DNA of 64,000 nt from the NCBI RefSeq assembly GCF_000147875.1, contig NC_014507.1, positions 2,356,001 through 2,420,000 of the forward strand, in the 5' to 3' direction. Each line of letters starts with the position of its first letter. Position 1 is the first letter of the stretch. A program made the position numbers and the translations under genes. Under the pieces are notes generated by a model. That model did no database searches and was not told the origin of the DNA. It worked only from the letters and a program-made list of their open reading frames with translations. This stretch comes from Methanolacinia petrolearia DSM 11571. GTDB lineage: Archaea > Halobacteriota > Methanomicrobia > Methanomicrobiales > Methanomicrobiaceae. Shown here one piece after another: positions 1 to 64,000 of the stretch.

Positions 1-1053
<1,053 letters not shown>

Positions 1054-1197
1054 TATTTTTTCAGTACTAAGCACACTATCGGTTATGTAACTTTTAAAGG
1101 AGATTAGCGGTTATTAAACAGATTTCCGCATCACTTGTGCCAACGTCAGAACCGATGCGCCCACTCGCGCACATCTCGGCTCCCCATCAAACAATCG

Positions 1198-1249
1198 CGG
1201 AAACAATATTAGAGTTCATGACATATAAACCATGTCTTTCTTGTTTCCG
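1198..1249 (-). promoter_or_regulatory. Proximal rRNA promoter P2 inside an inverted repeat
   Basis: A second TATA box, TTTATATGT on the minus strand (1221-1229), sits almost exactly at the centre of a perfect 9-base inverted repeat, CGGAAACAA (1198-1206) and TTGTTTCCG (1241-1249). A smaller inverted repeat, GACAT (1220-1224) and ATGTC (1232-1236), overlaps the box. The arrangement suggests a regulator that would cover the TATA box, but no binding factor can be named. Confidence 0.5.
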
Positions 1250-1378
1250 TAAGGCAACAGAACAAACATTTTTGTTCGATACTCTGTTATCCGTTAAAGC
1301 TATCTAGTGGTCGCGTTTCTCGAAAAGAGCTCTCAGAGCCCTTTTCTTACACACCACTTCAGCCTTACAATGTTATCA

Positions 1379-1394
1379 GTTGCAACATATAAAG
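1379..1394 (-). promoter_or_regulatory. Distal rRNA promoter P1 (TATA box)
   Basis: On the minus strand the sequence CTTTATATG (1386-1394) is a good archaeal TATA box, so transcription would begin near 1361-1365. Its downstream edge abuts a perfect 8-base palindrome, GTTGCAAC (1379-1386), a possible operator half-site pair. Assignment rests on sequence match and position only. Confidence 0.6.
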
Positions 1395-1439
1395 GTGCTT
1401 GTTTCAGATCGAAAAAATGCTGAAATTCAGGGATCATAA

Positions 1440-1475
1440 ACACAAAAAATTCAAAAAAATTGGAAAAAATCAGTT
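1440..1475 (-). terminator. T-rich termination region after hisE
   Basis: On the minus strand three T-runs (six, seven and six T) follow each other between hisE and the distal rRNA TATA box. Archaeal intrinsic termination needs little more than such T-tracts, so this is a plausible end for the hisE transcript. Confidence 0.45.
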
Positions 1476-1527
1476 GAAACATGGTGAACGCGCAATCTGA
1501 TAGATCACAAGAGGGAGACCGAAAGGA

Positions 1528-1824
1528 TCACCTGCGGCGGTTTTCAAGCTCCGACATTACATCAGACAGATCGACATCCGCAGCACGCAGCGCGAGAAGC
1601 GTATGGAAGATCAGGTCCGCAGCCTCGCCCACCTTGGCATTGTAATCGCTGTTTTTCACCGCAATAATAAACTCGGTAGCTTCCTCGCCGACCTTCTCCA
1701 GCGACTTGTCGATGCCTTTCCTGTGATTCAGTATATCAACGACATAGCTTTTTTCTGGAGGGTTCTCGGCACGATCACAGATTACGGACCATAATTCATC
1801 AATAACTTCAGAAGAACTCATCAT
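1528..1824 (-). CDS. hisE: Phosphoribosyl-ATP pyrophosphatase HisE
   Basis: Second step of histidine biosynthesis: hydrolyses phosphoribosyl-ATP to phosphoribosyl-AMP and pyrophosphate. A short all-helical MazG-like protein of about 98 residues, a normal length. The metal-binding acidic pattern is visible as EKVGEEATEF and later EAADLIFH. The reading frame opens with a TTG at 1836, but the ATG at 1824 (or 1821) follows a GAGGTG Shine-Dalgarno sequence and lies after the nusA stop at 1833-1835, so I chose an ATG start. It is the last gene of the nusA-hisE pair. The hisC and hisD genes are elsewhere in the window, so the his pathway is scattered. Confidence 0.93.
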   Translation of the reverse strand: MMSSSEVIDELWSVICDRAENPPEKSYVVDILNHRKGIDKSLEKVGEEATEFIIAVKNSDYNAKVGEAADLIFHTLLALRAADVDLSDVMSELENRRR

Positions 1825-1832
1825 ACACCTCT

Positions 1833-2264
1833 TCAATTCAATATGATATCTCCGACTTCATCTCCAAAATACCTGAGCACGAGCAGTCTTGCCTTTTCGA
1901 TATTACACCCGCCTTTTCCGATAGCCTTACCGAGATCAGTTTTGTTGTCGACATAAACAAGGATTTTTCCGGACTCGTCAGCTCTGCCTGATCCGGATAT
2001 AGCAGCGGGCCTGAAGACGTTTTTTAAAAACTCTTCAAGACTTTCGCTCTCTTCAACCATCTCAACCCTTTTGCCGAGGATACGGTGCAGTTTTTTGATG
2101 TTCTCACCGTTTCTGCCTATGGCAAAACCCATATCCCCTTTTTTTATGATGTATATAACCCTGTCAAAGGAATCATCAATAACGCAGTCGAGTGCAGTGG
2201 ATTTTGTTAAAATCCTCAGCTCTTCGATATATCGCCTTTCTTTGAAACCGATTACCCGCTGCAT
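1833..2264 (-). CDS. nusA: Archaeal NusA-like transcription factor (two KH domains)
   Basis: 143 residues, the usual size of archaeal NusA, which keeps only the RNA-binding KH domains of bacterial NusA and lacks the polymerase-binding part. Two KH GxxG motifs are visible: IGRNGENI around residue 50 and IGKGGCNI around residue 117. The family binds single-stranded RNA and is thought to act in transcription elongation or termination. In many archaea the gene sits between rpl30 and rps12 in the RNA polymerase operon. Here it is followed closely by hisE and preceded by an MBL-fold gene, so it is either displaced or a second copy. Confidence 0.9.
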   Translation of the reverse strand: MQRVIGFKERRYIEELRILTKSTALDCVIDDSFDRVIYIIKKGDMGFAIGRNGENIKKLHRILGKRVEMVEESESLEEFLKNVFRPAAISGSGRADESGKILVYVDNKTDLGKAIGKGGCNIEKARLLVLRYFGDEVGDIILN

Positions 2265-2316
2265 TAAAAAACCGGTTTATATATTAATAATTCCTTGATT
2301 AAATCAGTTGGCATAG

Positions 2317-2994
2317 TCAGATTCTGTGAATAAACCCCGCCCCGCTTCGAATAAATCTATCCCCAAACTCTCCGGCAATAGCCTCAATCGCCGTAGTACA
2401 ATGCGAAGGTGATATGTAATCCAGCCCTTCAAGCGACCGGATATCAGCCTTGTCGACATCATGAAATCCGCCGATGACTCCGGTTACCGGACCCCTTTCT
2501 CTCACGCAATCAAGTATACAGGATATGTGCGGATGGGAGCACCCAGTTATCAGGAACAGACCTTTACCCGAATCAAGAACAAGAGACTGCTCGAATATGC
2601 TGGTGCCCGAAAAGACACTCTCTATCGGACCTGTCAAGAGAATCCCGGGCGACAGTTCATGCCAGCTCTCAGTCACAACGCATCCTGACCCCATTTCAAG
2701 CGCCGATATGGTCTCGACAGAAGTACCCCTGGGACAATAACAGATTATGTTTGGATTCTCATCAAGAACGGCCTTAATGCCCCCATTGTGATCCCAGTGA
2801 TCGTGAGAAAGAACAAGATGTTTTACCTGATCAGCAGATATGCCCAGACGCTCCAGGTTGCAGAGAAGAATATCCCCTTTTGCACCCGTATCAAACAAAA
2901 TCCCGGGCTCTTTAACGAAGCATGAATATCCAAAATCGGTTTTTATTTCATGATTATAAGGAATGTTGTTGTATATTTCAAATATCGTGTACAT
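2317..2994 (-). CDS. Metallo-beta-lactamase fold hydrolase (COG1237-like)
   Basis: 225-residue MBL-fold protein. The metal-binding signature SHDHWDHNGG lies near residues 63-72, followed by TGCSHP around residue 150 and a late SPSHCT. Order and spacing fit COG1237. Relatives in methanogens have been linked to the condensation of the pterin and ribofuranosylaminobenzene halves of methanopterin, but family members also have other phosphatase or synthase roles, so the substrate is not assigned. It lies 9 bases after the Hsp20-like gene on the same strand. No strong Shine-Dalgarno sequence precedes the ATG. Confidence 0.75.
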   Translation of the reverse strand: MYTIFEIYNNIPYNHEIKTDFGYSCFVKEPGILFDTGAKGDILLCNLERLGISADQVKHLVLSHDHWDHNGGIKAVLDENPNIICYCPRGTSVETISALEMGSGCVVTESWHELSPGILLTGPIESVFSGTSIFEQSLVLDSGKGLFLITGCSHPHISCILDCVRERGPVTGVIGGFHDVDKADIRSLEGLDYISPSHCTTAIEAIAGEFGDRFIRSGAGFIHRI

Positions 2995-3003
2995 AAAAAA
3001 TAG

Positions 3004-3432
3004 TTAGAGCTTTTCACATATTATATCAATAACACCGTTTTTGATATTTGAAAAGCTCTGGCCCGTATGTATAAGGCACGGGAGTTCTATAACCGCTTCT
3101 TTTCCGTCTATTGATATTTTAACGGTATCCGGCTGTATATCTATATCAGGGATAGCCTCGGTCTCCGGGGAAATCTCTGCCGTAATGTAGATCCTGTCAT
3201 GGGATTCGATCATCTCATAGTCGATATCATCCGGCATCTCGGTCTCAAACTCGTCGAGAGGAATGAAACGCGGTTCACCGCCCTGGCCGGTAATGATAGT
3301 GCAGCCTACGAATCTGGTATTCTCGTCCAGCGACAGGTTGCTGAGAATATCCTCCATTACTTTGGCAAAATTCTTGAATAGATCGTCATTAGGTTCATTC
3401 GGCATAGATATCACACACTTTGTAATATTCAC
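3004..3432 (-). CDS. Hsp20/CS-like domain protein
   Basis: 142 residues if the GTG at 3432 is used, 133 if the ATG at 3405 is used. The ATG is preceded by a GTGAT motif that fits the anti-Shine-Dalgarno, the GTG by a weaker GAGAAC. The C-terminal half contains the beta-sandwich pattern of small heat-shock/CS domains, for example ITAEISPE and VKISIDGKEAVIELP (residues about 104-118). The N-terminal half has no recognisable domain. The gene overlaps the end of the upstream HTH regulator, so the two are translationally coupled. A role as a chaperone-like partner of that regulator is an inference. Confidence 0.6.
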   Translation of the reverse strand: MNITKCVISMPNEPNDDLFKNFAKVMEDILSNLSLDENTRFVGCTIITGQGGEPRFIPLDEFETEMPDDIDYEMIESHDRIYITAEISPETEAIPDIDIQPDTVKISIDGKEAVIELPCLIHTGQSFSNIKNGVIDIICEKL

Positions 3433-4024
3433 CTGTTCTCTTCACGATACCTTTCGCCGCAAGACCGTCAAGAACCCCTGAAAGTTCTGTCAGGTCGATT
3501 CCGGAGAATTCTTCGAGATCACCAAGAGTCATCTCGCAACTTGACAATGCAAGTACTAAATTGAACTCTGTCTCACTCGCTAATATGTCTTTGCCGGTAA
3601 CTTTTAAATCACTTATTTTTCTGTCAATATCCCTCTCGATGTACTCGAGATCAGACAGAATACTGTCACGGGATTCAAGGAGTTTATTGGTCGCTGCGAG
3701 AAGGCTGAAGAACTCGTTTTTCTTATCTATTACAGCTATCTCTTCGGGCAAAAGCGCGGCAGGAATATTCTCCAGGTCTATTACCACCTTAAAATCCCTT
3801 GAGAGATAGTAATACTTCCTCCTCGACCGGTCGTTTTTCGAAAGAAGTATCTGCTCTCTCTCCATGAGCTGAAGATGCTCGATAACCGCCTTGGGGCTTA
3901 TCATCAGCCGGTCGGAGATTTCAGTAACAAAACATGGTTTCTGCCTTAGAAGCTGTATTATTCTTCTCCGGTTCCTGTTCCCCAGAATATCCAGGAGGCG
4001 GGAGATATCGTCGCCTTCCAACAT
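3395..4024 (-). CDS. ArsR-like winged-helix transcriptional regulator
   Basis: 209 residues. The N-terminal third is a winged helix: ILGNRNRRRIIQLL, then the recognition-helix region SPKAVIEHLQLME, then a basic wing. A middle coiled segment (about 95-140) and a second helical region resembling another HTH (about 150-200) follow. Likely an ArsR-family DNA-binding regulator; the ligand is unknown and there is no CxC metal site. A TATA-like TTTTATATATT (4047-4056) about 25 bases upstream of the ATG suggests a short or absent leader. Overlaps the Hsp20-like gene. Confidence 0.75.
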   Translation of the reverse strand: MLEGDDISRLLDILGNRNRRRIIQLLRQKPCFVTEISDRLMISPKAVIEHLQLMEREQILLSKNDRSRRKYYYLSRDFKVVIDLENIPAALLPEEIAVIDKKNEFFSLLAATNKLLESRDSILSDLEYIERDIDRKISDLKVTGKDILASETEFNLVLALSSCEMTLGDLEEFSGIDLTELSGVLDGLAAKGIVKRTGEYYKVCDIYAE

Positions 4025-4061
4025 ACCTTTACCTAAAGTTAGTAAAAAATAATATATAAAA

Positions 4062-5552
4062 TTAGTTATCTTTCAGCCGGTAATTCGGAGCCTCATCCGT
4101 AATTAAAATATCATGAGGATGGCTCTCTATCTGGCCTGCCGCAGTTATCTTGATGAATTTCCCGTTTGCTTTCAGCGCAGGGATATCAGGTGATCCGGTA
4201 TACCCCATTGCCGACTTAAGACCGCCTGTAAGCTGGTATATGACAGATTCCACTGAGCCCACATATGGGGTTGCGCCCTCTATTCCCTCGGGAACGAACT
4301 TGGTCTGTCCTATTCCTCTCGGCATATCCGGATCTTTCTTCTGGAAATAACGATCGCTGGACTGGCCACTCTCCATGACGCCAAGCGAACCCATCCCGCG
4401 GTATTGTTTGTAGCGGCGTCCCTTGATTGCAATGACTCTTCCGGGAGCCTCATCGGTTCCTGCAAGAAGGCTACCGAGCATTACACAGTCGGCACCTGCG
4501 GCGATCGCCTTTGCGATATCACCGCTGTAACGTATACCCCCGTCTGCGATAATAGGAACATCGTATTGTGATGCAACCTCGGCTACTGATGCAATCGCCG
4601 TAACCTGAGGGACACCCACACCGGCGACCACGCGTGTAGTACAGATCGAACCGGGCCCTATTCCTACCTTGAGACCGTCGACCGAACCGCCGAACTCTTC
4701 TGCCGCAGCGCTTGTAGCGATATTTCCTGCAACAACATCCGCGCTGACAGACTCCTTCATCTCTTTCACGGATTTTACTACATTCAGGTTATGACCGTGA
4801 GCACAGTCTGCAACAATTGCATCGGCGCCCGCCTCATCAAGCATGACCGCTCTTTTGAAGTCGAACGGACCTACCGCTGCTGCAACCCTTAACTTTCCGT
4901 CCTTGTCGCGATTCGCGGCAGGGTACTGGTTCTTTTCAAGGAGATCCTGCATCGTGATAATGCCGATCAGCGTTTTGGTCCCCTCGCTTACGACAGGAAG
5001 GCGCTCGACCTTGTTGTTGTACATAACCTCAAGAGCATCCTCGAGTTTGACGTCTTCATTCACTGTTATAGGGTTTGTAGTCATGACAGTCCGGATATTC
5101 TGATCGCCCTTTTTGGATGCGATCCACCTGAGATCGCGTCTGCTGACTATACCTATTATCTCGTCCCCTTCCATTACAGGGACCCCGCTGATGCTGTAGT
5201 TCTGCATCATACGGGCCGCATCGGAAACTGTCGCCTGTGAATTTACAGTCAAAACTTCGCGCTCGATTATATCGTCCGCCTGCTTGACGAGGGTCACCTG
5301 CTCAACCTCATCCTCGGCGGTCATATTCCTGTGAAGGACACCGAGGCACCCGGCTCTGGCGAGAGCGATTGCCATTCCCGACTCGGTAACCGTATCCATC
5401 GCCGAGGATACAAATGGGATTGTTAATTTTATGTTTCTTGAGAATTTCGAAGCGGGCTCTGTCTCGCTTGGTTCTACACCTGAAGCCGCAGGCACAAGCA
5501 GAACATCATCGAATGTAAATCCTGTTTCAATATCCAGTTTTTTCAGGTACAT
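4062..5552 (-). CDS. guaB: Inosine-5'-monophosphate dehydrogenase
   Basis: Oxidises IMP to XMP with NAD+, the committed step to guanine nucleotides. 496 residues, the normal length. The catalytic barrel is interrupted by two CBS domains (about residues 95-215). The catalytic loop GPGSICTT places the active cysteine at 304, and the flap contains YRGMGSLG. It follows mfnB by 11 bases and is probably co-transcribed with it. The next enzyme, GMP synthetase, is represented by its B subunit at 33933-34850. Confidence 0.98.
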   Translation of the reverse strand: MYLKKLDIETGFTFDDVLLVPAASGVEPSETEPASKFSRNIKLTIPFVSSAMDTVTESGMAIALARAGCLGVLHRNMTAEDEVEQVTLVKQADDIIEREVLTVNSQATVSDAARMMQNYSISGVPVMEGDEIIGIVSRRDLRWIASKKGDQNIRTVMTTNPITVNEDVKLEDALEVMYNNKVERLPVVSEGTKTLIGIITMQDLLEKNQYPAANRDKDGKLRVAAAVGPFDFKRAVMLDEAGADAIVADCAHGHNLNVVKSVKEMKESVSADVVAGNIATSAAAEEFGGSVDGLKVGIGPGSICTTRVVAGVGVPQVTAIASVAEVASQYDVPIIADGGIRYSGDIAKAIAAGADCVMLGSLLAGTDEAPGRVIAIKGRRYKQYRGMGSLGVMESGQSSDRYFQKKDPDMPRGIGQTKFVPEGIEGATPYVGSVESVIYQLTGGLKSAMGYTGSPDIPALKANGKFIKITAAGQIESHPHDILITDEAPNYRLKDN

Positions 5553-5563
5553 ATTACCTCATT

Positions 5564-6250
5564 TCACCTTACCATTGCTATGGCTTTCTGCACTAATTCC
5601 TCACGTATGACTGCGCTTCGGTCTCCGCCGCATACCATACCTCTGACACCTATGATCTCCGGATTGATTCTCTTCAAAACATCCAGATCCTCGAATTTCA
5701 GTGAGCCTGCAAGGGCGGTCTTCAGCCCGAGCTTTCTGTTGGCCTCTGTAAATTCTGTAAGTGTCTTTTCGTCCAGGAAGTCAAAAAGTCTTTTTCCATC
5801 TTTAACAGCTGTATCGATCATCGCAACATCGGCGCCGGCCTTTGCGACAAGTTTGGTTATATCCATTGGAGATATAGTATCTATTCTCTCAAAATCGGCA
5901 TATGCCGCGATGACAACAGTTTTTTCAGGATATTTCCATTTTACGGCCTTATTGACGCTCTCGATCATCTCGAAAGCCTCAGATTCGTCCTTCAACATAA
6001 GGCCGATTTTTATATAATCCGCTCCCGCGCTCGCTGCGCCGAACGCACCCTGGGCCGCTCCGCCGGGACGATATTCATAATCTCCTATAGCCGCGCTGAC
6101 GGGTTTGTTCGTCAGATCTTTGATTGCTGAAATTACCCAGGGAAAATTTGCACCCAATGAACCCTCGGAGGGCTTTTTTACGTCAATAATATCTGCAGCC
6201 AGAGAAAGTTTCGCTTCTTCTACGCTGCTCGGACTGACCAATAAATCCAT
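5564..6250 (-). CDS. mfnB: (5-Formylfuran-3-yl)methyl phosphate synthase MfnB
   Basis: Makes the furan precursor of methanofuran from two glyceraldehyde-3-phosphate molecules. 228 residues, TIM-barrel family formerly DUF556. The N-terminal DIIDVKKPSEGSLGA segment carries the conserved lysine pair (25-26) of the family, expected to hold the Schiff-base lysine. The C-terminal GVRGMVCGGDR is the phosphate-binding end. The gene starts a unit with guaB. It is divergent from a HisA-related gene whose family is concentrated in methanogens. Confidence 0.92.
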   Translation of the reverse strand: MDLLVSPSSVEEAKLSLAADIIDVKKPSEGSLGANFPWVISAIKDLTNKPVSAAIGDYEYRPGGAAQGAFGAASAGADYIKIGLMLKDESEAFEMIESVNKAVKWKYPEKTVVIAAYADFERIDTISPMDITKLVAKAGADVAMIDTAVKDGKRLFDFLDEKTLTEFTEANRKLGLKTALAGSLKFEDLDVLKRINPEIIGVRGMVCGGDRSAVIREELVQKAIAMVR

Positions 6251-6277
6251 ACAATATTTTATAATTCAATATAATTA

Positions 6278-6288
6278 GTGATTTTTAT
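6278..6288 (-). promoter_or_regulatory. Probable TATA box of mfnB-guaB
   Basis: TCATATAAAAA on the minus strand lies about 30 bases before the mfnB ATG at 6250. Spacing of about 26 bases to the start site would leave almost no leader, which suits an archaeal leaderless transcript. The rest of the 170-base divergent gap to 6421 holds no clear gene. Confidence 0.5.
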
Positions 6289-6420
6289 ATGAACCAGTAA
6301 GGGTGGCAGACATACGGGAGCAAAACAGTAATGAAACACCCTGGCGACCGGACGGCAAACCAGAAATTAATGATTCCTAAAGTCGAGATCAGTTACTAAA
6401 AAGTTGATAAAAGGGATAAT

Positions 6421-7092
6421 ATGAAAATTCTGTTTGCAATGGATATACTGGACGGCGTTGTGGTTCACGGGTACAAAGGAAAAAGGTACCAGTATAAACC
6501 TCTGGACTGGGGGCTTGCTCATACCGTAATTCCGCATGAATACATTCGGGAACTGCGGATCAAATATCCATATCTGGCGGATCTCAACAGGATCGAGGGG
6601 AAGGGGAACAACGATAAGGCAATTTTTTCATGCAAAAATGAGGCTGAAACCATATACGTCAACAGGGGCGCACGCGGTCCTGAAGATGCATTAAAGGAGC
6701 CGGGGATCAAAAACGTCCTGAGTACTGAAACATACAGGGGAGATACTTCGGGCTACGGCAGTTTCGACCTGTTTAGTATTGTCGTAAAGGACGGAAAGGC
6801 CCTCCCTGGCGGAGAAGATCCGTCCAGAATTCTGAAAGAGAACTCTGACTTCGGCTTTGAAGCCTACAACATCCTGAACCTCTCAAGTGTCGGTGCGGAA
6901 GACAGCATGGGCGGACTTGATCTCGAATCACTGAGAGATGCCTGCGATTCGGAGTTGTTCTACGGAGGGGGAGTGACCGGAATGGACGACCTCTACAGGC
7001 TTAAGAATGCAGGCTTCGATGGGGTCATTATTGCAACTGCAGTCCATAAAGGAAATATTCCGCTTGAGATCGTGCAAAGAGGAGAGCTATAG
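6421..7092 (+). CDS. HisA/HisF-related barrel protein of methanogens (COG1411-like)
   Basis: 223 residues, (beta/alpha)8 barrel related to ProFAR isomerase HisA. The start MKILFAMDILDGVVV matches the first strand of the HisA/HisF fold with its catalytic aspartate. The C-terminal FYGGGVTGMDDL and GVIIATAVHKG keep both phosphate-binding loops. True HisA proteins are longer and keep more of the substrate pockets. This divergent branch is found mainly in methane-metabolising organisms, and its substrate is not established. Its position back-to-back with mfnB suggests cofactor synthesis rather than histidine synthesis; that is inference. tmk follows after 4 bases. Confidence 0.75.
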   Translation: MKILFAMDILDGVVVHGYKGKRYQYKPLDWGLAHTVIPHEYIRELRIKYPYLADLNRIEGKGNNDKAIFSCKNEAETIYVNRGARGPEDALKEPGIKNVLSTETYRGDTSGYGSFDLFSIVVKDGKALPGGEDPSRILKENSDFGFEAYNILNLSSVGAEDSMGGLDLESLRDACDSELFYGGGVTGMDDLYRLKNAGFDGVIIATAVHKGNIPLEIVQRGEL

Positions 7093-7096
7093 AACT

Positions 7097-7717
7097 ATGT
7101 TGATAACTATCGAAGGCATAGACGGAACAGGAAAATCTACCCTCGTAGAAAACCTGAAAGGCCTGCTGTCCGATCTCGATCCGGTCTTTACCAGGGAGCC
7201 GGGATCGACATGGATCGGTGAAGCGGTCAGGAGGGGTATCGCCGAGGGAATCGATCCCGTTGCAGAGGCCCTTTTATTTACCGCTGACCACGCCGCCCAC
7301 CTTGAAACGGTGATCAGGCCCCAGCTTGAGGAAGGAAGGATCATCATCTCGGACAGGTACTCCGACTCGCGCTATGCATACCAGGCCTCGACACTTAAGG
7401 GAATCCTTCCCGACCCGATGAAATGGATGAAGAGCATTCACGAGGGATGGACTATAGTTCCCGAACTTACCTTCCTGCTTGTAATTCCTGTTGAGGATGC
7501 GGTTGAAAGGCTGAACAAAAACCGAACCCACCAGGAGCATTTCGAATGCGCGAGTACGCTTGAAGAGGTAAAGAACAACTACCTGGTACTTGCCGAAGAA
7601 GACCCCGAAAGATTCATCCTCGTCGACGCATCCCTGGACACGGATGAGATTGCGGAATTCGTTGCCGGCGAGATCAGGAAAAAGGCTGAATCAAAGAACA
7701 AATCAAAAAAGAGATAA
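7097..7717 (+). CDS. tmk: Thymidylate kinase
   Basis: Phosphorylates dTMP to dTDP. The P-loop GIDGTGKST is at residues 7-15, the DR(Y) motif is in ISDRYSDSRYAYQ, and the lid segment NKNRTHQEHFE follows. About 206 residues. The frame is open further upstream to 7007, but the ATG at 7097 sits at the first beta strand (MLITIEGIDG) and follows the GAGGAGAG Shine-Dalgarno sequence at 7079-7085. It is 4 bases downstream of the HisA-like gene. A T-rich stretch follows at 7719-7732. Confidence 0.96.
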   Translation: MLITIEGIDGTGKSTLVENLKGLLSDLDPVFTREPGSTWIGEAVRRGIAEGIDPVAEALLFTADHAAHLETVIRPQLEEGRIIISDRYSDSRYAYQASTLKGILPDPMKWMKSIHEGWTIVPELTFLLVIPVEDAVERLNKNRTHQEHFECASTLEEVKNNYLVLAEEDPERFILVDASLDTDEIAEFVAGEIRKKAESKNKSKKR

Positions 7718-7718
7718 A

Positions 7719-7732
7719 ATTTTTATTTTTTT
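7719..7732 (+). terminator. T-tract after tmk
   Basis: The short gap between the convergent tmk and valS genes contains a run of five T, then a run of eight T on the plus strand. It is a likely stop for tmk transcription. There is no clear hairpin, as usual for archaea. Confidence 0.45.
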
Positions 7733-7739
7733 TCATTTC

Positions 7740-10337
7740 TTATTCTTTCTGCACTGTTATTATGACGTCTTCGGACGGCTGGAGAACATCGACTTCCTCG
7801 CCTGCAACCCTGTACGCGAAGACGGGCTCGAATGAACCGGGTATTACTGCGATCTCCTCCCCGTCGACCATAACCGAGCCGGGCGGGGTTATCTTCTGTT
7901 CGTCGGAGAGCGACCTGACAGCATCCATGTATCCTTTGGCCTTGTTCCTCAGGTTCGGGCCGATAAGCCCCATGTTAAACGATACACCGGATACGATCTT
8001 CTGAAGATCGGGCTTGTCAGATCTCCACTCTACATTTGCATTGAGGGTTGCCGACGCATCTCCGCCATCGTCAATCTGCAGGGGTGTATATACGGCAACA
8101 TGGCCCAGCGGGGCGTTGAGTGCAAGACCTTCGTCATGCTTGTATCTCCTAATCTCGGAGACTATCTTTATGACAAGGTCTCCTTCTGCCTTTGCTTCGT
8201 CGTCCTTAAACCCGGACTCGACCCATGGCTGTGCGTGCACACTCTCTTTGCCGCCGGTCAGGTATGAGTAGCACTCCTCGGCAAAGAAAGGAGTCATGGG
8301 TGCAAGCATCCTGCAAAGCGCATCGAGGCATGTCCTCAGGACATAGAGTGCACTGCCTCTTCCTTCTTCACTGCCGTAGAGCCGGCCCTTTACAAGTTCG
8401 ATGTAGTTGTCTGCAAAGACGTCGCGTGCAAACTCCCTGATGGCACGGATCGCCTGATCGAACTGGAAGCCTTCCATCGCCGCCGTGACCTCTTCGATCG
8501 ATTCGGAGAGCCTGTGCATCATCCAGCGGTCTACGAGATATGTCGCCTCATTGTCCTCGGGATATCCCCTTTCAAGATGCATCAGGACGAAGCGGTTGAT
8601 GTTCCACATCTTTGTCTGGAACCTCGACGCCGCGATTACGTCATTCCAGTTGAATACGATATCCTGACCGGTCGACGCTCCTGCCGCACTCCACTGGCGG
8701 AACGGGTCCGCACCGTATTTGACAAGGATCTCCTCGGGCGCGATTATATTGTTACGGCTCTTGGACATCTTGAAACCGTCATCACCGAGAACCATACCGT
8801 TTACAAGAATATTCTCCCACGGGTGGCTGCCGGTCAGCGCAACCGAACGGAGGATCGTGTAAAACGCCCATGTCCTTATGATGTCATGGCCCTGCGGTCG
8901 AATCTGTGCAGGGAAAAGTTTGGGAGTACCTGAACCGTCCCAGCCCGTGATGTTGAGGACTGATATGGATGAGTCCATCCATGTGTCCAGGACATCCTCT
9001 TCACCGTGAAACTCTGTCGAACCGCACTTTGGGCACGGTTTCTTCGGCTTGTCTACGGTCGGGTCGATCGGAAGGTCCTCTTCGTCCGGCAGAATTACTT
9101 CCCCGCATTTGCTGCAGAACCAGACAGGGATCGGGGTCGCGAATATTCTCTGCCTCGATATGCACCAGTCCCATTCCATCTGCGACGCCCAGTTCTCAAG
9201 GCGCATCTTCATGTGCTCTGGCGTCCAGTTGATCTGGTTTGCTGCATCGAGGATCTCCTCGTTGTGCACCTTGACGAACCACTGTCTCTCCGAGAGTATC
9301 TCGATCGGCGTCTTGCATCTCCAGCATGTTCCGACCCTCTGTTCGAGATCCTCCTGACGCTTCAGGATGCCAAGCGATTCCATATCAGAAAGGATCGCCT
9401 TCCTGCACTCTCCCGAAGACATTCCCTCGTATTTGCCTGCAACCGCGGTCATCTTTCCGCTGAGATCTATCGCCTTTCTGAGATCGAGGTTGTGCTGCTT
9501 CCACCAGTGGACATCCTGCTTATCGCCGAACGTACAGATCATGACGGCGCCGCTTCCGAACTTAGGGTCGACTGCCTCATCGGAGATTACCTTCACGTCA
9601 TGGCCGAAGATCGGAACTTTGAGCGTCTTTCCCCTGATCCTGTCGTATCTCTTATCCTCAGGGTGGACTGCCACAGCGACACAGGCAGCAAGGAGCTCGG
9701 GCCTTGTCGTCGCGATCTCGACACCGTCGAAGTCGAAGAAGTTTAGCTTCGTCTTCCTGTCCTCGTAGGAGACCTCTGCGAATGCAATCGCGGTCTCGCA
9801 GCGGGTGCAGAAGTTGACCGGATGCTCGCTCTGGTATATGTCTCCCTTCTTATACATCCTGAGGAAAGAGAGCTGGGTCTTCCTGTAATATTTCGGGAGC
9901 ATCGTGATGTATTCGTTGCTCCAGTCGTTGGAAAATCCACACCTGATCATCGTCTGGCGCATCTTCTCGATATTTTTGAGTGTCAGCTCCCTGCACATCT
10001 CGCGGAACTGCTGGCGCGGGACATCGTTTTTGGTGATCCCGTTTAACTCCTCTACCTTGACCTCCGTCGGAAGGCCATGGCAGTCCCAGCCCTGGGGAAA
10101 CATGACATTGTAGCCCCTCATTCTCTTGTATCTGGCGATGAAGTCTATATAGCACCAGTTAAACGCATTTCCTATATGGAAATTTCCGGTAGGATAGGGA
10201 GGCGGCGTGTCGATTATGAACTGCGGTTTTTTGGATTCGGGGTCGAAATAATACGACTCCTTCTTCCATGTTTTGAGCCAGCGCTCCTCTACCTCGGCGG
10301 GTTCGTAATTTTTAGGTATCTCCTTTGGTGCAGACAT
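7740..10337 (-). CDS. valS: Valyl-tRNA synthetase
   Basis: Class I synthetase that charges tRNA-Val; a tRNA-Val gene is also in this window. 865 residues. The HIGH motif is FHIGN (53-57) and KMSKS is at 523-527. The editing domain lies between them, with a zinc-ribbon-like insertion of cysteines 408/411 and 435/438. The anticodon-binding helical domain follows and includes [10 protein letters not shown]. It is archaeal in length and lacks the long C-terminal coiled coil of bacterial ValS. A TATA-like GAATATATG at about 10362-10370 points to a near-leaderless start at 10337. Confidence 0.98.
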
Positions 10338-10516
10338 TTCCTAAAAATTGGTTTTATTGCATCATATATTCTGCCATAAATTCTGGTGAAAGCATTCAGG
10401 GAAACGGTAAAACACGGTCGGCATTCACCCGGAAATAAATAAGATCGCACGAGGTACATCTAAAAAATAGTGAAGGGATTACTTTAACATCATTATTTCA
10501 TATAATTTATAACAGA

Positions 10517-11707
10517 ATGACATCACGCCCTGATATGATAATCGCGGCAGTACTCTGTATAGCAGGAGTCCTGATAGCCCCTTTTATCCAGCCTCCATGG
10601 CTGCTTGCATTAATTGCGATCCTTGTCAGCGGCATTTTTTACCTGATGAAGAATACCCACTACCCGGCAATAGGGATTAGCGTTGTCGCACTGTTCTATG
10701 GTCTGGGACTAGTATCCCTGATGGTATTCCTCGGAACTCTTGTAATTGTAATTCTCGGCGAAGCGGTGTTCAGGCTGGTCGAAAAGATCGAACTGAAATA
10801 CCTCGTCAACATCATCATTTCGATGATCGCCGCACTCGGCGTTTATTTTTACCTGGGCTATGGGAATATTCTGGTCCCGATCACCGGTGTCATCGTTGCC
10901 CTGCTCCTCAAATCGGCTCTTAAAAAGAGGGAGGATGCGCTGATGATAGAGTGCTTCGGGACGGCTATGACGATGTATCTCTTCGAAGACATCAGTTTTT
11001 CCGTGGAGATTACCAGTCTCATCCTCGCCCTTGTCATATCCTTTGCATTCGGACTGACAGCATACAGGATGAAGGCGGCAGACAGGTCGGGCCTATTCAG
11101 CGGGGCACTGATGGGTCTTTTGATCATTGTCTTTTCCAACGTGACCTGGTTTTTGCTGATGCTGTCCTTCTTCATTCTCGGCACTGCATTCACGAAGTAC
11201 AAATACGAGATCAAGAAACGCGAAGGAGTTGCCGAATCGCGTGGAGGAGTCAGGGGATTTACAAACGTATTTGCAAACGGACTTGTGGCCCTCTGCGGAG
11301 CCGTACTCTATGGCATATACGGTGATCTGGCATTCCTTGCACTATATGTAGGAAGCATCGCTGCCGCGACAGCCGATACAACCGCAAGCGAACTGGGGAT
11401 GCTCGGGAAACAGCCGTTCCTGATTACCACCCTCCAGCCCGTGCCCAAGGGAACGGACGGAGGAGTCACGATTATGGGTGAAGTCCTTGCAATACTTGCC
11501 GCATTAATAATCGGAATAGTCGCCTTCGCCCTCAGGATCGGCCCGCCGGAGATCATTCCGGTTGCGGTGATCGCAGGGTTTGTAGGAACAAATGTCGACA
11601 GCCTCGTGGGCGCTACGCTTGAGAGGAAAAAGATCATAGGAAATTCAGGAACCAATATGTTCTGTACCATCGCCGGCGGAGTCGCCGGGATGCTTCTTCT
11701 CCATTAA
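10517..11707 (+). CDS. DUF92 family integral membrane protein (VTE6-like domain)
   Basis: 396 residues with about ten to twelve hydrophobic segments. The C-terminal half carries the DUF92 signatures: RGGVRGFTNVFANG (242-255), ADTTASELG (286-294), GTDGGVT (near 315) and DSLVGATLE (near 361). The plant member VTE6 is a phytyl-phosphate kinase, and DUF92 is related to CTP-dependent polyprenol kinases. A prenyl-phosphate role in archaeal lipid or dolichol recycling is therefore plausible but unproven. The N-terminal half is a further membrane block seen in archaeal members. Convergent with the membrane protein at 11731. Confidence 0.8.
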   Translation: MTSRPDMIIAAVLCIAGVLIAPFIQPPWLLALIAILVSGIFYLMKNTHYPAIGISVVALFYGLGLVSLMVFLGTLVIVILGEAVFRLVEKIELKYLVNIIISMIAALGVYFYLGYGNILVPITGVIVALLLKSALKKREDALMIECFGTAMTMYLFEDISFSVEITSLILALVISFAFGLTAYRMKAADRSGLFSGALMGLLIIVFSNVTWFLLMLSFFILGTAFTKYKYEIKKREGVAESRGGVRGFTNVFANGLVALCGAVLYGIYGDLAFLALYVGSIAAATADTTASELGMLGKQPFLITTLQPVPKGTDGGVTIMGEVLAILAALIIGIVAFALRIGPPEIIPVAVIAGFVGTNVDSLVGATLERKKIIGNSGTNMFCTIAGGVAGMLLLH

Positions 11708-11730
11708 ATAATTAAAATAAAATCAGGGAA

Positions 11731-12597
11731 TCAGGAATATTTGTACCATCTTCCCTTTTCGTCGTATTCGCCCATTCCTACGCCTTCTATACCGCCTGCA
11801 CTGCCGATCTCAACAGGAACGGCATTGAGGAGGACATCCCTGTAAAATGCGGCCTTATATGGAAGCAGTACAAGGACCGAGACGAATATTCCGAGAGCAT
11901 AAATGAAAGAGGTCATAAGAATTCCGTAATCACCGATAATTCCCATAAAAGCCTCAGGGTCAGTTGCAATCTGGTTGAGTTCGGTCTCGGTCATATCCAC
12001 AAGCGGCAGAAGCTGATCAGTCAGCAGACCGGACCAGAGGATCATAAGGCCGAACCCGATTATTATCAGGAGAAGGAGGGCGACGGCATAAAAGGAAATT
12101 ACCTCGGCCGTTTTAATCCCGTTCAGTTCCAGGCTCCTCTTTATTGATTCGAAGACCTTCTTATCCTCGAATATCGCGGCGGTATCATAGAAGAACGTAA
12201 GAAGGACGAAGGGTACGAACATTACGACTATTATAATAAACGGGAGCAGCTCCCCTCCGCCTGACATCAGGGGAACGAAGGCTAAAACGATTAGAATAAC
12301 CGCAACCAAGAACAGCAGAACTCCGGGGATCAGCACCCTGAAATAACCCGAAGCTCCCATTTTCAGGTAGGAGCAGATCGAATAGTCGTCATTTTTCACA
12401 CACCCGTATGTAGCTGCAAGAAAGAACGGGATTGCAAGGAGCCATATGAATCCTATTTTTTCGCTCAGGAAAGCACCTGATTCACCGAATGCAGAAGATA
12501 TCTGCAAGTAGCCGAATATAGCGCATATGAGCGGCGCAACCCACAAACACGGGTTTCTGAGCAGTAGCAGGCCTGTTCTCAGGGATTTCATTCCCAT
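11731..12597 (-). CDS. Polytopic membrane protein of unknown function
   Basis: 288 residues. Hydrophobic segments are visible at about 15-32, 48-62, 85-107, 112-135, 165-190 and 225-245, with an N-in basic start and a soluble tail of about 30 residues that is rich in Gly. The pattern resembles the loosely defined archaeal DUF7847-type membrane proteins, but I cannot assign a function. It begins 2 bases after the stop of the COG1751 gene, so the two are probably co-transcribed. Confidence 0.7.
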   Translation of the reverse strand: MGMKSLRTGLLLLRNPCLWVAPLICAIFGYLQISSAFGESGAFLSEKIGFIWLLAIPFFLAATYGCVKNDDYSICSYLKMGASGYFRVLIPGVLLFLVAVILIVLAFVPLMSGGGELLPFIIIVVMFVPFVLLTFFYDTAAIFEDKKVFESIKRSLELNGIKTAEVISFYAVALLLLIIIGFGLMILWSGLLTDQLLPLVDMTETELNQIATDPEAFMGIIGDYGILMTSFIYALGIFVSVLVLLPYKAAFYRDVLLNAVPVEIGSAGGIEGVGMGEYDEKGRWYKYS

Positions 12598-12599
12598 GG

Positions 12600-13190
12600 T
12601 CAGCGGTTCCTCGGCATCGCCACGATTTCACGAACCTGAAGCGAGAAGTAATCTGCAGTATGGGCGGGTTTGATCACGCACACGGTATCGGCTCCGGTTG
12701 CGGTTCCTCCGACAGCGACAATCTCGGAATCGACCGGGACTTCGCCCTGGTCTGCAGCTATAAGGGTGCATTCGACGGCGACCTTGAGGCCGACTGCAAC
12801 TGTTCTCCGGAGTGCCTCGGCAATTGCCTCAGTCCTCGAAGAGCCACCGAGTTTCTGCGATCTTGAGATCGCACGCTCAAGGCCTGAGAGCGCATGGGTT
12901 CCTTTTATTATCCTGACCCCTTTCGATTCGAGATCAGCCACTTTGTCTGCCGGGAATTCCCAGACGCCGGGTTTGCTGAACCCGACAACATGCGTCACTA
13001 CGATCAGCTGAATTCCGGTATTCTTTATGGCTTCATAAAATATTTCGGCCGTCATTCCCCCCGAACTCGCGACGACTATCTTATCCAATCCGAGCTCCTT
13101 TGCCCGCTCAACTGCAAAGGCGGCACTGTCCCGGGTGTTTTCAGGACCAGGATTGTTGAAATAGTAGGTTGTTTTGGCTGAATAACTCAT
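12600..13190 (-). CDS. COG1751 protein (pyruvate kinase C-terminal-like domain)
   Basis: 196 residues. It resembles the alpha/beta C-terminal domain of pyruvate kinase standing alone: KIVVASSGGMTAEIF forms the first strand-loop-helix and VAVGGTATGADT the late glycine-rich loop. The family is widespread in archaea and some bacteria and has no proven reaction. A ligand-binding or regulatory role is only analogy to the allosteric site of pyruvate kinase. First gene of a two-gene unit with the membrane protein at 11731. Confidence 0.8.
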   Translation of the reverse strand: MSYSAKTTYYFNNPGPENTRDSAAFAVERAKELGLDKIVVASSGGMTAEIFYEAIKNTGIQLIVVTHVVGFSKPGVWEFPADKVADLESKGVRIIKGTHALSGLERAISRSQKLGGSSRTEAIAEALRRTVAVGLKVAVECTLIAADQGEVPVDSEIVAVGGTATGADTVCVIKPAHTADYFSLQVREIVAMPRNR

Positions 13191-13312
13191 ATTCGGATAT
13201 ATTTCAACTTATGAAATAATTTATTTTTGCACAGCAGGGCTTCGTAAGAGGGATCGATTGCAAACAAGATATTTATTCATCAGGAGTCCTCAATCTATTC
13301 AGGAGAATTACC

Positions 13313-14485
13313 ATGGTCCGCCTTGCAATCGCAGGAAAACCTAACTGCGGAAAATCAACATTTTTTACAGCAAGCACGCTTGCCCCGGCAGAGATTGCCA
13401 ATTATCCGTTCACAACTATCGATGCCAACCACGGTATCGCATATGCCAGAATAAACTGCCCGTGCAAAGAGCTTGGAATTGAGAACTGCCAGGCATGCAA
13501 CGACGGCGTGAGGTTTATACAGATCGGCCTGATAGATGTTGCCGGACTTGTTCCCGACGCCCATAAGGGCAAGGGTCTTGGGAACAAATTCCTGGACAAT
13601 CTCAGAGAAGCCGACGCGATACTTCATATAATCGACGCTTCGGGGGGAACAGACGAAGAGGGAAACCCGGTCGGAACGGGAACACACGACCCTATGATCG
13701 ACATCGGCTTTGTCGAGACCGAGATGAAGATGTGGGTCACAGGGCTTTTGGAGAAAAACTGGCAAAAAATCCAGCGCTCCGCCCAGCAGAAGACGTTCTC
13801 AATCGAAGACGCGGTAACCGAACAGCTCGCCGGACTTGCGGTAACTTATGAAGACGTAGTCTCGGCCGAAAGGGAGAGCGGCGTCGATCTCAAAAAATGC
13901 ACGCAGGAAGAACTCGTCGCATTCTGCGGGGAGCTCATCAGCTCTTCCAAACCGTTCCTTGTAATCGGAAACAAGATCGATCTCGCGCCGCCGGATATCG
14001 TTGAAAGTCTGAAAAACGAAGACATCTCCTTTGCAAGCGCAGCAAGCGAATTCGCCCTAAGAAAGGCTGCGGAAGGCAAATTTGTCGAATACCTCCCGGG
14101 AGACAAGGATTTCACGATAAACAACCCGGAAAAACTGAGCGATGCACAGAAGGCAGGCCTCGAGGCGATCCGCGGGATCATGAAAAAATTCAACGGAACC
14201 GGAGTACAGGAGGCAATAAACAAGGCCGTGTTCGAGCTGCTCGACCTGATCGTCGTATTTCCGGTTGAAGACGAGAACAAGTTCTGCGACGGCCAGGGCA
14301 GGGTTCTTCCCGATGCGTTCCTGATGAAGAGAGGTTCAACTCCCCACGAGATGGCCTTTCAGGTCCACACTGATATAGGAGAGGGATTCCTTTATGCCGT
14401 CGATGCCAGAACTAAGATGAGAATCAAGGAGAATCACGAATTAAAGAACGGCGACATAATAAAGATCGTGTCCACAAAAAAATAA
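13313..14485 (+). CDS. YchF/Obg-related GTPase (archaeal MJ1332 type)
   Basis: 390 residues. Walker A GKPNCGKST is at 8-16, switch II follows DVAGLVPDAHKG near 74-85, and G4 is NKID near 221. A helical insertion separates the G domain from a C-terminal TGS-like domain, whose final part includes GFLYAVDARTKMRI. Relatives bind ATP or GTP and associate with ribosomes. The cysteine-rich insertion CPCKELGIENCQAC (residues 50-63) is characteristic of archaeal members. An AGGAGA Shine-Dalgarno sequence precedes the ATG. Confidence 0.9.
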   Translation: MVRLAIAGKPNCGKSTFFTASTLAPAEIANYPFTTIDANHGIAYARINCPCKELGIENCQACNDGVRFIQIGLIDVAGLVPDAHKGKGLGNKFLDNLREADAILHIIDASGGTDEEGNPVGTGTHDPMIDIGFVETEMKMWVTGLLEKNWQKIQRSAQQKTFSIEDAVTEQLAGLAVTYEDVVSAERESGVDLKKCTQEELVAFCGELISSSKPFLVIGNKIDLAPPDIVESLKNEDISFASAASEFALRKAAEGKFVEYLPGDKDFTINNPEKLSDAQKAGLEAIRGIMKKFNGTGVQEAINKAVFELLDLIVVFPVEDENKFCDGQGRVLPDAFLMKRGSTPHEMAFQVHTDIGEGFLYAVDARTKMRIKENHELKNGDIIKIVSTKK

Positions 14486-14523
14486 TTTAACTTTTCTTTA
14501 GAAAATTGCCTGCACAGGTGGAA

Positions 14524-14534
14524 TATTATAAACC
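14524..14534 (+). promoter_or_regulatory. TATA box of the sirohaem protein gene
   Basis: TATTATAAACC centred about 26 bases before the ATG at 14555 predicts transcription starting at or next to the start codon, so the mRNA is probably leaderless. No Shine-Dalgarno sequence precedes the ATG, which agrees. Confidence 0.6.
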
Positions 14535-14554
14535 CGGCCACATAGAATTTTCAG

Positions 14555-15397
14555 ATGAATAAGACCAAAATCCCGGGTGTTTTGAAGGAAAATAATAAGA
14601 AATACCGGACAATACGAATAAGAGCACTTTCAGGGTTTCTGAACGCGGAAGAGATAGACACGATCTCCATCGCGGCGAAGAAATACGGATCAGGGATCAT
14701 ATGCTTTACTTCTCGCCTGAACGTTGAGATCCCCTATGTTCCTTTTGACAAGGTCAAAGACGCCGTCACGGATCTTGAAGAGGCAGGTCTTGTCATCGGC
14801 GGAACAGGTGCATCGGTCAGGGCGGTTTTTGCATGCAAAGGAGTCTTCTGCCCGCACGGAAATCTGGACACAAGGGCAGCAGCCCTTCTGGTCGAAGAGA
14901 ACTTCGGCGGCAGAAAACTCCCGGTAAAGTTCAAGACAGCAATTTCCGGTTGCCCTAACAACTGCGGCAGGGCGCAGCTCAATGATCTCGGCTTTATCGG
15001 GTTCAACACACCTGAAACAATTGTCGAACAGACATGTGACGGCTGCAATCTTTGCATCTCAACATGTAAAGAAGATGCAATATCCTTTGACGAACCTCAA
15101 CTGAAGATATCGATCGACTACTCGCTCTGCATCTCCTGCGGCGACTGCATAAGGGCCTGCAAAAAGGGAAATATAATCTCAAAGGAAACCGGAGTCAGGG
15201 CATATATCGGCGGAAGGGCAGGACGGGAGATCAAAGAGGGAGTCAGATACGAAAAGGATCTCTCTCCCGATGAAATCGTCGGGTTTACAGGAAAGATCCT
15301 TGATTACATGGATTCAGAGTGCAGTGGTCATGAACGCCTCTGCACTCATCTGGAAAAAAACGGATTCGAAAAACTCTATGAGTATCTCGAAAGATAA
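14555..15397 (+). CDS. Small sulfite/nitrite reductase-like sirohaem protein with two [4Fe-4S] sites
   Basis: 280 residues. An N-terminal sulfite/nitrite reductase ferredoxin-like half-domain precedes the sirohaem-[4Fe-4S] ligands C94, C99 (CKGVFC) and C133, C137 (CPNNC). A ferredoxin insert follows with C161/164/167/171 and C192/195/198/202. This layout fits the small dissimilatory sulfite-reductase-like proteins of methanogens, related to the C-terminal half of F420-dependent sulfite reductase (Fsr). Fsr itself has an extra F420H2-oxidising half that is missing here, so electrons must come from another donor. The substrate (sulfite, nitrite or other) cannot be told from sequence. Confidence 0.85.
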   Translation: MNKTKIPGVLKENNKKYRTIRIRALSGFLNAEEIDTISIAAKKYGSGIICFTSRLNVEIPYVPFDKVKDAVTDLEEAGLVIGGTGASVRAVFACKGVFCPHGNLDTRAAALLVEENFGGRKLPVKFKTAISGCPNNCGRAQLNDLGFIGFNTPETIVEQTCDGCNLCISTCKEDAISFDEPQLKISIDYSLCISCGDCIRACKKGNIISKETGVRAYIGGRAGREIKEGVRYEKDLSPDEIVGFTGKILDYMDSECSGHERLCTHLEKNGFEKLYEYLER

Positions 15398-15447
15398 ATA
15401 ATAATCCAAAACAGAACCCGGTTAATTTGACGGAAAAGCCAAAAACA

Positions 15448-15456
15448 TTTTATATC
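15448..15456 (+). promoter_or_regulatory. TATA box of the 106-residue protein gene
   Basis: TTTTATATC is centred about 27 bases upstream of the ATG at 15480, which places the predicted start site on the start codon. The ATG has no Shine-Dalgarno sequence, so a leaderless transcript is likely. Confidence 0.6.
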
Positions 15457-15479
15457 GACAAGATGATTATTAGTTTACC

Positions 15480-15800
15480 ATGGGCGGAGAGATCTTCCAG
15501 GCACAGGTCATAAAGAATTTCTTTGACTGCATCACCGGTACAGACAGGAATCTGACCCGGATTTACATGTGTGTAGTCAGCCTTGCCAAACTCAGGATGG
15601 AGCCGCCCGAAAAGTTTGCCGATCTGGTCGAGCAGATGAAGAAGAGCAAACAGAAAAGGGAATTATCAATCGATATTATAGATTATGTCTGTTCATGCGC
15701 AACGGAGATTGACCTGACTTCGGTCCAGACCGCATTCGGTGTCAAAGAAGTATCGGAGATGGCAGACACCTTCAACTCGATAAGCCTCGATTCACTATAA
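15480..15800 (+). CDS. Hypothetical helical protein, 106 residues
   Basis: I do not recognise this protein. It looks soluble and largely helical, with a basic middle (MKKSKQKRE, about 51-59) and no transmembrane segment. Three cysteines are present (residues 17, 31 and in VCSC), without a clear metal motif. It has its own TATA box with leaderless geometry, so it is transcribed separately from the sirohaem gene upstream. Codon use looks like that of its neighbours, which supports a real gene. Confidence 0.65.
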   Translation: MGGEIFQAQVIKNFFDCITGTDRNLTRIYMCVVSLAKLRMEPPEKFADLVEQMKKSKQKRELSIDIIDYVCSCATEIDLTSVQTAFGVKEVSEMADTFNSISLDSL

Positions 15801-15961
15801 TTACATAAACATTTTTTTCTACATTGAAACCCGCTAGCTAGGGCTTTAGAAAATTTACTTACAGGACGTTTTCCCGTCTATTTCATAACTCAGGGATTCT
15901 CACAAACTGGACGCGATATAAAATAAAAAGAAATAGTGTCATTTTCAAATATTTCATAACA

Positions 15962-16447
15962 ATGTCTGGTAATGAGAATACAAATACAGAAAAGATCGCG
16001 ATCAAAAAAGTAACACCGGAGAACTTTAACAAATTCATAGAACTCATCGAAAAACTCGCCGAATACGAGAAACTCACTCCACCCGATGACGATGCAAAAA
16101 AGCGCCTCAGGGAGGATGCATTATCTGAAAATCCGCGCTATGAGGCATACCTTGGTTTCATGAACGGGAATCCGGTCGGGTACATTACCATATATTACAC
16201 CTATTCGACATTTCTTGCAAAACCCACGCTCTATCTGGAGGACATCTTCGTTCTCGATGAGTGCAGGAAGCAGGGGCTTGGAAAAGAATTGTTCGAATTC
16301 TGCCGGAATATTGCACGGACAAAAGAATGCGGCCGAATTGACTGGACGGTCCTCACGTGGAACGAGCCTTCGATCAGGTTTTATGAAAAACAGGGCGGAA
16401 AAAGGCAGGACTGGTTCCTTTACAGGCTCGAAGGCGACGAAATCTAA
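15962..16447 (+). CDS. GNAT family N-acetyltransferase
   Basis: 161 residues. The acetyl-CoA binding motif A is visible as LYLEDIFVLDECRKQGLGKEL (split across residues about 83-103), with the R/Q-x-x-G-x-G/A pattern RKQGLG. The following IDWTVLTWNEPSIRFYEKQG is motif B with the catalytic-type tyrosine. The start resembles diamine or thialysine acetyltransferases, whose first strand also begins the domain directly, so a polyamine or amino acid substrate is possible. A TATA-like GATATAAAAT at about 15913-15922 lies upstream. Monocistronic. Confidence 0.85.
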   Translation: MSGNENTNTEKIAIKKVTPENFNKFIELIEKLAEYEKLTPPDDDAKKRLREDALSENPRYEAYLGFMNGNPVGYITIYYTYSTFLAKPTLYLEDIFVLDECRKQGLGKELFEFCRNIARTKECGRIDWTVLTWNEPSIRFYEKQGGKRQDWFLYRLEGDEI

Positions 16448-16474
16448 AAAATTAATATTTTTTAAATAGAAAAA

Positions 16475-17782
16475 TCACGTCTCCCGGGCCAAATCCTTCC
16501 AGTCGCCTTCGATAAAGACATCTCGCCCTTCGATCTCAGATAATAGATCTTTCAGCTCTTCTATGATCGCCGGAATCGAATCCGCAAGAGATTCTTTCCT
16601 GGACCGGCCCGTATCCAGTTCATACCTGATCTTTTCCAGTTCAGATTCGATATCGCTCACTTTTTTATCGAGTCCGGATAACTTCTCATTAATGCCAAGC
16701 GCAGAAAGCCTCTTCTCTGCGGAATCGAGATCCGACATCGTCCCGGAATAAGCATCGCATATCTCACCAAGTTGGGAGATGAAGAGATTTGCGGATGAAA
16801 AAAGCTGGGCTTCATGCTTGGTTTTAATTATCGTTTCATTTTCAGAGATTGTTTCATTGATATACGGATAAAGCTCGCGGTAAAGCTCCGATGCATCCGC
16901 TGAATCCTTTTTCTCGCCGGAATGAAGAAGCATGACGAGATAATTCATCTTCTCCGAGATCTTTTTGTCTCCGTTCTTATCGGCGATGTAGGCGGTCTTC
17001 CGGAGAACATTGTCGCATGCAAGAAGGAGGCTGCCGTATCTCACGGAGACCTCGCTCTTCTCCTCCTTCAATGAATCAATCTCTTTCAGGATCGATTCGT
17101 ATTCCAGGTAATCACCGGAGGAGAGAATACTTTTTTTCTCCGATTCAAGATCAACCCTGGTTTTATTCAGGGATTCTATCCTCCTCTCATATTTCACGGC
17201 ATCCCCATCAATAGTCCTCAATTCGTTCGCGGCGGAGGATATCTTCTCATAATCTTCCCTTGCCTTATTGATCTTTTCCCTGAGTTCGACGGACGGTTTG
17301 AGATCCTTCGTCATCGTATTCAGAGCACGGCCGACTATATCAAGGGAGGATTTGAGATCCTTCATCTCTTCAGGAAATGTAGGGTGAAGGTACTTGCCCT
17401 GCCGCCTCATGTTGTTGGAGAACGATCTTATCAGCTCGACAAGCACGTTGTAAAGCTGATCGGGGTCTTCCGGGAGCTCTGTTGAGAGCGTCTTATTCAT
17501 TGAAGTAATAAAGTTAGCCCTGGATTTCAGTGCGGTCTGCCTTACCTTCGGGTGCGGGTGGCTGAGTTCACTGATCTCTGTCTTTTCAAGATTCCGGATC
17601 TTCTCCTCAATCTCCTTAATCCCGGCAACTGCTGCCGACCGGGCATCCTTCGCCGCCGATTCAATCTTTGCGCCGGCATCCTTCGTCTCTCGATCGAGAC
17701 AGCCGGGAACTTCATCGAACTGAAGATGTTTTTCTCCTCCTGCCTCTGTTTTCTTAAAAAATCGGTCGAAAAAACCTGCCAT
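16475..17782 (-). CDS. Coiled-coil protein of unknown function
   Basis: 435 residues with very high content of Glu, Lys, Ser and Leu and long heptad-like helices over about residues 30-70, 150-260 and 350-425. There is no signal peptide and no membrane segment. The N-terminal MAGFFDRFFKK is a short amphipathic basic helix that could touch membranes. I see no enzyme motif. A GAGGTG Shine-Dalgarno sequence overlaps the end of nadM, so it is the last gene of a larB-nadM-coiled-coil unit. A structural or tethering role is only a guess. Confidence 0.7.
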   Translation of the reverse strand: MAGFFDRFFKKTEAGGEKHLQFDEVPGCLDRETKDAGAKIESAAKDARSAAVAGIKEIEEKIRNLEKTEISELSHPHPKVRQTALKSRANFITSMNKTLSTELPEDPDQLYNVLVELIRSFSNNMRRQGKYLHPTFPEEMKDLKSSLDIVGRALNTMTKDLKPSVELREKINKAREDYEKISSAANELRTIDGDAVKYERRIESLNKTRVDLESEKKSILSSGDYLEYESILKEIDSLKEEKSEVSVRYGSLLLACDNVLRKTAYIADKNGDKKISEKMNYLVMLLHSGEKKDSADASELYRELYPYINETISENETIIKTKHEAQLFSSANLFISQLGEICDAYSGTMSDLDSAEKRLSALGINEKLSGLDKKVSDIESELEKIRYELDTGRSRKESLADSIPAIIEELKDLLSEIEGRDVFIEGDWKDLARET

Positions 17783-17790
17783 AAAACACC

Positions 17791-19078
<1,288 letters not shown>

Positions 19079-19123
19079 ATTGGACAATTAGATATGGATG
19101 GGGGTTGAATAATAATTATTGCC

Positions 19124-19438
19124 ATGTCCTACAGCATGTTTTTCTATATCGGAGTGTTCGGGGCTGCGGTGATCTATTACCTCTGGCTGAGGGATGCCAG
19201 GATCTTTTACCGCACAGGACTCCCCGGGTACCGGAAGGCAGCATATTACGGTGTTATCTACTCCGCCCTTTCAACGGTCGGAGTATTCTTCGTCTACAGG
19301 AGTTACGACTTCGTCGGCCTCGGACTTGTCCTTCTTGCGTTGTATATGCAGGGCAGGATCGACAAGGAGAGAGACCAGATCTGGAATAAGAATTCATCGG
19401 CAGTCGACAGGGCTCTGGGAAAAACTCCCCGAAAATAA
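19124..19438 (+). CDS. Small membrane protein of unknown function
   Basis: 104 residues with two or three hydrophobic segments (about 5-21, 41-60 and 62-76) and a charged, probably cytoplasmic C-terminus (KERDQIWNKN). I do not recognise a family. It lies divergent from larB and 51 bases ahead of hisS on the same strand, and may share transcription with hisS. Confidence 0.6.
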   Translation: MSYSMFFYIGVFGAAVIYYLWLRDARIFYRTGLPGYRKAAYYGVIYSALSTVGVFFVYRSYDFVGLGLVLLALYMQGRIDKERDQIWNKNSSAVDRALGKTPRK

Positions 19439-19489
19439 AATATTCAGATGAACTGAAACACAATATCAGGTAACCAGAGGATTAAAGAG

Positions 19490-20707
19490 ATGCTTCAGAA
19501 ACCGAGGGGTACAAGGGACTTTTTACCCGAAGAGATGGAACAGAGAAGAGAGATCGAGATGAGAATGAGAAGAGTCGCCGGCCTCTTCGGTTACCACGAG
19601 GTTCTCACTCCTACGTTCGAAAACCAGGAGCTATATACAATAAAATCAGGCGAGGGCATTATAGGGGAGATGTACACCTTCGAGGACAAAGGAGGGCGAA
19701 AACTTGCCCTGCGTCCCGAGGGAACAGCAGCAATCCTCAGGATGTACGTAAACGAGGCTAAAGTCCTCCCTAAACCGATCAGGTGGTGCTATCTTCTCGA
19801 CTGCTACAGGTATGAACGGCCGCAAAAGGGGAGATACAGGCAGTTCTGGCAGTTCGGATCCGAACTTATCGGTGCCGACACCGCAGCAGGGGACGCAGAG
19901 ATCATCCTCCTTGCGGATGGCCTACTCAGGGCCGCCGGCGTGAGATTCTCACTGCAGGTGGGGCACCTCGCACCCATGAAGCACATCCTCTTGGACCTTG
20001 GTGAAGAAGATAAAAAGAGAGTAATGGCCCTCCTTGACAAAAGATCCTTCGACGAGCTTGAAGCCTGCCTGAACGATACCGGAAAGCCGGAACTTTACGA
20101 TAAGCTGACTGCCCTCATAGAATGCACTACTATTGACGAAGCAAAGGAGGTCTGCGGGGACTTTCCGGGCATGGAGCGGATGGAGGAGATGCTCGGGATT
20201 CTCGACAGCCAGAAACTCGAATACAGCCTGAACCTCGGGATCGTGAGAGGACTTGACTACTATACAGGGATGGTCTTCGAAGGCTTTGCTGAGAACCTGG
20301 GTGCCGAGAACCAGATAATAGGCGGCGGCTCGTACAGGCTTGCACACCTGTTCGGCGGAGAAGATACCCCGTCGTGCGGTTTCGGGATCGGGTTCGACAG
20401 GGTGATGGTCTCCCGCGGAGAGGTAGAACTGAAAAGAGATCCGCTTGTAGCCATATTGTATACGCAGGAAGGCCAAAAACGAGCATTCGAGGTGGCCGGG
20501 ATGCTCAGGAGAGAAGGCATCAGGACCGAGATCAATCTCCTGGACCGCGGTGTCGGCGCACAGATGAAGCATGCGTCAAGAACCGCACAGTATGCTGTCT
20601 TAATCGGGAAAAACGAGGTAGAATCAGGAACGGTCACACTCAAAAACCTGGCATCAGGCGATCAGGTGGAATGCAAACTGGACGATCTTCCGGGTGAGGT
20701 GAGATAA
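19490..20707 (+). CDS. hisS: Histidyl-tRNA synthetase
   Basis: Class II synthetase. 405 residues. Motif 1 lies in the N-terminal [11 protein letters not shown] region. Motif 2 is at FRQ-type [18 protein letters not shown] near residues 108-125, and motif 3 is [10 protein letters not shown] near residue 300. The histidine signature [12 protein letters not shown] is also present, and the C-terminal anticodon-binding domain follows. An AGAGG sequence precedes the ATG. Only 2 bases separate it from top6B, so the three genes to 23593 form one operon. Confidence 0.97.
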
Positions 20708-20709
20708 AT

Positions 20710-22512
20710 TTGGAGCTCGCGGAACAGCTCGCCGGACAGCAGAAAAGCATAAGCGTTGCAGAGTTCTTCGAGAAGAACAAACATCTCCTGGGCTTCGACT
20801 CCCCAACTAGAGGGATAATCACCACAATAAAGGAAGCGGTCGACAACTCGCTTGATGCATGCGAGGAGGCCGAGGTGCTTCCCGATATCTTCGTCGGTGT
20901 GAAAAAAGTCGATAAGGACGTATACAGGATAATCGTAGAGGACAATGGACCCGGAATCGTTCCGAAGCAGGTTCCGTTCGTATTCGGGAAACTTCTCTAC
21001 GGATCGCGATTTCACCAGATCAAGCAGAGCAGGGGCCAGCAGGGTATCGGTATCAGTGCCGCCGTCCTCTATGCACAGCTTACGACAGGTGTCCCGGCAG
21101 TAGTAATATCAAGAACCAGCTATAAGAACAAAGCCCACCGGTTCGAGATCATGATCAGGACCGAGGCGAACGAGCCGGAGGTTCTCAAGGACGAGGAGAT
21201 CGAATGGGACCGTATGCACGGTACACGGATCGAGATCGAGTTCAAGACGACTCTTGCCGCAAAGAAGAGGCTGCTGGATTACCTGATGTATACGTCGGTC
21301 GTGAACCCGCATGCAAGGATCAAAGCGGATATCGACGGCGAGGTCTACAACTTCGAGAGAGTAAACGAAGAGACGATCGTTCCACCCAAAGCAATCCTTC
21401 CCCACCCTCACGGCCTCGAACTCGGCCAGCTTAAGAGGATCGCTGCGGCATCCGACATCAACCTGAAGGATTTCCTCATCAACAGCTTCTCAAGAGTCGG
21501 CGACAAGAATGCAGAGGAGATCATCGGCGGATCGGGCCTGAAGGAATCGCGGAAGGCAAAGACTCTCACAAACGAGGAGCTGAAGAAACTTCTCGAATCG
21601 ATGCAGAACGTGGAGGTGCCGCCGCCTCCCGCTTCACAGTGCTTATCGCCAATTGGCGAGGACATGATTATCCGCGGGATCGACAAGGAGTTCCAGCTGG
21701 ATTTCGTCAGGGCGAGGACGAGGAAGAGCAAGGTCTTCTCGGGCCACCCGTTCATCGTGGAAGCTGCGATCGGCTATGGCGGAAAACTCGAGTCTGAAGG
21801 AACTGCCACGATACTCAGGTTTGCAAACCGTGTTCCCCTTCTGTACCAGCAGGGTGCATGTGCGATTACGAATTCGATAGCAGGGATTAACTGGAAGGCC
21901 TATAACATCTCACAGCAGGGGCTTCCAACCGGCCCTGTTTTGATCCTGGTTCATGTAGCATCGACAAACGTCCCATTCACCAGTGAGAGCAAGGATGCAG
22001 TCGCGTCGATCCCCGAGATAGAGAAGGAGATAGTTCTCGCCCTCCAGGATCTCGGCCGCGACCTTAAGATGTTCCTTGGCCGCCGTGACAGGAACAAGCA
22101 GTTCGAGGAGAGAGCACGTGCGGTCTGCTCGATCCTCCCGGATATCGCAATGAAAGTCAGCGAGATCGTGAAAAAGCCGGTTCCGGACATCAGCCCCCTC
22201 GAAGGCCAGATCATGAAGAAGGTCGTTGCCAAAAAAGGAGTGAGGGACGGATTTGTCGAGATCATGTTAAGCAATTACACAAATACCGCGGTCTCCCTTA
22301 CGATATACAACATGTCGCCTGAAGACGGGAAGGATGCATCGCCCAAGCCGGACTTTGTAGACAATATCGGGGACGAATACAACAAGCTTTGGAAGGTCAT
22401 AATCGAACCGGACAATATGTGGAGTGCAAAGTACAAGGGGACTAACGGGGGCACACTAGACATCAGGGGTGTTGAAGAGAAGAAGCTGGTGGTGATTGAT
22501 CTTGATAACTAA
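20710..22512 (+). CDS. top6B: DNA topoisomerase VI subunit B
   Basis: ATPase subunit of the archaeal type IIB topoisomerase. 600 residues, starting at a TTG preceded by GGTGAG within the hisS end. The GHKL (Bergerat) ATP site is clear: EAVDNSLDA (42-50), EDNGPGI (77-83) and [10 protein letters not shown] (108-117). A helix-two-turn-helix region and a transducer domain follow, then a C-terminal extension. The top6A start lies inside its last codons, so the two subunits are translationally coupled. Confidence 0.97.
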
Positions 22513-23593
22513 GGAAGAGATGGATAAACATGCAGTATCCAAACTGCTGGAGATCGCCGACAGGTGGTACTCGCAGATAAAAAGAGCCGAGATCCCTTAT
22601 ATCTCTCTGCCTACCCGTACAAAACACAACATCGAGTACGACGAGGGCACCGAGGTCTGGAAATACGGTGAGAAGGAGACCACGAGAACAGCATCCACCG
22701 CCAAAAGCGCCCTGCACCTTCTCAAGATGGCATATGTGGTAGGCTTCCTCAAGGACCAGATCGGCGAAAACCGCTCGTCGACATTGAGGGAGATGTACTA
22801 CATCTCCGAAGGCTGGAAGAGGGCAAAATTCGGGGCACAGGACGAGAGCAACTTCCTCGTAGAAGACCTTGAAATAATTACCGAACTATCCCGTGAGGCG
22901 TTCCATCTCCGGCCGGAGGAGGATGGGGCATCGATTTTCGGGCCGATTAAAATCAGAGAGCAGACACGCCGGGGGGATAAGGACATTCACTGTGTCGAGG
23001 ATGTAGGCGAAGCAGGATATTCTATCCCGAACAACGTCGAACGCCTGACCTTTCTTGAAAACGATGCAAAGTTCGTTATAGCGATGGAGACTGGCGGTAT
23101 GTACGCCCGTCTTATGGAGAACGGGTTCAGCGAGGAGTACGACGCGGTTCTTCTTCACCTGAAAGGTCAGCCTGCGAGATCTACAAGAAGAATGCTGAAA
23201 AGATTGAATAACGAACTGGGTCTTCCTGTGGTGGTATTTACCGACGGCGACCCGTGGTCGTACCGTATCTTTGCTAGTATAGCATACGGCTCAATCAAAG
23301 CCGCACATATGTCCGATATTCTCGTAACTCCCGGGGCACAGTTCGTCGGGGTACAGCCCTCAGATATCAGTATGTACAATCTGCCTTCGGACCACCTTAC
23401 GGAAGGAGACATTGCCGCACTCAAGGCTGAACTCACTGATCCGAGGTTTGATACCGAATACTGGAGAAACCAGATCAACCTCCAGATCAAACTCGGCTTA
23501 AAATCTGAACAGCAGGCATTTGCAGCAAGGGGTCTGGACTTTGTTACGAAGGAATACCTCCCGGCAAGGCTAAGCGAGATGGGTATTATATAA
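22496..23593 (+). CDS. top6A: DNA topoisomerase VI subunit A (Spo11-like)
   Basis: Cleaves DNA through a tyrosine in the CAP domain, visible as [13 protein letters not shown] with Tyr101/102. The Toprim domain has [14 protein letters not shown] with its acidic pair near 248-252. 365 residues from the TTG at 22496, which follows GGTGGTGAT and overlaps top6B by 17 bases. The ATG at 22520 is an alternative start. Together with top6B it forms the A2B2 enzyme that relaxes and decatenates DNA. Confidence 0.97.
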
Positions 23594-23648
23594 AAATCGC
23601 CAACAGCAAAAACGTAAGAATTGAAATTAATTAAATGAGGCTCATATA

Positions 23649-24857
23649 ATGGATATCAATAATGAAAAAAGATATTTTGAACAAGATTTCTCTGCAAAAC
23701 TCAAAGATAAGACTCTCCTGATTATTTCTCCAATTTACCCTAATCAGGATGAGACATTTATTAAAGGACCATTTGTTAAAAATCAGGTTGATGAGCTAAA
23801 AAAATATTTCAAAAAAATAATCATCATTGCACCAGTACTTCACTCCTTAAAAATATTTAAAAACGATAAATTATGCAGAGATTATAGTTATGACAATGTA
23901 GAGGTTTATTATCCAAGATGTTATTATATTCCAATCGAATGGTTTAACAAATTCTTAATTGATACTCGTTTTAAGGCAGTAGAAAATTGTATAAAAGAAA
24001 AACAACTCAGTTTTGATCTTATACATGCACATTTCACCTGGCCTTCAGGCTATATTAGTGTTAAATTAAAAGATAAGTATAATAAAAAGGTCATAATTAC
24101 TATACATGAAGATAACGGCTGGTTCGATCGGGAGGTGGAAATGGATTATTATCCAATAAATGACACTTGGTCCAAAGCCGATGCTCTAATTAGAGTTAAT
24201 AAAAAAGATGTTCCTATACTAAAAGAATATAATGATCACGTATATTTCGTCCCAAACGGATTTTCACCTATATTCCATCCAATTGATACAAATCTCGCGA
24301 GAGAAAAACTTAATATTCCACAGGAGGCCCAGATTCTCTTTACATTGGGCGATCTGATAAAAAGAAAGGGTTTTAATTATTTAATAGATGCTATGGATTT
24401 AATTTGCAAGAAAAACGATAATGTATTTTGCTTTATAGGTGGGGAAGGGTTGGAGAAGAGAATTCTTCAAAAGCAGATTGATAAACTGCATTTGAGTGAT
24501 AAAATAAAATTAATCGGCTTTGTTCCTATGGATAGATTAAATTATTGGATGAACGCCTGTGATCTCTTTATCCTGCCGAGCCTAAAAGAAAGTTTTGGTG
24601 TTGTTCAAATTGAAGCTTTGGCATGTATGAAACCTGTTATAGCATCATGGAATGGCGGAAGCGAAGAGATCATTATTTCAGACGAATATGGTTTTTTGGC
24701 AAAAACAGCTGATTCAAATGATTTGGCAGATAAGATACTATCCGGCTTGGAAAAGAAATGGGATAAAGAGTCCATTTTAGAATATGCAAAACAATTCACA
24801 AGGAGTACAGTCGTTCAGCAGAATCTGGAGATTTATAAATCCGTATTAAATAGTTGA
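23649..24857 (+). CDS. Glycosyltransferase family 4 (AT-rich, probably acquired)
   Basis: 402 residues. GT-B fold with IHAHFTWPSG in the N-terminal domain, a donor-site segment FTLGDLIKRKGFNYLIDAM, and the E-x7-E motif in ESFGVVQIE, as in GT4 retaining enzymes. Probably adds a sugar to a lipid- or protein-linked glycan. The gene is visibly richer in A+T than the genes on both sides, with long runs of ATA/AAA codons, which suggests transfer. A GAGG sequence precedes the ATG. It converges with the ABC exporter at 25013. Confidence 0.88.
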   Translation: MDINNEKRYFEQDFSAKLKDKTLLIISPIYPNQDETFIKGPFVKNQVDELKKYFKKIIIIAPVLHSLKIFKNDKLCRDYSYDNVEVYYPRCYYIPIEWFNKFLIDTRFKAVENCIKEKQLSFDLIHAHFTWPSGYISVKLKDKYNKKVIITIHEDNGWFDREVEMDYYPINDTWSKADALIRVNKKDVPILKEYNDHVYFVPNGFSPIFHPIDTNLAREKLNIPQEAQILFTLGDLIKRKGFNYLIDAMDLICKKNDNVFCFIGGEGLEKRILQKQIDKLHLSDKIKLIGFVPMDRLNYWMNACDLFILPSLKESFGVVQIEALACMKPVIASWNGGSEEIIISDEYGFLAKTADSNDLADKILSGLEKKWDKESILEYAKQFTRSTVVQQNLEIYKSVLNS

Positions 24858-25012
24858 TATGATTCTAATCCAAAAATCTTAAACTTTTGTTAAATAAACT
24901 CAATATCCCAAGAATCGGAATTTAAAGACTATTTCAGCAAAAGCAAAAAAATTGAAAAAGCCCAAATTATAAAAAACTTTAACTGGATCGGTTCCTATAA
25001 TATGAGAAATTA

Positions 25013-26803
25013 CTAATTTTTCTGTCCCATGTACAGATCCCAATATTCGCCCTTTACCCTCATCAGGTCATCATAAGAACCATTTTCAACCAGCTTTCCT
25101 TTCTTTAGCACATATATCATATCTGCATTTTGAACAGTTGAGAGACGATGAGCAATAATAATCACAGTCATATTCTGTGATAATATCTCAACCGACTCCA
25201 TGATCTTCTGCTCAGATATATTATCCAGTGAACTTGTTGCCTCATCCAGAAGCAGAATATCAGGTTTTCTTAAAATAATTCTTGCAATTGCAATTCTTTG
25301 TCTCTGACCGCCGGATAATTTCAGGCCCTGATCTCCTATAATGGTATCATAGCCATCACTGGAAGCCATTATGAAATCGTGAGCATCTGCCAGTTTTGCC
25401 GCTTCGATAATTTCATCATCGGTGCAGTCCAGACCGAAGCGGATATTTTCCCTTATCGTATCGTGATATACAAAGGTCTCCTGCCCAATATAACCCAGGT
25501 GGTGGAGGTAATCCACCGGATTAATCTCATCTAGGTTTACCCCGTCAATAAAAATCCCACCTGAAGACGGCTTATATAAAAGAGCAAGAAGGTTTGCAGT
25601 TGTCGTTTTCCCCGAACCTGAACTTCCGACAATTGCAATTTTGGAATTTTTATTAATCTCAAGAGAAATATTATGAAGTGTTTCTTTTTTGCCGTCTTTA
25701 TAGACAAAAGAAACATTTTTTAATTCAATTTTATTATTAAAATTAAATTCTTTCTTTTCTGAATCGTTTCTTAATTTATTTACATCATCATAATCTTCAG
25801 TCAGAGTATTATATACCAGTTCAAGAGCGGGGAGATACTGGACAAGAAAAGACAAGTTTTTCTGGGCATATGAAAGACAAGGTACAAGACGGTAAAGGCC
25901 TAACATAAATGTACCAAATAGTCCTATATACGGAAGAAAATCACCACCGGTAAATGTGTACAAAATAATTCCTCCGAGAGCAATTATTGAGAACATTATG
26001 AAATCATTCGTGATTAAAAAAACATTCACGAGCGCATAGACATTAGTATAGGTTTTTTTCAGCTTCTTTACCGCGGATTCATATTTTCTCACCCAATAAT
26101 CCATTGAGCCGGTTATAAAAATCGTCTTAATTCCAGAGACAAATTCCTGGTAAACAACGGATTTTTCCATTAAAGAAACATTCAGAACATTGCTGTTTCG
26201 ATATATCCTTGAAAAAAGTGACTTTTTAATAATAAATGCATAAAAAACACCAAGAATCATTACACCAATTGTAAGCCAGAGTGACAAATAGAACAGCAGA
26301 AGAAGATAAAAAAAAGCCATGAAACTGTACCTGACTAATTCGACACATTCATTTATGGCAAGACTTGACTCAGTCACGGCCCCCTGGCCAACATATAAAA
26401 GATCACCCTGCTTTTTGCCTGCAAAATAACTGTACGGGCGAGTTCTGATCCTTTCAAATACTCTTTTATCGAGGGAATCACGCACTTCAGAAAACACATA
26501 CGCTCCACTATACATCACGATTCCATACAGCCCGGCAATTATTACCGTTGTTATAAGAAGAAGAAAAGCCGATGCAATAAATGGATTTACCGAAGGCGGG
26601 AGAATGAAATCATAAAACATATCAAGAAGCCGAGGCTGGTTTTCCACACTGAGTCCGTAATTAATTATCGGATATACCAGCGAGATCCTGAAAACCTCAA
26701 GGAAGCTTAAAAGAATTACGCCAACGAGATATATAGCAAGAATTTTTTTAAAGGGGCCAAACAAATATCCCATTATCTTTATTGAATCGGTTATTACAGA
26801 CAT
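25013..26803 (-). CDS. ABC exporter, fused membrane and ATPase domains
   Basis: About 596 residues from the ATG at 26803, chosen because AGGTAA lies upstream; the frame is open to 26833. Six transmembrane segments occupy roughly residues 10-310. The nucleotide-binding domain has Walker [10 protein letters not shown] (about 395), the signature LSGGQRQR, Walker [11 protein letters not shown] and the H-loop AHRLS. This half-transporter layout fits MsbA/PglK-type lipid or lipid-linked oligosaccharide exporters. Its AT-rich composition matches the neighbouring GT4, and the pair may serve surface glycan assembly. Confidence 0.88.
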
Positions 26804-26883
26804 TACGAGATTTACCTGCAAAAGATATGACAATTATGATATTTTAATTCAATGCCCGTCGACTGATTGTTCCTCCAATAAAC

Positions 26884-26904
26884 AACAATATTTCTCATAT
26901 AAAA
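26884..26904 (+). promoter_or_regulatory. Candidate promoter of the nitrogenase-like cluster
   Basis: Two TATA-like stretches, CAATATTT (26887-26894) and CATATAAAA (26897-26904), precede the ATG at 26919. Archaeal spacing fits the first better and would give a leader of few or no bases. No Shine-Dalgarno sequence is seen. Confidence 0.4.
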
Positions 26905-26918
26905 CAAATAATTATGAG

Positions 26919-27743
26919 ATGAAGCAGATCGCCCTGTACGGAAAAGGCGGAATCGGAAAATCCACGACCTCGGCCAACCTTTCTGCCGCACTTTCTGAAA
27001 AATCCCTCGAGATCCTCCAGATCGGATGCGATCCAAAGCATGACAGCACCCGTATGCTTATGCACGGAGAATGGATACCCACGGTTCTGGATCTTGTCAG
27101 GAAGAAAGGAGAAGCAAATATCGCAGTCGACGAGATCGTTTTTAAGGGATATAACGGAATCAGGTGTGTAGAGGCCGGCGGGCCGGAGCCTGGGATTGGA
27201 TGTGCAGGACGGGGAATTATCGCAACATTCCAGCTTCTTGAAAAGCTCAACGCACTCTACGGGGACGTAATCGTCTATGATGTCCTTGGCGATGTCGTAT
27301 GCGGGGGATTTGCGATGCCGATGAGGGAAGGCTACGCACAGGAGGTCTATCTTGTGACATCCGGGGACTTCATGGCCCTTTATGCCGCGAACAACATCTG
27401 CAAGGCGATAGCCCGGCTTTCGAAAAGGACAAAGAACAGGTGCACGCTCGGGGGAGTCATCTGCAACTCTGCGAATATCGAAAACGAATATGAGCTGGTC
27501 AAAGAGTTTGCAGAAAAGATAAACTCAAAGCTCGTTGCCTATATCCCGAGGAGTCCGATCGTCAGGGTTTCGGAGGTCAACAGGAAGACAGTTATAGAGT
27601 ATGCGCCTGAATCCGAACAGGCGGATATATACAGAAAACTTGCCGATACGATAATGGAAAATGTGCCTGACAAGAACAGGATCCCTGTACCGATGGAGAT
27701 GGATGAACTCGAATCGCTCTCTCTCAAATACATCAAGACATAA
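26919..27743 (+). CDS. NifH-like iron protein of a nitrogenase-like system
   Basis: 274 residues. ATP-driven electron donor of the NifH/BchL/CfbC superfamily. The P-loop GKGGIGKST is at 8-16. The switch I region has GCDPKHDST. The two cysteines that bridge the [4Fe-4S] cluster across the dimer are C95 (GIGCAGRG) and C128 ([10 protein letters not shown]). It would reduce the NifD/NifK-like pair encoded next. On its own it resembles CfbC of coenzyme F430 synthesis or a group IV NifH. The adjacent component-1 genes are not CfbD-like, so I do not use the cfbC name. Confidence 0.9.
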
Positions 27744-28746
27744 CGGCTGCTCTGTTTCTGGTGCACTTTCGGTCTCTGCATTCATAAGAGATGCGGTGAG
27801 CATAGTCCACGGTCCGGCAGGCTGCGCACATCAGGCATCATCTCTCTTTCACTCCACAATGATTGCAAACGAACGGTTCGATATCCCCTACATCTATACC
27901 AGCGCCCTCCTTGAAGAACAGATAATCTTCGGTGGAGAGAACAGGCTGAGGGAATCGATATCAGAGGCCCTTTCGTATGATCCTTCGGTTGTATTCATAA
28001 TAGGCACATGCATATCGGAGACTATAGGCGATGATATAGATTCGGTATGCACCGATGCGTGGGAAGTTCCGGTTATCAACCTCAATACTTCAGGATTTCT
28101 GGGTGATTCCTTTGAAAGAGGATTTTTAAACGCAATCAAAGGGGCATCTGAGCTGATAACTACCTGTGACGAAAAGACCCTCTCGGCAAATATCATCGGT
28201 GAAAAAAATCTTGAATTCGAGATTGAAGAGAACTTTTCAGAAATTAGGCGCCTCCTCGGTCTGCTCGACATGGATATTAACATACGGTTTGTAAGGGATA
28301 TCACCACAGAAGACATACCAAATTTTTGCAGGGGGTCCCTGAATATAATCAGGGAGGACCCTTCAGGCCTTCTTACACAATTTTTTGCTGAGAAGACAGG
28401 TATTCCGTCCATACCCGGGTTCCCGTCAGGAACCTCGGATACGCTCAACTTCCTGGAGGAAGCCGGAAGACTCCTCAATCTCCCATGGGAGGAAGCGGCC
28501 GCGAGGGAGAAGGATTACCAGCGATCGGTCTTCGAAGAGTTTTCAGACCTGAGAGGTGAGAAAATCACATTCGATTCTTTCGGGTTTCAGGACGCCGACA
28601 CGCAATTTTTCATGGATATAGCCAAAAATACCGGGATAAAAATTGATTCCGGCGGTACAGTCATCCCCATACCCTTTACAGCCCCGGTGGGAACAACGGG
28701 AATCAGGAGAATGCTCAGGGAATGGAGGCGGTTTATAGATGCATGA
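27703..28746 (+). CDS. NifD-like component-1 subunit, nitrogenase superfamily
   Basis: 347 residues if the ATG at 27703 is used, overlapping the NifH-like gene by 41 bases; no later start keeps the first cysteine. Three cysteines stand where P-cluster or [4Fe-4S] ligands lie in the superfamily: C16 (NGCSVSGA), C41 (HGPAGC) and C103 ([12 protein letters not shown]). The region [19 protein letters not shown] matches the second Rossmann domain. At 347 residues it is far shorter than NifD. I find no cysteine aligned with the FeMo-cofactor ligand of NifD, so nitrogen fixation is unlikely. It lacks the HPRPS-type start of CfbD. Confidence 0.8.
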
Positions 28747-29857
28747 AAGGTGCATAAGCCCTGTCTGGCCCTGCGCAATGGTCGGGGCCGCATCCTGCAT
28801 GGCGGGAATACGGGATCTCGGGGTCATCATTCACGGCTCTGCGGGCTGCTATAACTACGCGGAGATGGCAATACCGGATCTCCTGAACTGTACGTATCTC
28901 ATAGAAGATGAGATCGTCTTTGGCACTGAGGCAAGGCTCAGGGAGACGACAGGTGCCTTATCACAGATTTATGACAGGATTGCTGTCATCAATACATGCG
29001 TCCCCTCGATCACGGGAGAAGATCTCGAACATTTCCTTGAAGACTACAATGCGATTGTCATAGATCTTCCCGGATTTTCAGGGGACTTTGACACCGGCTA
29101 TCAAAAAGCTCTTGAAACTCTGGAAATAATCCCGGATTCAGAAAGGGAAGGTGTGAATATATCCGGAATATGCTCAACAGATCCGTTTTCAGGAGGGAAC
29201 CTGGCGGAGGCTGTAAGGCTCTTTCACCTCGCAGGGATCAAATCTGCGGCAGTATACTGCCGTGACACCTTCGAATCGATCAGGTCGCCGGCAGAACACG
29301 ATATATCGGTAAACCCCGATTATGATCCCCGGACAGTTACCTCTCCCGGATCCATTCTCGGCATAGAGGAACTGACAAAAGCATTTTGCGCACTCCAAAA
29401 TTTCTTTCCGGAATCCAATGTCGATCCAGTTATTTCGGAGGCCGAAGAGGCCGAAGAGAGAATTGTTAAAGCATGCGACAAATACCTGAGAAAAAACGAC
29501 CCCCCGCGGACTGCAGTCTTCTCGACGAGGTCGTACGCTGAATTCGCCGTAAAGTCGATGGTGAAATATCTCGACGCCGAGATCGTATTTACAGGGCTGC
29601 GAAACTCCGAAGAATTTTCGATCCCGGATATTCCTTCGGGAAAAGCGGTCGATATCAGGATGATTAAAGAAAAAATATCAGCCGAGGAGCCGGATCTCAT
29701 TCTCGGTTCTTCTTTTGAAAATGCAGTTTCTCCCAAAACTCCCTTTGTCGGTATTACATTCCCGCAGAGAAGCAGAGTTGTGCTTCATAACAAACCCGTT
29801 GCAGGAACGGAAGGAGCGCTTGTCTTTATCGGCGATGTGCTCAATTCTTTGAGATGA
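28739..29857 (+). CDS. NifK-like component-1 subunit, nitrogenase superfamily
   Basis: 372 residues, starting at an ATG that overlaps the preceding stop by 8 bases. The cluster-ligand pattern is C12 (WPCAMVGA), C37 (HGSAGC) and C87 (INTCVPSITGEDL), the arrangement of NifK/NifN/BchB. Extra cysteines are C5 and C20. The C-terminal FVGITFPQR resembles the last Rossmann domain, near the end of the NifD-like partner, so the two genes are probably paralogues that form a heterotetramer. Substrate unknown. The H-D-K order with overlaps shows one functional complex. Confidence 0.8.
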   Translation: MHERCISPVWPCAMVGAASCMAGIRDLGVIIHGSAGCYNYAEMAIPDLLNCTYLIEDEIVFGTEARLRETTGALSQIYDRIAVINTCVPSITGEDLEHFLEDYNAIVIDLPGFSGDFDTGYQKALETLEIIPDSEREGVNISGICSTDPFSGGNLAEAVRLFHLAGIKSAAVYCRDTFESIRSPAEHDISVNPDYDPRTVTSPGSILGIEELTKAFCALQNFFPESNVDPVISEAEEAEERIVKACDKYLRKNDPPRTAVFSTRSYAEFAVKSMVKYLDAEIVFTGLRNSEEFSIPDIPSGKAVDIRMIKEKISAEEPDLILGSSFENAVSPKTPFVGITFPQRSRVVLHNKPVAGTEGALVFIGDVLNSLR

Positions 29858-29872
29858 AAAATACCGGACTGA

Positions 29873-30406
29873 TCAATTCATTTTGTTGCCGCAGTTTGGA
29901 CAGACCATCTCTTCTTCTTCGCCGGTAATTTTTTTGGGCATCATGCACCCGCAGTCAGGGCAGATATAATGCTCTTCCCCCCGCTTAAGGTTCGTCCAGT
30001 TCATCCTGTTTCCCTTTCTGAAACTGTTCTGCAGGATCATGTTTTCAAGAATCTCAGAACAATCAAGGCATTCAACCTGGCCTTCAAGGAGGAGATCCAA
30101 ACCGTCCCGTATAGCCATATCTCTTATTTCGTACTGCCTGATACCGGACCTGTGCAGAACAAGCGTGGATCCCGGTCCGAATCTTCCTGCAACAACTGCA
30201 GAAACTCCCATATTCAGCACCTGGCCGGCAGCCATCGTTCCTGCACTTCCTGGAAAATCCGCTGAAGAATTTCTGACGCTTGAAGCAGATACAATCCTGC
30301 CCGATTCTATTTCTGCGATACAAAACGCAGAGCATCTCCCGAAATTTTCAGATATGTCATCATAGAGACTTCCGTCATTTTTACCAGCAATTGCAACCTT
30401 TTCCAT
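29873..30406 (-). CDS. NifX/NafY-like cofactor-binding domain fused to a zinc ribbon
   Basis: 177 residues from the ATG at 30406; the frame is open to 30481, but the domain starts at MEKVAIAGK. Residues 1-105 match the dinitrogenase iron-molybdenum cofactor family (NifX, NafY, NifB C-terminus), with VAIAGKNDG, ISENFGRC and VVAGRFGPG. A CLDC motif follows (about 112-115). The last 30 residues hold two CxxC pairs, CPDC and CPNC, forming a zinc ribbon or rubredoxin-like knuckle. It converges with the NifK-like gene, 15 bases apart. A role in carrying a metal cluster for the H/D/K complex is inference. Confidence 0.8.
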   Translation of the reverse strand: MEKVAIAGKNDGSLYDDISENFGRCSAFCIAEIESGRIVSASSVRNSSADFPGSAGTMAAGQVLNMGVSAVVAGRFGPGSTLVLHRSGIRQYEIRDMAIRDGLDLLLEGQVECLDCSEILENMILQNSFRKGNRMNWTNLKRGEEHYICPDCGCMMPKKITGEEEEMVCPNCGNKMN

Positions 30407-30432
30407 AACCCTTCGCCCCCGCCGCAATTTTA

Positions 30433-30446
30433 AAAATATATAGTCA
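30433..30446 (-). promoter_or_regulatory. TATA box of the NifX-like gene
   Basis: TATATATTTTTA on the minus strand lies about 30 bases before the ATG at 30406, so the gene has its own promoter although it follows the CDP-alcohol transferase gene on the same strand. Little or no leader is expected. Confidence 0.5.
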
Positions 30447-30477
30447 GTAGATAATAAGAAATTTGGTATCGGTACAA

Positions 30478-31080
30478 TCAATTGTTATTCAGGCTCTTCC
30501 AGACATGAACAAATCTCTGGATTGCAGTGAAATGACCCAAGGTCCCGAATAATACCATCAGCCACCCGAATATACCGAGGCCTGCAAAATCCAGGGGATA
30601 AATGACCGCGATTACTCCGCCTGCGATCAGCAGGACAAGCCTGTCCGCCCTCCCGAGGATTCCCCCATAGAATCTTCCGGCACCCACCGCCTGGGCCTGT
30701 GTCCCAAGATATGAAGACATCAGTACGCCTGTCAGTGCAAAGACACCAATCGGCCATGGACACAGATCTCCTGCAAATATTCCGCAGATGATTACTATAT
30801 CGGCATAACGGTCGAGGACATGATCGAGGAAATCCCCCCGCGGCGAGGCAGTGTTCAGTTCCCGGGCAATGGAACCGTCGATTGCATCAAAAAAGGCGTT
30901 GAGAAATACAAAAATTGTTCCGATGACTATATCGGATTTATAATAAAAATATCCGGCCGCTACAGCTGCAATAAATGCGATTATAGTGCAGCTGTCCGGC
31001 GTAAATCTCAGCCTGACCATTGCACGCGCCGTAGGTTTTACGATCCACGAAACACTATTTCTGTAGCTGTCAAGAGTCAT
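30478..31080 (-). CDS. Archaetidylinositol phosphate synthase-like CDP-alcohol phosphatidyltransferase
   Basis: 200 residues with about five or six membrane segments. The CDP-alcohol motif is complete: D65, D68-G69, A72-R73, G82, D86 and D90. Residues around it, and the full-length similarity to archaeal members of about 200 residues, suggest transfer of inositol phosphate to CDP-archaeol. Glycerol or serine head groups cannot be excluded from sequence. The start ATG at 31080 overlaps the stop of the kinase gene (ATGA). Confidence 0.85.
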   Translation of the reverse strand: MTLDSYRNSVSWIVKPTARAMVRLRFTPDSCTIIAFIAAVAAGYFYYKSDIVIGTIFVFLNAFFDAIDGSIARELNTASPRGDFLDHVLDRYADIVIICGIFAGDLCPWPIGVFALTGVLMSSYLGTQAQAVGAGRFYGGILGRADRLVLLIAGGVIAVIYPLDFAGLGIFGWLMVLFGTLGHFTAIQRFVHVWKSLNNN

Positions 31081-31589
31081 ATCATCGTTCCCAGGTATTC
31101 CGACCAGTCCGTATTGCCGAAATTCGCCCCCCGTCTGCCGTGTATGAAATCATCGATTTCTGTCGCAATCTCTTCAGGAGTCCTTTCAGTTGTATCTAAT
31201 TCGAGTATTATATCTTCTTTATGGTTTTCAAGTGCTTCGATCAGGATCGTATCCAGGGCTTCGGCTTCGACGTTTTCATGAACCTTTTCGGGAGAATAGC
31301 CGCGAAGAACCAGCCTTTCCTTAAGAACATCCGGCCTGCACCTGAGAATCACCAGCCGGTCGCATTCGAGTAGGTGGGTGAGGTGGCCTTCGACTATCCC
31401 GTTGACAGGCCTGAACTCAGAGGCCCACAGGTCTTCATCTATGACCGCAGCATCCCTATCGGGATCGTCGCAGATGAAATAATTCCCGGTTGTATCGTTC
31501 TGGAGAACGACATCATGCCCCATCCTCTTAAGAACTGCCGATACCGAAGATTTTCCCGTGCCTGGAATCCCGGATATGCAGGTCATCAT
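31077..31589 (-). CDS. Adenylate kinase 6/Fap7-like nucleotide kinase
   Basis: About 170 residues from the ATG at 31589, which overlaps the hisC stop in an ATGA junction; the open frame to 31685 is inside hisC. Walker A is GIPGTGKSS at residues 8-16. The short protein with EGHLTHLL and a lid-like RCRPDVLKERL fits archaeal AK6, a putative adenylate kinase also linked to ribosome maturation in eukaryotes. It is the middle gene of a three-gene overlapping unit, hisC to kinase to lipid synthase. Confidence 0.85.
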   Translation of the reverse strand: MMTCISGIPGTGKSSVSAVLKRMGHDVVLQNDTTGNYFICDDPDRDAAVIDEDLWASEFRPVNGIVEGHLTHLLECDRLVILRCRPDVLKERLVLRGYSPEKVHENVEAEALDTILIEALENHKEDIILELDTTERTPEEIATEIDDFIHGRRGANFGNTDWSEYLGTMI

Positions 31590-32659
31590 AAGGAATTCAG
31601 TTCCTTTAAGAAGATCTCGTTCTCCCAGGGCTCGCCGATGCTGACACGGATATAGTGGTCTCCCAGTCCGGGGAAACTCGCACACGACCTGACAATCACT
31701 CCCCTCCGTGCGAGCATCTCAACAACCTCGTCTCCTTTATACGGGGAGACGTCGAACATCACGAAGTTCGCACCGCCACCCGAAGTAGGATACGGGGATT
31801 CATTGATAAAACGCTCCCTCCACTCCCTGACGATCGAGAGGTACCTGGCAGTATACGAGTCGTTCCTTAGCGCTGCGGCGGCGGCTGCCATTGAGACCGT
31901 GTTCAGGACGAAAGGTGTCTGTGCCCTTTCGTAGTATTCTTCAAACCAACCGGGAACGATCCCGAAACCAACTCTCATACCTGCCAGAGCGTAGTACTTC
32001 GACATCGTCCGGCCGATTATGAGGTTGTCGTATTTATTCATGAGTGGGATATAGTCCTCGTCACAGAAATCAACATAGGCGTTGTCGAGGAAGAGCATCC
32101 CGTCGATCGATTTGAGGATCTTTTCCACATCGTTTTTGGGAATAACATTGCCGGTCGGGTTGTTTGGGGAGCAGAGAAAGATCAGTTTCGCGCCCGAATC
32201 GGCCGCTTCGTCCGAAAGCCTTCCTATATCTACAGAAAAATCATCATTCCGCGGGACATCAATAACTTCTCCCCCGTATGCCCGGGCTGCGAGACGGTAG
32301 AAGGAGAATGTCGGGGTGCTCACGACCACCTTATCGCCTTTTCCGATGGTAGTTCGGATAACGGTCTCGATCACTCCGTCCATTCCAACTCCTGAGACAT
32401 AACTGAAATTTCCGAACTTCTCCTTCAGTGCCGCTCTCAGATTCATGGAGCATTCATCGGGATACCTGTTGGCATTCTGAAGAGCTGCTCCTGCAGGTTC
32501 AAGAACCTCGGGAGGAGGAGGATATGGATTTTCATTGCTTGCAAGCCTTGCTGGCCTTTCATATCCGGCGGATCGTGCAATATCGGCCGCTTTCGTTGCA
32601 AAGACATATCCTCCGGCATTATAGGCCGGCCTTATCAGATCTTTCATTTTTTTCCACAT
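31586..32659 (-). CDS. hisC: Histidinol-phosphate aminotransferase
   Basis: PLP enzyme of histidine synthesis. 357 residues (353 if the second ATG at 32647 is the start). Fold-type I features: ANRYPDE near the substrate site, CSPNNPTGN, the aspartate and tyrosine in FLDNAYVDFCDE, and the PLP lysine in RTMSKYYALAG. The C-terminal arginine is in YIRVSIGEPWEN. It lies 56 bases after argD on the same strand. Confidence 0.95.
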   Translation of the reverse strand: MWKKMKDLIRPAYNAGGYVFATKAADIARSAGYERPARLASNENPYPPPPEVLEPAGAALQNANRYPDECSMNLRAALKEKFGNFSYVSGVGMDGVIETVIRTTIGKGDKVVVSTPTFSFYRLAARAYGGEVIDVPRNDDFSVDIGRLSDEAADSGAKLIFLCSPNNPTGNVIPKNDVEKILKSIDGMLFLDNAYVDFCDEDYIPLMNKYDNLIIGRTMSKYYALAGMRVGFGIVPGWFEEYYERAQTPFVLNTVSMAAAAAALRNDSYTARYLSIVREWRERFINESPYPTSGGGANFVMFDVSPYKGDEVVEMLARRGVIVRSCASFPGLGDHYIRVSIGEPWENEIFLKELNSL

Positions 32660-32715
32660 CCAGGTATTTTTTATTCCGGAGACTGCCCGCTCCTCCCAAT
32701 CAAAGAAGGCTTTTG

Positions 32716-33858
32716 TCAGTTCTTTATTGCTTCGCTGATAACACGGACCGCTTCGTCGATCTCGTCATCGCTGATTACAAGCGGGGGGACCAGACGGATA
32801 TTGCCGTGGCCTGCACAGTTTACGAGAACGCCCATCTCCCGGCATTTTGCCGCAACTTCCGCACACCTCTCCTCCCCGAGAGTTATCCCGATCATGAGGC
32901 CGCACACACGGGGATTAAACTCGGCGAGACCCTTCCTGAACCTCTCCGCTTTTTCGGGAATTGAAGGAAGCACTCCCTCTATTACATCGAGAGTTGCAAG
33001 GGCAGCGGCACATACTATAGGTCCGCCTGCAAAGGTGCTGCCATGCTCGCTCCTGTTGAACGACAGACCTTCACGTGCGATTATGGCTCCCATAGGAAGT
33101 CCGCTGGCGATACCTTTGGCCATCGAGACTATATCAGGAGTCGCACCGGTGTTCTGGTAATAGAACCACTTCCCTGTACGCCCCATGCCGGTCTGGACCT
33201 CGTCGCAGATCATGAGCGCACCTTTTTCGTCGCATATTTTACGGACACCTTCAAGGAATCCTTCAGGCGCGGGAACAACACCCGCCTCCCCAAGTACACC
33301 TTCGAGTATCACACCGGCAGTATCGTCATCGACCGCTTTTTCCAGTGCATCGAGATCGCCGTACTCGATGAATGTGCATTTGGGCTCGAGGGGTTCGAAG
33401 GGCTCACGAATGGCAGGCTTGTAAGTCAGTGCGAGAGATGCGCATGTACGCCCGTGGAAGCAGTCTTTGAATGCAACGAACTTCTTCCTTCCTGTGCGGA
33501 TTCTGGCCAGCTTGATTGCGCCTTCGTTTGCCTCCGCCCCGGAGTTGGAGAAGAATGCACGTCCCCCCTCAATGCCGGAGATCTTCACGAGTTTTTCCGC
33601 AAGCTCAGCCTGGTTCGGGACATAGAACAGGTTGGAGATGTGAATCAGCTCCTTTGCCTGCCTGCATATCGCTTCGGTTACCGCAGTGTTGCAGTGGCCC
33701 GTGCTGCATACCGCTATTCCGGCCACGCAGTCAAGGTATTTCTTCCCCGAATCGTCCCATACATAACAGCCCTGACCTTTGACGATCTTCAGGTCGCGCC
33801 CGAAGGCCTGCATATAATAAAGGCTGTCAAGTTCCTTTGAATTCATTTTTTCTTCCAT
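32716..33858 (-). CDS. argD: Acetylornithine/LysW-type aminotransferase
   Basis: Class III PLP aminotransferase, 380 residues. Key segments: the glycine-rich FSNSGAEANEGAIK, the FHGRTCASLALT loop, the aspartate in ICDEVQTGMGRTG, and the PLP lysine in SMAKGIASGLPMGA. The length and these motifs fit N-acetylornithine aminotransferase of arginine synthesis. A lysine or GABA role is less likely. The start is at 33858 or at the ATG 12 bases later. It precedes hisC on the same strand. Confidence 0.93.
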   Translation of the reverse strand: MEEKMNSKELDSLYYMQAFGRDLKIVKGQGCYVWDDSGKKYLDCVAGIAVCSTGHCNTAVTEAICRQAKELIHISNLFYVPNQAELAEKLVKISGIEGGRAFFSNSGAEANEGAIKLARIRTGRKKFVAFKDCFHGRTCASLALTYKPAIREPFEPLEPKCTFIEYGDLDALEKAVDDDTAGVILEGVLGEAGVVPAPEGFLEGVRKICDEKGALMICDEVQTGMGRTGKWFYYQNTGATPDIVSMAKGIASGLPMGAIIAREGLSFNRSEHGSTFAGGPIVCAAALATLDVIEGVLPSIPEKAERFRKGLAEFNPRVCGLMIGITLGEERCAEVAAKCREMGVLVNCAGHGNIRLVPPLVISDDEIDEAVRVISEAIKN

Positions 33859-33932
33859 TTTTTAAGTTTGTTTTATTTTTATTCTGCTGTATATTCAGTC
33901 CTGCAAATCCACGGATGCCGTCCGTAATACGA

Positions 33933-34850
33933 TCACTCGTATTCTATTGTCGCCGGTGGTTTTGGAGTGATATCATATACGACACGGGATACCCCGTGAA
34001 TCTCTGCCGTGATCCTGGATGAGATCTTATGCATGACCGGCCACGGGAGCTCGATCGCATCGGCGGTCATCGCATCACGCGAATGAACTGCACGCACTGC
34101 AACGATCCAGCCGTGAAGGCGGACATCACCCTTAACTCCGGTTCCAAGCCCGATGACCGCTGCAAAACACTGCCACGGCCTGAACTGCTCTACGAGCTCC
34201 TCTTCCGCGATCGCATTCGCCTCACGGGCAATTTCGACCTTCTCAGGAGTAACCTCACCCAGGCATCTCACCGCAAGCCCCGGCCCGGGGAAGGGCATCC
34301 TGTGCTGGATCTCCGCCGGGAGACCGAGAGCACCTGCAACATCCCTTACCTCATCTTTGTATAGATCGATCAACGGTTCGATCAGGCCTTCGAAGTCGAT
34401 GTCATACGGGAGTCCGCCTACATTGTGATGGCTTTTGATTCCGCCCTCGCTCTCGATGATATCCGGGTATATCGTCCCCTGGAGAAGATATGCGGCCTTC
34501 GTCTTCTTCGCCTCGCGCTCAAAGATTCGGATGAACTTTTCGCCGATAACCTTCCTCTTCTCTTCCGGATCGATAACTCCCTTTAACGCCTCGAAGAACT
34601 CTTCTCCTGCTTCGACAACCTGCAGGTTGAGATCCGAGAACAGCTCCCTGATTCTTTCCGTCTCGCCTTTGCGCATGAGGCCGGTATCCACGTAGATCGA
34701 GATCAGGTTCTCTCCGATCGCCCTTCTTGCAAGTTCGGCACAGACCGACGAGTCCACACCGCCCGAAAGCGCCATTACAACCTTTTTCCCGTGGGATTTT
34801 TCCCTGATTTCGGCAATCGCCTGTTCAATAAATTTCTCTGTATTTACCAT
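33933..34850 (-). CDS. guaAB: GMP synthase subunit B (ATP pyrophosphatase)
   Basis: Aminates XMP to GMP, using ammonia from a separate glutaminase subunit. 305 residues, the usual archaeal two-subunit form. The pyrophosphatase loop LSGGVDSS is at residues 28-35. The C-terminal dimerisation domain ends in [16 protein letters not shown], typical of GuaA. The glutaminase partner is not in the window. The ATG follows GGAG. pyrG starts upstream on the same strand with a 37-base gap. Confidence 0.96.
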
Positions 34851-34887
34851 TTATTTCTCCGGTTGTTTCGATATTCGCTATTTTATT

Positions 34888-36513
<1,626 letters not shown>

Positions 36514-36597
36514 TTAAGAGAGATAAAATAGTTGATAAAATTATTTCTTCCCCGCAAAAGGAAGGATTCAATTCAGTTCAACGGACAGAAAAAAGTA

Positions 36598-37014
36598 TTA
36601 TTTCGGGGTTATGCGGGAGAAAGAGGCAGTTGTTCTTGCAAGAACTTCATCCTCTTTTCCGTCTGCAAATGCAAATCCTTCTGCAAATATTATTTTTCTT
36701 CCTGCACGAACCACATGTGCCCTGGCATTGATACGCCCTTCACGGACTCCTTTTATAAACTGTGTAGTCTCGGATACGGTTGCGATGCCCTCGCCTTCCC
36801 CGAGTGCCGTCATCATTGCAAGGGCCATAGCCTCGTCGATGAGAGAGACATATACTCCGCCCTGCATCCACCCCACGCCATTTAGCATATCAGGGCGGAC
36901 TTCCATCGTAAGTTCCGCTCTTCCGTCGCCGTAAGTCACGGGATCGATGCCCATAAGACAGAAATAAGGATTCGCCTTCCTTCCGATACTCTCAAGATCT
37001 TCGATATATGTCAT
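36598..37014 (-). CDS. PaaI-type hotdog-fold thioesterase
   Basis: 138 residues from the ATG at 37014; the frame is open to 37065 without a better start. The hotdog signature is the GGVYVSLIDEAMALA helix preceded by NGVGWMQGG, with a likely catalytic acidic residue. Substrates are probably small acyl-CoA or other thioesters. No neighbour shows a pathway. It ends 127 bases upstream of pyrG on the same strand. Confidence 0.85.
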   Translation of the reverse strand: MTYIEDLESIGRKANPYFCLMGIDPVTYGDGRAELTMEVRPDMLNGVGWMQGGVYVSLIDEAMALAMMTALGEGEGIATVSETTQFIKGVREGRINARAHVVRAGRKIIFAEGFAFADGKEDEVLARTTASFSRITPK

Positions 37015-37139
37015 GCTAAATAGATATTCGACCTTTGAATCCAAAATTATAACGCAAAACAGCACAGGAGACGGAATCCATAAATGATTGGCAACATGGA
37101 ATGGAAAGTTGTTTGTTTTATAGAACCGATATTCATTGC

Positions 37140-37367
37140 ATGGAACCTGAACTTGAAGAGATGTTAAAGGATCTCCTGTGGCTCAATTCAGTAATAGCCA
37201 CCGAACTGATCCAGATTACCGAAAACACATCGCAGATCCTCAGAAAGGAAGATATTCCGGAATCATGCAGGGTCGAGCATGCCGAACTCCGGAAAAGAGC
37301 ACTTGAGATCGCGGAGAAGTGCCACCCCTGCCAGGCTTTAAAAGATCATCTCGAAAAACATCAGTAG
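37140..37367 (+). CDS. Small helical protein with a C-terminal CxxC
   Basis: 75 residues from the ATG at 37140; the frame is also open from 37101. Acidic and helical, with LRKRALEIAEKCHPCQALKDH near the end (positions about 49-69) containing C60 and C63 in a CxxC. I do not recognise it. It lies 30 bases ahead of the DJ-1-like gene on the same strand. Possible thiol or metal function, not shown. Confidence 0.55.
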   Translation: MEPELEEMLKDLLWLNSVIATELIQITENTSQILRKEDIPESCRVEHAELRKRALEIAEKCHPCQALKDHLEKHQ

Positions 37368-37397
37368 GATTATACAATTTTAAATCCATCTTTTTTT

Positions 37398-37913
37398 ATG
37401 AAGGTTCTTTTTGTAATAGCCCCCCTGAGATATCGTGAGGAAGAGTTTGAAGTAACCGCAAGAATGCTCTCGGATGCCGAAATAGAATATGATGTGGCAT
37501 CGACAAAAACCGGAGTATGTATAGGAATGATGGGTGGCGAACAGGAGGCCGGACTGGAGATCTCAAAAGCAGTCGAGAAAGACTATGATGCACTTATATT
37601 AATCGGAGGCCTTGGCGCCAGGGATTTCCTCTGGGCCGACGATGACCTCTGCAGACTTACTAAAGAATTTGGGGATGCAGGCAAGGTCATCGCCGCGATA
37701 TGTCATGCACCTGTAATTGTTGCAAGAGCGGGTGTATTAAAGGGCAGGCAGGCCACGGTCTTCGAGTCCCGGGCATCCCTGAAACTCCTTGAAGACGGAG
37801 GTGCGAATTACGTGAACATACCTGTAGTATCCGACATGAATATAATCACGGCAAACCACCCTGTTGCAGCGAAACAGTTCGCAGAAGCCATCCTTGAAAA
37901 ACTCGGCTGCTGA
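37398..37913 (+). CDS. DJ-1/PfpI family protein
   Basis: 171 residues. The nucleophile-elbow cysteine is in AICHAP near residue 103, with GGLGARDFLW ahead of it. The glutamate usually near residue 12-18 may be in RYREEEFE. Relatives are glyoxalases, chaperones or peptidase-like proteins, and sequence alone cannot separate these. The family length is normal. Probably in one transcript with the following glycosyltransferase. Confidence 0.87.
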   Translation: MKVLFVIAPLRYREEEFEVTARMLSDAEIEYDVASTKTGVCIGMMGGEQEAGLEISKAVEKDYDALILIGGLGARDFLWADDDLCRLTKEFGDAGKVIAAICHAPVIVARAGVLKGRQATVFESRASLKLLEDGGANYVNIPVVSDMNIITANHPVAAKQFAEAILEKLGC

Positions 37914-37933
37914 GAGGATTGCTACAATATTAT

Positions 37934-38650
37934 ATGACTCAAATCCCTGATTCGGACTGTTCGATCATAGTCCCGGCCTACAACGAAGAGAAACGAATCG
38001 CACGTTTTCTCGAAAACATGGACGGATTTACAGGCAGTTTTATCTTCGTATGCGACGGGGCCGACAACACTGCCGAAGTAATTGAAAGGTTCGCTTCCGA
38101 AAACAGGCAGTACAATATCAGGTGCTTCAGCTACAGCCACAGACTTGGAAAAGGCGGAGGAATTCTGGAGGGATTCAGGCACGCGGAGACCCCTTACTGT
38201 GGATTTCTGGATGCAGACGGGTCGGCCTCGATTAAAGAGATGAGAAAACTCTTCTCGGCTCTTGAGGACTCGGACTGTGCAATCGGATCAAGGTGGATGC
38301 AGGAATCCGATATAGTAGTTGAACAGGGACTGGGCAGAAAGATCCAGAGCCGTATGTTCAACCTTGCCGTCAAGATCCTGTTCGGACTTTCATTTAAGGA
38401 TACGCAATGCGGGGCGAAAGCATTCAGGCGGGAAGCGATTCTCTCCGTCATGCCCCAAATTGAATCAAGAGGATTTGAATTCGATGTCGAAGTTCTCTGG
38501 CGGCTCCGGAACTCGGGCTTCAGGATAAAGGAGGTTCCTATTGCATGGGAAGACCGTGAATCATCACATGTTGGCGGCTTTGACGGTGCGGGGATGCTTG
38601 CAAACCTTATAAGGCTTAAGAGAGGAAAAGTTCCACGTAAGCCCGAGTGA
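37934..38650 (+). CDS. Glycosyltransferase family 2 (dolichyl-phosphate glucosyltransferase-like)
   Basis: 238 residues from the ATG at 37934; a TTG at 37919 is possible but sits directly on the GAGAGG sequence. GT-A fold: SIIVPAYNEEKRI at the start, and the metal-binding FLDADGSASI near residue 92, a DxD equivalent. A QCGAKAFRREA acceptor-side motif is typical of dolichyl-phosphate hexose synthases. No transmembrane anchor is visible. May load dolichol for S-layer glycosylation. Confidence 0.87.
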   Translation: MTQIPDSDCSIIVPAYNEEKRIARFLENMDGFTGSFIFVCDGADNTAEVIERFASENRQYNIRCFSYSHRLGKGGGILEGFRHAETPYCGFLDADGSASIKEMRKLFSALEDSDCAIGSRWMQESDIVVEQGLGRKIQSRMFNLAVKILFGLSFKDTQCGAKAFRREAILSVMPQIESRGFEFDVEVLWRLRNSGFRIKEVPIAWEDRESSHVGGFDGAGMLANLIRLKRGKVPRKPE

Positions 38651-38660
38651 GAGAATTTTC

Positions 38661-39644
38661 ATGAAAGATCTGTTCATCTCCGATATTGAAACAAACTCGC
38701 CCATCGATTCGATATTTATTATAGAGTCCCCTATGCTAAAAAACGGGGGAAGGATCGGGAAATATATAATCTGCACTCTTTCGGACAGGACAGGAAAGAT
38801 CTCCTGCAGGATCTGGGGAAGAAGCCAGGGCGGTGCAGAAGAAGTCGAGAGAGTCTTTAATATAATGAATTCTAACGAAGGCCTGCCCTTCCGTATTGAA
38901 GGGGAATCGGAGACCTACAACAACGAACTTCTCGTAAAGGTCACGGACGGGTTAGTGAATCTCAACCTTCCAGCCGATGCTGATTCGCTCTCTCCCGGGG
39001 ACTTTGAATACACGCCATATGATACGAATAGGAGCCGGGCCGGAATCACCTCCTGCATACTGAAAATAGAAGATCCATCAATCCGCGGTTTTGTGGGATC
39101 TATTATAGGTGACGCCGACGGTTTCTTCGATAAACCTGCCGCAAGGAAGAAGCATCATGCCTTCAGGGGAGGGCTTGCACTTCATACGCTGGAAGTGACC
39201 GAGATCGCGATTACGACATCCGAGCAGATGGGAAGCGTGAAGTTCGATACAGACATCCTGATCGCAGGTGCAATACTTCACGATATTGGGAAATGCAAAT
39301 CTTTCGACCCGAAAGGCTTCGGGTTTTCAGCCAACCCGTCCTATTCCCTGCTCGGTCATATCACCCCCGCAATAGTGATGACAGAGAGATACAGGGATCT
39401 TATCGACGAATCAGTATACGAACAGATCCTTCACATCATCCAGTCGCATCACGGCCCTTACGGGGAGATCAAACCCCAGACAATAGAAGCATGGACAGTT
39501 CATTTCGCCGACAACATGAGCGCTACAATCCACGAGGTAAGCGATGACATATCGAAGATCGGCCCGGGAGATACCGGATGGGGAGAAAACGTAGGCGGAC
39601 CTGTTTTCAGACCGGGCATTAATAAAAAACCCGAATATTTGTGA
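38661..39644 (+). CDS. YhaM-like 3'-5' exoribonuclease (OB fold plus HD domain)
   Basis: 327 residues. An OB-fold nucleic-acid-binding domain (about 10-95, YIICTLSDRTGKISCRIWG) is followed by an HD domain with ALHTLEVTEIA, the metal-binding ILHDIGKCKS, and HHGPYGE late. The arrangement is that of bacterial YhaM, which trims RNA. Archaeal homologues are known, but their role is little studied. It follows the GT2 gene by 10 bases. Confidence 0.85.
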   Translation: MKDLFISDIETNSPIDSIFIIESPMLKNGGRIGKYIICTLSDRTGKISCRIWGRSQGGAEEVERVFNIMNSNEGLPFRIEGESETYNNELLVKVTDGLVNLNLPADADSLSPGDFEYTPYDTNRSRAGITSCILKIEDPSIRGFVGSIIGDADGFFDKPAARKKHHAFRGGLALHTLEVTEIAITTSEQMGSVKFDTDILIAGAILHDIGKCKSFDPKGFGFSANPSYSLLGHITPAIVMTERYRDLIDESVYEQILHIIQSHHGPYGEIKPQTIEAWTVHFADNMSATIHEVSDDISKIGPGDTGWGENVGGPVFRPGINKKPEYL

Positions 39645-39699
39645 TATTCCTAGAAGGAATTATGAAAGCTTTTTCTACTATATTATTGAAGAGATAATA

Positions 39700-40680
39700 A
39701 TGGCATCCGTTTCCGACTTTATTGAACTGGCTCCAAACGAAAACGTCGTAAAGGAGTACCGTTCATTCAGGATGAAAAAACCACAAAATGCAACAGTCAA
39801 TATTGCCGCAACGAACATGCGGCTGATATTATACGGCCAGAGCAGCAGGGGAAGAAAGACAGGCAGGCCGACATTAACACAGGAGATAAGAATCGAAGAT
39901 ATCAGGGGCGTTGAAATATATGAAAAGGAGAGCCCACGCATTATACTGATAATTGTCGGCCTCTTTTTCCTCGCATCTGCGGGTCTTCTGGCAGCAGACC
40001 GACTTCCGTCGATCTACAGGATACTCGAAGGAATACTTGGAAACGGCTCCTACGGTGTTTTGATAACTGCGGCTGTAGGGGTCGCCATCTTCGCATCCGC
40101 TTTCTACTTCAGGAACAGGGAATTCGAGATTCTTGTCAAAGCGAACAACAACAATCTGAATACAGGGATGTTCTCGGAAAAGACCGTCTTCAAACAGGGA
40201 ATAGATTCACCGAAGATACTGCGCGAACTGGGATCGATAATCATACAGATACAAAAGGACAGGGAGAAGAATCACGACAACTCTTCCAGGCACAAACAAA
40301 ATTTCCATTCATACCGCGATGAAACGGAGACTGAATTCGGGGATGAAGGCATCTATGAAGAGGAGATTGAATCGATATTCGAGGTAGATGAGATTCCCCG
40401 AAAAACCCCGGGTACGTCTTATGGAACAGCATATTCAGAACAACAGCCTGCACCCGCTTATGAAGAGAATTCCCGGGAAAACTCCGGCGATTTCAACGAT
40501 ATTCAGGAACAGGAAACAGAGCAGGAAAATGCAAAAGAACAGGACAAACAATCGGGAAGTGAGATTATCGAAGAGTATTATGACAGGGGAAGAGAGAAGG
40601 TAAACGTTGACGACATCCTCAATACCATGGAGAAGATCGAAAACCCGACAAGCAAGAAAAAAGACGACTATATGTTCTGA
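39700..40680 (+). CDS. Membrane protein with acidic C-terminal tail, unknown function
   Basis: 326 residues. The N-terminal 75 residues look like a beta-rich PH-like domain (NIAATNMRLILYG). Two membrane segments follow near 87-106 and 116-134, then a second short beta segment (FEILVKANNN) and a long, mostly disordered tail from 180 rich in Glu, Gln and Ser. I do not recognise the family. The tail may bind partners. It converges with hisD. Confidence 0.65.
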   Translation: MASVSDFIELAPNENVVKEYRSFRMKKPQNATVNIAATNMRLILYGQSSRGRKTGRPTLTQEIRIEDIRGVEIYEKESPRIILIIVGLFFLASAGLLAADRLPSIYRILEGILGNGSYGVLITAAVGVAIFASAFYFRNREFEILVKANNNNLNTGMFSEKTVFKQGIDSPKILRELGSIIIQIQKDREKNHDNSSRHKQNFHSYRDETETEFGDEGIYEEEIESIFEVDEIPRKTPGTSYGTAYSEQQPAPAYEENSRENSGDFNDIQEQETEQENAKEQDKQSGSEIIEEYYDRGREKVNVDDILNTMEKIENPTSKKKDDYMF

Positions 40681-40745
40681 TTTCTGCTTTGAATATTATT
40701 TTTGAGATATTTCCAAAATTTTTGAAAAGATATAAAATTTAAGAC

Positions 40746-41993
40746 TTATTTTCTTCTGATTTTAACAGATTCCGAATGTGCGAAGAGGCCTTCTGCCTCG
40801 GCAAGGGCCTCGACTATATCGCCTATCTCCTCAAGACCTTCCTGTTCGATGATCTGGACGGTGGATGTCTTGCAGAAATGAGAAACATTCAACCCGGAAT
40901 ATACTGAGGCGTAGCCTGCAGTAGGGAGAACGTGGTTTGTACCCGATGCATAGTCACCACATGCAACAGGAGTATACGGTCCGACAAATATCGAGCCTGC
41001 ATTACGTACTGCCGAGAGAACCGGGAGAGGGTCTGAGACCTGTATCGACAGGTGCTCGGGGGCTATACGATCCGAGATCGAGACAGCATCCTTCAGGTCT
41101 GCGGCGGGGATATACCCTGAATTAGTAAGGGCTTTTTCTATAATCTCTGCTCTCGGCGCACTCTTTGCCATCATTTTCACATCTGCCGATACCTTGTCCG
41201 CGAGAGATTCACTCGTTGTAACAAGAACACATGCAGCATTTGGGTCGTGCTCCGCCTGGGCGAGAATGTCTGCCGCGATGAATGACGGATTCGCACTCTC
41301 GTCGGCGATAATGCAGATCTCGGACGGCCCTGCAGGAAAGTCGATCTCCGCATTGCCCCGGAGGAGAATCTTGGCTGCAGTGACGTAGACATTTCCCGGC
41401 CCGACAATCTTCTGGACCGGTTCTATCGACTCTGTCCCGAGTGCCATCGCAGCAACAGCCTGTGCACCGCCGGCACGGACGATCTCGGTCGCACCTGCGA
41501 TATCGAGTGCGGCAATTGTCATGGAATTTGCAGGGGGCGGGGTGCAGGCGCATATAGATTCAACTCCTGCAACCCTTGCAGGAACTACGGTCATAATGGC
41601 GGTCGACGGATAAGAAGCACGCCCACCCGGAATGTAGCATCCCGCTCTGTTCAAAGGAGTCGTTTTAATTCCGAGCGTAATCCCGGGGTGAAGCTGTCTC
41701 AGCCATAGATCCTCTTTCTTCTGGTATTCATGGAACTCTGTGATCCTCGACTCCGCTTCGATAAGGTATTCGACTATCTTCGGGTCGACATCCTCGTATG
41801 CATCCTCCCTCTCGTCCTCAGTGACAAGAAGAGAGTCCAGTTCGCAGCGATCGAATTTTTTTGCATATTCGAAAAGAGCGGCATCACCATTGGCTTTTAC
41901 ATTCTCAATAATATCGTTGACTGCCGGATACACATCCTCAAGAGACGCCCTCCTCCCGGGCACCCAGCTGTCCGCATCGAGTCTTTTCAACAT
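40746..41993 (-). CDS. hisD: Histidinol dehydrogenase
   Basis: Oxidises histidinol to histidine with NAD+. 415 residues. The signatures AGCYIPGGRASYPSTAIM, IVGPGNVYVTAAK and the zinc-site segment EAD-type AEHDPNAA are present, plus the C-terminal HFCKTSTVQII. Close to the family length of about 430. It stands alone, with no other his gene adjacent. Confidence 0.96.
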   Translation of the reverse strand: MLKRLDADSWVPGRRASLEDVYPAVNDIIENVKANGDAALFEYAKKFDRCELDSLLVTEDEREDAYEDVDPKIVEYLIEAESRITEFHEYQKKEDLWLRQLHPGITLGIKTTPLNRAGCYIPGGRASYPSTAIMTVVPARVAGVESICACTPPPANSMTIAALDIAGATEIVRAGGAQAVAAMALGTESIEPVQKIVGPGNVYVTAAKILLRGNAEIDFPAGPSEICIIADESANPSFIAADILAQAEHDPNAACVLVTTSESLADKVSADVKMMAKSAPRAEIIEKALTNSGYIPAADLKDAVSISDRIAPEHLSIQVSDPLPVLSAVRNAGSIFVGPYTPVACGDYASGTNHVLPTAGYASVYSGLNVSHFCKTSTVQIIEQEGLEEIGDIVEALAEAEGLFAHSESVKIRRK

Positions 41994-42077
41994 ATTCCCA
42001 TCTTTGTTTTGTCCTGTATAATGAACTATTTTTGCACATTATGCAAGGGACTTCCTCGCCGGGTCCTTTAGAGATCC

Positions 42078-43451
42078 TTAGAGATCCCTTATAACAGATT
42101 CAAGATGCCTCTTCAGCCCGGACCGGAATTCGTCCCTCAAGATCCCCACGGCCGCATGATCCTGAAACTTCATTATCCGGTCCGCCTCCGCAACGAGGAT
42201 GTCCATCGTCGCAGCGGCGAATATCACGGATGAGCCCTTCAGTTTTTCTCTCCGGCTCCTGCATATTACGGAAAGAGGAGTGACATCTTCGCTCTGCATG
42301 CAGTTTGGAACCAGAAGGTTCGTGGCCGACCTGTCCTCGTCCACCACAATCAGAGATGCATTCTTCCTTACCGCCTCCTGGAACATGGCGGCCATCACCA
42401 TTGAACCGCTTCCTCCACCGTAGACGTTCTTCGGCGTCCCGGACATCCCGGGAGGAAGCGCAGAAAAGAACATGCTGATATCGGCACCCGGGATCTCGAA
42501 TTCACCCGATTCTGCGGTCATCACATTCCCGAGCGTTACGACATTTTCCCTGCCGTCGCCTGGCATGTGATCGTCGGAGCCCGAACGGATTACCTGGAGG
42601 AATGTCGATTTCCCCTGTGCATTCGATCCCGTTACGGCGAAGATCTCCTTTTTCCTGATCCCGAGCCCTGTAATACTTCCCCCGCTTGCAGGAAGCACCA
42701 TCTCGACAGGTTCAAGCTCTACCGGGCATCTGAACGGAATATTTGAGATCTCGTTCGGGCCCGCGACACGGAAGTGCCCCCTGTGGCGGGTATAGGTTCT
42801 TACACCTCTCGTCCCGTCGCCGACAAATGCAACCAGCCCTTTAGAATCAAGCACCTCCCTAATCATCTTCTGGTCGGCAGAACAGAGCGCATATTTTTCA
42901 GTCTTCTTTTCATCGAGTCCGAAGACGATCTCTGCTACGGATTCCATGAGACCTGAGAGCTTATCCCTGATAATCCTGATATTCGGTTCCGACGGCAGAC
43001 CGGGATAGGGAAGAGCCCCGGACAGGATGACATGTACCCCTTTGTCATCCAGATAGTTTTCAGAATCCGCTTTCCAGAGCTGCTGCCCTGCCCCGAACGA
43101 TGAGCGGCAGAAGGTGACCGGTTCGATATTCGCCGAATAGTTCTGCGGGAATCCGGTATCAAAACCACCGAGAGGACGGAGGCCTTCGATCGATCGCGAA
43201 TGCCCCTTTACCTCTTCGATGAACGCCCCGACCGCCCCGTCATAACCCCTTTTATCAGGGAGCAGATCCTGACCAGGCAGGCCACAACGGATTACAGCCG
43301 GAAAAGAGAAGATGAGAGCCGAACGATCGTACGACCTGACAAGATAGGTATTAACGCCGGGATTCATTTTTCCGGCTTCGAATGCAATATCCCCCCCGGA
43401 TTCTTCCTCCAGAATTGCGGGCAGTACGTCCGACCATGAACCTGATCTCAC
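42078..43451 (-). CDS. ABC-class ATPase (COG3044-like)
   Basis: 457 residues. The ATPase part starts near residue 250: Walker A GSNAQGKST, a Q-loop region, a glycine-rich segment VYGGGSGSMVMAAMFQEA, and Walker B SLIVVDEDRSATNLLV. COG3044 proteins of bacteria and archaea share this order and have no known role. This one is shorter than the usual 550. The start is a GTG at 43451. There is no transmembrane segment. It shares the divergent promoter region with the mini membrane proteins. Confidence 0.8.
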   Translation of the reverse strand: MRSGSWSDVLPAILEEESGGDIAFEAGKMNPGVNTYLVRSYDRSALIFSFPAVIRCGLPGQDLLPDKRGYDGAVGAFIEEVKGHSRSIEGLRPLGGFDTGFPQNYSANIEPVTFCRSSFGAGQQLWKADSENYLDDKGVHVILSGALPYPGLPSEPNIRIIRDKLSGLMESVAEIVFGLDEKKTEKYALCSADQKMIREVLDSKGLVAFVGDGTRGVRTYTRHRGHFRVAGPNEISNIPFRCPVELEPVEMVLPASGGSITGLGIRKKEIFAVTGSNAQGKSTFLQVIRSGSDDHMPGDGRENVVTLGNVMTAESGEFEIPGADISMFFSALPPGMSGTPKNVYGGGSGSMVMAAMFQEAVRKNASLIVVDEDRSATNLLVPNCMQSEDVTPLSVICRSRREKLKGSSVIFAAATMDILVAEADRIMKFQDHAAVGILRDEFRSGLKRHLESVIRDL

Positions 43452-43460
43452 AGATAAGAC

Positions 43461-43474
43461 TATATACTTTATAA
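43461..43474. promoter_or_regulatory. Shared divergent TATA region
   Basis: The 52-base gap contains TATATACTTTATAA, which reads as a TATA box in both directions. On the plus strand it fits transcription starting near 43490, before the ATG at 43504. On the minus strand it fits a leaderless or near-leaderless GTG start at 43451. Confidence 0.45.
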
Positions 43475-43503
43475 TAATTGAATGCGCATCATCAGATGAT
43501 ACA

Positions 43504-43680
43504 ATGGCTGATGTGTTGTTTGGATTCGGGATAGTAATAATACTCTTTGCCGCAGGAATCGTTCTGGGCTTCTTTATAATGAAGTCCTACTACAGCAAAA
43601 GATTCTATATGGCTGCCCAGAAATGCATGGACGATGATTCATTCGAACCGCTTATCGATGAAATGAGCGAGATTTCCTAA
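43504..43680 (+). CDS. Mini membrane protein A, 58 residues
   Basis: Starts at the ATG at 43504 and ends at the TAA at 43678-43680. One transmembrane helix covers about residues 5-27, followed by YYSKRFYMAAQKC and an acidic tail. It resembles the next gene in layout and in the YY-x-K-R ... K-C motif, so the two look like tandem paralogues. Function unknown. Below the length limits of most gene finders. Confidence 0.6.
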   Translation: MADVLFGFGIVIILFAAGIVLGFFIMKSYYSKRFYMAAQKCMDDDSFEPLIDEMSEIS

Positions 43681-43692
43681 GGAGGTATAAAA

Positions 43693-43890
43693 ATGGACGA
43701 GATGACAGGTATCCTTCTCCTCGGTGTGGTGACATTGTGCTTCGGGTTTTTGTCGGGCTTCCAGATATCGCATATATACTACAACAAGAGACTCGTAAAA
43801 CTTGTGAAGAGATGTATTCATTCCGGAACCATAGCACCAATTCTTGTTGAAATCGAAAAATGCAAAACCGATAAGACAGAATGCAAATAA
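43693..43890 (+). CDS. Mini membrane protein B, 65 residues
   Basis: Preceded by a strong AAGGAGG sequence. One transmembrane helix at about 5-25, then YYNKRLVKLVKRC and a charged end with three further cysteines or lysine pairs (KCKTDKTECK). Follows protein A by 12 bases and shares its pattern. Neither is recognised; a paired membrane assembly is only a guess. Confidence 0.65.
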   Translation: MDEMTGILLLGVVTLCFGFLSGFQISHIYYNKRLVKLVKRCIHSGTIAPILVEIEKCKTDKTECK

Positions 43891-43932
43891 TTCCACTATT
43901 TTTTTTACTTTCACATCTATACTTAGTCAGGA

Positions 43933-44706
43933 ATGAGGGTTACAGTTCTGGCGAGCGGCAGCAAAGGCAACTGCACATATATCGAAGGCGATTCGGGAGC
44001 AATCCTAATCGATGCCGGACTGAGTACAAAAGAGATCCTTAAACGGCTTGATGAGGCAGGAGGAAAAAAAGAGCTGATCCAGGGAATCCTCCTCACTCAC
44101 GAGCATTCCGATCATATGAAGGGTGTCGACGTTATCGCAAGAAAACTCGATATCCCCGTATATGCAACCCACGGAACATTATGGCAGTTCGAGGAGAAGC
44201 GGAAATCCGATAAGCCGGTCGAACTCAAACCCTGCAGGAAGGACGAGCCGTTCACCGTCGACGGACTTAAAATAACTGCATTTTCAACACATCACGACGC
44301 ATGCGATCCGTGCGGGTTTTTAATAGACGAAAGCGGGAGCAGAATTGCATACTGCACTGATACGGGAATGATCAGCGAGAAGATACTCGGGAATCTTAAA
44401 AAATCGGAATATGTCATTCTGGAAAGCAATCACTGCCCGGTCATGCTCCAGAACGGTCCGTACCCGATATACCTGAAGGAGAGAATAAGGGATATAAACC
44501 GCGGGCACCTGTCGAACATTGCGGCAGGTGAATGCCTGAAATCGCTTAAGCACGACATCAGCGGGACCATCCTGGCGCACCTCAGCGAAGAGAACAACAC
44601 CCCTCAAAAGGCGCTGGATAATGCATCGGAAGCACTCTGCGGCGACTGCAATGTCTCCGTCGGTGTAGCTCTCCAGCACGAGATCTCGACGACTATCAGG
44701 TTGTAA
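43933..44706 (+). CDS. MBL-fold phosphohydrolase (YycJ/WalJ-like)
   Basis: 257 residues. Metal site [12 protein letters not shown] near residues 55-66, an aspartate in YCTDTGM, and the later ESNHCPVM and HLSEENNTP histidines. The start [14 protein letters not shown] is typical of the YycJ/phosphoribosyl cyclic phosphodiesterase branch. Substrate unproven. It precedes the ligase gene by 17 bases, so a nucleic-acid-related role is possible. Confidence 0.85.
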
Positions 44707-44723
44707 ATTTAGGGAATATACAT

Positions 44724-46370
44724 ATGCAGTTTAGCGAATTTTCAGAGATCTGCGGGCAATTGGAGAAGATCTCCGGAAGGCTTGATACGATAGACATGAT
44801 CGCATCCCATCTTCCCGGACTGGACGACGAGGAACTCCCGATATTTATCAGGTTCCTGATGGGCAGGATCTTTCCAGACTGGAGTCAGGACAAGATCGGG
44901 ATCGGGCCGAATCTTGTATTCGAGTCGGTTGCATATGTCGCAGGGAACGACAGGAGCAAAGTTGTCAGGGAGATAAACAAACAGGGCGATGTGGGGACCG
45001 CAGTTGAAAATATCCTCTCCAAAAAAGAGCAGACATCATTTTTTTCAGAAAATCCCGATCTCAGGGATGTATATTCGGATTTCGCCTATCTTTCCTCGAT
45101 AGAAGGGAACCGGTCCCAAAAAGAGAAGCTGAAGGTCATCAGGAAATTATTCGCAAATGCCGGTGGGGCCGAAGGGAAATACCTCTCAAGGCTGATCCTC
45201 GGTGAACTCAGGATCGGAATAGGTGAAGGCAACATCCGCGACGCGATCGCAAAGGCGTTCGATGTCCCGACGGAGTCGGTCGAGCATGCGTACCAGGCGG
45301 CAAACGATCTCGGCGAGATCGCGGTAATTGCAAAAAAAGGGGTTGATGAATTAAGGGCAGTCAGGATATCGCTCTTCAGGCCGGTAAAGATGATGCTTGC
45401 AAAGCAGGGAACGATCGCTGAGATGGTTGAGGAACAGGGTGCAATTGCGGCGGAGTACAAATACGACGGAACCAGATTCCAGTTCCACAAATCCGGTGAC
45501 AAGTGCAGGATCTACTCGAGAAAACTTGAAGAGGTCACCACTGCAATCCCCGATATCGTCGACATTCTCGTTAAAACGACCGGACACGATGTTATACTTG
45601 ACGGTGAGGTCATCGCGGTCGACGGGAACGGAAATCCGATGCCTTTCCAGCATGTCCTGAAGAGATTCAGGAGAAAACACGACATTGCATCGCATATTGA
45701 AAATATCAGGCTTGTCCCGAACATATTCGATATCCTCTATCTCGACGGGGAGACTCTCATTGACAAACCGTTTGAGGAGAGAAGAAAAATCCTCGTTGAG
45801 AACGTCTCATTACATGTAGCACCCCAGATAGTTTCCGACGATATTATAACCATCGAAGCGTTCTACAGGGAAGCTCTCGACGCGGGCCACGAGGGAATAA
45901 TGATCAAATCGCTCAAATCGGCATATACACCGGGACAGAGGGTTCGCCAGTGGATAAAGATCAAGCCCTCCGTCGATACTATAGACCTTGCAGTAGTTGG
46001 TGCTGAATGGGGCGAAGGGAAACGCGCCCATCTATTCGGGTCATTCATCCTCGCATGCCAGGATGAATCCGGAAGACTCCTTAGGATATCGAAGGTTGCG
46101 ACGGGTTTTTCGGACGAGGCTCTCGCAGGAGTATATGATCTCCTGAAGGACACGGAGATCTCCGAGTCCGGCAAGGTAGTTAGTTTCGAGCCTGAAGTTG
46201 TGTTTGAGGTAGGATATGCCGAGATCCAGAAGAGCACCAATTACGAGGCCGGCTATGCACTCAGGTTCCCGAGATTCATCCGCTTCAGGGACGACAAGGG
46301 TATTGACGAGATCGAAACGATCTCATCGATTGAAGATCGTTTCAGGGCACAGTCAGAAAAAATCAGATAA
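44724..46370 (+). CDS. lig: ATP-dependent DNA ligase
   Basis: Seals nicks in replication and repair. 548 residues. The N-terminal DNA-binding domain fills about 1-210. The nucleotidyl lysine is K246 in EYKYDGTR (244-251). Further motifs are [15 protein letters not shown] and the C-terminal OB-fold motif in RQWIKIKPS. Length is normal for archaeal ligase I. Its last 18 bases overlap the convergent nreA gene. Confidence 0.97.
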
Positions 46371-47525
46371 CCTTTTCTGCGACTTTATATCGTTTAAGAG
46401 CCTGCTGTAGCTCCTCCAATGCCTTGAGCCGAGGATCATGTTGATCTCCGTCTCGACGGCTGCCGTATCATCGAAACTTATGGGAACAGAGTTCATCGCC
46501 TTTCGTGATGCCTCACGGATCACCCATGTGCCAAGCGGGGCCCAGTAGTCCTTTGAGACCTGTCTTACCACAAACACCGAGGCGCACCGCCCGATACTCC
46601 TTAGATATTCGAGAACCGCGAGCCTTGCCGAGTAATATGCACCTGTTATAGGAGAGTAATTCGACTTCCTCTTCTCTCCCTCGGAATCAACGACGATGGT
46701 ATCCCCTTCGCTGCCGCCCCACATGCTTCCCTGGCCCCAGATCTCGATCATCTCGAACCTGAATTCGCCCGGCAAAAGAACGCAGATGATACGGTTAGCA
46801 TGAAGCGATGCGGTAAGCATCGTAATACCCGACACTTGGGGGTTTCTCATTACTTCCCTTTTAAGGGCGTATGATATCGTGTCGTCGACAGCCGTTATAC
46901 CCCATCTTGTCGGAACTATATGCCGCTTAACCCCAAGCTGTCCCGACGTCAGGAGCTGGGTGATATAATGGTGATCGATCCCCGATTTGTACAGTTCTAT
47001 CACCCCTTCGGTTGCCTTAAGGTCGGTATCGGATGTGATCCTGTCCACGACAACAGGCACTGAAGCGTTGTCAAGCACCTTCAGTTTCTCGATAGATCCC
47101 GAAAGGCCTACAGGTGCAAGGATTCCGTCGAACTTCAGGTCGAAGGATACCGGTTTTTCAAATGCAACCTCAACATCAAGAGGTTTCTTAGAAAGTGCAA
47201 TCTCCTGGATAGGTAGATCCGGCAATGTCTGTTTTACTTTATAACGCGAATTTCCTCTTATGGTCCCTGCACGGATTCCGACAATGTCGTCGATAGAATA
47301 ATTTCTGCGGACCCAGTCTTCAGGATCGTCCGATTCGCCGATCATCAGGGGTCCGCCCGAGACCGAAGGATAATTTCTGCTCCCGATAAAAACAGACGGG
47401 GATTCCCCCATGTATTCCTTCGATACTCTGGTCCTCAGCCCGGCATAAAATCTCTTAGTAATAGGACACTCTTTCAGGCCGCAGAACCCGCGGCCCTTGC
47501 ATTCAGCACAAAGACCAGCTTTCAT
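46353..47525 (-). CDS. nreA: NreA-like DNA repair protein
   Basis: 390 residues. The N-terminus carries a four-cysteine cluster C6, C9, C15, C20. The rest matches the archaeal Nre family (DUF650/DUF651). The C-terminus ends with a PCNA-binding box QKRLSDFF (383-390), as expected for NreA, which works with PCNA in repair of DNA damage. It overlaps the ligase gene tail to tail by 18 bases. Confidence 0.9.
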
Positions 47526-47551
47526 AACATCAGGGGATTCTGTTAAAAATA

Positions 47552-48226
47552 TTAAAATAGGACTGAATAGTCCCCTTTTTCCTTGCTGAGGGAAACATCA
47601 GCCTTCTCCCATTTATCAGGAGATTTTGTCAGCGAAAGGGAGACATGCTCGTCAAAATAATTTGTCTTTTCCGAGAATACCTTCCAGATATTCCTGCCCT
47701 CTTCACTGATATCTATTGTAACCACAGCTCCGGGAGATGCATCATATGAGGCATAAATATAAGTCTTATAGGTATCAGTGCTCTCCCCGCTCTGAAGATC
47801 CATTACCGGCCGGATCACGTATGAATTTAATATTGGGTCGATTGTATCAATAAGCACCTTGTTATCGACATTTATTCCGAATTTCATCCCGTCCGTTTCC
47901 GGGAGGGTTGCCTTTAGAAACAGGGATTCTCCTTCACCGAATATATCAGTCACCATATTAGTCGGGATTCCGTAACCGCTGCCATTCAGGATCCCGTACC
48001 CCACCACAGAGTACCCCTGATCTGAAGGAAGCGGAAGGAACAGTGTGACGTTATATAATGTCTCAGATGATGTTAACGACACTTCATAGCCGTATGATGA
48101 TTCGGGAGTAATCCCCAGCATTTCGACTCCGTCAGGATATATATTTCCGGCTATCAGAAGGAATACGGCAAGAATAACTACCATACCTGAAAGCAGTATC
48201 AAAATGGTCTTAAAACTCTCATCCAT
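47552..48226 (-). CDS. Membrane-anchored extracellular protein of unknown function
   Basis: 224 residues. One N-terminal hydrophobic segment (about 8-27) acts as an anchor or signal. The rest is predicted beta-rich, with several N-x-S/T sites (NVT, NGS) that fit an outside, glycosylated protein. It follows the glycosyltransferase gene by 10 bases, so both may work on the surface. No family recognised. Confidence 0.65.
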   Translation of the reverse strand: MDESFKTILILLSGMVVILAVFLLIAGNIYPDGVEMLGITPESSYGYEVSLTSSETLYNVTLFLPLPSDQGYSVVGYGILNGSGYGIPTNMVTDIFGEGESLFLKATLPETDGMKFGINVDNKVLIDTIDPILNSYVIRPVMDLQSGESTDTYKTYIYASYDASPGAVVTIDISEEGRNIWKVFSEKTNYFDEHVSLSLTKSPDKWEKADVSLSKEKGDYSVLF

Positions 48227-48236
48227 TTTAGTCTCC

Positions 48237-49415
48237 TCATTTGGATCTTATAATATTCTCATAATTCTTCAGCCACTTTATAGATTCTCTTCTCAAGTGA
48301 ATCCTTTCCTTGGGATACCCGGGGTTTGCCATAAGTTCTTCGATCACTTTATAGGATTTCACCTTTCCGTCCTGTGAATTGAAGAGATGAGTCATGTCCG
48401 GAACTTTCATCGTAAGCGCCTCGTCGATCGCATCGCTGAGTCTTTTCTCCGTGACCTTGTCTCCCTCGAGGAGTATTCCGGCACCTATCTCCTCGATCTT
48501 TCTTGCATTGTTCCATTGCTCGGGATGATGGGGATCGACTATCATGACGCTCGGCTTGTTGAACAATAGGGATTCGTGCAGGCTCGTAAGCCCCCCGTGT
48601 AGGATCACCACTCTCGCTTGCGCCATATACCGGTGTATATCCTCTACGTAGCTGTATACCCTGAAATTATTCGAACTCTCAGGAAGTCCCGGGGTCGTGG
48701 AGAAGGCTTCAAAAGTATGAAAAGGCCTTTCATCGGCAATCTTCTTCAGCATGTGATAGAGAGGAACCTTAAAAGGCTCTCCGCCGAAGGAAGCGAAGAT
48801 CGTCTCTTTTTTGAGATCATACCCAAACATGCTGCTGTCAATTATCGGGCCGACAAAATCGAATACCGGCTTGTAGCCGTTGTTCAGTTCGAGATTATAG
48901 CCGCAGACCGTATGCGGGGGCTCGAAATCAGGAACGATCACCCTGTCGGGAACTGTCAGGTATTTACCTACAATTTTGCTCAGGGCTTTCCAGTACCTTG
49001 AACCCGAGTCATCGGCTGTGGAGAAGGAATTCTGGTTTGTAATAAACACCGACGGGATCGATTCGAGCTTTGCAGCCGTGACAGCCCCGTACATCGTGTC
49101 GGACACCATTAGATCTATTGAATGCTCTGTAATTATATGCCTGATACTTTGCAGTGATTTTCCAAGGTTTATCATCACACCCTTGGAGGACCATAATGTC
49201 CTGGATATGCTGAAATACCCGTTGTCACCCTCTAGTTTAACCTCGCCTGGAGTCTCATAAACCTGAAAACCACCCTGTCTGTTTATGAAATCATAGGCCT
49301 TGCCATATGATGCAAAGATGCATGTATGGCCGAAGTTTTCAAGATAGCGGGCTAGTTTTGTACTTCTTGAAGCATGACCCAGTCCCTCACCGCACACCAC
49401 AAAAAGGATTTTCAT
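48237..49415 (-). CDS. MJ1255/MurG-like glycosyltransferase
   Basis: 392 residues, GT-B fold. N-terminal glycine-rich motif CGEGLGHASRSTKLA, then IDLMVSDTMYGA. The donor site in the C-terminal domain is VILHGGLTSLHESLLFNKPSVMI with the conserved histidine, glycine pair and glutamate, followed by DPHHPEQWNNA. It resembles the archaeal MJ1255 family. Substrate unknown. First gene of a two-gene unit with the surface protein downstream. Confidence 0.85.
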   Translation of the reverse strand: MKILFVVCGEGLGHASRSTKLARYLENFGHTCIFASYGKAYDFINRQGGFQVYETPGEVKLEGDNGYFSISRTLWSSKGVMINLGKSLQSIRHIITEHSIDLMVSDTMYGAVTAAKLESIPSVFITNQNSFSTADDSGSRYWKALSKIVGKYLTVPDRVIVPDFEPPHTVCGYNLELNNGYKPVFDFVGPIIDSSMFGYDLKKETIFASFGGEPFKVPLYHMLKKIADERPFHTFEAFSTTPGLPESSNNFRVYSYVEDIHRYMAQARVVILHGGLTSLHESLLFNKPSVMIVDPHHPEQWNNARKIEEIGAGILLEGDKVTEKRLSDAIDEALTMKVPDMTHLFNSQDGKVKSYKVIEELMANPGYPKERIHLRRESIKWLKNYENIIRSK

Positions 49416-49549
49416 CTGGCACCTCAGGTATTGTATTCTTCTATATATTTGTCTATTGACAAGAATAATCTTTCATTAAAACTTAATCAAATGCTCCTTC
49501 CATCTTATTAAAAACCTTAAAAATAGTATTACTCCTGGACAATTAAGGA

Positions 49550-50972
49550 TCAGACTATGCCATAGTGCTTTTTAAGGAAATCCCTCACTTTTTCAGATTC
49601 GATCCAGCCGCGATCAAGCATGGTGATATAGTCGTCGATCTCTTTTGCCTCTTTCTTTATCTTCTCTTCAATCTCTCCGCCGTTGAGGTCTGCAAGACCG
49701 ACGAACACTGTAAGGGGATTTCTTATTGCATCGCCAAGAGTTGCAAGTTGATTGATATTCTCTTCAATCTGCGCAAATGCCTTCTTCTCTATTTCATGCG
49801 CTTTTTTTCTCTCGGTTATATCACGCATTACGGATAATGCAACCTGCTGACCACCGAGTTCAAAGGCCTTCGTTTTTATCTCGACCGCTATTCTCCTCTT
49901 GTCTTTTGTTTTCAGGAGCAGTTCATAGAAGAATCCTGGCACTGTGGCAATTATATTAAGAATTTCTCCAGATTTTTCCCGGTCGGATTCATCAACCAGC
50001 ATTAACAGGTCCATATCGATGAGCTCGGATTTTTGATAGCCGAGATCTATTACTGTACGTTCGTTGATCTCGATTATTTTCCCGGGGTGATTCTCATCAA
50101 AATAGGTGAGAATAATCATATCGTTTGCATTATTAAACACTTCGCGAAATTTCTCCTCGCTTTCCTTCAATGCCAGTTCAGCCTTCTTTTTTTCCGTGAT
50201 ATCGATATAGGTTTCAATTGCGCCGTAGATCCTACCCCCGTCATCTTTTAAGACGGACGCGATCAGCTTAAGCCATTTGCCTCCGGGACCAAGATCAGGA
50301 TAGTAATTATCTATTTCATATGCACCAGGTATCTCTTCCGACTGCCGGGGTTCGTCCGATTACCATTTCCGGAGATCATCAGTTGAATTATCAAGGAGTA
50401 AATCAGCCAGGGTGGGTCTTTTTTCAGAGTAGAATATCTCCCACTGTGATTTCGTTCCCAGAACATCCCCGGCCTTAATACCGCTCTGCCTTTCAAGCGC
50501 CTTGTTCCAGTAGATCAGCCTGTGCTCACTGTTAAGAATAAACATCGGTACGGGAGAACCATCAAGAAGTATATCGATCTGAAGTTTTGAATCGCTAAGC
50601 CTCTCCCCCGTGATTCTGCATTCGGTGATATCCCTGCCGGTCACCATCGCAGCACCTGTATCAATTGACTTATCATAGACCGGGGTTGCTGTGATCTCAT
50701 ACCACCTCTCTCCACCGGATACCGGGATTGAAATATCAGTACGGATTCCTTTCCCGGATTTTATTGCATCCAGTGCAATTGTTCTGATCAAATCCGAAGT
50801 TTTTTTCCGGATATAGTTCCTGCGGATTGTCTTCCCCGGCCCTGCCCCTGATTATCCCTAATTTTTCACATCCGGGATCCGCATACTGAATCCTCCCTTC
50901 TTTATCGCAGATCATAAAAAAAGCGAACTGGATCTCAAAGAGCCTTAAAAGATTTTTATATGAAGGCTCCAC
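49550..50972 (-). pseudogene. Disrupted PAS-domain sensor gene
   Basis: One coding region in three pieces. It starts with a GTG at 50972 after a strong AGAGGAGG sequence. A PAS domain begins, then an A7 run (50800-50806, minus strand) shifts the frame; six A would restore it. The second piece (to 50360) holds PAS 2 and ends at an in-frame TAA (50360-50362). The same frame continues with the end of PAS 3, a further PAS-like domain and a HisKA-like tail of about 70 residues. That tail has LGDAIRNPLTV where a kinase has its H-box, with Asp instead of His, and no ATPase domain follows. A decayed gene or sequencing errors. Confidence 0.75.
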
Positions 50973-51102
50973 AGGGTTTTCCTCCTCTGACGTGAATAGA
51001 CCCTGAAGATGTAAAAATATTTGCCATTTGAAAAATGAATTTACCCCGTCTTCACCATAAAATTCAAAACAAATATCAAAACTGGAAATAACATCTGATT
51101 GG

Positions 51103-51122
51103 TTTATGAAAATAATAAAAAG
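51103..51122 (-). terminator. T-rich end of the tRNA-Val transcript
   Basis: Immediately after the tRNA 3' end the minus strand reads CTTTTTATTATTTTC, a plausible archaeal T-tract terminator. Confidence 0.45.
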
Positions 51123-51196
51123 TGGGCTCGTTGAGATTCGAACTCAAGACCTCCGCCATGTCAAGGCGACGTCATAACCAGCTAGACCACGGGCCC
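51123..51196 (-). tRNA. tRNA-Val (GAC anticodon)
   Basis: Minus strand. Acceptor stem GGGCCCG with CGAGCCC (C5-A68 mismatch), D arm with GTC/GAC, and anticodon stem TCGCC/GGCGG with loop TTGACAT, giving anticodon GAC for valine. The T arm is TTGAG-TTCGAAT-CTCAA and the discriminator is A. The CCA end is not encoded, and no intron is present. A TATA-like TTTTTATAAGC (51236-51246) lies about 45 bases upstream. Confidence 0.95.
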
Positions 51197-51235
51197 TCAC
51201 AATTGTCTTAGTGCTCTATTAGTTATGTAATTGCG

Positions 51236-51246
51236 CTTATAAAAAC
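51236..51246 (-). promoter_or_regulatory. TATA box of tRNA-Val
   Basis: TTTTTATAAGC on the minus strand predicts initiation near 51215, about 20 bases before the tRNA 5' end. Confidence 0.45.
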
Positions 51247-51392
51247 AATTCTCTTTGACACCGAAGAGGATCTGTTGGATTAATAAACAACAAAAAGAGT
51301 CGCTCCAAATTACTGCAACCACGTATACAACATCCAATATTTTCGGCTATGTTAGCTGGATCAAATTCAGGCAGCAAACCTGAAATTAATAT

Positions 51393-51410
51393 CGCATCGT
51401 TAATATATAC
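51393..51410 (+). promoter_or_regulatory. TATA region of the MFS gene
   Basis: The AT-rich stretch around TTAATATATACATAAATAA precedes the ATG at 51441 by about 35 to 40 bases. Predicted initiation is near 51425. Confidence 0.4.
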
Positions 51411-51440
51411 ATAAATAATACGATCAATTGCCGAACAGAT

Positions 51441-52772
51441 ATGAATAATTTGTTTGAAAGTAAGAAATCCCAAATCCTTGCTGTCATATTTACCGGGGCC
51501 ATCATGATAGCTCTTGACGGATCTACCGTCTCCCCGATACTATATCCCCTGAAAACGGCTTTCGGTGTAAGCGAAGGGCTCATCTCATGGGCGATAAATA
51601 TAGAAGTCCTGTTCCTGCTGATCTTCACCCCGATAATTGCGAAGATGGCCGATTATATCGGGCGAAAGAAGATCTACCTTCTATGTATATCCTCGTTCAT
51701 CGCCGGACTTCTTATAGTCGTTTCTGCGCAGTCTTTCGAATGGTTCCTCGCCGGAAGAGCACTCCAGGGAATCGGAGCAGGCATATCCGTCCTTGCCATA
51801 GTATTGATCGGCGATCACTTTACTGAAAACAGGGGTACCGTCCTCGGTATATTCGGAGTCATCATAAGCATGGTATATGCAGCCGGCCCCCTCATCGCCG
51901 GATTCCTGATAAACTTCGACTGGCATTTCGTATTCGCTGTGAATATACCGGTTGCCCTGGTGCTGGCCTGCCTTGCATATAAATTGCTCCCGGCCGAAAG
52001 CGACTTTTCGGGAAAAAAGGCAATCGACTGGAAAGGGATTATCGCTCTCAGCCTTGCCATCGCGGCTTTTGCAATATTTATCACGCAATTCTCCGGGTCG
52101 CTGTTTTCGGCAGGGGCATTTATCCTCATTGCTGTAACGATTGTCTCTCTTCTTCTGTTCCTGAAATTCGAAAGAAGCACAGAGGAGAAGATACTGCCTC
52201 TCTCAATGCTGAAACGAAAAAATCCGCTGATAGCAAGCATCCTGACTCTTCTGGGATATACAGCAGGTGCCGGTACATACTTCCTCTCTACATTTGCGAT
52301 AATGGCCTTCGGCCTCAGCGATTCGGCCGGCGCCTACATCCTTCTGCCTTTTACGGTCGCATCGCTCGTCGCAACCCTTGCAGTAGGAAAACTGCTCGAC
52401 AAGACCGGGCCCAAACCCATAATGCTCGCAGGTGGACTGATCTCAGCCACAGGAATGTTCATTCTCGGCATTTCCGGATCGATCCATACCTTCATCCTCT
52501 CGACAATCCTAATCGGAATCGGCAATGCCTCCATTGCAGGAAATGCACTATACTACCTTATGCTGCACGAATCGGGAACAGAGGACAGGGCCTCGGCCCA
52601 GGGGCTGCTGAACGTCCTGCTCAATGCCGGTTCACTCATCGGCGGAGCGCTTCTCGGTGCGGCTTTCGATTCGGCATCCGGAGGAACGGCAAACTACAGG
52701 ATTACTTATTTTGTCCTGGCATCCGTGTATATAGGACTGGCAATAATCGTAACAAGGCTCAAACAGGACTGA
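51441..52772 (+). CDS. MFS drug exporter (DHA2/14-helix type)
   Basis: 443 residues with 13 to 14 hydrophobic segments. The start has DGSTVSPILYPL, the motif C-like region GPLIAGFLI, and the motif A loop KMADYIGRKKIYL between helices 2 and 3, all typical of proton-driven multidrug exporters of the EmrB/QacA type. Substrate not predictable. Preceded by a TATA-like stretch. Stands alone. Confidence 0.88.
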   Translation: MNNLFESKKSQILAVIFTGAIMIALDGSTVSPILYPLKTAFGVSEGLISWAINIEVLFLLIFTPIIAKMADYIGRKKIYLLCISSFIAGLLIVVSAQSFEWFLAGRALQGIGAGISVLAIVLIGDHFTENRGTVLGIFGVIISMVYAAGPLIAGFLINFDWHFVFAVNIPVALVLACLAYKLLPAESDFSGKKAIDWKGIIALSLAIAAFAIFITQFSGSLFSAGAFILIAVTIVSLLLFLKFERSTEEKILPLSMLKRKNPLIASILTLLGYTAGAGTYFLSTFAIMAFGLSDSAGAYILLPFTVASLVATLAVGKLLDKTGPKPIMLAGGLISATGMFILGISGSIHTFILSTILIGIGNASIAGNALYYLMLHESGTEDRASAQGLLNVLLNAGSLIGGALLGAAFDSASGGTANYRITYFVLASVYIGLAIIVTRLKQD

Positions 52773-52879
52773 AACCATATTTTTTGCGCCGGACACCAAA
52801 ATAATTTTAGAACTGAAAACAGATCACGTTATCAGATGACTTACTAAAACGGGGGATTAAAACGATAGAAGTATTATTT

Positions 52880-53449
52880 TTGTTTTTGCTGCCGTCATGC
52901 ATATCGTATCTTTTGTATTTCGGACTCCGGATGATTAACTCCGTTAAACTGAAACTGTTAATTCCGCCCGTCCTGTTTGTCTTATCGCTGATTCTATTTG
53001 AGATCGTTATTTCCGGCCCTGACAATTCCGGCACCATTTCAGTTTCAGCATGGTTCATCACGATAGCATTCGCCGTATCCTGTGCAGTTGCTATTGCAAT
53101 GGATGCTTCCCCCCTCAATATCAGGGAGAAATGGAAACAACTTGCTGCTTTTCTGGCCCCGTTCATATCAATCCCTTTTATCTTCGTGATGATTATCACA
53201 CCCGAAATGGTCCTGGGACAGGCTTATCCTGATTATTACTTTTCCAAAAGACTTCCTCTTTCAGGATGGCTGCTCGACGGGTTAACCTTCGGGTTTAAAT
53301 CTACTGCAGGAGACGATAATATTCTTCCAGGGATTCTTTTGAATATCGGATTCTTCATTGAAATGATAATTGTGATGCTCCTTGTTTTCTGGTATCTTAA
53401 AGCAATGTTTGGAAGTTCTGAAAAAAATGATTATTCCGGAAACGAGTAG
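52880..53449 (+). CDS. Hypothetical membrane protein
   Basis: About 189 residues from a TTG at 52880; a better start is not visible because no ATG lies upstream in frame. Hydrophobic segments near 5-17, 25-45, 53-75, 86-107 and 155-178. No family recognised. It follows the MFS gene by about 100 bases and may be transcribed with it. Confidence 0.5.
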   Translation: MFLLPSCISYLLYFGLRMINSVKLKLLIPPVLFVLSLILFEIVISGPDNSGTISVSAWFITIAFAVSCAVAIAMDASPLNIREKWKQLAAFLAPFISIPFIFVMIITPEMVLGQAYPDYYFSKRLPLSGWLLDGLTFGFKSTAGDDNILPGILLNIGFFIEMIIVMLLVFWYLKAMFGSSEKNDYSGNE

Positions 53450-53697
53450 TGTTAAAGGATGAACATTTTATTCTTTCTTAACCTGAAATATGAGATTTAT
53501 CTCAATGAATCCCTGACGGAATTATTACAAATCCAAACCAGGAATCTCTGCATTTTCCAGAATTTACCCCACATAGGATAAATGTACTGGATATTAGAGC
53601 ACGTTTTCAGGGATTAAGACGGGACATCAGGATTACTACAAACAGAACTGCTAAACTCTGCCTGGAAAATTTCACAAAAAGAGGCCGATAAAGCCTT

Positions 53698-53710
53698 TAA
53701 AAAAATATAT
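53698..53710 (-). terminator. T-tract after mtrH
   Basis: On the minus strand, soon after the mtrH stop, the sequence runs AAATATATTTTTTT and would end the mtr transcript. The remaining gap back to 53450, about 250 bases, holds no gene that I can support. Confidence 0.45.
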
Positions 53711-53719
53711 TTAAAGGGT

Positions 53720-54757
53720 TTATACCAGGTGGAAGAGCGGATGTGTGTCCACCTGCGGCTCAAGACCAAACTCTTTTGCAGCCTCTGCGAGGACAATGTC
53801 GGAGAATGCAATTGCTGTTGTTGCAGCTTCACAGTTCTCGATAGGTCCGTACATGATGAGGTCTGCACCGAGTGTTGCAGCCATGATGTTACATCCGATA
53901 TCAGGTGCTGTCCATGCTGCCTGCTTTATGCCCTCAAGTCCACCGGAGTGGTGGTGGGACATCTGTTCTGCAAGAAGATCCTTTCCTTCGTACTGCTGTA
54001 AGAGCAGCGAGGGGTTCTTCTTGGATCCTCTCCAGCGTTTGAGCCAGGGCCATGATACGGTCATGTTGTGGTACGCACCACCGGTTGGGAGACCGTGGAT
54101 TGCCTTGCATGCAAGAATCTCACGGAATGAACCGCCGGAACCAAGTCCGAGAGGTGTTGCTGCAGTATCGAGGATAGGACGTGTAATTCCACACTCTTCC
54201 GCGATAGCCATCATTGACTTTTCCTGTCCAGCAACTCCACCCTGTGAAAGTACCTGCTCACGTCCCTTGACCGAGGGGTCACCGGGGTTGAATGCAAGTA
54301 CGATTGCAGCATCGACATCACTGTTCTTCAGTGCCTCGATGTTCTCCGGTCCGATTGAACCGTTGATCGAGTTGTAGATTGCACGGCTTGCAAGGCCTAC
54401 TTCAGTAACATAGCCGCAGGCATGTGCAAGTGCTGCGGGGTTTGACGAATCCATCAGGAATGCGGTCTTGTTGTCGATCGAATCAAACCACTGGAAGTAG
54501 CTCTCGAATGCCTCTGGTGTTTCAGAGATGATCTGGCAGAAGTGTGGAACTCCGCTCTGGTCGGAAAGTTCCAAACACCTGTTCCAGAGAGCCTCTGCGC
54601 GATCCTTATCAATTATGCCCTTCTCATCATCGATAACAGTCTCGTGCTTGTTATAGAAGATGGAAGCTCCGAGCACCCTCGGGTATTCTCCGGGCTGCCC
54701 TCCAATCTTGGTACCGTTAAAGTCGAGTACCGTCTGTTCTTTCTCGAATTTGAACAT
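53720..54757 (-). CDS. mtrH: Tetrahydromethanopterin S-methyltransferase subunit H
   Basis: Transfers the methyl group from methyl-H4MPT to the cobamide of MtrA; a soluble subunit bound to the membrane complex. 345 residues, TIM-barrel of the methyltransferase family. Recognisable segments are FNGTKIGGQPGEYPRVLGAS at the start, AFNPGDPSVKGR and the late ADLIMYGPIEN. Somewhat longer than the roughly 310 residues of Methanothermobacter MtrH. Last gene of the mtr operon, 14 bases after the fused mtrA-mtrG gene. Confidence 0.97.
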   Translation of the reverse strand: MFKFEKEQTVLDFNGTKIGGQPGEYPRVLGASIFYNKHETVIDDEKGIIDKDRAEALWNRCLELSDQSGVPHFCQIISETPEAFESYFQWFDSIDNKTAFLMDSSNPAALAHACGYVTEVGLASRAIYNSINGSIGPENIEALKNSDVDAAIVLAFNPGDPSVKGREQVLSQGGVAGQEKSMMAIAEECGITRPILDTAATPLGLGSGGSFREILACKAIHGLPTGGAYHNMTVSWPWLKRWRGSKKNPSLLLQQYEGKDLLAEQMSHHHSGGLEGIKQAAWTAPDIGCNIMAATLGADLIMYGPIENCEAATTAIAFSDIVLAEAAKEFGLEPQVDTHPLFHLV

Positions 54758-54771
54758 TATTTCACTCCTCC

Positions 54772-55509
54772 TTACACCAATGCCATAAGTTTTGAGAGTA
54801 ATACAATCAATATCATGAATGTAAACAATCCTGCAACAAGACCGTAGAGAATACCTATATCACGTCCGATCTTACGACCGTTACGCTGCATAAGTTCTCC
54901 TTCTACGAACTCAAGTTTTTCCTCGATTGCATTGAGACGTGCCTCAGCCTCAAGGAACTGAGGGTTGGCCGTAGCAACCGTTGCCTCGGATCCTCCTTCA
55001 GATTCCTTGACCTCTATGACCATTGCATCGCCTGCAAAGGCTCCGGGGTCTTTGCTTATGCAGTCCTGGACCTTGGCTTTTATTGCACCGAGATCCTCGG
55101 TCTCCATGATATCGATTACTTCAACCTGCTCCTGGAAGCGTTTGATTGCAGCATCATCCAAATTCTCGATGAACGGAATAGCACCCTTTGCGCCGACAAT
55201 CTTTCCGCCTTCCACACCGCCGGTGTGAAGGGCTTTTAAGCATTGCCCGGAAAGGTGTCCCTTGACTTCCGTACCGCAGGTGATCAGGAACCTGATGTTC
55301 GGGTTCGCAACCACGTTCGCTACGATCTTCTCAAGACCAAGGTTCTCGGTCTTGCATGAACCGCACAGTGCAGCACCGGCATCACAGACACCCTGTTCGT
55401 CAAGGTGCGATCCCATAGTAACTACTACAACGCAGCTGTTTGCATCGCCGGAGTGGTAGTCACCCTGGATTTTTGGCCAGCCGGAAGCGGGGGATTTCTT
55501 ATCTGCCAT
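54772..55509 (-). CDS. mtrG: MtrA-MtrG fusion: second corrinoid domain joined to subunit G
   Basis: 245 residues at the place where mtrG is expected. Residues 1-168 are an MtrA corrinoid-binding domain that differs at only about nine positions from the true MtrA encoded at 55730, and it keeps the cobalt-ligand histidine H85 (EVKGHLSGQ). After a linker, residues about 184-245 are Mtr[26 protein letters not shown] and one membrane helix (218-242). MtrG is normally a separate protein of about 70 to 85 residues. The fusion would anchor an extra cobamide domain on the complex. The original mtrG gene is not found elsewhere in the operon. Confidence 0.93.
55006..55509 (-). repeat. Direct repeat copy 1 (MtrA domain in the fusion)
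   Basis: About 504 bases that nearly match 55949-56452 at an offset of 943 bases. The two encode the same MtrA domain with about nine amino acid differences, and long stretches of the DNA are identical. The copies are a recent duplication or are kept alike by gene conversion. Confidence 0.85.
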
Positions 55510-55510
55510 C

Positions 55511-55723
55511 TCAGATACCTCCCATCAGATATACCGGAACTATTGTCAGTGCCAGCGTGATCAGGAGACCAAACATGAAACCAATGATACCTGAATCCAT
55601 TATACCTGATTCAAGCTTGTTGGTCCTTGCCAGGATCTGTCCTTTATAGCGCATGTCAGCGACCATGGCCTCGATAGCTGCTGTCCTTATTATTGTCGGA
55701 CCTGATTTCTCTTCATCTGACAT
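55511..55723 (-). CDS. mtrF: Tetrahydromethanopterin S-methyltransferase subunit F
   Basis: 70 residues with one C-terminal membrane helix (about 46-68), [16 protein letters not shown]. MtrF is a small anchor subunit of the sodium-pumping methyltransferase complex, related to the C-terminal part of MtrA. Normal size. It ends one base ahead of the MtrA-MtrG fusion start. Confidence 0.92.
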
Positions 55724-55729
55724 CTCTTA

Positions 55730-56452
55730 TCACCCCATTAACAGGAAGCCGAGAACGGCAAAAGACACGATCAGACCGATCATGAGTCCTTCTACTTTAC
55801 CTGAATAGACACCTGCTGCAAAGCGGTCCTGGAGGCCCATGCCGGTAACCTTTTCCTGGATTACCTTCATTCTGGCATGCAGGAGAGCGACTTCGGCTGT
55901 CATCGGGGCTTCCTCGCCCTCGGTCTCGCCGGCTCCGCCTTCCTCTTCCTTGACCTCAATGACCATCGCGTCGCCCTCAAAGGCTCCGGGGTCCTTGCTT
56001 ATGCATTCCTGGACCTTGGCCTTGATTGCACCGAGATCCTCGGTCTCCATAATGTCGATTAATTCGACCTGCTCCTGGAAGCGCTTGATCGCGGCATCGT
56101 TGAGATTTTCGATGAACGGAATTGCTCCCTTTGCACCGACAATCTTTCCGCCTTCCACACCGCCGGCGTGAAGGGCCTTTAAGCACTGTCCGGAAAGGTG
56201 TCCCTTGACTTCTGTACCGCAGGTGATCAGGAACCTGATGTTCGGGTTCGAAATCACGTTCGCTACGATCTTTTCCAGACCGAGATTCTCAGTCTTGCAT
56301 GAACCGCACATTGCTGCGCCGGCATCGCAGACGCCCTGCTCGTCAAGGTGTGAACCCATTGTAACTACTACAACGCAGCTGTTTGCATCGCCGGTGTGGT
56401 AGTCACCCTGGATCTTTGGCCAGCCTGAGGCCGGAGATTTTTTATCTGCCAT
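55730..56452 (-). CDS. mtrA: Tetrahydromethanopterin S-methyltransferase subunit A
   Basis: 240 residues. Carries the cobamide that takes the methyl group from MtrH and gives it to coenzyme M. The corrinoid domain (1-168) has the ligand histidine H85 in [10 protein letters not shown] charged Glu/Gly linker follows, then one membrane helix (221-239) at the C-terminus. Normal length and place in the mtr operon. A second copy of the domain is fused to mtrG downstream. Confidence 0.97.
55949..56452 (-). repeat. Direct repeat copy 2 (domain in mtrA)
   Basis: Partner of 55006-55509; it covers the first 168 codons of mtrA. Past this point the two genes diverge at once, one into the MtrA tail, the other into MtrG. 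Confidence 0.85.
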
Positions 56453-56463
56453 TTTTCTTCACC

Positions 56464-56748
56464 TCAGATCAAAGCAAATGCGAACAATCCCGCGATAAGT
56501 AGTCCAACTGCCATACCGTACCACATAGCTGTCACGCTACCGGCATACACAAGCGATTTTTCCCTGTGGGGGAAAGATGCAAGGAAATTGCCTTCTCCGG
56601 AGAGCATCCCTACGATATCATCGGCAATCTTCTCTACCTCTCCTATCTCGTCCAGAATCGGTGCAAGCGATGCTCCGGCTGTGGTTACAAGACCTACTAC
56701 CGGATCCGCTACAAGACCGAATTCCGGAAGAACTTGAATATATCCCAT
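56464..56748 (-). CDS. mtrB: Tetrahydromethanopterin S-methyltransferase subunit B
   Basis: 94 residues with a C-terminal membrane helix (about 72-92). Small anchor subunit of the Mtr complex. The start MGYIQVLPEFGLVADPVVGLV is family-like. It lies 2 bases after mtrC and 11 bases before mtrA. Confidence 0.93.
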   Translation of the reverse strand: MGYIQVLPEFGLVADPVVGLVTTAGASLAPILDEIGEVEKIADDIVGMLSGEGNFLASFPHREKSLVYAGSVTAMWYGMAVGLLIAGLFAFALI

Positions 56749-56750
56749 TT

Positions 56751-57620
56751 TCAGGCCTCCTTCTCACGAATCGGTTTTGCATCAAGCCACATGAACGCAT
56801 CACGCTTTGAGAGCTCGAAGTACTTGCGGTATGTGTACACCCATCCAATAACTGATATGATGAACGAGAGAATTGCTGAAAGGAAGCTCACGAATGCAAA
56901 GGATATGATAGATACGGTGATCATACTAAGGAACCCGCACTCTGCTGCAAGCATGAGTGTCCTGTCCTGTGACTCGTTAGGTCCGAGACATGCATTGAAT
57001 GCATGCTGAACACCTAATGCACCAAGCATAAATACGACAGCGATAACGCAGCCGCCGAGATATGACGAGGTGGTATCTAACATTACAACTCCAAAGAATG
57101 TGGTAGAACCTGACACCAGATCTGCGAACACGAATGTTCCTGTTGCCATTGCAGTAAGTCCCATGATTATGATCGCACCAACCATACAGAGTTCGGCGAG
57201 AGAAACCATGAGGACAGGAATGTTCATGTTGACGATCTTATCAGAGATGAAACCGATGATAATTCCAAGAATTGCGGCAATAATAACCGTTCCGATCGGG
57301 ATAATCAGTGGTGTGGATATGAATCCCATTGCGCTGAGCTTGCTTCCGAGAAGCATTGCAATAACTCCCGAACCGAGTGCGATCATACCTGCCGACGGAA
57401 CACCGGTACCAAGACCGTAACTGCAGAGATGCTTAATAGTATCCGTACCCCACCAGAGGGCAAGCACTGCTGCAAGTCCGCCGAAGAATGAGAACAAAGG
57501 CTGGGGCAGGTATGCGTTTACGTAGGTGAGATAAAGGCACACAATTGCTCCAATAAGTCCTATTGCAAGAACCTTGTTGTGGGGCATTCCGCCTTCAGAT
57601 GCTGTAATTGCTACTGTCAT
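56751..57620 (-). CDS. mtrC: Tetrahydromethanopterin S-methyltransferase subunit C
   Basis: 289 residues with six or more membrane segments. One of the three large membrane subunits (C, D, E) thought to form the sodium path. Its place between mtrD and mtrB, its size and family-like text such as YGLGTGVPSAGMIALGSG support the call. The N-terminus starts MTVAITASEGGMPHNKVLAIG. Confidence 0.95.
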   Translation of the reverse strand: MTVAITASEGGMPHNKVLAIGLIGAIVCLYLTYVNAYLPQPLFSFFGGLAAVLALWWGTDTIKHLCSYGLGTGVPSAGMIALGSGVIAMLLGSKLSAMGFISTPLIIPIGTVIIAAILGIIIGFISDKIVNMNIPVLMVSLAELCMVGAIIIMGLTAMATGTFVFADLVSGSTTFFGVVMLDTTSSYLGGCVIAVVFMLGALGVQHAFNACLGPNESQDRTLMLAAECGFLSMITVSIISFAFVSFLSAILSFIISVIGWVYTYRKYFELSKRDAFMWLDAKPIREKEA

Positions 57621-57631
57621 TTTTTAACACC

Positions 57632-58465
57632 TCACATTACCGCCATAATTATTGCCAGCAGTCCACAGATTGCCGAAGCCACTGCACATCCCATAATTGC
57701 ACGGGGGAATCTCTTGAACTTCGGGTCGTGCGGACCTTCGATTGTTCCCGTGATGTTGTATGCAGCGATAACCGCGTTGACAAGGAACATACCTACAGCA
57801 ATGATGCCTGCAATTCCTACTGCAATCGGAAGAACTGCTTCTGCAGATGCTCCCATAGATGCAGGAAGGAATTCCTCATAGACTCCGAGAAGCTCGACAT
57901 AGATCAGAGTCCCGCCGAGACCACCGAGACATCCTCCGATAACACCGCCTACGTAGGAGACGAACGGAAGACCGTGACCCTCGGTACCCTGTGACTTGTA
58001 GGCCTCGAACGTGTCGCCTGTAATCGGGTCCTTTGCGACCTTACCTGATGCCGCAGGTACACCCATACCCCAGACGTATACTACGTTGACCATAAGACAT
58101 GTGACTGCCATCATGAGTCCGCCGCCAATCGCTCCGCCGGCAAGTGCAACACCAAACCCGAGTTCGGCTGCCCATGCTCCTCCGAAGAGGCCTGCGAGAC
58201 CCGCACCGGCTGCAAGCATTGTAACACCGGTAGCAATACCAGGTGACTGACCCATAGCTGCAGGAGCTCCTCCGACCGGAACGAAGTGAACTCCGAATCC
58301 GATGAGAAGACCACCAACGATCACAAGTATAAGAGACGTAAATGCAAAGCCTGGTGAGATTACATACATTGCTGCAAGTGCTGCAATGAGTAAAATAATA
58401 CCAACAACGATGCCGACAGGGGTCATTCCCTCTCCGCCGCCGGATCCACCGCCAAGTGCAGACAT
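57632..58465 (-). CDS. mtrD: Tetrahydromethanopterin S-methyltransferase subunit D
   Basis: 277 residues with about seven membrane segments and glycine-rich loops (GGGSGGGEGMTP at the start, AAGAGLAGLFGGAWAAELGF). Membrane subunit of the Mtr complex, probably part of the sodium channel with C and E. The start directly follows the mtrE stop with no gap. Confidence 0.95.
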   Translation of the reverse strand: MSALGGGSGGGEGMTPVGIVVGIILLIAALAAMYVISPGFAFTSLILVIVGGLLIGFGVHFVPVGGAPAAMGQSPGIATGVTMLAAGAGLAGLFGGAWAAELGFGVALAGGAIGGGLMMAVTCLMVNVVYVWGMGVPAASGKVAKDPITGDTFEAYKSQGTEGHGLPFVSYVGGVIGGCLGGLGGTLIYVELLGVYEEFLPASMGASAEAVLPIAVGIAGIIAVGMFLVNAVIAAYNITGTIEGPHDPKFKRFPRAIMGCAVASAICGLLAIIMAVM

Positions 58466-59368
58466 TCAGGCCGCCTCCTCAGTCTTTTCCTCAGTATAAG
58501 GTCCGTATGTCTTGCGGGCCCATTTCTCAATGTACCTGTCGATTGCCATGAATACGAGAATCAGGACTATACCTGCGATAACTGCTCCCCAACCGCTTGC
58601 GAACTCTTCGAAGAAGATTGTACGCCACAGTTCGAGGAATACGATAAGTCCGAAACAGACACCGGATGCGGGGCCGCCGAGCTTGGATGTGAACCATCCA
58701 TTGTCGAGTGAACTGCGCTGTCCTGCCTCTGCGTAGCGGACAATGTTACCTGATGCCGAGATCGGTACACCTGCACCGAACTTCTGGGACTGGTACTGGC
58801 GCTCCTTGCCGTAGAACGGGTTACCTGTTGCAGAACCTGCTGCACCAAGAGCGATACCCCATACGAGACCCATGAGCGGGAGCGGGAAGGGGTGTCCGAG
58901 AGCGTTTACCATGAGGAAACACATCGTGACACATGTAAAAATAGCTACGAATGCATGTGCCATAGTCACGGTCGTAACCGACTTTATCACGTCGATATAG
59001 ACCGGCTGTTCAAATTTTGCCAGACTTGCTGTCCTTCCAAGGTATGCTGTTGTAGCATATACACCCTGGACAAATACGGCAATTGCCGATCCAAGGATAA
59101 TCGCAAGAACCGGATTATAGTTGATCGCCATGAGCGCCCATGCAAGACCTGCTCCAAGCGTAATCCAGAGTCCGTACGCGGGGGGTTCGCCGGATATAGC
59201 TTTACTGAATATACGGTGAATATAACCCATCTGCGGAGCCAGCTGAACCTGCGAGTTCGGGTCACCCTGTGAACCGATATCAGATTCAGTATCCTCCGCA
59301 GCTCCGGACACTGTCGCCAGAGCGCCTGCTATAGCACTTATACCGATGCCAAATAACAACTCTTCCAT
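58466..59368 (-). CDS. mtrE: Tetrahydromethanopterin S-methyltransferase subunit E
   Basis: 300 residues, the largest membrane subunit, with about six or seven membrane segments and a soluble basic stretch (RYIEKWARKTYG) near the end. First gene of the operon. The ATG at 59368 is preceded by AGGAGG (59377-59382) at ideal distance. Subunit E couples methyl transfer with sodium export in the complex, with an aspartate in a membrane segment as proposed in the family. Confidence 0.96.
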   Translation of the reverse strand: MEELLFGIGISAIAGALATVSGAAEDTESDIGSQGDPNSQVQLAPQMGYIHRIFSKAISGEPPAYGLWITLGAGLAWALMAINYNPVLAIILGSAIAVFVQGVYATTAYLGRTASLAKFEQPVYIDVIKSVTTVTMAHAFVAIFTCVTMCFLMVNALGHPFPLPLMGLVWGIALGAAGSATGNPFYGKERQYQSQKFGAGVPISASGNIVRYAEAGQRSSLDNGWFTSKLGGPASGVCFGLIVFLELWRTIFFEEFASGWGAVIAGIVLILVFMAIDRYIEKWARKTYGPYTEEKTEEAA

Positions 59369-59569
59369 TCAGGCATCCTCCTGTGTGCCGCACACACTAA
59401 AGTACATGCAACACGAAACCCTTTCTGGATTCAGAAATAAGTCGATTAGTAGTTTATTAAAGCTTTCGAAAGGCATCTGCCTTAAAAAAAGACGCTACGG
59501 CCATATCAGGAGATAAAACCGTCAATTGTCCGATTTTTTGGATCTAAGAAAAAAAATATTGTGTTGATC
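59369..59569 (-). promoter_or_regulatory. mcr-mtr intergenic region
   Basis: 201 bases between the mcrA stop and mtrE. On the minus strand a T8 run (59549-59556) lies 14 bases after mcrA and may end the mcr transcript. A TATA-like CTTTAATAAAC (about 59445-59456) could drive the mtr operon. The AGGAGG ribosome site of mtrE closes the gap. Partial readthrough from mcr to mtr is possible. Confidence 0.5.
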
Positions 59570-61276
59570 TTACCTTGCAGGTATAATCAGTGAGCGCTCT
59601 CCGGCGGGCATGAACTCGCGGATTGCACCTTTTGCGAACTCGCGGCGGGGTTCTGCGAAGTCGAAGGTCAGTGAGGGGTCTGCGAAACAGATCTTTACGA
59701 GCGGGTTGAAACAGAATGCATCTCCGCGTCCGTAGTGTGCACCACCGACGATAGCTGCGTATTCTCCCTGGTGACCGACGTTCATTGCGTAGTTCGGGTA
59801 GTTAGGTCCACGAAGTTCTCCAATCAGACCGCGGTCGGGCTCCATTGAGAGCGAGTTTGCTGAACCGCACTGGTCCTGAAGATCGTAGCCGAAGAATCCG
59901 AGACGTGACCATCCTTCCTTGTGCATGAGCATCGAAAGGTACCATCCGTTCAGACCGGCGTTGGAGTTTCCTGTACCGATCGAACATGTAAGACCACATG
60001 CTGCTGCCATTACACCCGCACGCTGTGAACCACCGAAGTGGTCTTCCATCATTGTCGGGTACTGCTCATACTGCTCCATTGCATTGAGGTTAACCTCTGT
60101 TGCAAGATCGTTGACGACCTCCTGTGTCGGCTTTATAAGCTTTGCGGGGTCAGGGTTTGTGTAATCTACGCTGTATTTGTCCTTAAGGTAGTCCATACCG
60201 TAGTATGTGAACTCATCAAGGATGTTATCGGTGTATGCTGCTGTTGCGTACTGTGTGAATCCGACACCACCGGACATGTATGATCCGAGCCAGATCTGGT
60301 CGAAGAGCATTGTTCCTGCACCGACTACCTCAAGGGATGCCCTTGCGGGGTCGTTGGGGTACTTGCGGTTACCCTGAATGATATCAGAGAAGAGACCGAA
60401 CTTGATTCCACCGGGTTCGTTAGGTCCACGGGCACGGCGTGCGGGCAGGTGGGTTGCCATCTGGATAACACCGGCGTGCTTTGCTGCGAATGAAAGGTCG
60501 GCTACTGCTGCCTCACCTGCACACATCCTGTATGCTGCGATGAAGGACATACCAATCTGCATTGCTGACCATCTTGAGGTTGTTCCACCGTCACAGGTCC
60601 TTGAGACGATTGTCGGGATGTGAATTGCCTGGTACATCGACTTTCCGACCTGCTTCTTGAGAACTTCTGCCTGCTCTGCGTTGAAGAGCTTGTCGACGTT
60701 GAGGAGGAACTGGGGCTCGATATCATCGGCCATCTCGTCGTCGCCTGTGAATACCTTTACGTAACAGTCATCGACGATTCCCGGGTGAGTCTCGACCATG
60801 TGTTCCTGAACCACAGCTCCACCGGGCATTGCGTGGTTGAGGATGTGGAGGTATTCGTTGATTGTCTCAGGTGTAACTTCCTTTCCGAGACGCTTCTGGA
60901 GTGTTGCGTGTGCAAGATCCATTCCTACGATAACGGTCCTGCGGATGTCGTCCCACATCTGCTGCATTGCAGCGTTGTTGACGAAGTGCAGGTCGTCACC
61001 CTCTACGAAGACGTCGGTCTGTGAAACCTGGTAGGTCATGAGCTGTCTCTGACCCATGGGCAGTCCGCCAAGGTGGCAGTGCTCGGGGTCGTACATGGAG
61101 ATTCCACGCTTCATCTCTACCTTCTTTGCCTCTGCCATGAACTCGCGCTTACGCGGAGACTGGCGGACACCGTCGAAGTTGTAGAATGTTGTCTTTACTG
61201 ACTCGGGGTCTTCTCCCTGGAACTTCTCCTTAAGTGCGTTGAGGAAGAGTTTCTGTGATCTCTCAATTTTTCCCAT
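59570..61276 (-). CDS. mcrA: Methyl-coenzyme M reductase subunit alpha
   Basis: Alpha subunit of the nickel F430 enzyme that releases methane. 568 residues. The F430 axial glutamine is Q157 (VVQEHMVE). Sites modified in known enzymes are present: H267 (KHAGV), R281 in the [10 protein letters not shown] region, Q418, G463 (thioglycine, [10 protein letters not shown]) and C470. Active-site tyrosine Y343 is in GFTQYATA. Relative to Methanothermobacter numbering from memory, an insertion of about eight residues lies between Y343 and Q418. Last gene of the operon. Confidence 0.99.
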
Positions 61277-61281
61277 TTATA

Positions 61282-62043
61282 TCACTCCTCTTTCGGCATG
61301 AAGCCGTATTTAGTCCTCAGCGAGTGAATGCGCTGGATGTATTCGACGTATTCTGCATCATCACGGTATGCAGTTCCTACGAGTGAGTGGAAGATTGTCG
61401 AGTGGTCCTTTACCCATGCATCGTCCATCGGCTTTCCGACTTCTACTGCACGGTCCAGGGGCTCTCCGATCTGATCCTTCTGGTATTTTACAACACCGTC
61501 TTCGAGGATACAGCGCTGGAGCATATCGAACATCATTCCATCCTCTGCAAGACGGAGCGAGTGTCCGTGCACGGTTGCACCACGGCAACTGACGAGTGCT
61601 GGCTCGAACATCTCTGTCTCGATGAGCCACTTTGCATACTGCTCAAGGTCACGCTCACGGCATTCTACAATCTGACGTCCGGAGAGTGTACCGGGGTCGA
61701 TTCCACGGAAGCGGTAGCATTCTGTGTATGTACGCTGGTACGGCTGTGAAGGTGCGTTGAACATCGAATCTGCGAACTGGATGTAACGGACGCGGTCTCC
61801 TGCCTTTGCTCCCTCTGTGGGCTCTACAATCTTTCTGATTGGACAGTCGGGTTCCTGCTGCTCTGCAAGCGGCGGGTGTGCCGTCGGGTATGCAGAACCT
61901 GGTGCACGGTGACCGAGAATAAGAACGACGTCCTCATCGGTTACGTCACGGACCTTGTCTAACTGGACTGCAGGGTTCATCTGTTTGCGCCTGTTTGCGG
62001 CAACATTTGATGTACCTGGTCCATACTGTGGTGTGTATGCCAT
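61282..62043 (-). CDS. mcrG: Methyl-coenzyme M reductase subunit gamma
   Basis: 253 residues. The start at 62043 (MAYTPQYGPG) is chosen because the GAGGTGA site lies 8 bases before it; the ATG at 62049 would be too close. The third subunit of the (alpha beta gamma)2 enzyme; it contributes coenzyme M contacts (RGATVHGHSLRL). It follows mcrC by 17 bases and precedes mcrA by 5. Confidence 0.98.
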   Translation of the reverse strand: MAYTPQYGPGTSNVAANRRKQMNPAVQLDKVRDVTDEDVVLILGHRAPGSAYPTAHPPLAEQQEPDCPIRKIVEPTEGAKAGDRVRYIQFADSMFNAPSQPYQRTYTECYRFRGIDPGTLSGRQIVECRERDLEQYAKWLIETEMFEPALVSCRGATVHGHSLRLAEDGMMFDMLQRCILEDGVVKYQKDQIGEPLDRAVEVGKPMDDAWVKDHSTIFHSLVGTAYRDDAEYVEYIQRIHSLRTKYGFMPKEE

Positions 62044-62060
62044 TTTCATTTCACCTCAAA

Positions 62061-62681
62061 TTATTCTTTAATCGTTTTCATAACAGCTGAAATCACTTCT
62101 GCCAGATTTTCTCTTGTTGGTGTCTGGCCACGGGTAACCCCGCTGACAATCGCAACAACTTTTCCCTTAGTGCGAATATTTTTCTCGTCAGGCATGACGT
62201 ATGCCGTCTTTACTCCGACCTTTGCAAGATCTTCGTAGTCTACAGGCGCCTGGGAAACAAGAATCGCGTTGATTTCACAATGCTGAAGGATAAAGCGAAC
62301 CTTCTCAACAACATGGGATCTTACGTTCCCGTGATGAAGTATCGCAACCTTGTGCTGTTCAATCTGCGAGATCTCTTTTGCATTGAGACCGAAATAGGCC
62401 CCAAGAACCGAACCTGCGATTCCGGGAGCATCCGAAGGCACACCGCTTCCCGCATTGAGGACAAGCGTGCTTACGGAAAACTCAACTCCTTCTCTCCTGA
62501 GACCTGATGTGATATCGCATACAGGTTTAGTTACATGCCTCCTGCCGGGAGACATACCGACTACTATTATATCAGGATAACGGCACTCCGAAATAGTGCC
62601 TCTCTGGGCAAGGCCTCCGCCCTTTCCCATACCCATACTTTCGCGGCAGTCTACAACCTGTGTGACCCGGCCAATCGGCAT
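62061..62681 (-). CDS. mcrC: Methyl-coenzyme M reductase operon protein C
   Basis: 206 residues. Known as part of the ATP-dependent activating complex that reduces F430 to the active Ni(I) state. Recognisable parts are MGMGKGGGLAQRG and VVGMSPGRRHVTKP. It starts 2 bases after mcrD. Confidence 0.95.
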   Translation of the reverse strand: MPIGRVTQVVDCRESMGMGKGGGLAQRGTISECRYPDIIVVGMSPGRRHVTKPVCDITSGLRREGVEFSVSTLVLNAGSGVPSDAPGIAGSVLGAYFGLNAKEISQIEQHKVAILHHGNVRSHVVEKVRFILQHCEINAILVSQAPVDYEDLAKVGVKTAYVMPDEKNIRTKGKVVAIVSGVTRGQTPTRENLAEVISAVMKTIKE

Positions 62682-62683
62682 AT

Positions 62684-63163
62684 TTATTTCAAACCCTGTA
62701 TGATAACCGGACCCTCCTTCTTACGCGGATCGACCAATCCCAAAATCATCTCGTCCGCATTAGGCCCGTATTTTGCATAATCACTCGTAGTAGGCTCTGT
62801 CTTCATGAACTTTCCTTCCATTACCTGGCAGGAAAATTTGCCTTCAAAGAATTCTGATGTGACCTTTCGGATCTCATCAATAACGGATCTTTCTTCAACC
62901 TCGAGTATGATAACCCCGACCTGAACTCTAAGCTCCGTCTCTGTATCCCCTATTTGTATAACTCTCCTGTTTGAATTGGGATTGGGTTTACCTCTTGCAG
63001 GACCATAAGGTACGGTTTTGGGAAGAGAAGGTCCGTTTATTACGAACCTCCTGATCCCTTTCACCCTGACAATAAGGTTAAGGAATTTCTCAGCTGTTTC
63101 CGGAGAGAGCATCCTTATAGGGACTATTTTGCACTGGGGATAGTGTTTCTGGCTTTCTGTCAT
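62684..63163 (-). CDS. mcrD: Methyl-coenzyme M reductase operon protein D
   Basis: 159 residues. Binds Mcr and is thought to help assembly or activation. Family signatures include RFVINGPSLPKTVPYGPARG and VQVGVIILEVE. The gene starts 23 bases after mcrB, the usual order mcrB-D-C-G-A. Confidence 0.95.
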   Translation of the reverse strand: MTESQKHYPQCKIVPIRMLSPETAEKFLNLIVRVKGIRRFVINGPSLPKTVPYGPARGKPNPNSNRRVIQIGDTETELRVQVGVIILEVEERSVIDEIRKVTSEFFEGKFSCQVMEGKFMKTEPTTSDYAKYGPNADEMILGLVDPRKKEGPVIIQGLK

Positions 63164-63186
63164 TCCAATCTGTCAATCTGGTTTAT

Positions 63187-64000
63187 TCAGACTCCGTTTG
63201 CGATCTGCTGGATCGGCTTGTTGAACTCTGGGATCTGACCGTAGGTCTGGCCCATAACTGCCGATGTTCCCTCAGGGGTGAACATCTGTGTACCTGCATC
63301 AAGTGCACATGCAGCAACTACACACGGAATTGCACAGCCGTTTGCGTGGCGTGTAACTACGTGGTTTCCGTTGAAGATACCGGGACCGCCGCCACCATAG
63401 ATCGAGTGGCTGAAGAACGAGAAACCGACAGCTGTTCCCATTACACGACCGAAGTCGGTCGACGGGAGACCGGTCTCGTGCTCAAGAAGGTCGTTGAAGT
63501 AGAGCAGTGTTGATGAAACTGCCTGTGCGAAACGTCCTGCACCACAGTTGACCATTGTTGCGGCCATTGTTCCTGCTGCTGCATATGCGTTCCACATCAT
63601 CGGGTCCTTCGTGTCGTAGAACTGGAAGTATCCGCCCTTCTTTCCGGGGACGATTACCTTGTCCTCGATTGCCTTCTCGACAAGTGACTGAACTACTGTT
63701 CCGACTGTACCGGTCTTACCGTTCTCCTTAACAAGGTCATAGACCATGTTGTTTGCGTTAAGACCCTGATATGCGTACTGGAGAAGCATGTGGCGCTCGA
63801 ACGGGCCGATTGCACCGCCCATCTCGAACTCTCCGGCTGTCTCGAGTGTGGCTGCAAGAGCTGCACCCTGCATTGCATTCCTGCCGGTCATCATAACGAA
63901 GTGGTTGACACCGATGTTACGAAGAGCATATCCGAGACCCTCATTGTTCTGTGGGTTGCTCAGGACTGATGTTACAAGTGCTCCTTCGGGGTCCATCGTG
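63187..64000 (-). CDS. mcrB: Methyl-coenzyme M reductase subunit beta, partial
   Basis: The C-terminal about 270 residues; the first about 165 lie beyond the right edge. The frame is open to 64000, and the ATG at 63996 is internal. It contains the coenzyme B site, [16 protein letters not shown], with the tyrosine that faces the active site and a histidine (near the end of the loop) that binds the CoB phosphate. First gene of the operon, whose promoter is outside the window. Confidence 0.98.

Follow-up and report, generated by a model that had tools for sequence, protein, structure and literature searches.

An operon of Methanolacinia petrolearia DSM 11571 raises the question of what a pair of nitrogenase-like subunits might do when it keeps the cysteine pattern of the P-cluster but seems to lack the cysteine that binds the FeMo-cofactor (FeMo-co). 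The operon lies at positions 26919-29857 of the window, by which we mean the whole 64,000-nucleotide stretch of DNA that was analysed, and consists of three overlapping genes on the plus strand in the order H-D-K. The first gene (26919..27743) encodes an Fe protein of the NifH family, most likely CfbC according to its scores against the NF033200 and TIGR01287 models. It is followed by D (27703..28746), a NifD/NifE-like subunit of 347 amino acids, and K (28739..29857), a NifK-like subunit of 372 amino acids. The Fe-protein gene and D share 41 nt, and D and K share 8 nt; the start residue M1 of D is kept in 46 of 47 sequences of the D family. Both subunits match PF00148 well above its gathering cut-off of 28.6 bits (D: 167.4 bits, E 6e-49, profile positions 1-256; K: 130.3 bits, E 1e-37, profile positions 1-398).

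Conservation was counted in two sets of D sequences. The first comprises 47 rows, namely the window sequence and 46 loci from the best matches of the order and phylum scans, and therefore consists mostly of nearer relatives. The second has 81 rows and contains the best 80 of 202 relatives, which were chosen with patterns around C41 and C103, so that the conservation of these two residues in this set is partly given by construction. Residue R217, discussed below, was in no selection pattern, and the order and phylum scans for D were pattern-free. K cysteines were counted in 30 K sequences. Cys16 (codon 27748..27750), Cys41 (27823..27825) and Cys103 (28009..28011) of D, together with Cys12 (28772..28774), Cys37 (28847..28849) and Cys87 (28997..28999) of K, all encoded on the plus strand, align with the six P-cluster cysteines of the NifDK, VnfDK and AnfDK chains. 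The three cysteines of D occupy P-cluster positions 1, 2 and 3 and are present in 46/47 (one gap), 47/47 and 47/47 rows, respectively, while those of K are found in 30/30 sequences each. Each subunit carries one additional, nearly invariant cysteine near the cluster region, Cys116 of D (28048..28050, plus strand; 47/47 and 74/81) and Cys5 of K (28751..28753, plus strand; 29/30).

At the position of the FeMo-co cysteine, D has an arginine followed by a glutamate (Arg217-Glu218, codons 28351..28356, plus strand). R217 is invariant in both sets (47/47 and 81/81) and in all 23 rows of more distant members, and position 218 is acidic (Glu or Asp) in 47/47 and 79/81 sequences. All three multiple alignments with NifD and NifE place the FeMo-co cysteine column on R217; the profile-profile alignments with NifD and NifE place it on E218, and two further alignments leave the cysteine in a gap beside R217. 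In none of these alignments does D have a cysteine at the cofactor position (C275; here and below, C275, H442, Gln191 and His195 are given in what we take to be the numbering of A. vinelandii NifD/NifK). Other residues of the site are lost as well: the column of NifD Gln191 holds F137 in D (47/47 and 81/81), and that of His195 corresponds to residue 141, which is His in 0/47 and 1/81 sequences. Likewise, D has no cysteine equivalent to C270 of MarD, a position described as homologous to the nitrogenase cofactor cysteine (PMC12552129). The cysteine of the FCRGS motif, C209, was considered as a shifted ligand and rejected: counting the window, it occurs in only 2/47 and 1/81 sequences and is thus not a displaced cofactor ligand.

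These results agree with the sequence-only reading, which had placed D and K at 27703-29857, with D starting at 27703 and K at 28739-29857 in our analysis, and had matched the same six cysteines to the P-cluster ligands, a match that the alignments and the family-wide conservation now confirm. Its by-eye alignment, which put an arginine at the cofactor cysteine, was right to within one residue, and the arginine proves invariant in the family. The view that the FCRGS cysteine lies off the site holds given its rarity. None of the alignments with NifD and NifE puts a cysteine at the FeMo-co position, and D has no conserved counterpart of H442.

AlphaFold models were obtained for D (pLDDT 88.7, pTM 0.85) and K (pLDDT 93.1, pTM 0.91). 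Among the chains aligned, both models are nearest to BchB of DPOR (D: Z 29.0, 325 residues aligned, rmsd 3.5; K: Z 38.5, 364 residues aligned, rmsd 2.4), although BchB is likewise a compact chain and its structural rank may be inflated for this reason. NifN, Mar and nitrogenase chains rank next; 9fmg_A, presumably the MarD chain, aligns with the D model at Z 26.6. At the sequence level, in contrast, D is matched best by NifE and NifD and not by BchB. In the full-length structural alignment D spans 342 residues (6-347), compared to 408 in BchB and about 417 in NifD, and since residues 1-300 align with few gaps, the loss falls mostly in domain III. A simple truncation of D was rejected, as the structural alignment reaches the end of the D model, opposite residue 408 of the BchB chain and residue 469 of the NifD chain; domain III is therefore shrunken, not missing. 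The profile-profile alignment had suggested an early end of D and disagrees with the structural alignment on the last 60 residues. In six of six trees from three alignments, the sister group of D, next to NifD/NifE, is the D portion of an H-D fusion (support 0.935-1.0); two of the six fusion-protein rows come from the M. petrolearia genome itself. One of the six trees supports the D clade itself poorly (0.281).

Which partner delivers electrons to this pair can be approached through the Fe protein. The operon Fe protein scores 420.3 bits against NF033200 (F430_CfbC; cut-off 402) and 395.2 bits against TIGR01287 (nifH), which is barely above the cut-off of 394.35. The genome encodes three clear Fe proteins, one in the nif cluster, one in the H-D fusion and one in the window operon, and none lies in the cfbA-E-D-B stretch, in which the gene names other than CfbD are our own assumption. 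We then considered genomes with at most 10 contigs, a listed completeness of at least 90% and one Fe-protein match. In all 22 of them, the single Fe protein abuts or overlaps D, and CfbD is present in 21; the exception, G098 (90% complete), has D and no CfbD match. G107 (81% complete) was excluded; its Fe protein also abuts D and a CfbD match is missing there, too. Across 78 named loci that hold both genes, the end of the Fe-protein gene and the start of D are at most 60 nt apart in 75. The co-occurrence of one Fe protein, D and CfbD in 21 of 22 genomes indicates that one Fe protein probably serves both enzymes.

Both D (at E < 1e-40) and K are missing from eight genomes with a listed completeness of 90-99%, namely G047 and seven members of genus g35, all of which nevertheless keep CfbD and an Fe protein (E 4e-119 to 6e-124). 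As this Fe protein is CfbC-like, the DK pair is not needed for F430 itself. We conclude that the operon Fe protein is most likely CfbC and that DK is an addition to its locus; judged from the single-Fe-protein genomes, CfbC is probably shared with CfbD. The six highest scores of the CfbD model all come from the DK-less genus g35, whereas G047, also without DK, does not share this feature; the high scores may only reflect the seed of the model.

The DK pair is widespread in Methanomicrobiales. Of the 199 genomes of this order, 178 have D at E < 1e-40; among the 132 with a completeness of 90% or more, the number is about 122. An earlier tally of 187/199 had included nine weak matches (G123, G132, G135, G148, G155, G163, G167, G177, G182), which were dropped. 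K is present in 182/199 genomes (E up to 1e-20) and CfbD in 181/199 (129/132 of the near-complete ones), while NifD was detected in 18 of 100. Hence, DK is about as frequent as CfbD in this order and far more frequent than nitrogenase. In a phylum sample of 392 genomes, D was matched (E up to 1e-32) in 84, namely in 81/83 genomes of Methanomicrobiales and 3/309 outside. The three matches outside the order are weak, and the frames that contain them measure 745-776 aa, similar in length to the H-D fusion. The DK pair is almost confined to Methanomicrobiales. Among the best 80 of the 202 named relatives, the titles point to Methanomicrobiales taxa or unplaced Euryarchaeota MAGs, and two scans of viral contigs revealed no relative.

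This distribution also bears on the possibility that DK is a scaffold or maturase resembling NifEN, on which an Fe-S cofactor would be carried or completed, for instance one for the MCR activation complex with its [8Fe-9S-C]-like clusters. At the sequence level, D matches NifE best (TIGR01283, 104.8 bits, below the cut-off of 505.1; best chain match 9i0g_A; hhalign against NifE, E 7e-44), and methanogens are reported to employ L-cluster-like cofactors in MCR activation (PMC12176620). Against this, the L-cluster cysteine of NifE has no counterpart in D in the profile-profile and multiple alignments, and the 3/309 matches outside Methanomicrobiales imply that MCR activation does not generally involve D. 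We regard such a maturase role as improbable.

Beyond H-D-K, no constant partner was seen among the loci of relatives. FprA-like, desulfoferrodoxin-like, kinase-like and TrkH-like genes recur upstream elsewhere and leu-like genes downstream in other lineages; these names come from reading the sequences, and none of the genes is found in the window. The counts of neighbours are lower bounds, because simple ORF calling missed genes, such as the one for the Fe protein, which was overlooked in 5 of the 21 loci. F430 or corrinoid synthesis genes were not recognised by eye among the recurrent neighbours. In the window, a gene for a Dinitrogenase iron-molybdenum cofactor domain protein with a cysteine-rich tail (PF02579; 29873-30430, minus strand) lies tail-to-tail with K, and it is absent from the recurrent neighbours listed for the loci of relatives. 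In a number of Methanoculleus loci (for example L174, L176, L182 and L184), K is located 2-4 kb away on the opposite strand, with H and D remaining together. Elsewhere in the window (54772-56452, minus strand) are two adjacent and very similar genes that we named, by reading, as mtrA-type; a doubled mtrA has been reported for Methanomicrobiales (PMC4632066).

A second nitrogenase-like set in the same genome (genome positions 2243000-2256000) consists of the H-D fusion (766 aa) and a K-like gene. The fusion is the nearest relative of D in the trees and resembles it in having no cysteine in the cofactor column in any of six rows (2 Gly, 2 Arg, 1 His, 1 Ser). It differs from the window operon in that H and D are fused and in its neighbours, as the locus (2246-2250 kb) holds genes for CbiK, CobN and a Peripla_BP_2/ABC transporter, likely a tetrapyrrole- or metal-related setting. 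The position of this closest relative beside CbiK and CobN could also be read in another way, with DK being a reductive activator of a corrinoid protein such as Mtr and not a biosynthetic reductase. This reading has a similarly small chance of being correct, as the recurrent neighbours included no recognisable mtr or cobamide genes and the mtr-type genes of the window, themselves named by reading, are about 25 kb away.

Alternatively, D may hold a nitrogenase-type cofactor by other ligands, in analogy to MarD, in which the histidine comes from a different loop than in NifD (PMC12552129). Candidates are H43 (47/47 and 78/81) and H50 (38/47 and 75/81), which lie near C41. In D, histidine is conserved in half or more of the sequences at columns 36, 43, 44, 50 and 339; of these, only column 339 is C-terminal, and the window sequence has an Arg there. 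In the family alignment, the C-terminal region of D shows no invariant His that could correspond to H442, and beyond residue 116 there is neither an invariant Cys nor an invariant His. In addition, MarD retains the cofactor cysteine (PMC12552129) that D does not have, and we consider a cofactor held in this manner slightly less probable still than the two preceding readings. Equally slim is the prospect that DK reduces a small sulfur compound, as Mar and isethionate reductase do, or another small molecule. Such reactions are known for Group IV relatives (PMC11423573, PMC12552129), but Mar, Isr and Nfa are described as B-H-D-K sets with a radical-SAM gene (PMC11423573), and the window operon has H-D-K with no radical-SAM gene among the four neighbours searched.

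We therefore return to the reading of DK as a cofactor-less reductase driven by CfbC, in which we have good confidence. Together with its Fe protein, DK would form a two-component, ATP-driven enzyme of the nitrogenase superfamily that carries out a reduction with no cofactor of the FeMo-co type. In this scheme, CfbC together with ATP would pass electrons to a P-cluster-like Fe-S cluster at the D-K interface, to which D and K would contribute three cysteines each and which would be of the [8Fe-7S] or the [4Fe-4S] type. An organic substrate bound in the vacated cofactor pocket of D would then receive the electrons directly, as in DPOR; in this pocket, Arg217, which never varies, and residue 218, acidic in almost all sequences, would take the place of the cofactor cysteine. 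The same CfbC would also drive CfbD in F430 synthesis, so that one Fe protein would have two catalytic partners. The sequence-only reading had raised the possibility that another substrate or cofactor is bound directly at this site, and direct binding is now the best-supported interpretation: the other residues of the FeMo-co site that we tested are lost, domain III is reduced in size, the models are nearest to BchB, and the Fe protein is most likely the CfbC that CfbD uses.

Tetrapyrroles are the most likely substrate class, which here would mean either a nickel compound related to F430 or a corrinoid. If DK is a cofactor-less CfbC-driven reductase, we slightly favour a tetrapyrrole, as this is our best guess from the shared CfbC, the nearest D relative among tetrapyrrole genes and the folds closest to DPOR. 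CfbD is itself a tetrapyrrole reductase, the reaction of which has been described (PMC7242693). Taken as a whole, the explanation of DK as a cofactor-less two-component reductase that shares CfbC with CfbD and most likely acts on a tetrapyrrole strikes us as evenly poised between right and wrong. Several points weigh against it: genes of F430 or corrinoid synthesis were not recognised by eye among the recurrent neighbours, eight genomes keep CfbD and a CfbC-like Fe protein but have no DK, G098 has D and no CfbD match, and in sequence D is closer to NifE and NifD than to BchB. It may further be speculated, with considerable doubt, that Methanomicrobiales use one CfbC for two component-1 enzymes, CfbD in F430 synthesis and a heteromeric DK for a second, so far undescribed reduction of a nickel tetrapyrrole (a modified F430, the repair of F430, or the breakdown of mis-reduced intermediates), by means of a P-cluster-like relay and an Arg-based pocket.

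If the cofactor-less reading holds true, DK would be a natural nitrogenase scaffold that has preserved a P-cluster-type relay and given up the catalytic cofactor, which would bear on the kinship of nitrogenases and cofactor-less reductases. Moreover, one Fe protein would power two catalytic partners, one of them on the F430 pathway. DK would also mark an enzyme found throughout an order of common methanogens. A class of nitrogenase-like pairs without FeMo-co ligands has been known since 2012; a search of titles and abstracts of open-licence papers retrieved no description of a CfbC-DK operon in Methanomicrobiales or of this CfbC-linked family, and a report on Methanomicrobiales genomes (PMC2686161) mentions neither nitrogenase nor F430.

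Compared to known systems, DK differs on the tested features from nitrogenase, NifEN, Mar and CfbD and is filed only under the component 1 superfamily. MarDK, a Group IV relative, also has the six P-cluster cysteines, but differs in having kept the cofactor cysteine and in containing an [Fe8S9C] cluster (PMC12552129). The residue pattern is shared by the 'yellow' clades of NifE-/NifN-like pairs described in 2012, which have three P-cluster cysteines per subunit and neither FeMo-co ligand (PMC3464626, Dos Santos 2012) and to which this family may belong; our comparison is with the text description in that source, which mentions neither a linkage to CfbC nor an invariant Arg for these clades. 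The same source notes the Asp ligand of DPOR (PMC3464626). CfbC/CfbD, the Ni-sirohydrochlorin a,c-diamide reductase, probably uses the same Fe protein as the operon and likewise has no FeMo-co ligands, while CfbD is one homodimeric subunit (PMC11423573), in contrast to the heteromeric DK, and is encoded separately in M. petrolearia. Against the CfbD model TIGR03282 (cut-off 268.4 bits), D and K reach 52.2 and 34.6 bits, respectively. DPOR (BchL/BchNB, ChlL/ChlNB) resembles DK in combining an Fe protein with a two-subunit component 1 that has no FeMo-co, and it binds its substrate directly. The two differ in the relay, as the 4Fe-4S cluster of DPOR is held by three Cys and one Asp, whereas DK offers three cysteines from each subunit.

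Follow-up and report, generated by a model that had tools for sequence, protein, structure and literature searches.

The gene at positions 54772 to 55509 on the minus strand of the window, by which we mean the whole 64,000-nucleotide stretch of Methanolacinia petrolearia DNA analysed here, is in our estimation (probability about 0.85) an mtrA-2b subunit that adds three further corrinoid heads to each (MtrABCDEFG)3 complex, with both kinds of head usable. Mtr carries out the sodium-pumping methyl-transfer step in most methanogens. The MtrA-MtrG fusion is real and common to the whole order Methanomicrobiales, and both it and its concerted evolution have been described before; how the fused head is used in the complex is the sharper question.

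The fused gene and the mtr operon

The open frame begins with an ATG, encodes 245 amino acids, and occupies the place of mtrG in an operon that runs on one strand in the order mtrEDCB-A1-F-(A2-G)-H. The relevant features are the following.

58466..59368, minus strand: mtrE (Pfam)
57632..58465, minus strand: mtrD (Pfam)
56751..57620, minus strand: mtrC (Pfam)
56464..56748, minus strand: mtrB (Pfam)
55730..56452, minus strand: mtrA-1, with its own anchor helix, partner in head-to-head conversion (PF04208; TIGR01111, 341 bits)
55511..55723, minus strand: mtrF (PF09472)
54772..55509, minus strand: mtrA-2/mtrG fusion gene (mtrA-2b of Wang et al. 2015), 245 aa (Pfam and NCBIfam)
55006..55509, minus strand: MtrA-type corrinoid head, residues 1-168 (PF04208, AlphaFold model)
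55255..55257, minus strand: codon of His85, lower axial cobalt ligand (alignment to solved MtrA)
55039..55053, minus strand: KDPGA, residues 153-157, the Connectase recognition site in other methanogens
54979..55005, minus strand: start of the flexible linker from head to MtrG, residues 169-177 (pLDDT)
54775..54978, minus strand: MtrG domain, residues 178-245, one long helix with a membrane segment (PF04210)
53720..54757, minus strand: mtrH (Pfam)

The fused protein matches Pfam MtrA (PF04208) over residues 4-173 with 286 bits (cut-off 25) and Pfam MtrG (PF04210) over residues 178-237 with 77.5 bits (cut-off 27), and it scores above the cut-off of both NCBIfam equivalog models, mtrA and mtrG, so that an N-terminal MtrA head stands in frame with a C-terminal MtrG, as in mtrA-2b. 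The MtrG part is complete (residues 178-240), membrane helix included, and aligns with residues 8-70 of the 72-residue M. mazei MtrG; its hydropathy peaks at 2.69 over residues 220-238, and the AlphaFold model predicts a single helix from 183 to 244. Pfam, alignment, and model agree with the initial annotation, which had described a complete MtrG with its helix joined to the head. The linker between the two parts is rich in Gly, Ala, and Glu, and residues 170-189 are modelled with low confidence (pLDDT below 50). A separate MtrG made from an internal start was considered and rejected, there being no ATG, GTG, or TTG at codons 164-192; the ATG at codon 163 lies within the head and is common among other fused copies. 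Profile searches of the whole genome, which is a single contig, gave two matches to MtrA and one to MtrG.

Within residues 1-168 the fused head differs from MtrA-1 at exactly 9 residues (20, 48, 67, 68, 96, 118, 131, 149, and 159), the initial annotation having put the number at about nine, and the corresponding DNA differs at 52 of 504 bases (89.7% identity); beyond about codon 170 the likeness to mtrA-1 is gone. The ligand histidine had also been read correctly: His85 lies within GTEVKGH and aligns with the known cobamide ligand of MtrA, His84 in Methanothermobacter and His85 in M. mazei (PMC10998594, PMC12774963). The AlphaFold model of the head matches the crystal structures 5L8X and 5LAA (TMt 0.92-0.93, rmsd 1.6-1.9). 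With its axial histidine and predicted cobamide-binding head fold, the fused head has, as judged from sequence and model, the features of an MtrA-type corrinoid protein.

Relation to known fusions and spread across the order

A second mtrA fused to mtrG was described in Methanomicrobiales by Wang et al. (2015), who named it mtrA-2b and reported that fused and unfused heads are homogenised by gene conversion (PMC4632066); mtrA reappears in a 2018 survey among the examples of concerted evolution sustained over a long time (PMC6053082). The 2015 data set included Methanoplanus petrolearius (Mpet), now Methanolacinia petrolearia (PMC4632066), and the description almost certainly drew on this very genome. 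The gene shares with mtrA-2b its domain order, its place between mtrF and mtrH, and the within-species homogenisation of its head, and it shows no difference in kind. To that study we add a larger sample and an examination of purifying selection, contact sites, the sole MtrG, and Connectase.

In Methanococcales and Methanocella a second mtrA is fused to mtrF instead (mtrA-2a), and this form is thought to be independent in origin from mtrA-2b (PMC4632066). It likewise places a second MtrA head, homogenised with mtrA-1, on a stalk subunit, but that subunit is MtrF rather than MtrG. On one Methanocella contig (L081, 5192-7470) we observed mtrA-1, the MtrA-MtrF fusion, and two separate MtrG frames before mtrH, with the mtrA-1 and MtrA-MtrF heads identical in DNA across the 495 bases compared. 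The canonical Mtr complexes of M. marburgensis (8Q3V) and M. mazei (9QTQ/9QTS) share the subunits, the fold of the head, and the MtrG helix seen here, whereas their MtrG is a separate protein of 72-86 aa and each trimer has three heads. The initial annotation had held MtrG to be separate in the known complexes, which is true of the solved 8Q3V and 9QTQ but passes over the fused form published in 2015.

Our survey of Methanomicrobiales covered 232 genomes, 179 of them with an MtrG match, and each of those 179 as tabulated has one match. Complete MtrG-bearing frames in the order are mostly 240-320 codons long, and the comparison of mtr operons that the initial annotation had called for found an identical layout with the fusion in 38 distinct operons having both genes complete, several of them from single-contig genomes. 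Outside the order but in the same phylum, the MtrG frames among the best matches listed are 73-143 codons long, not enough to hold a fusion, and separate mtrF and mtrG were found at all 30 loci fetched. In the tree the fused head sits among Methanomicrobiales MtrA.

Genuine unfused MtrG within the order was sought in genomes with short MtrG frames (G090, G060, G064, G160, and others) and rejected. The frames opened, which are part of the short frames listed, are all explained as assembly defects: they reach contig ends, N gaps (L143, L144, and L155), frameshifts, or collapsed repeats (L022/L080, L045, L088/L151, L042, and L047 being frameshifted or collapsed). The fused copies of L143 and L155 look as if they had lost part of their heads, but these stretches are N gaps, and in the MtrA-1 of L143 the missing stretch lies at a two-N join. 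At L042 (2698-4896) and L047 (3799-5903) MtrB leads directly into the fused MtrA-G gene, and a further contig from the same MAG as L047 (L091) stops inside an MtrA head after MtrB.

These defects bear on whether the fusion itself could be a chimera or a repeat collapse that joined an MtrA head to MtrG. Two near-identical heads constitute a repeat at which short-read assembly breaks, as the contig ends, N gaps, and frameshifts of the draft short MtrG frames attest, and the layout of L042 and L047, which have neither MtrA-1 nor MtrF, is most likely a repeat collapse. In the window, however, the 52 differing bases are spread along the head, so the second head is not a copy made by an assembler; the genome is one contig, the 38 distinct operons agree, and the fusion had been published in 2015 (PMC4632066). 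We reject an artefact on the differing bases and the agreeing operons, and give it almost no weight; an artefact at the repeat junction, which the initial annotation had named as grounds for abandoning its reading, is ruled out by the independent genomes.

Concerted evolution and selection on the two heads

Heads from the same genome share on average 97.7% amino acid identity, compared with approximately 79% between orthologues, and in the tree a head usually groups with the other head of its genome; the two heads of the window (L001_A1 and L001_A2) are sisters with support 100/98. An exception is Methanomicrobium (L039 and L041), in which the A1 heads and the A2 heads form separate clades, so that A1 and A2 have not converted one another since the split of these two lineages. 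Synonymous divergence between heads is 0.53 in the window, 0.82-0.91 in the Methanomicrobium pairs, and 1.18 in the Methanospirillaceae pair. Conversion between heads is recurrent and not continuous.

dN/dS between the heads is 0.05 in the window (dS 0.53), 0.11 in Methanomicrobium (dS 0.91), and 0.085 in Methanospirillaceae (dS 1.18), and such low values in diverged pairs point to purifying selection on both heads, not to copying alone. His85 is present in all 38 distinct fused copies, and 70 of the 79 invariant MtrA-1 head columns are also invariant in the fused copies, the remaining 9 each being broken in one to three genomes. Fixed differences between A2 and A1 heads were looked for and none was found; at the most variable column the two heads disagree in 8 of the 38 pairs, without a consistent direction. 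To locate differences relative to partner proteins, we took the contact segments of the AlphaFold-based model of PMC10998594, renumbered through alignment to solved MtrA. Across the three most diverged pairs (window, Methanomicrobium, and Methanospirillaceae), the modelled MtrH/MtrCDE contact segments contain 2 of the 58 head differences, compared with 10.5 expected by chance (P 0.0005). Orthologous MtrA-1 heads also spare these segments, which hold 10.9% of their differences against 18% of sites, so the depletion in head pairs, which exceeds that of orthologues by a modest margin, reflects ordinary MtrA constraint and nothing special to head pairs. By the measure of selection on its sequence, the fused head is functional.

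A different account would have MtrG require the fusion for its expression or placement and carry along a non-catalytic head that is kept by conversion alone. Conversion could by itself hold the heads similar, and in one Methanospirillaceae fused copy (L066) residues 153-157 read KDTDA in place of KDPGA; the MtrA-1 of the same genome retains RDPGA. Where conversion has lapsed, however (dS 0.5-1.2), dN/dS remains 0.05-0.12, and the diverged heads keep both the ligand and the contact segments, which leaves this account unlikely.

Less probable still, and in our view very unlikely, is post-translational cleavage of the fused protein, whether at KDPGA by Connectase or through some other protease, into a free head and a normal MtrG. 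KDPGA is a Connectase site and stands at the end of both heads of the window; in other methanogens Connectase cuts and rejoins MtrA at this motif, which links the head and the membrane part (PMC10154401). Yet a search of the whole genome for Connectase (PF09894) gave no match, and a match is present in no more than 48 of the 135 Methanomicrobiales genomes with good coverage. The reaction is, moreover, reversible (PMC10154401), so that Connectase, which both cleaves and religates, would be more apt to swap heads than to set them free. Such exchange between the two stalk anchors could occur in principle, but is unlikely here given that no Connectase gene was found in the genome. Nearly every MtrA copy has [KR]DPGA despite the sparse distribution of Connectase, which suggests that the motif is retained for the head itself.

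Stalk architecture and the number of heads

In the solved Mtr the stalk comprises three MtrA anchors and three MtrG helices together with MtrB and MtrF, with all N-termini cytoplasmic, those of MtrG and the MtrA anchor included, and the MtrA head rides on a disordered Gly/Glu linker, which is proposed to let it move back and forth between MtrH and the cavity of MtrCDE (PMC10998594). By analogy with these structures, the MtrG half of the fusion would take the normal place of MtrG as three long helices in the central stalk. As the fusion is the only MtrG of the genome, each stalk should hold fused heads, and three further corrinoid heads on flexible linkers would stand beside the three MtrA-1 heads of each (MtrABCDEFG)3, their linkers similar in composition to the normal MtrA linker and attached to the same stalk. 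The complex thus most likely has six heads per trimer where the solved complexes have three, as far as gene content indicates, and the earlier proposal of two MtrA-type heads per protomer set was a sound one for the same reason, the fusion being the sole source of MtrG. A point against six heads is that the solved complexes have no fusion, and a search of the proteomics literature found no protein evidence for the fusion as an uncut, cobamide-bound, and stoichiometric subunit.

Both heads keep the cobalt ligand and the modelled contacts with MtrH and MtrCDE, and on this conservation either should serve, taking up a methyl group at MtrH and delivering it to coenzyme M at the MtrCDE globe. Recurrent gene conversion, a pattern seen here and in the 2015 study, keeps the heads nearly identical, presumably to let both match a shared set of partners. 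With only three MtrCDE globes, the second head at each may wait idle. That all six heads of a trimer are active, two per globe, is a somewhat less than even proposition on sequence grounds; it would be an architecture absent from any solved Mtr structure. Were it so, the two heads could alternate, one being methylated at MtrH while the other delivers at the globe. The second set of heads might raise the rate, serve as a cobamide reserve, or protect the cavity. The initial annotation had suggested faster methyl transfer or a balanced sodium pump as benefits; the sequence speaks neither for nor against these. The window adds support for a fusion already published and sharpens the question of its use, and is not a discovery. 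A naturally occurring Mtr with twice the number of heads would put to the test whether their shuttling is rate-limiting.
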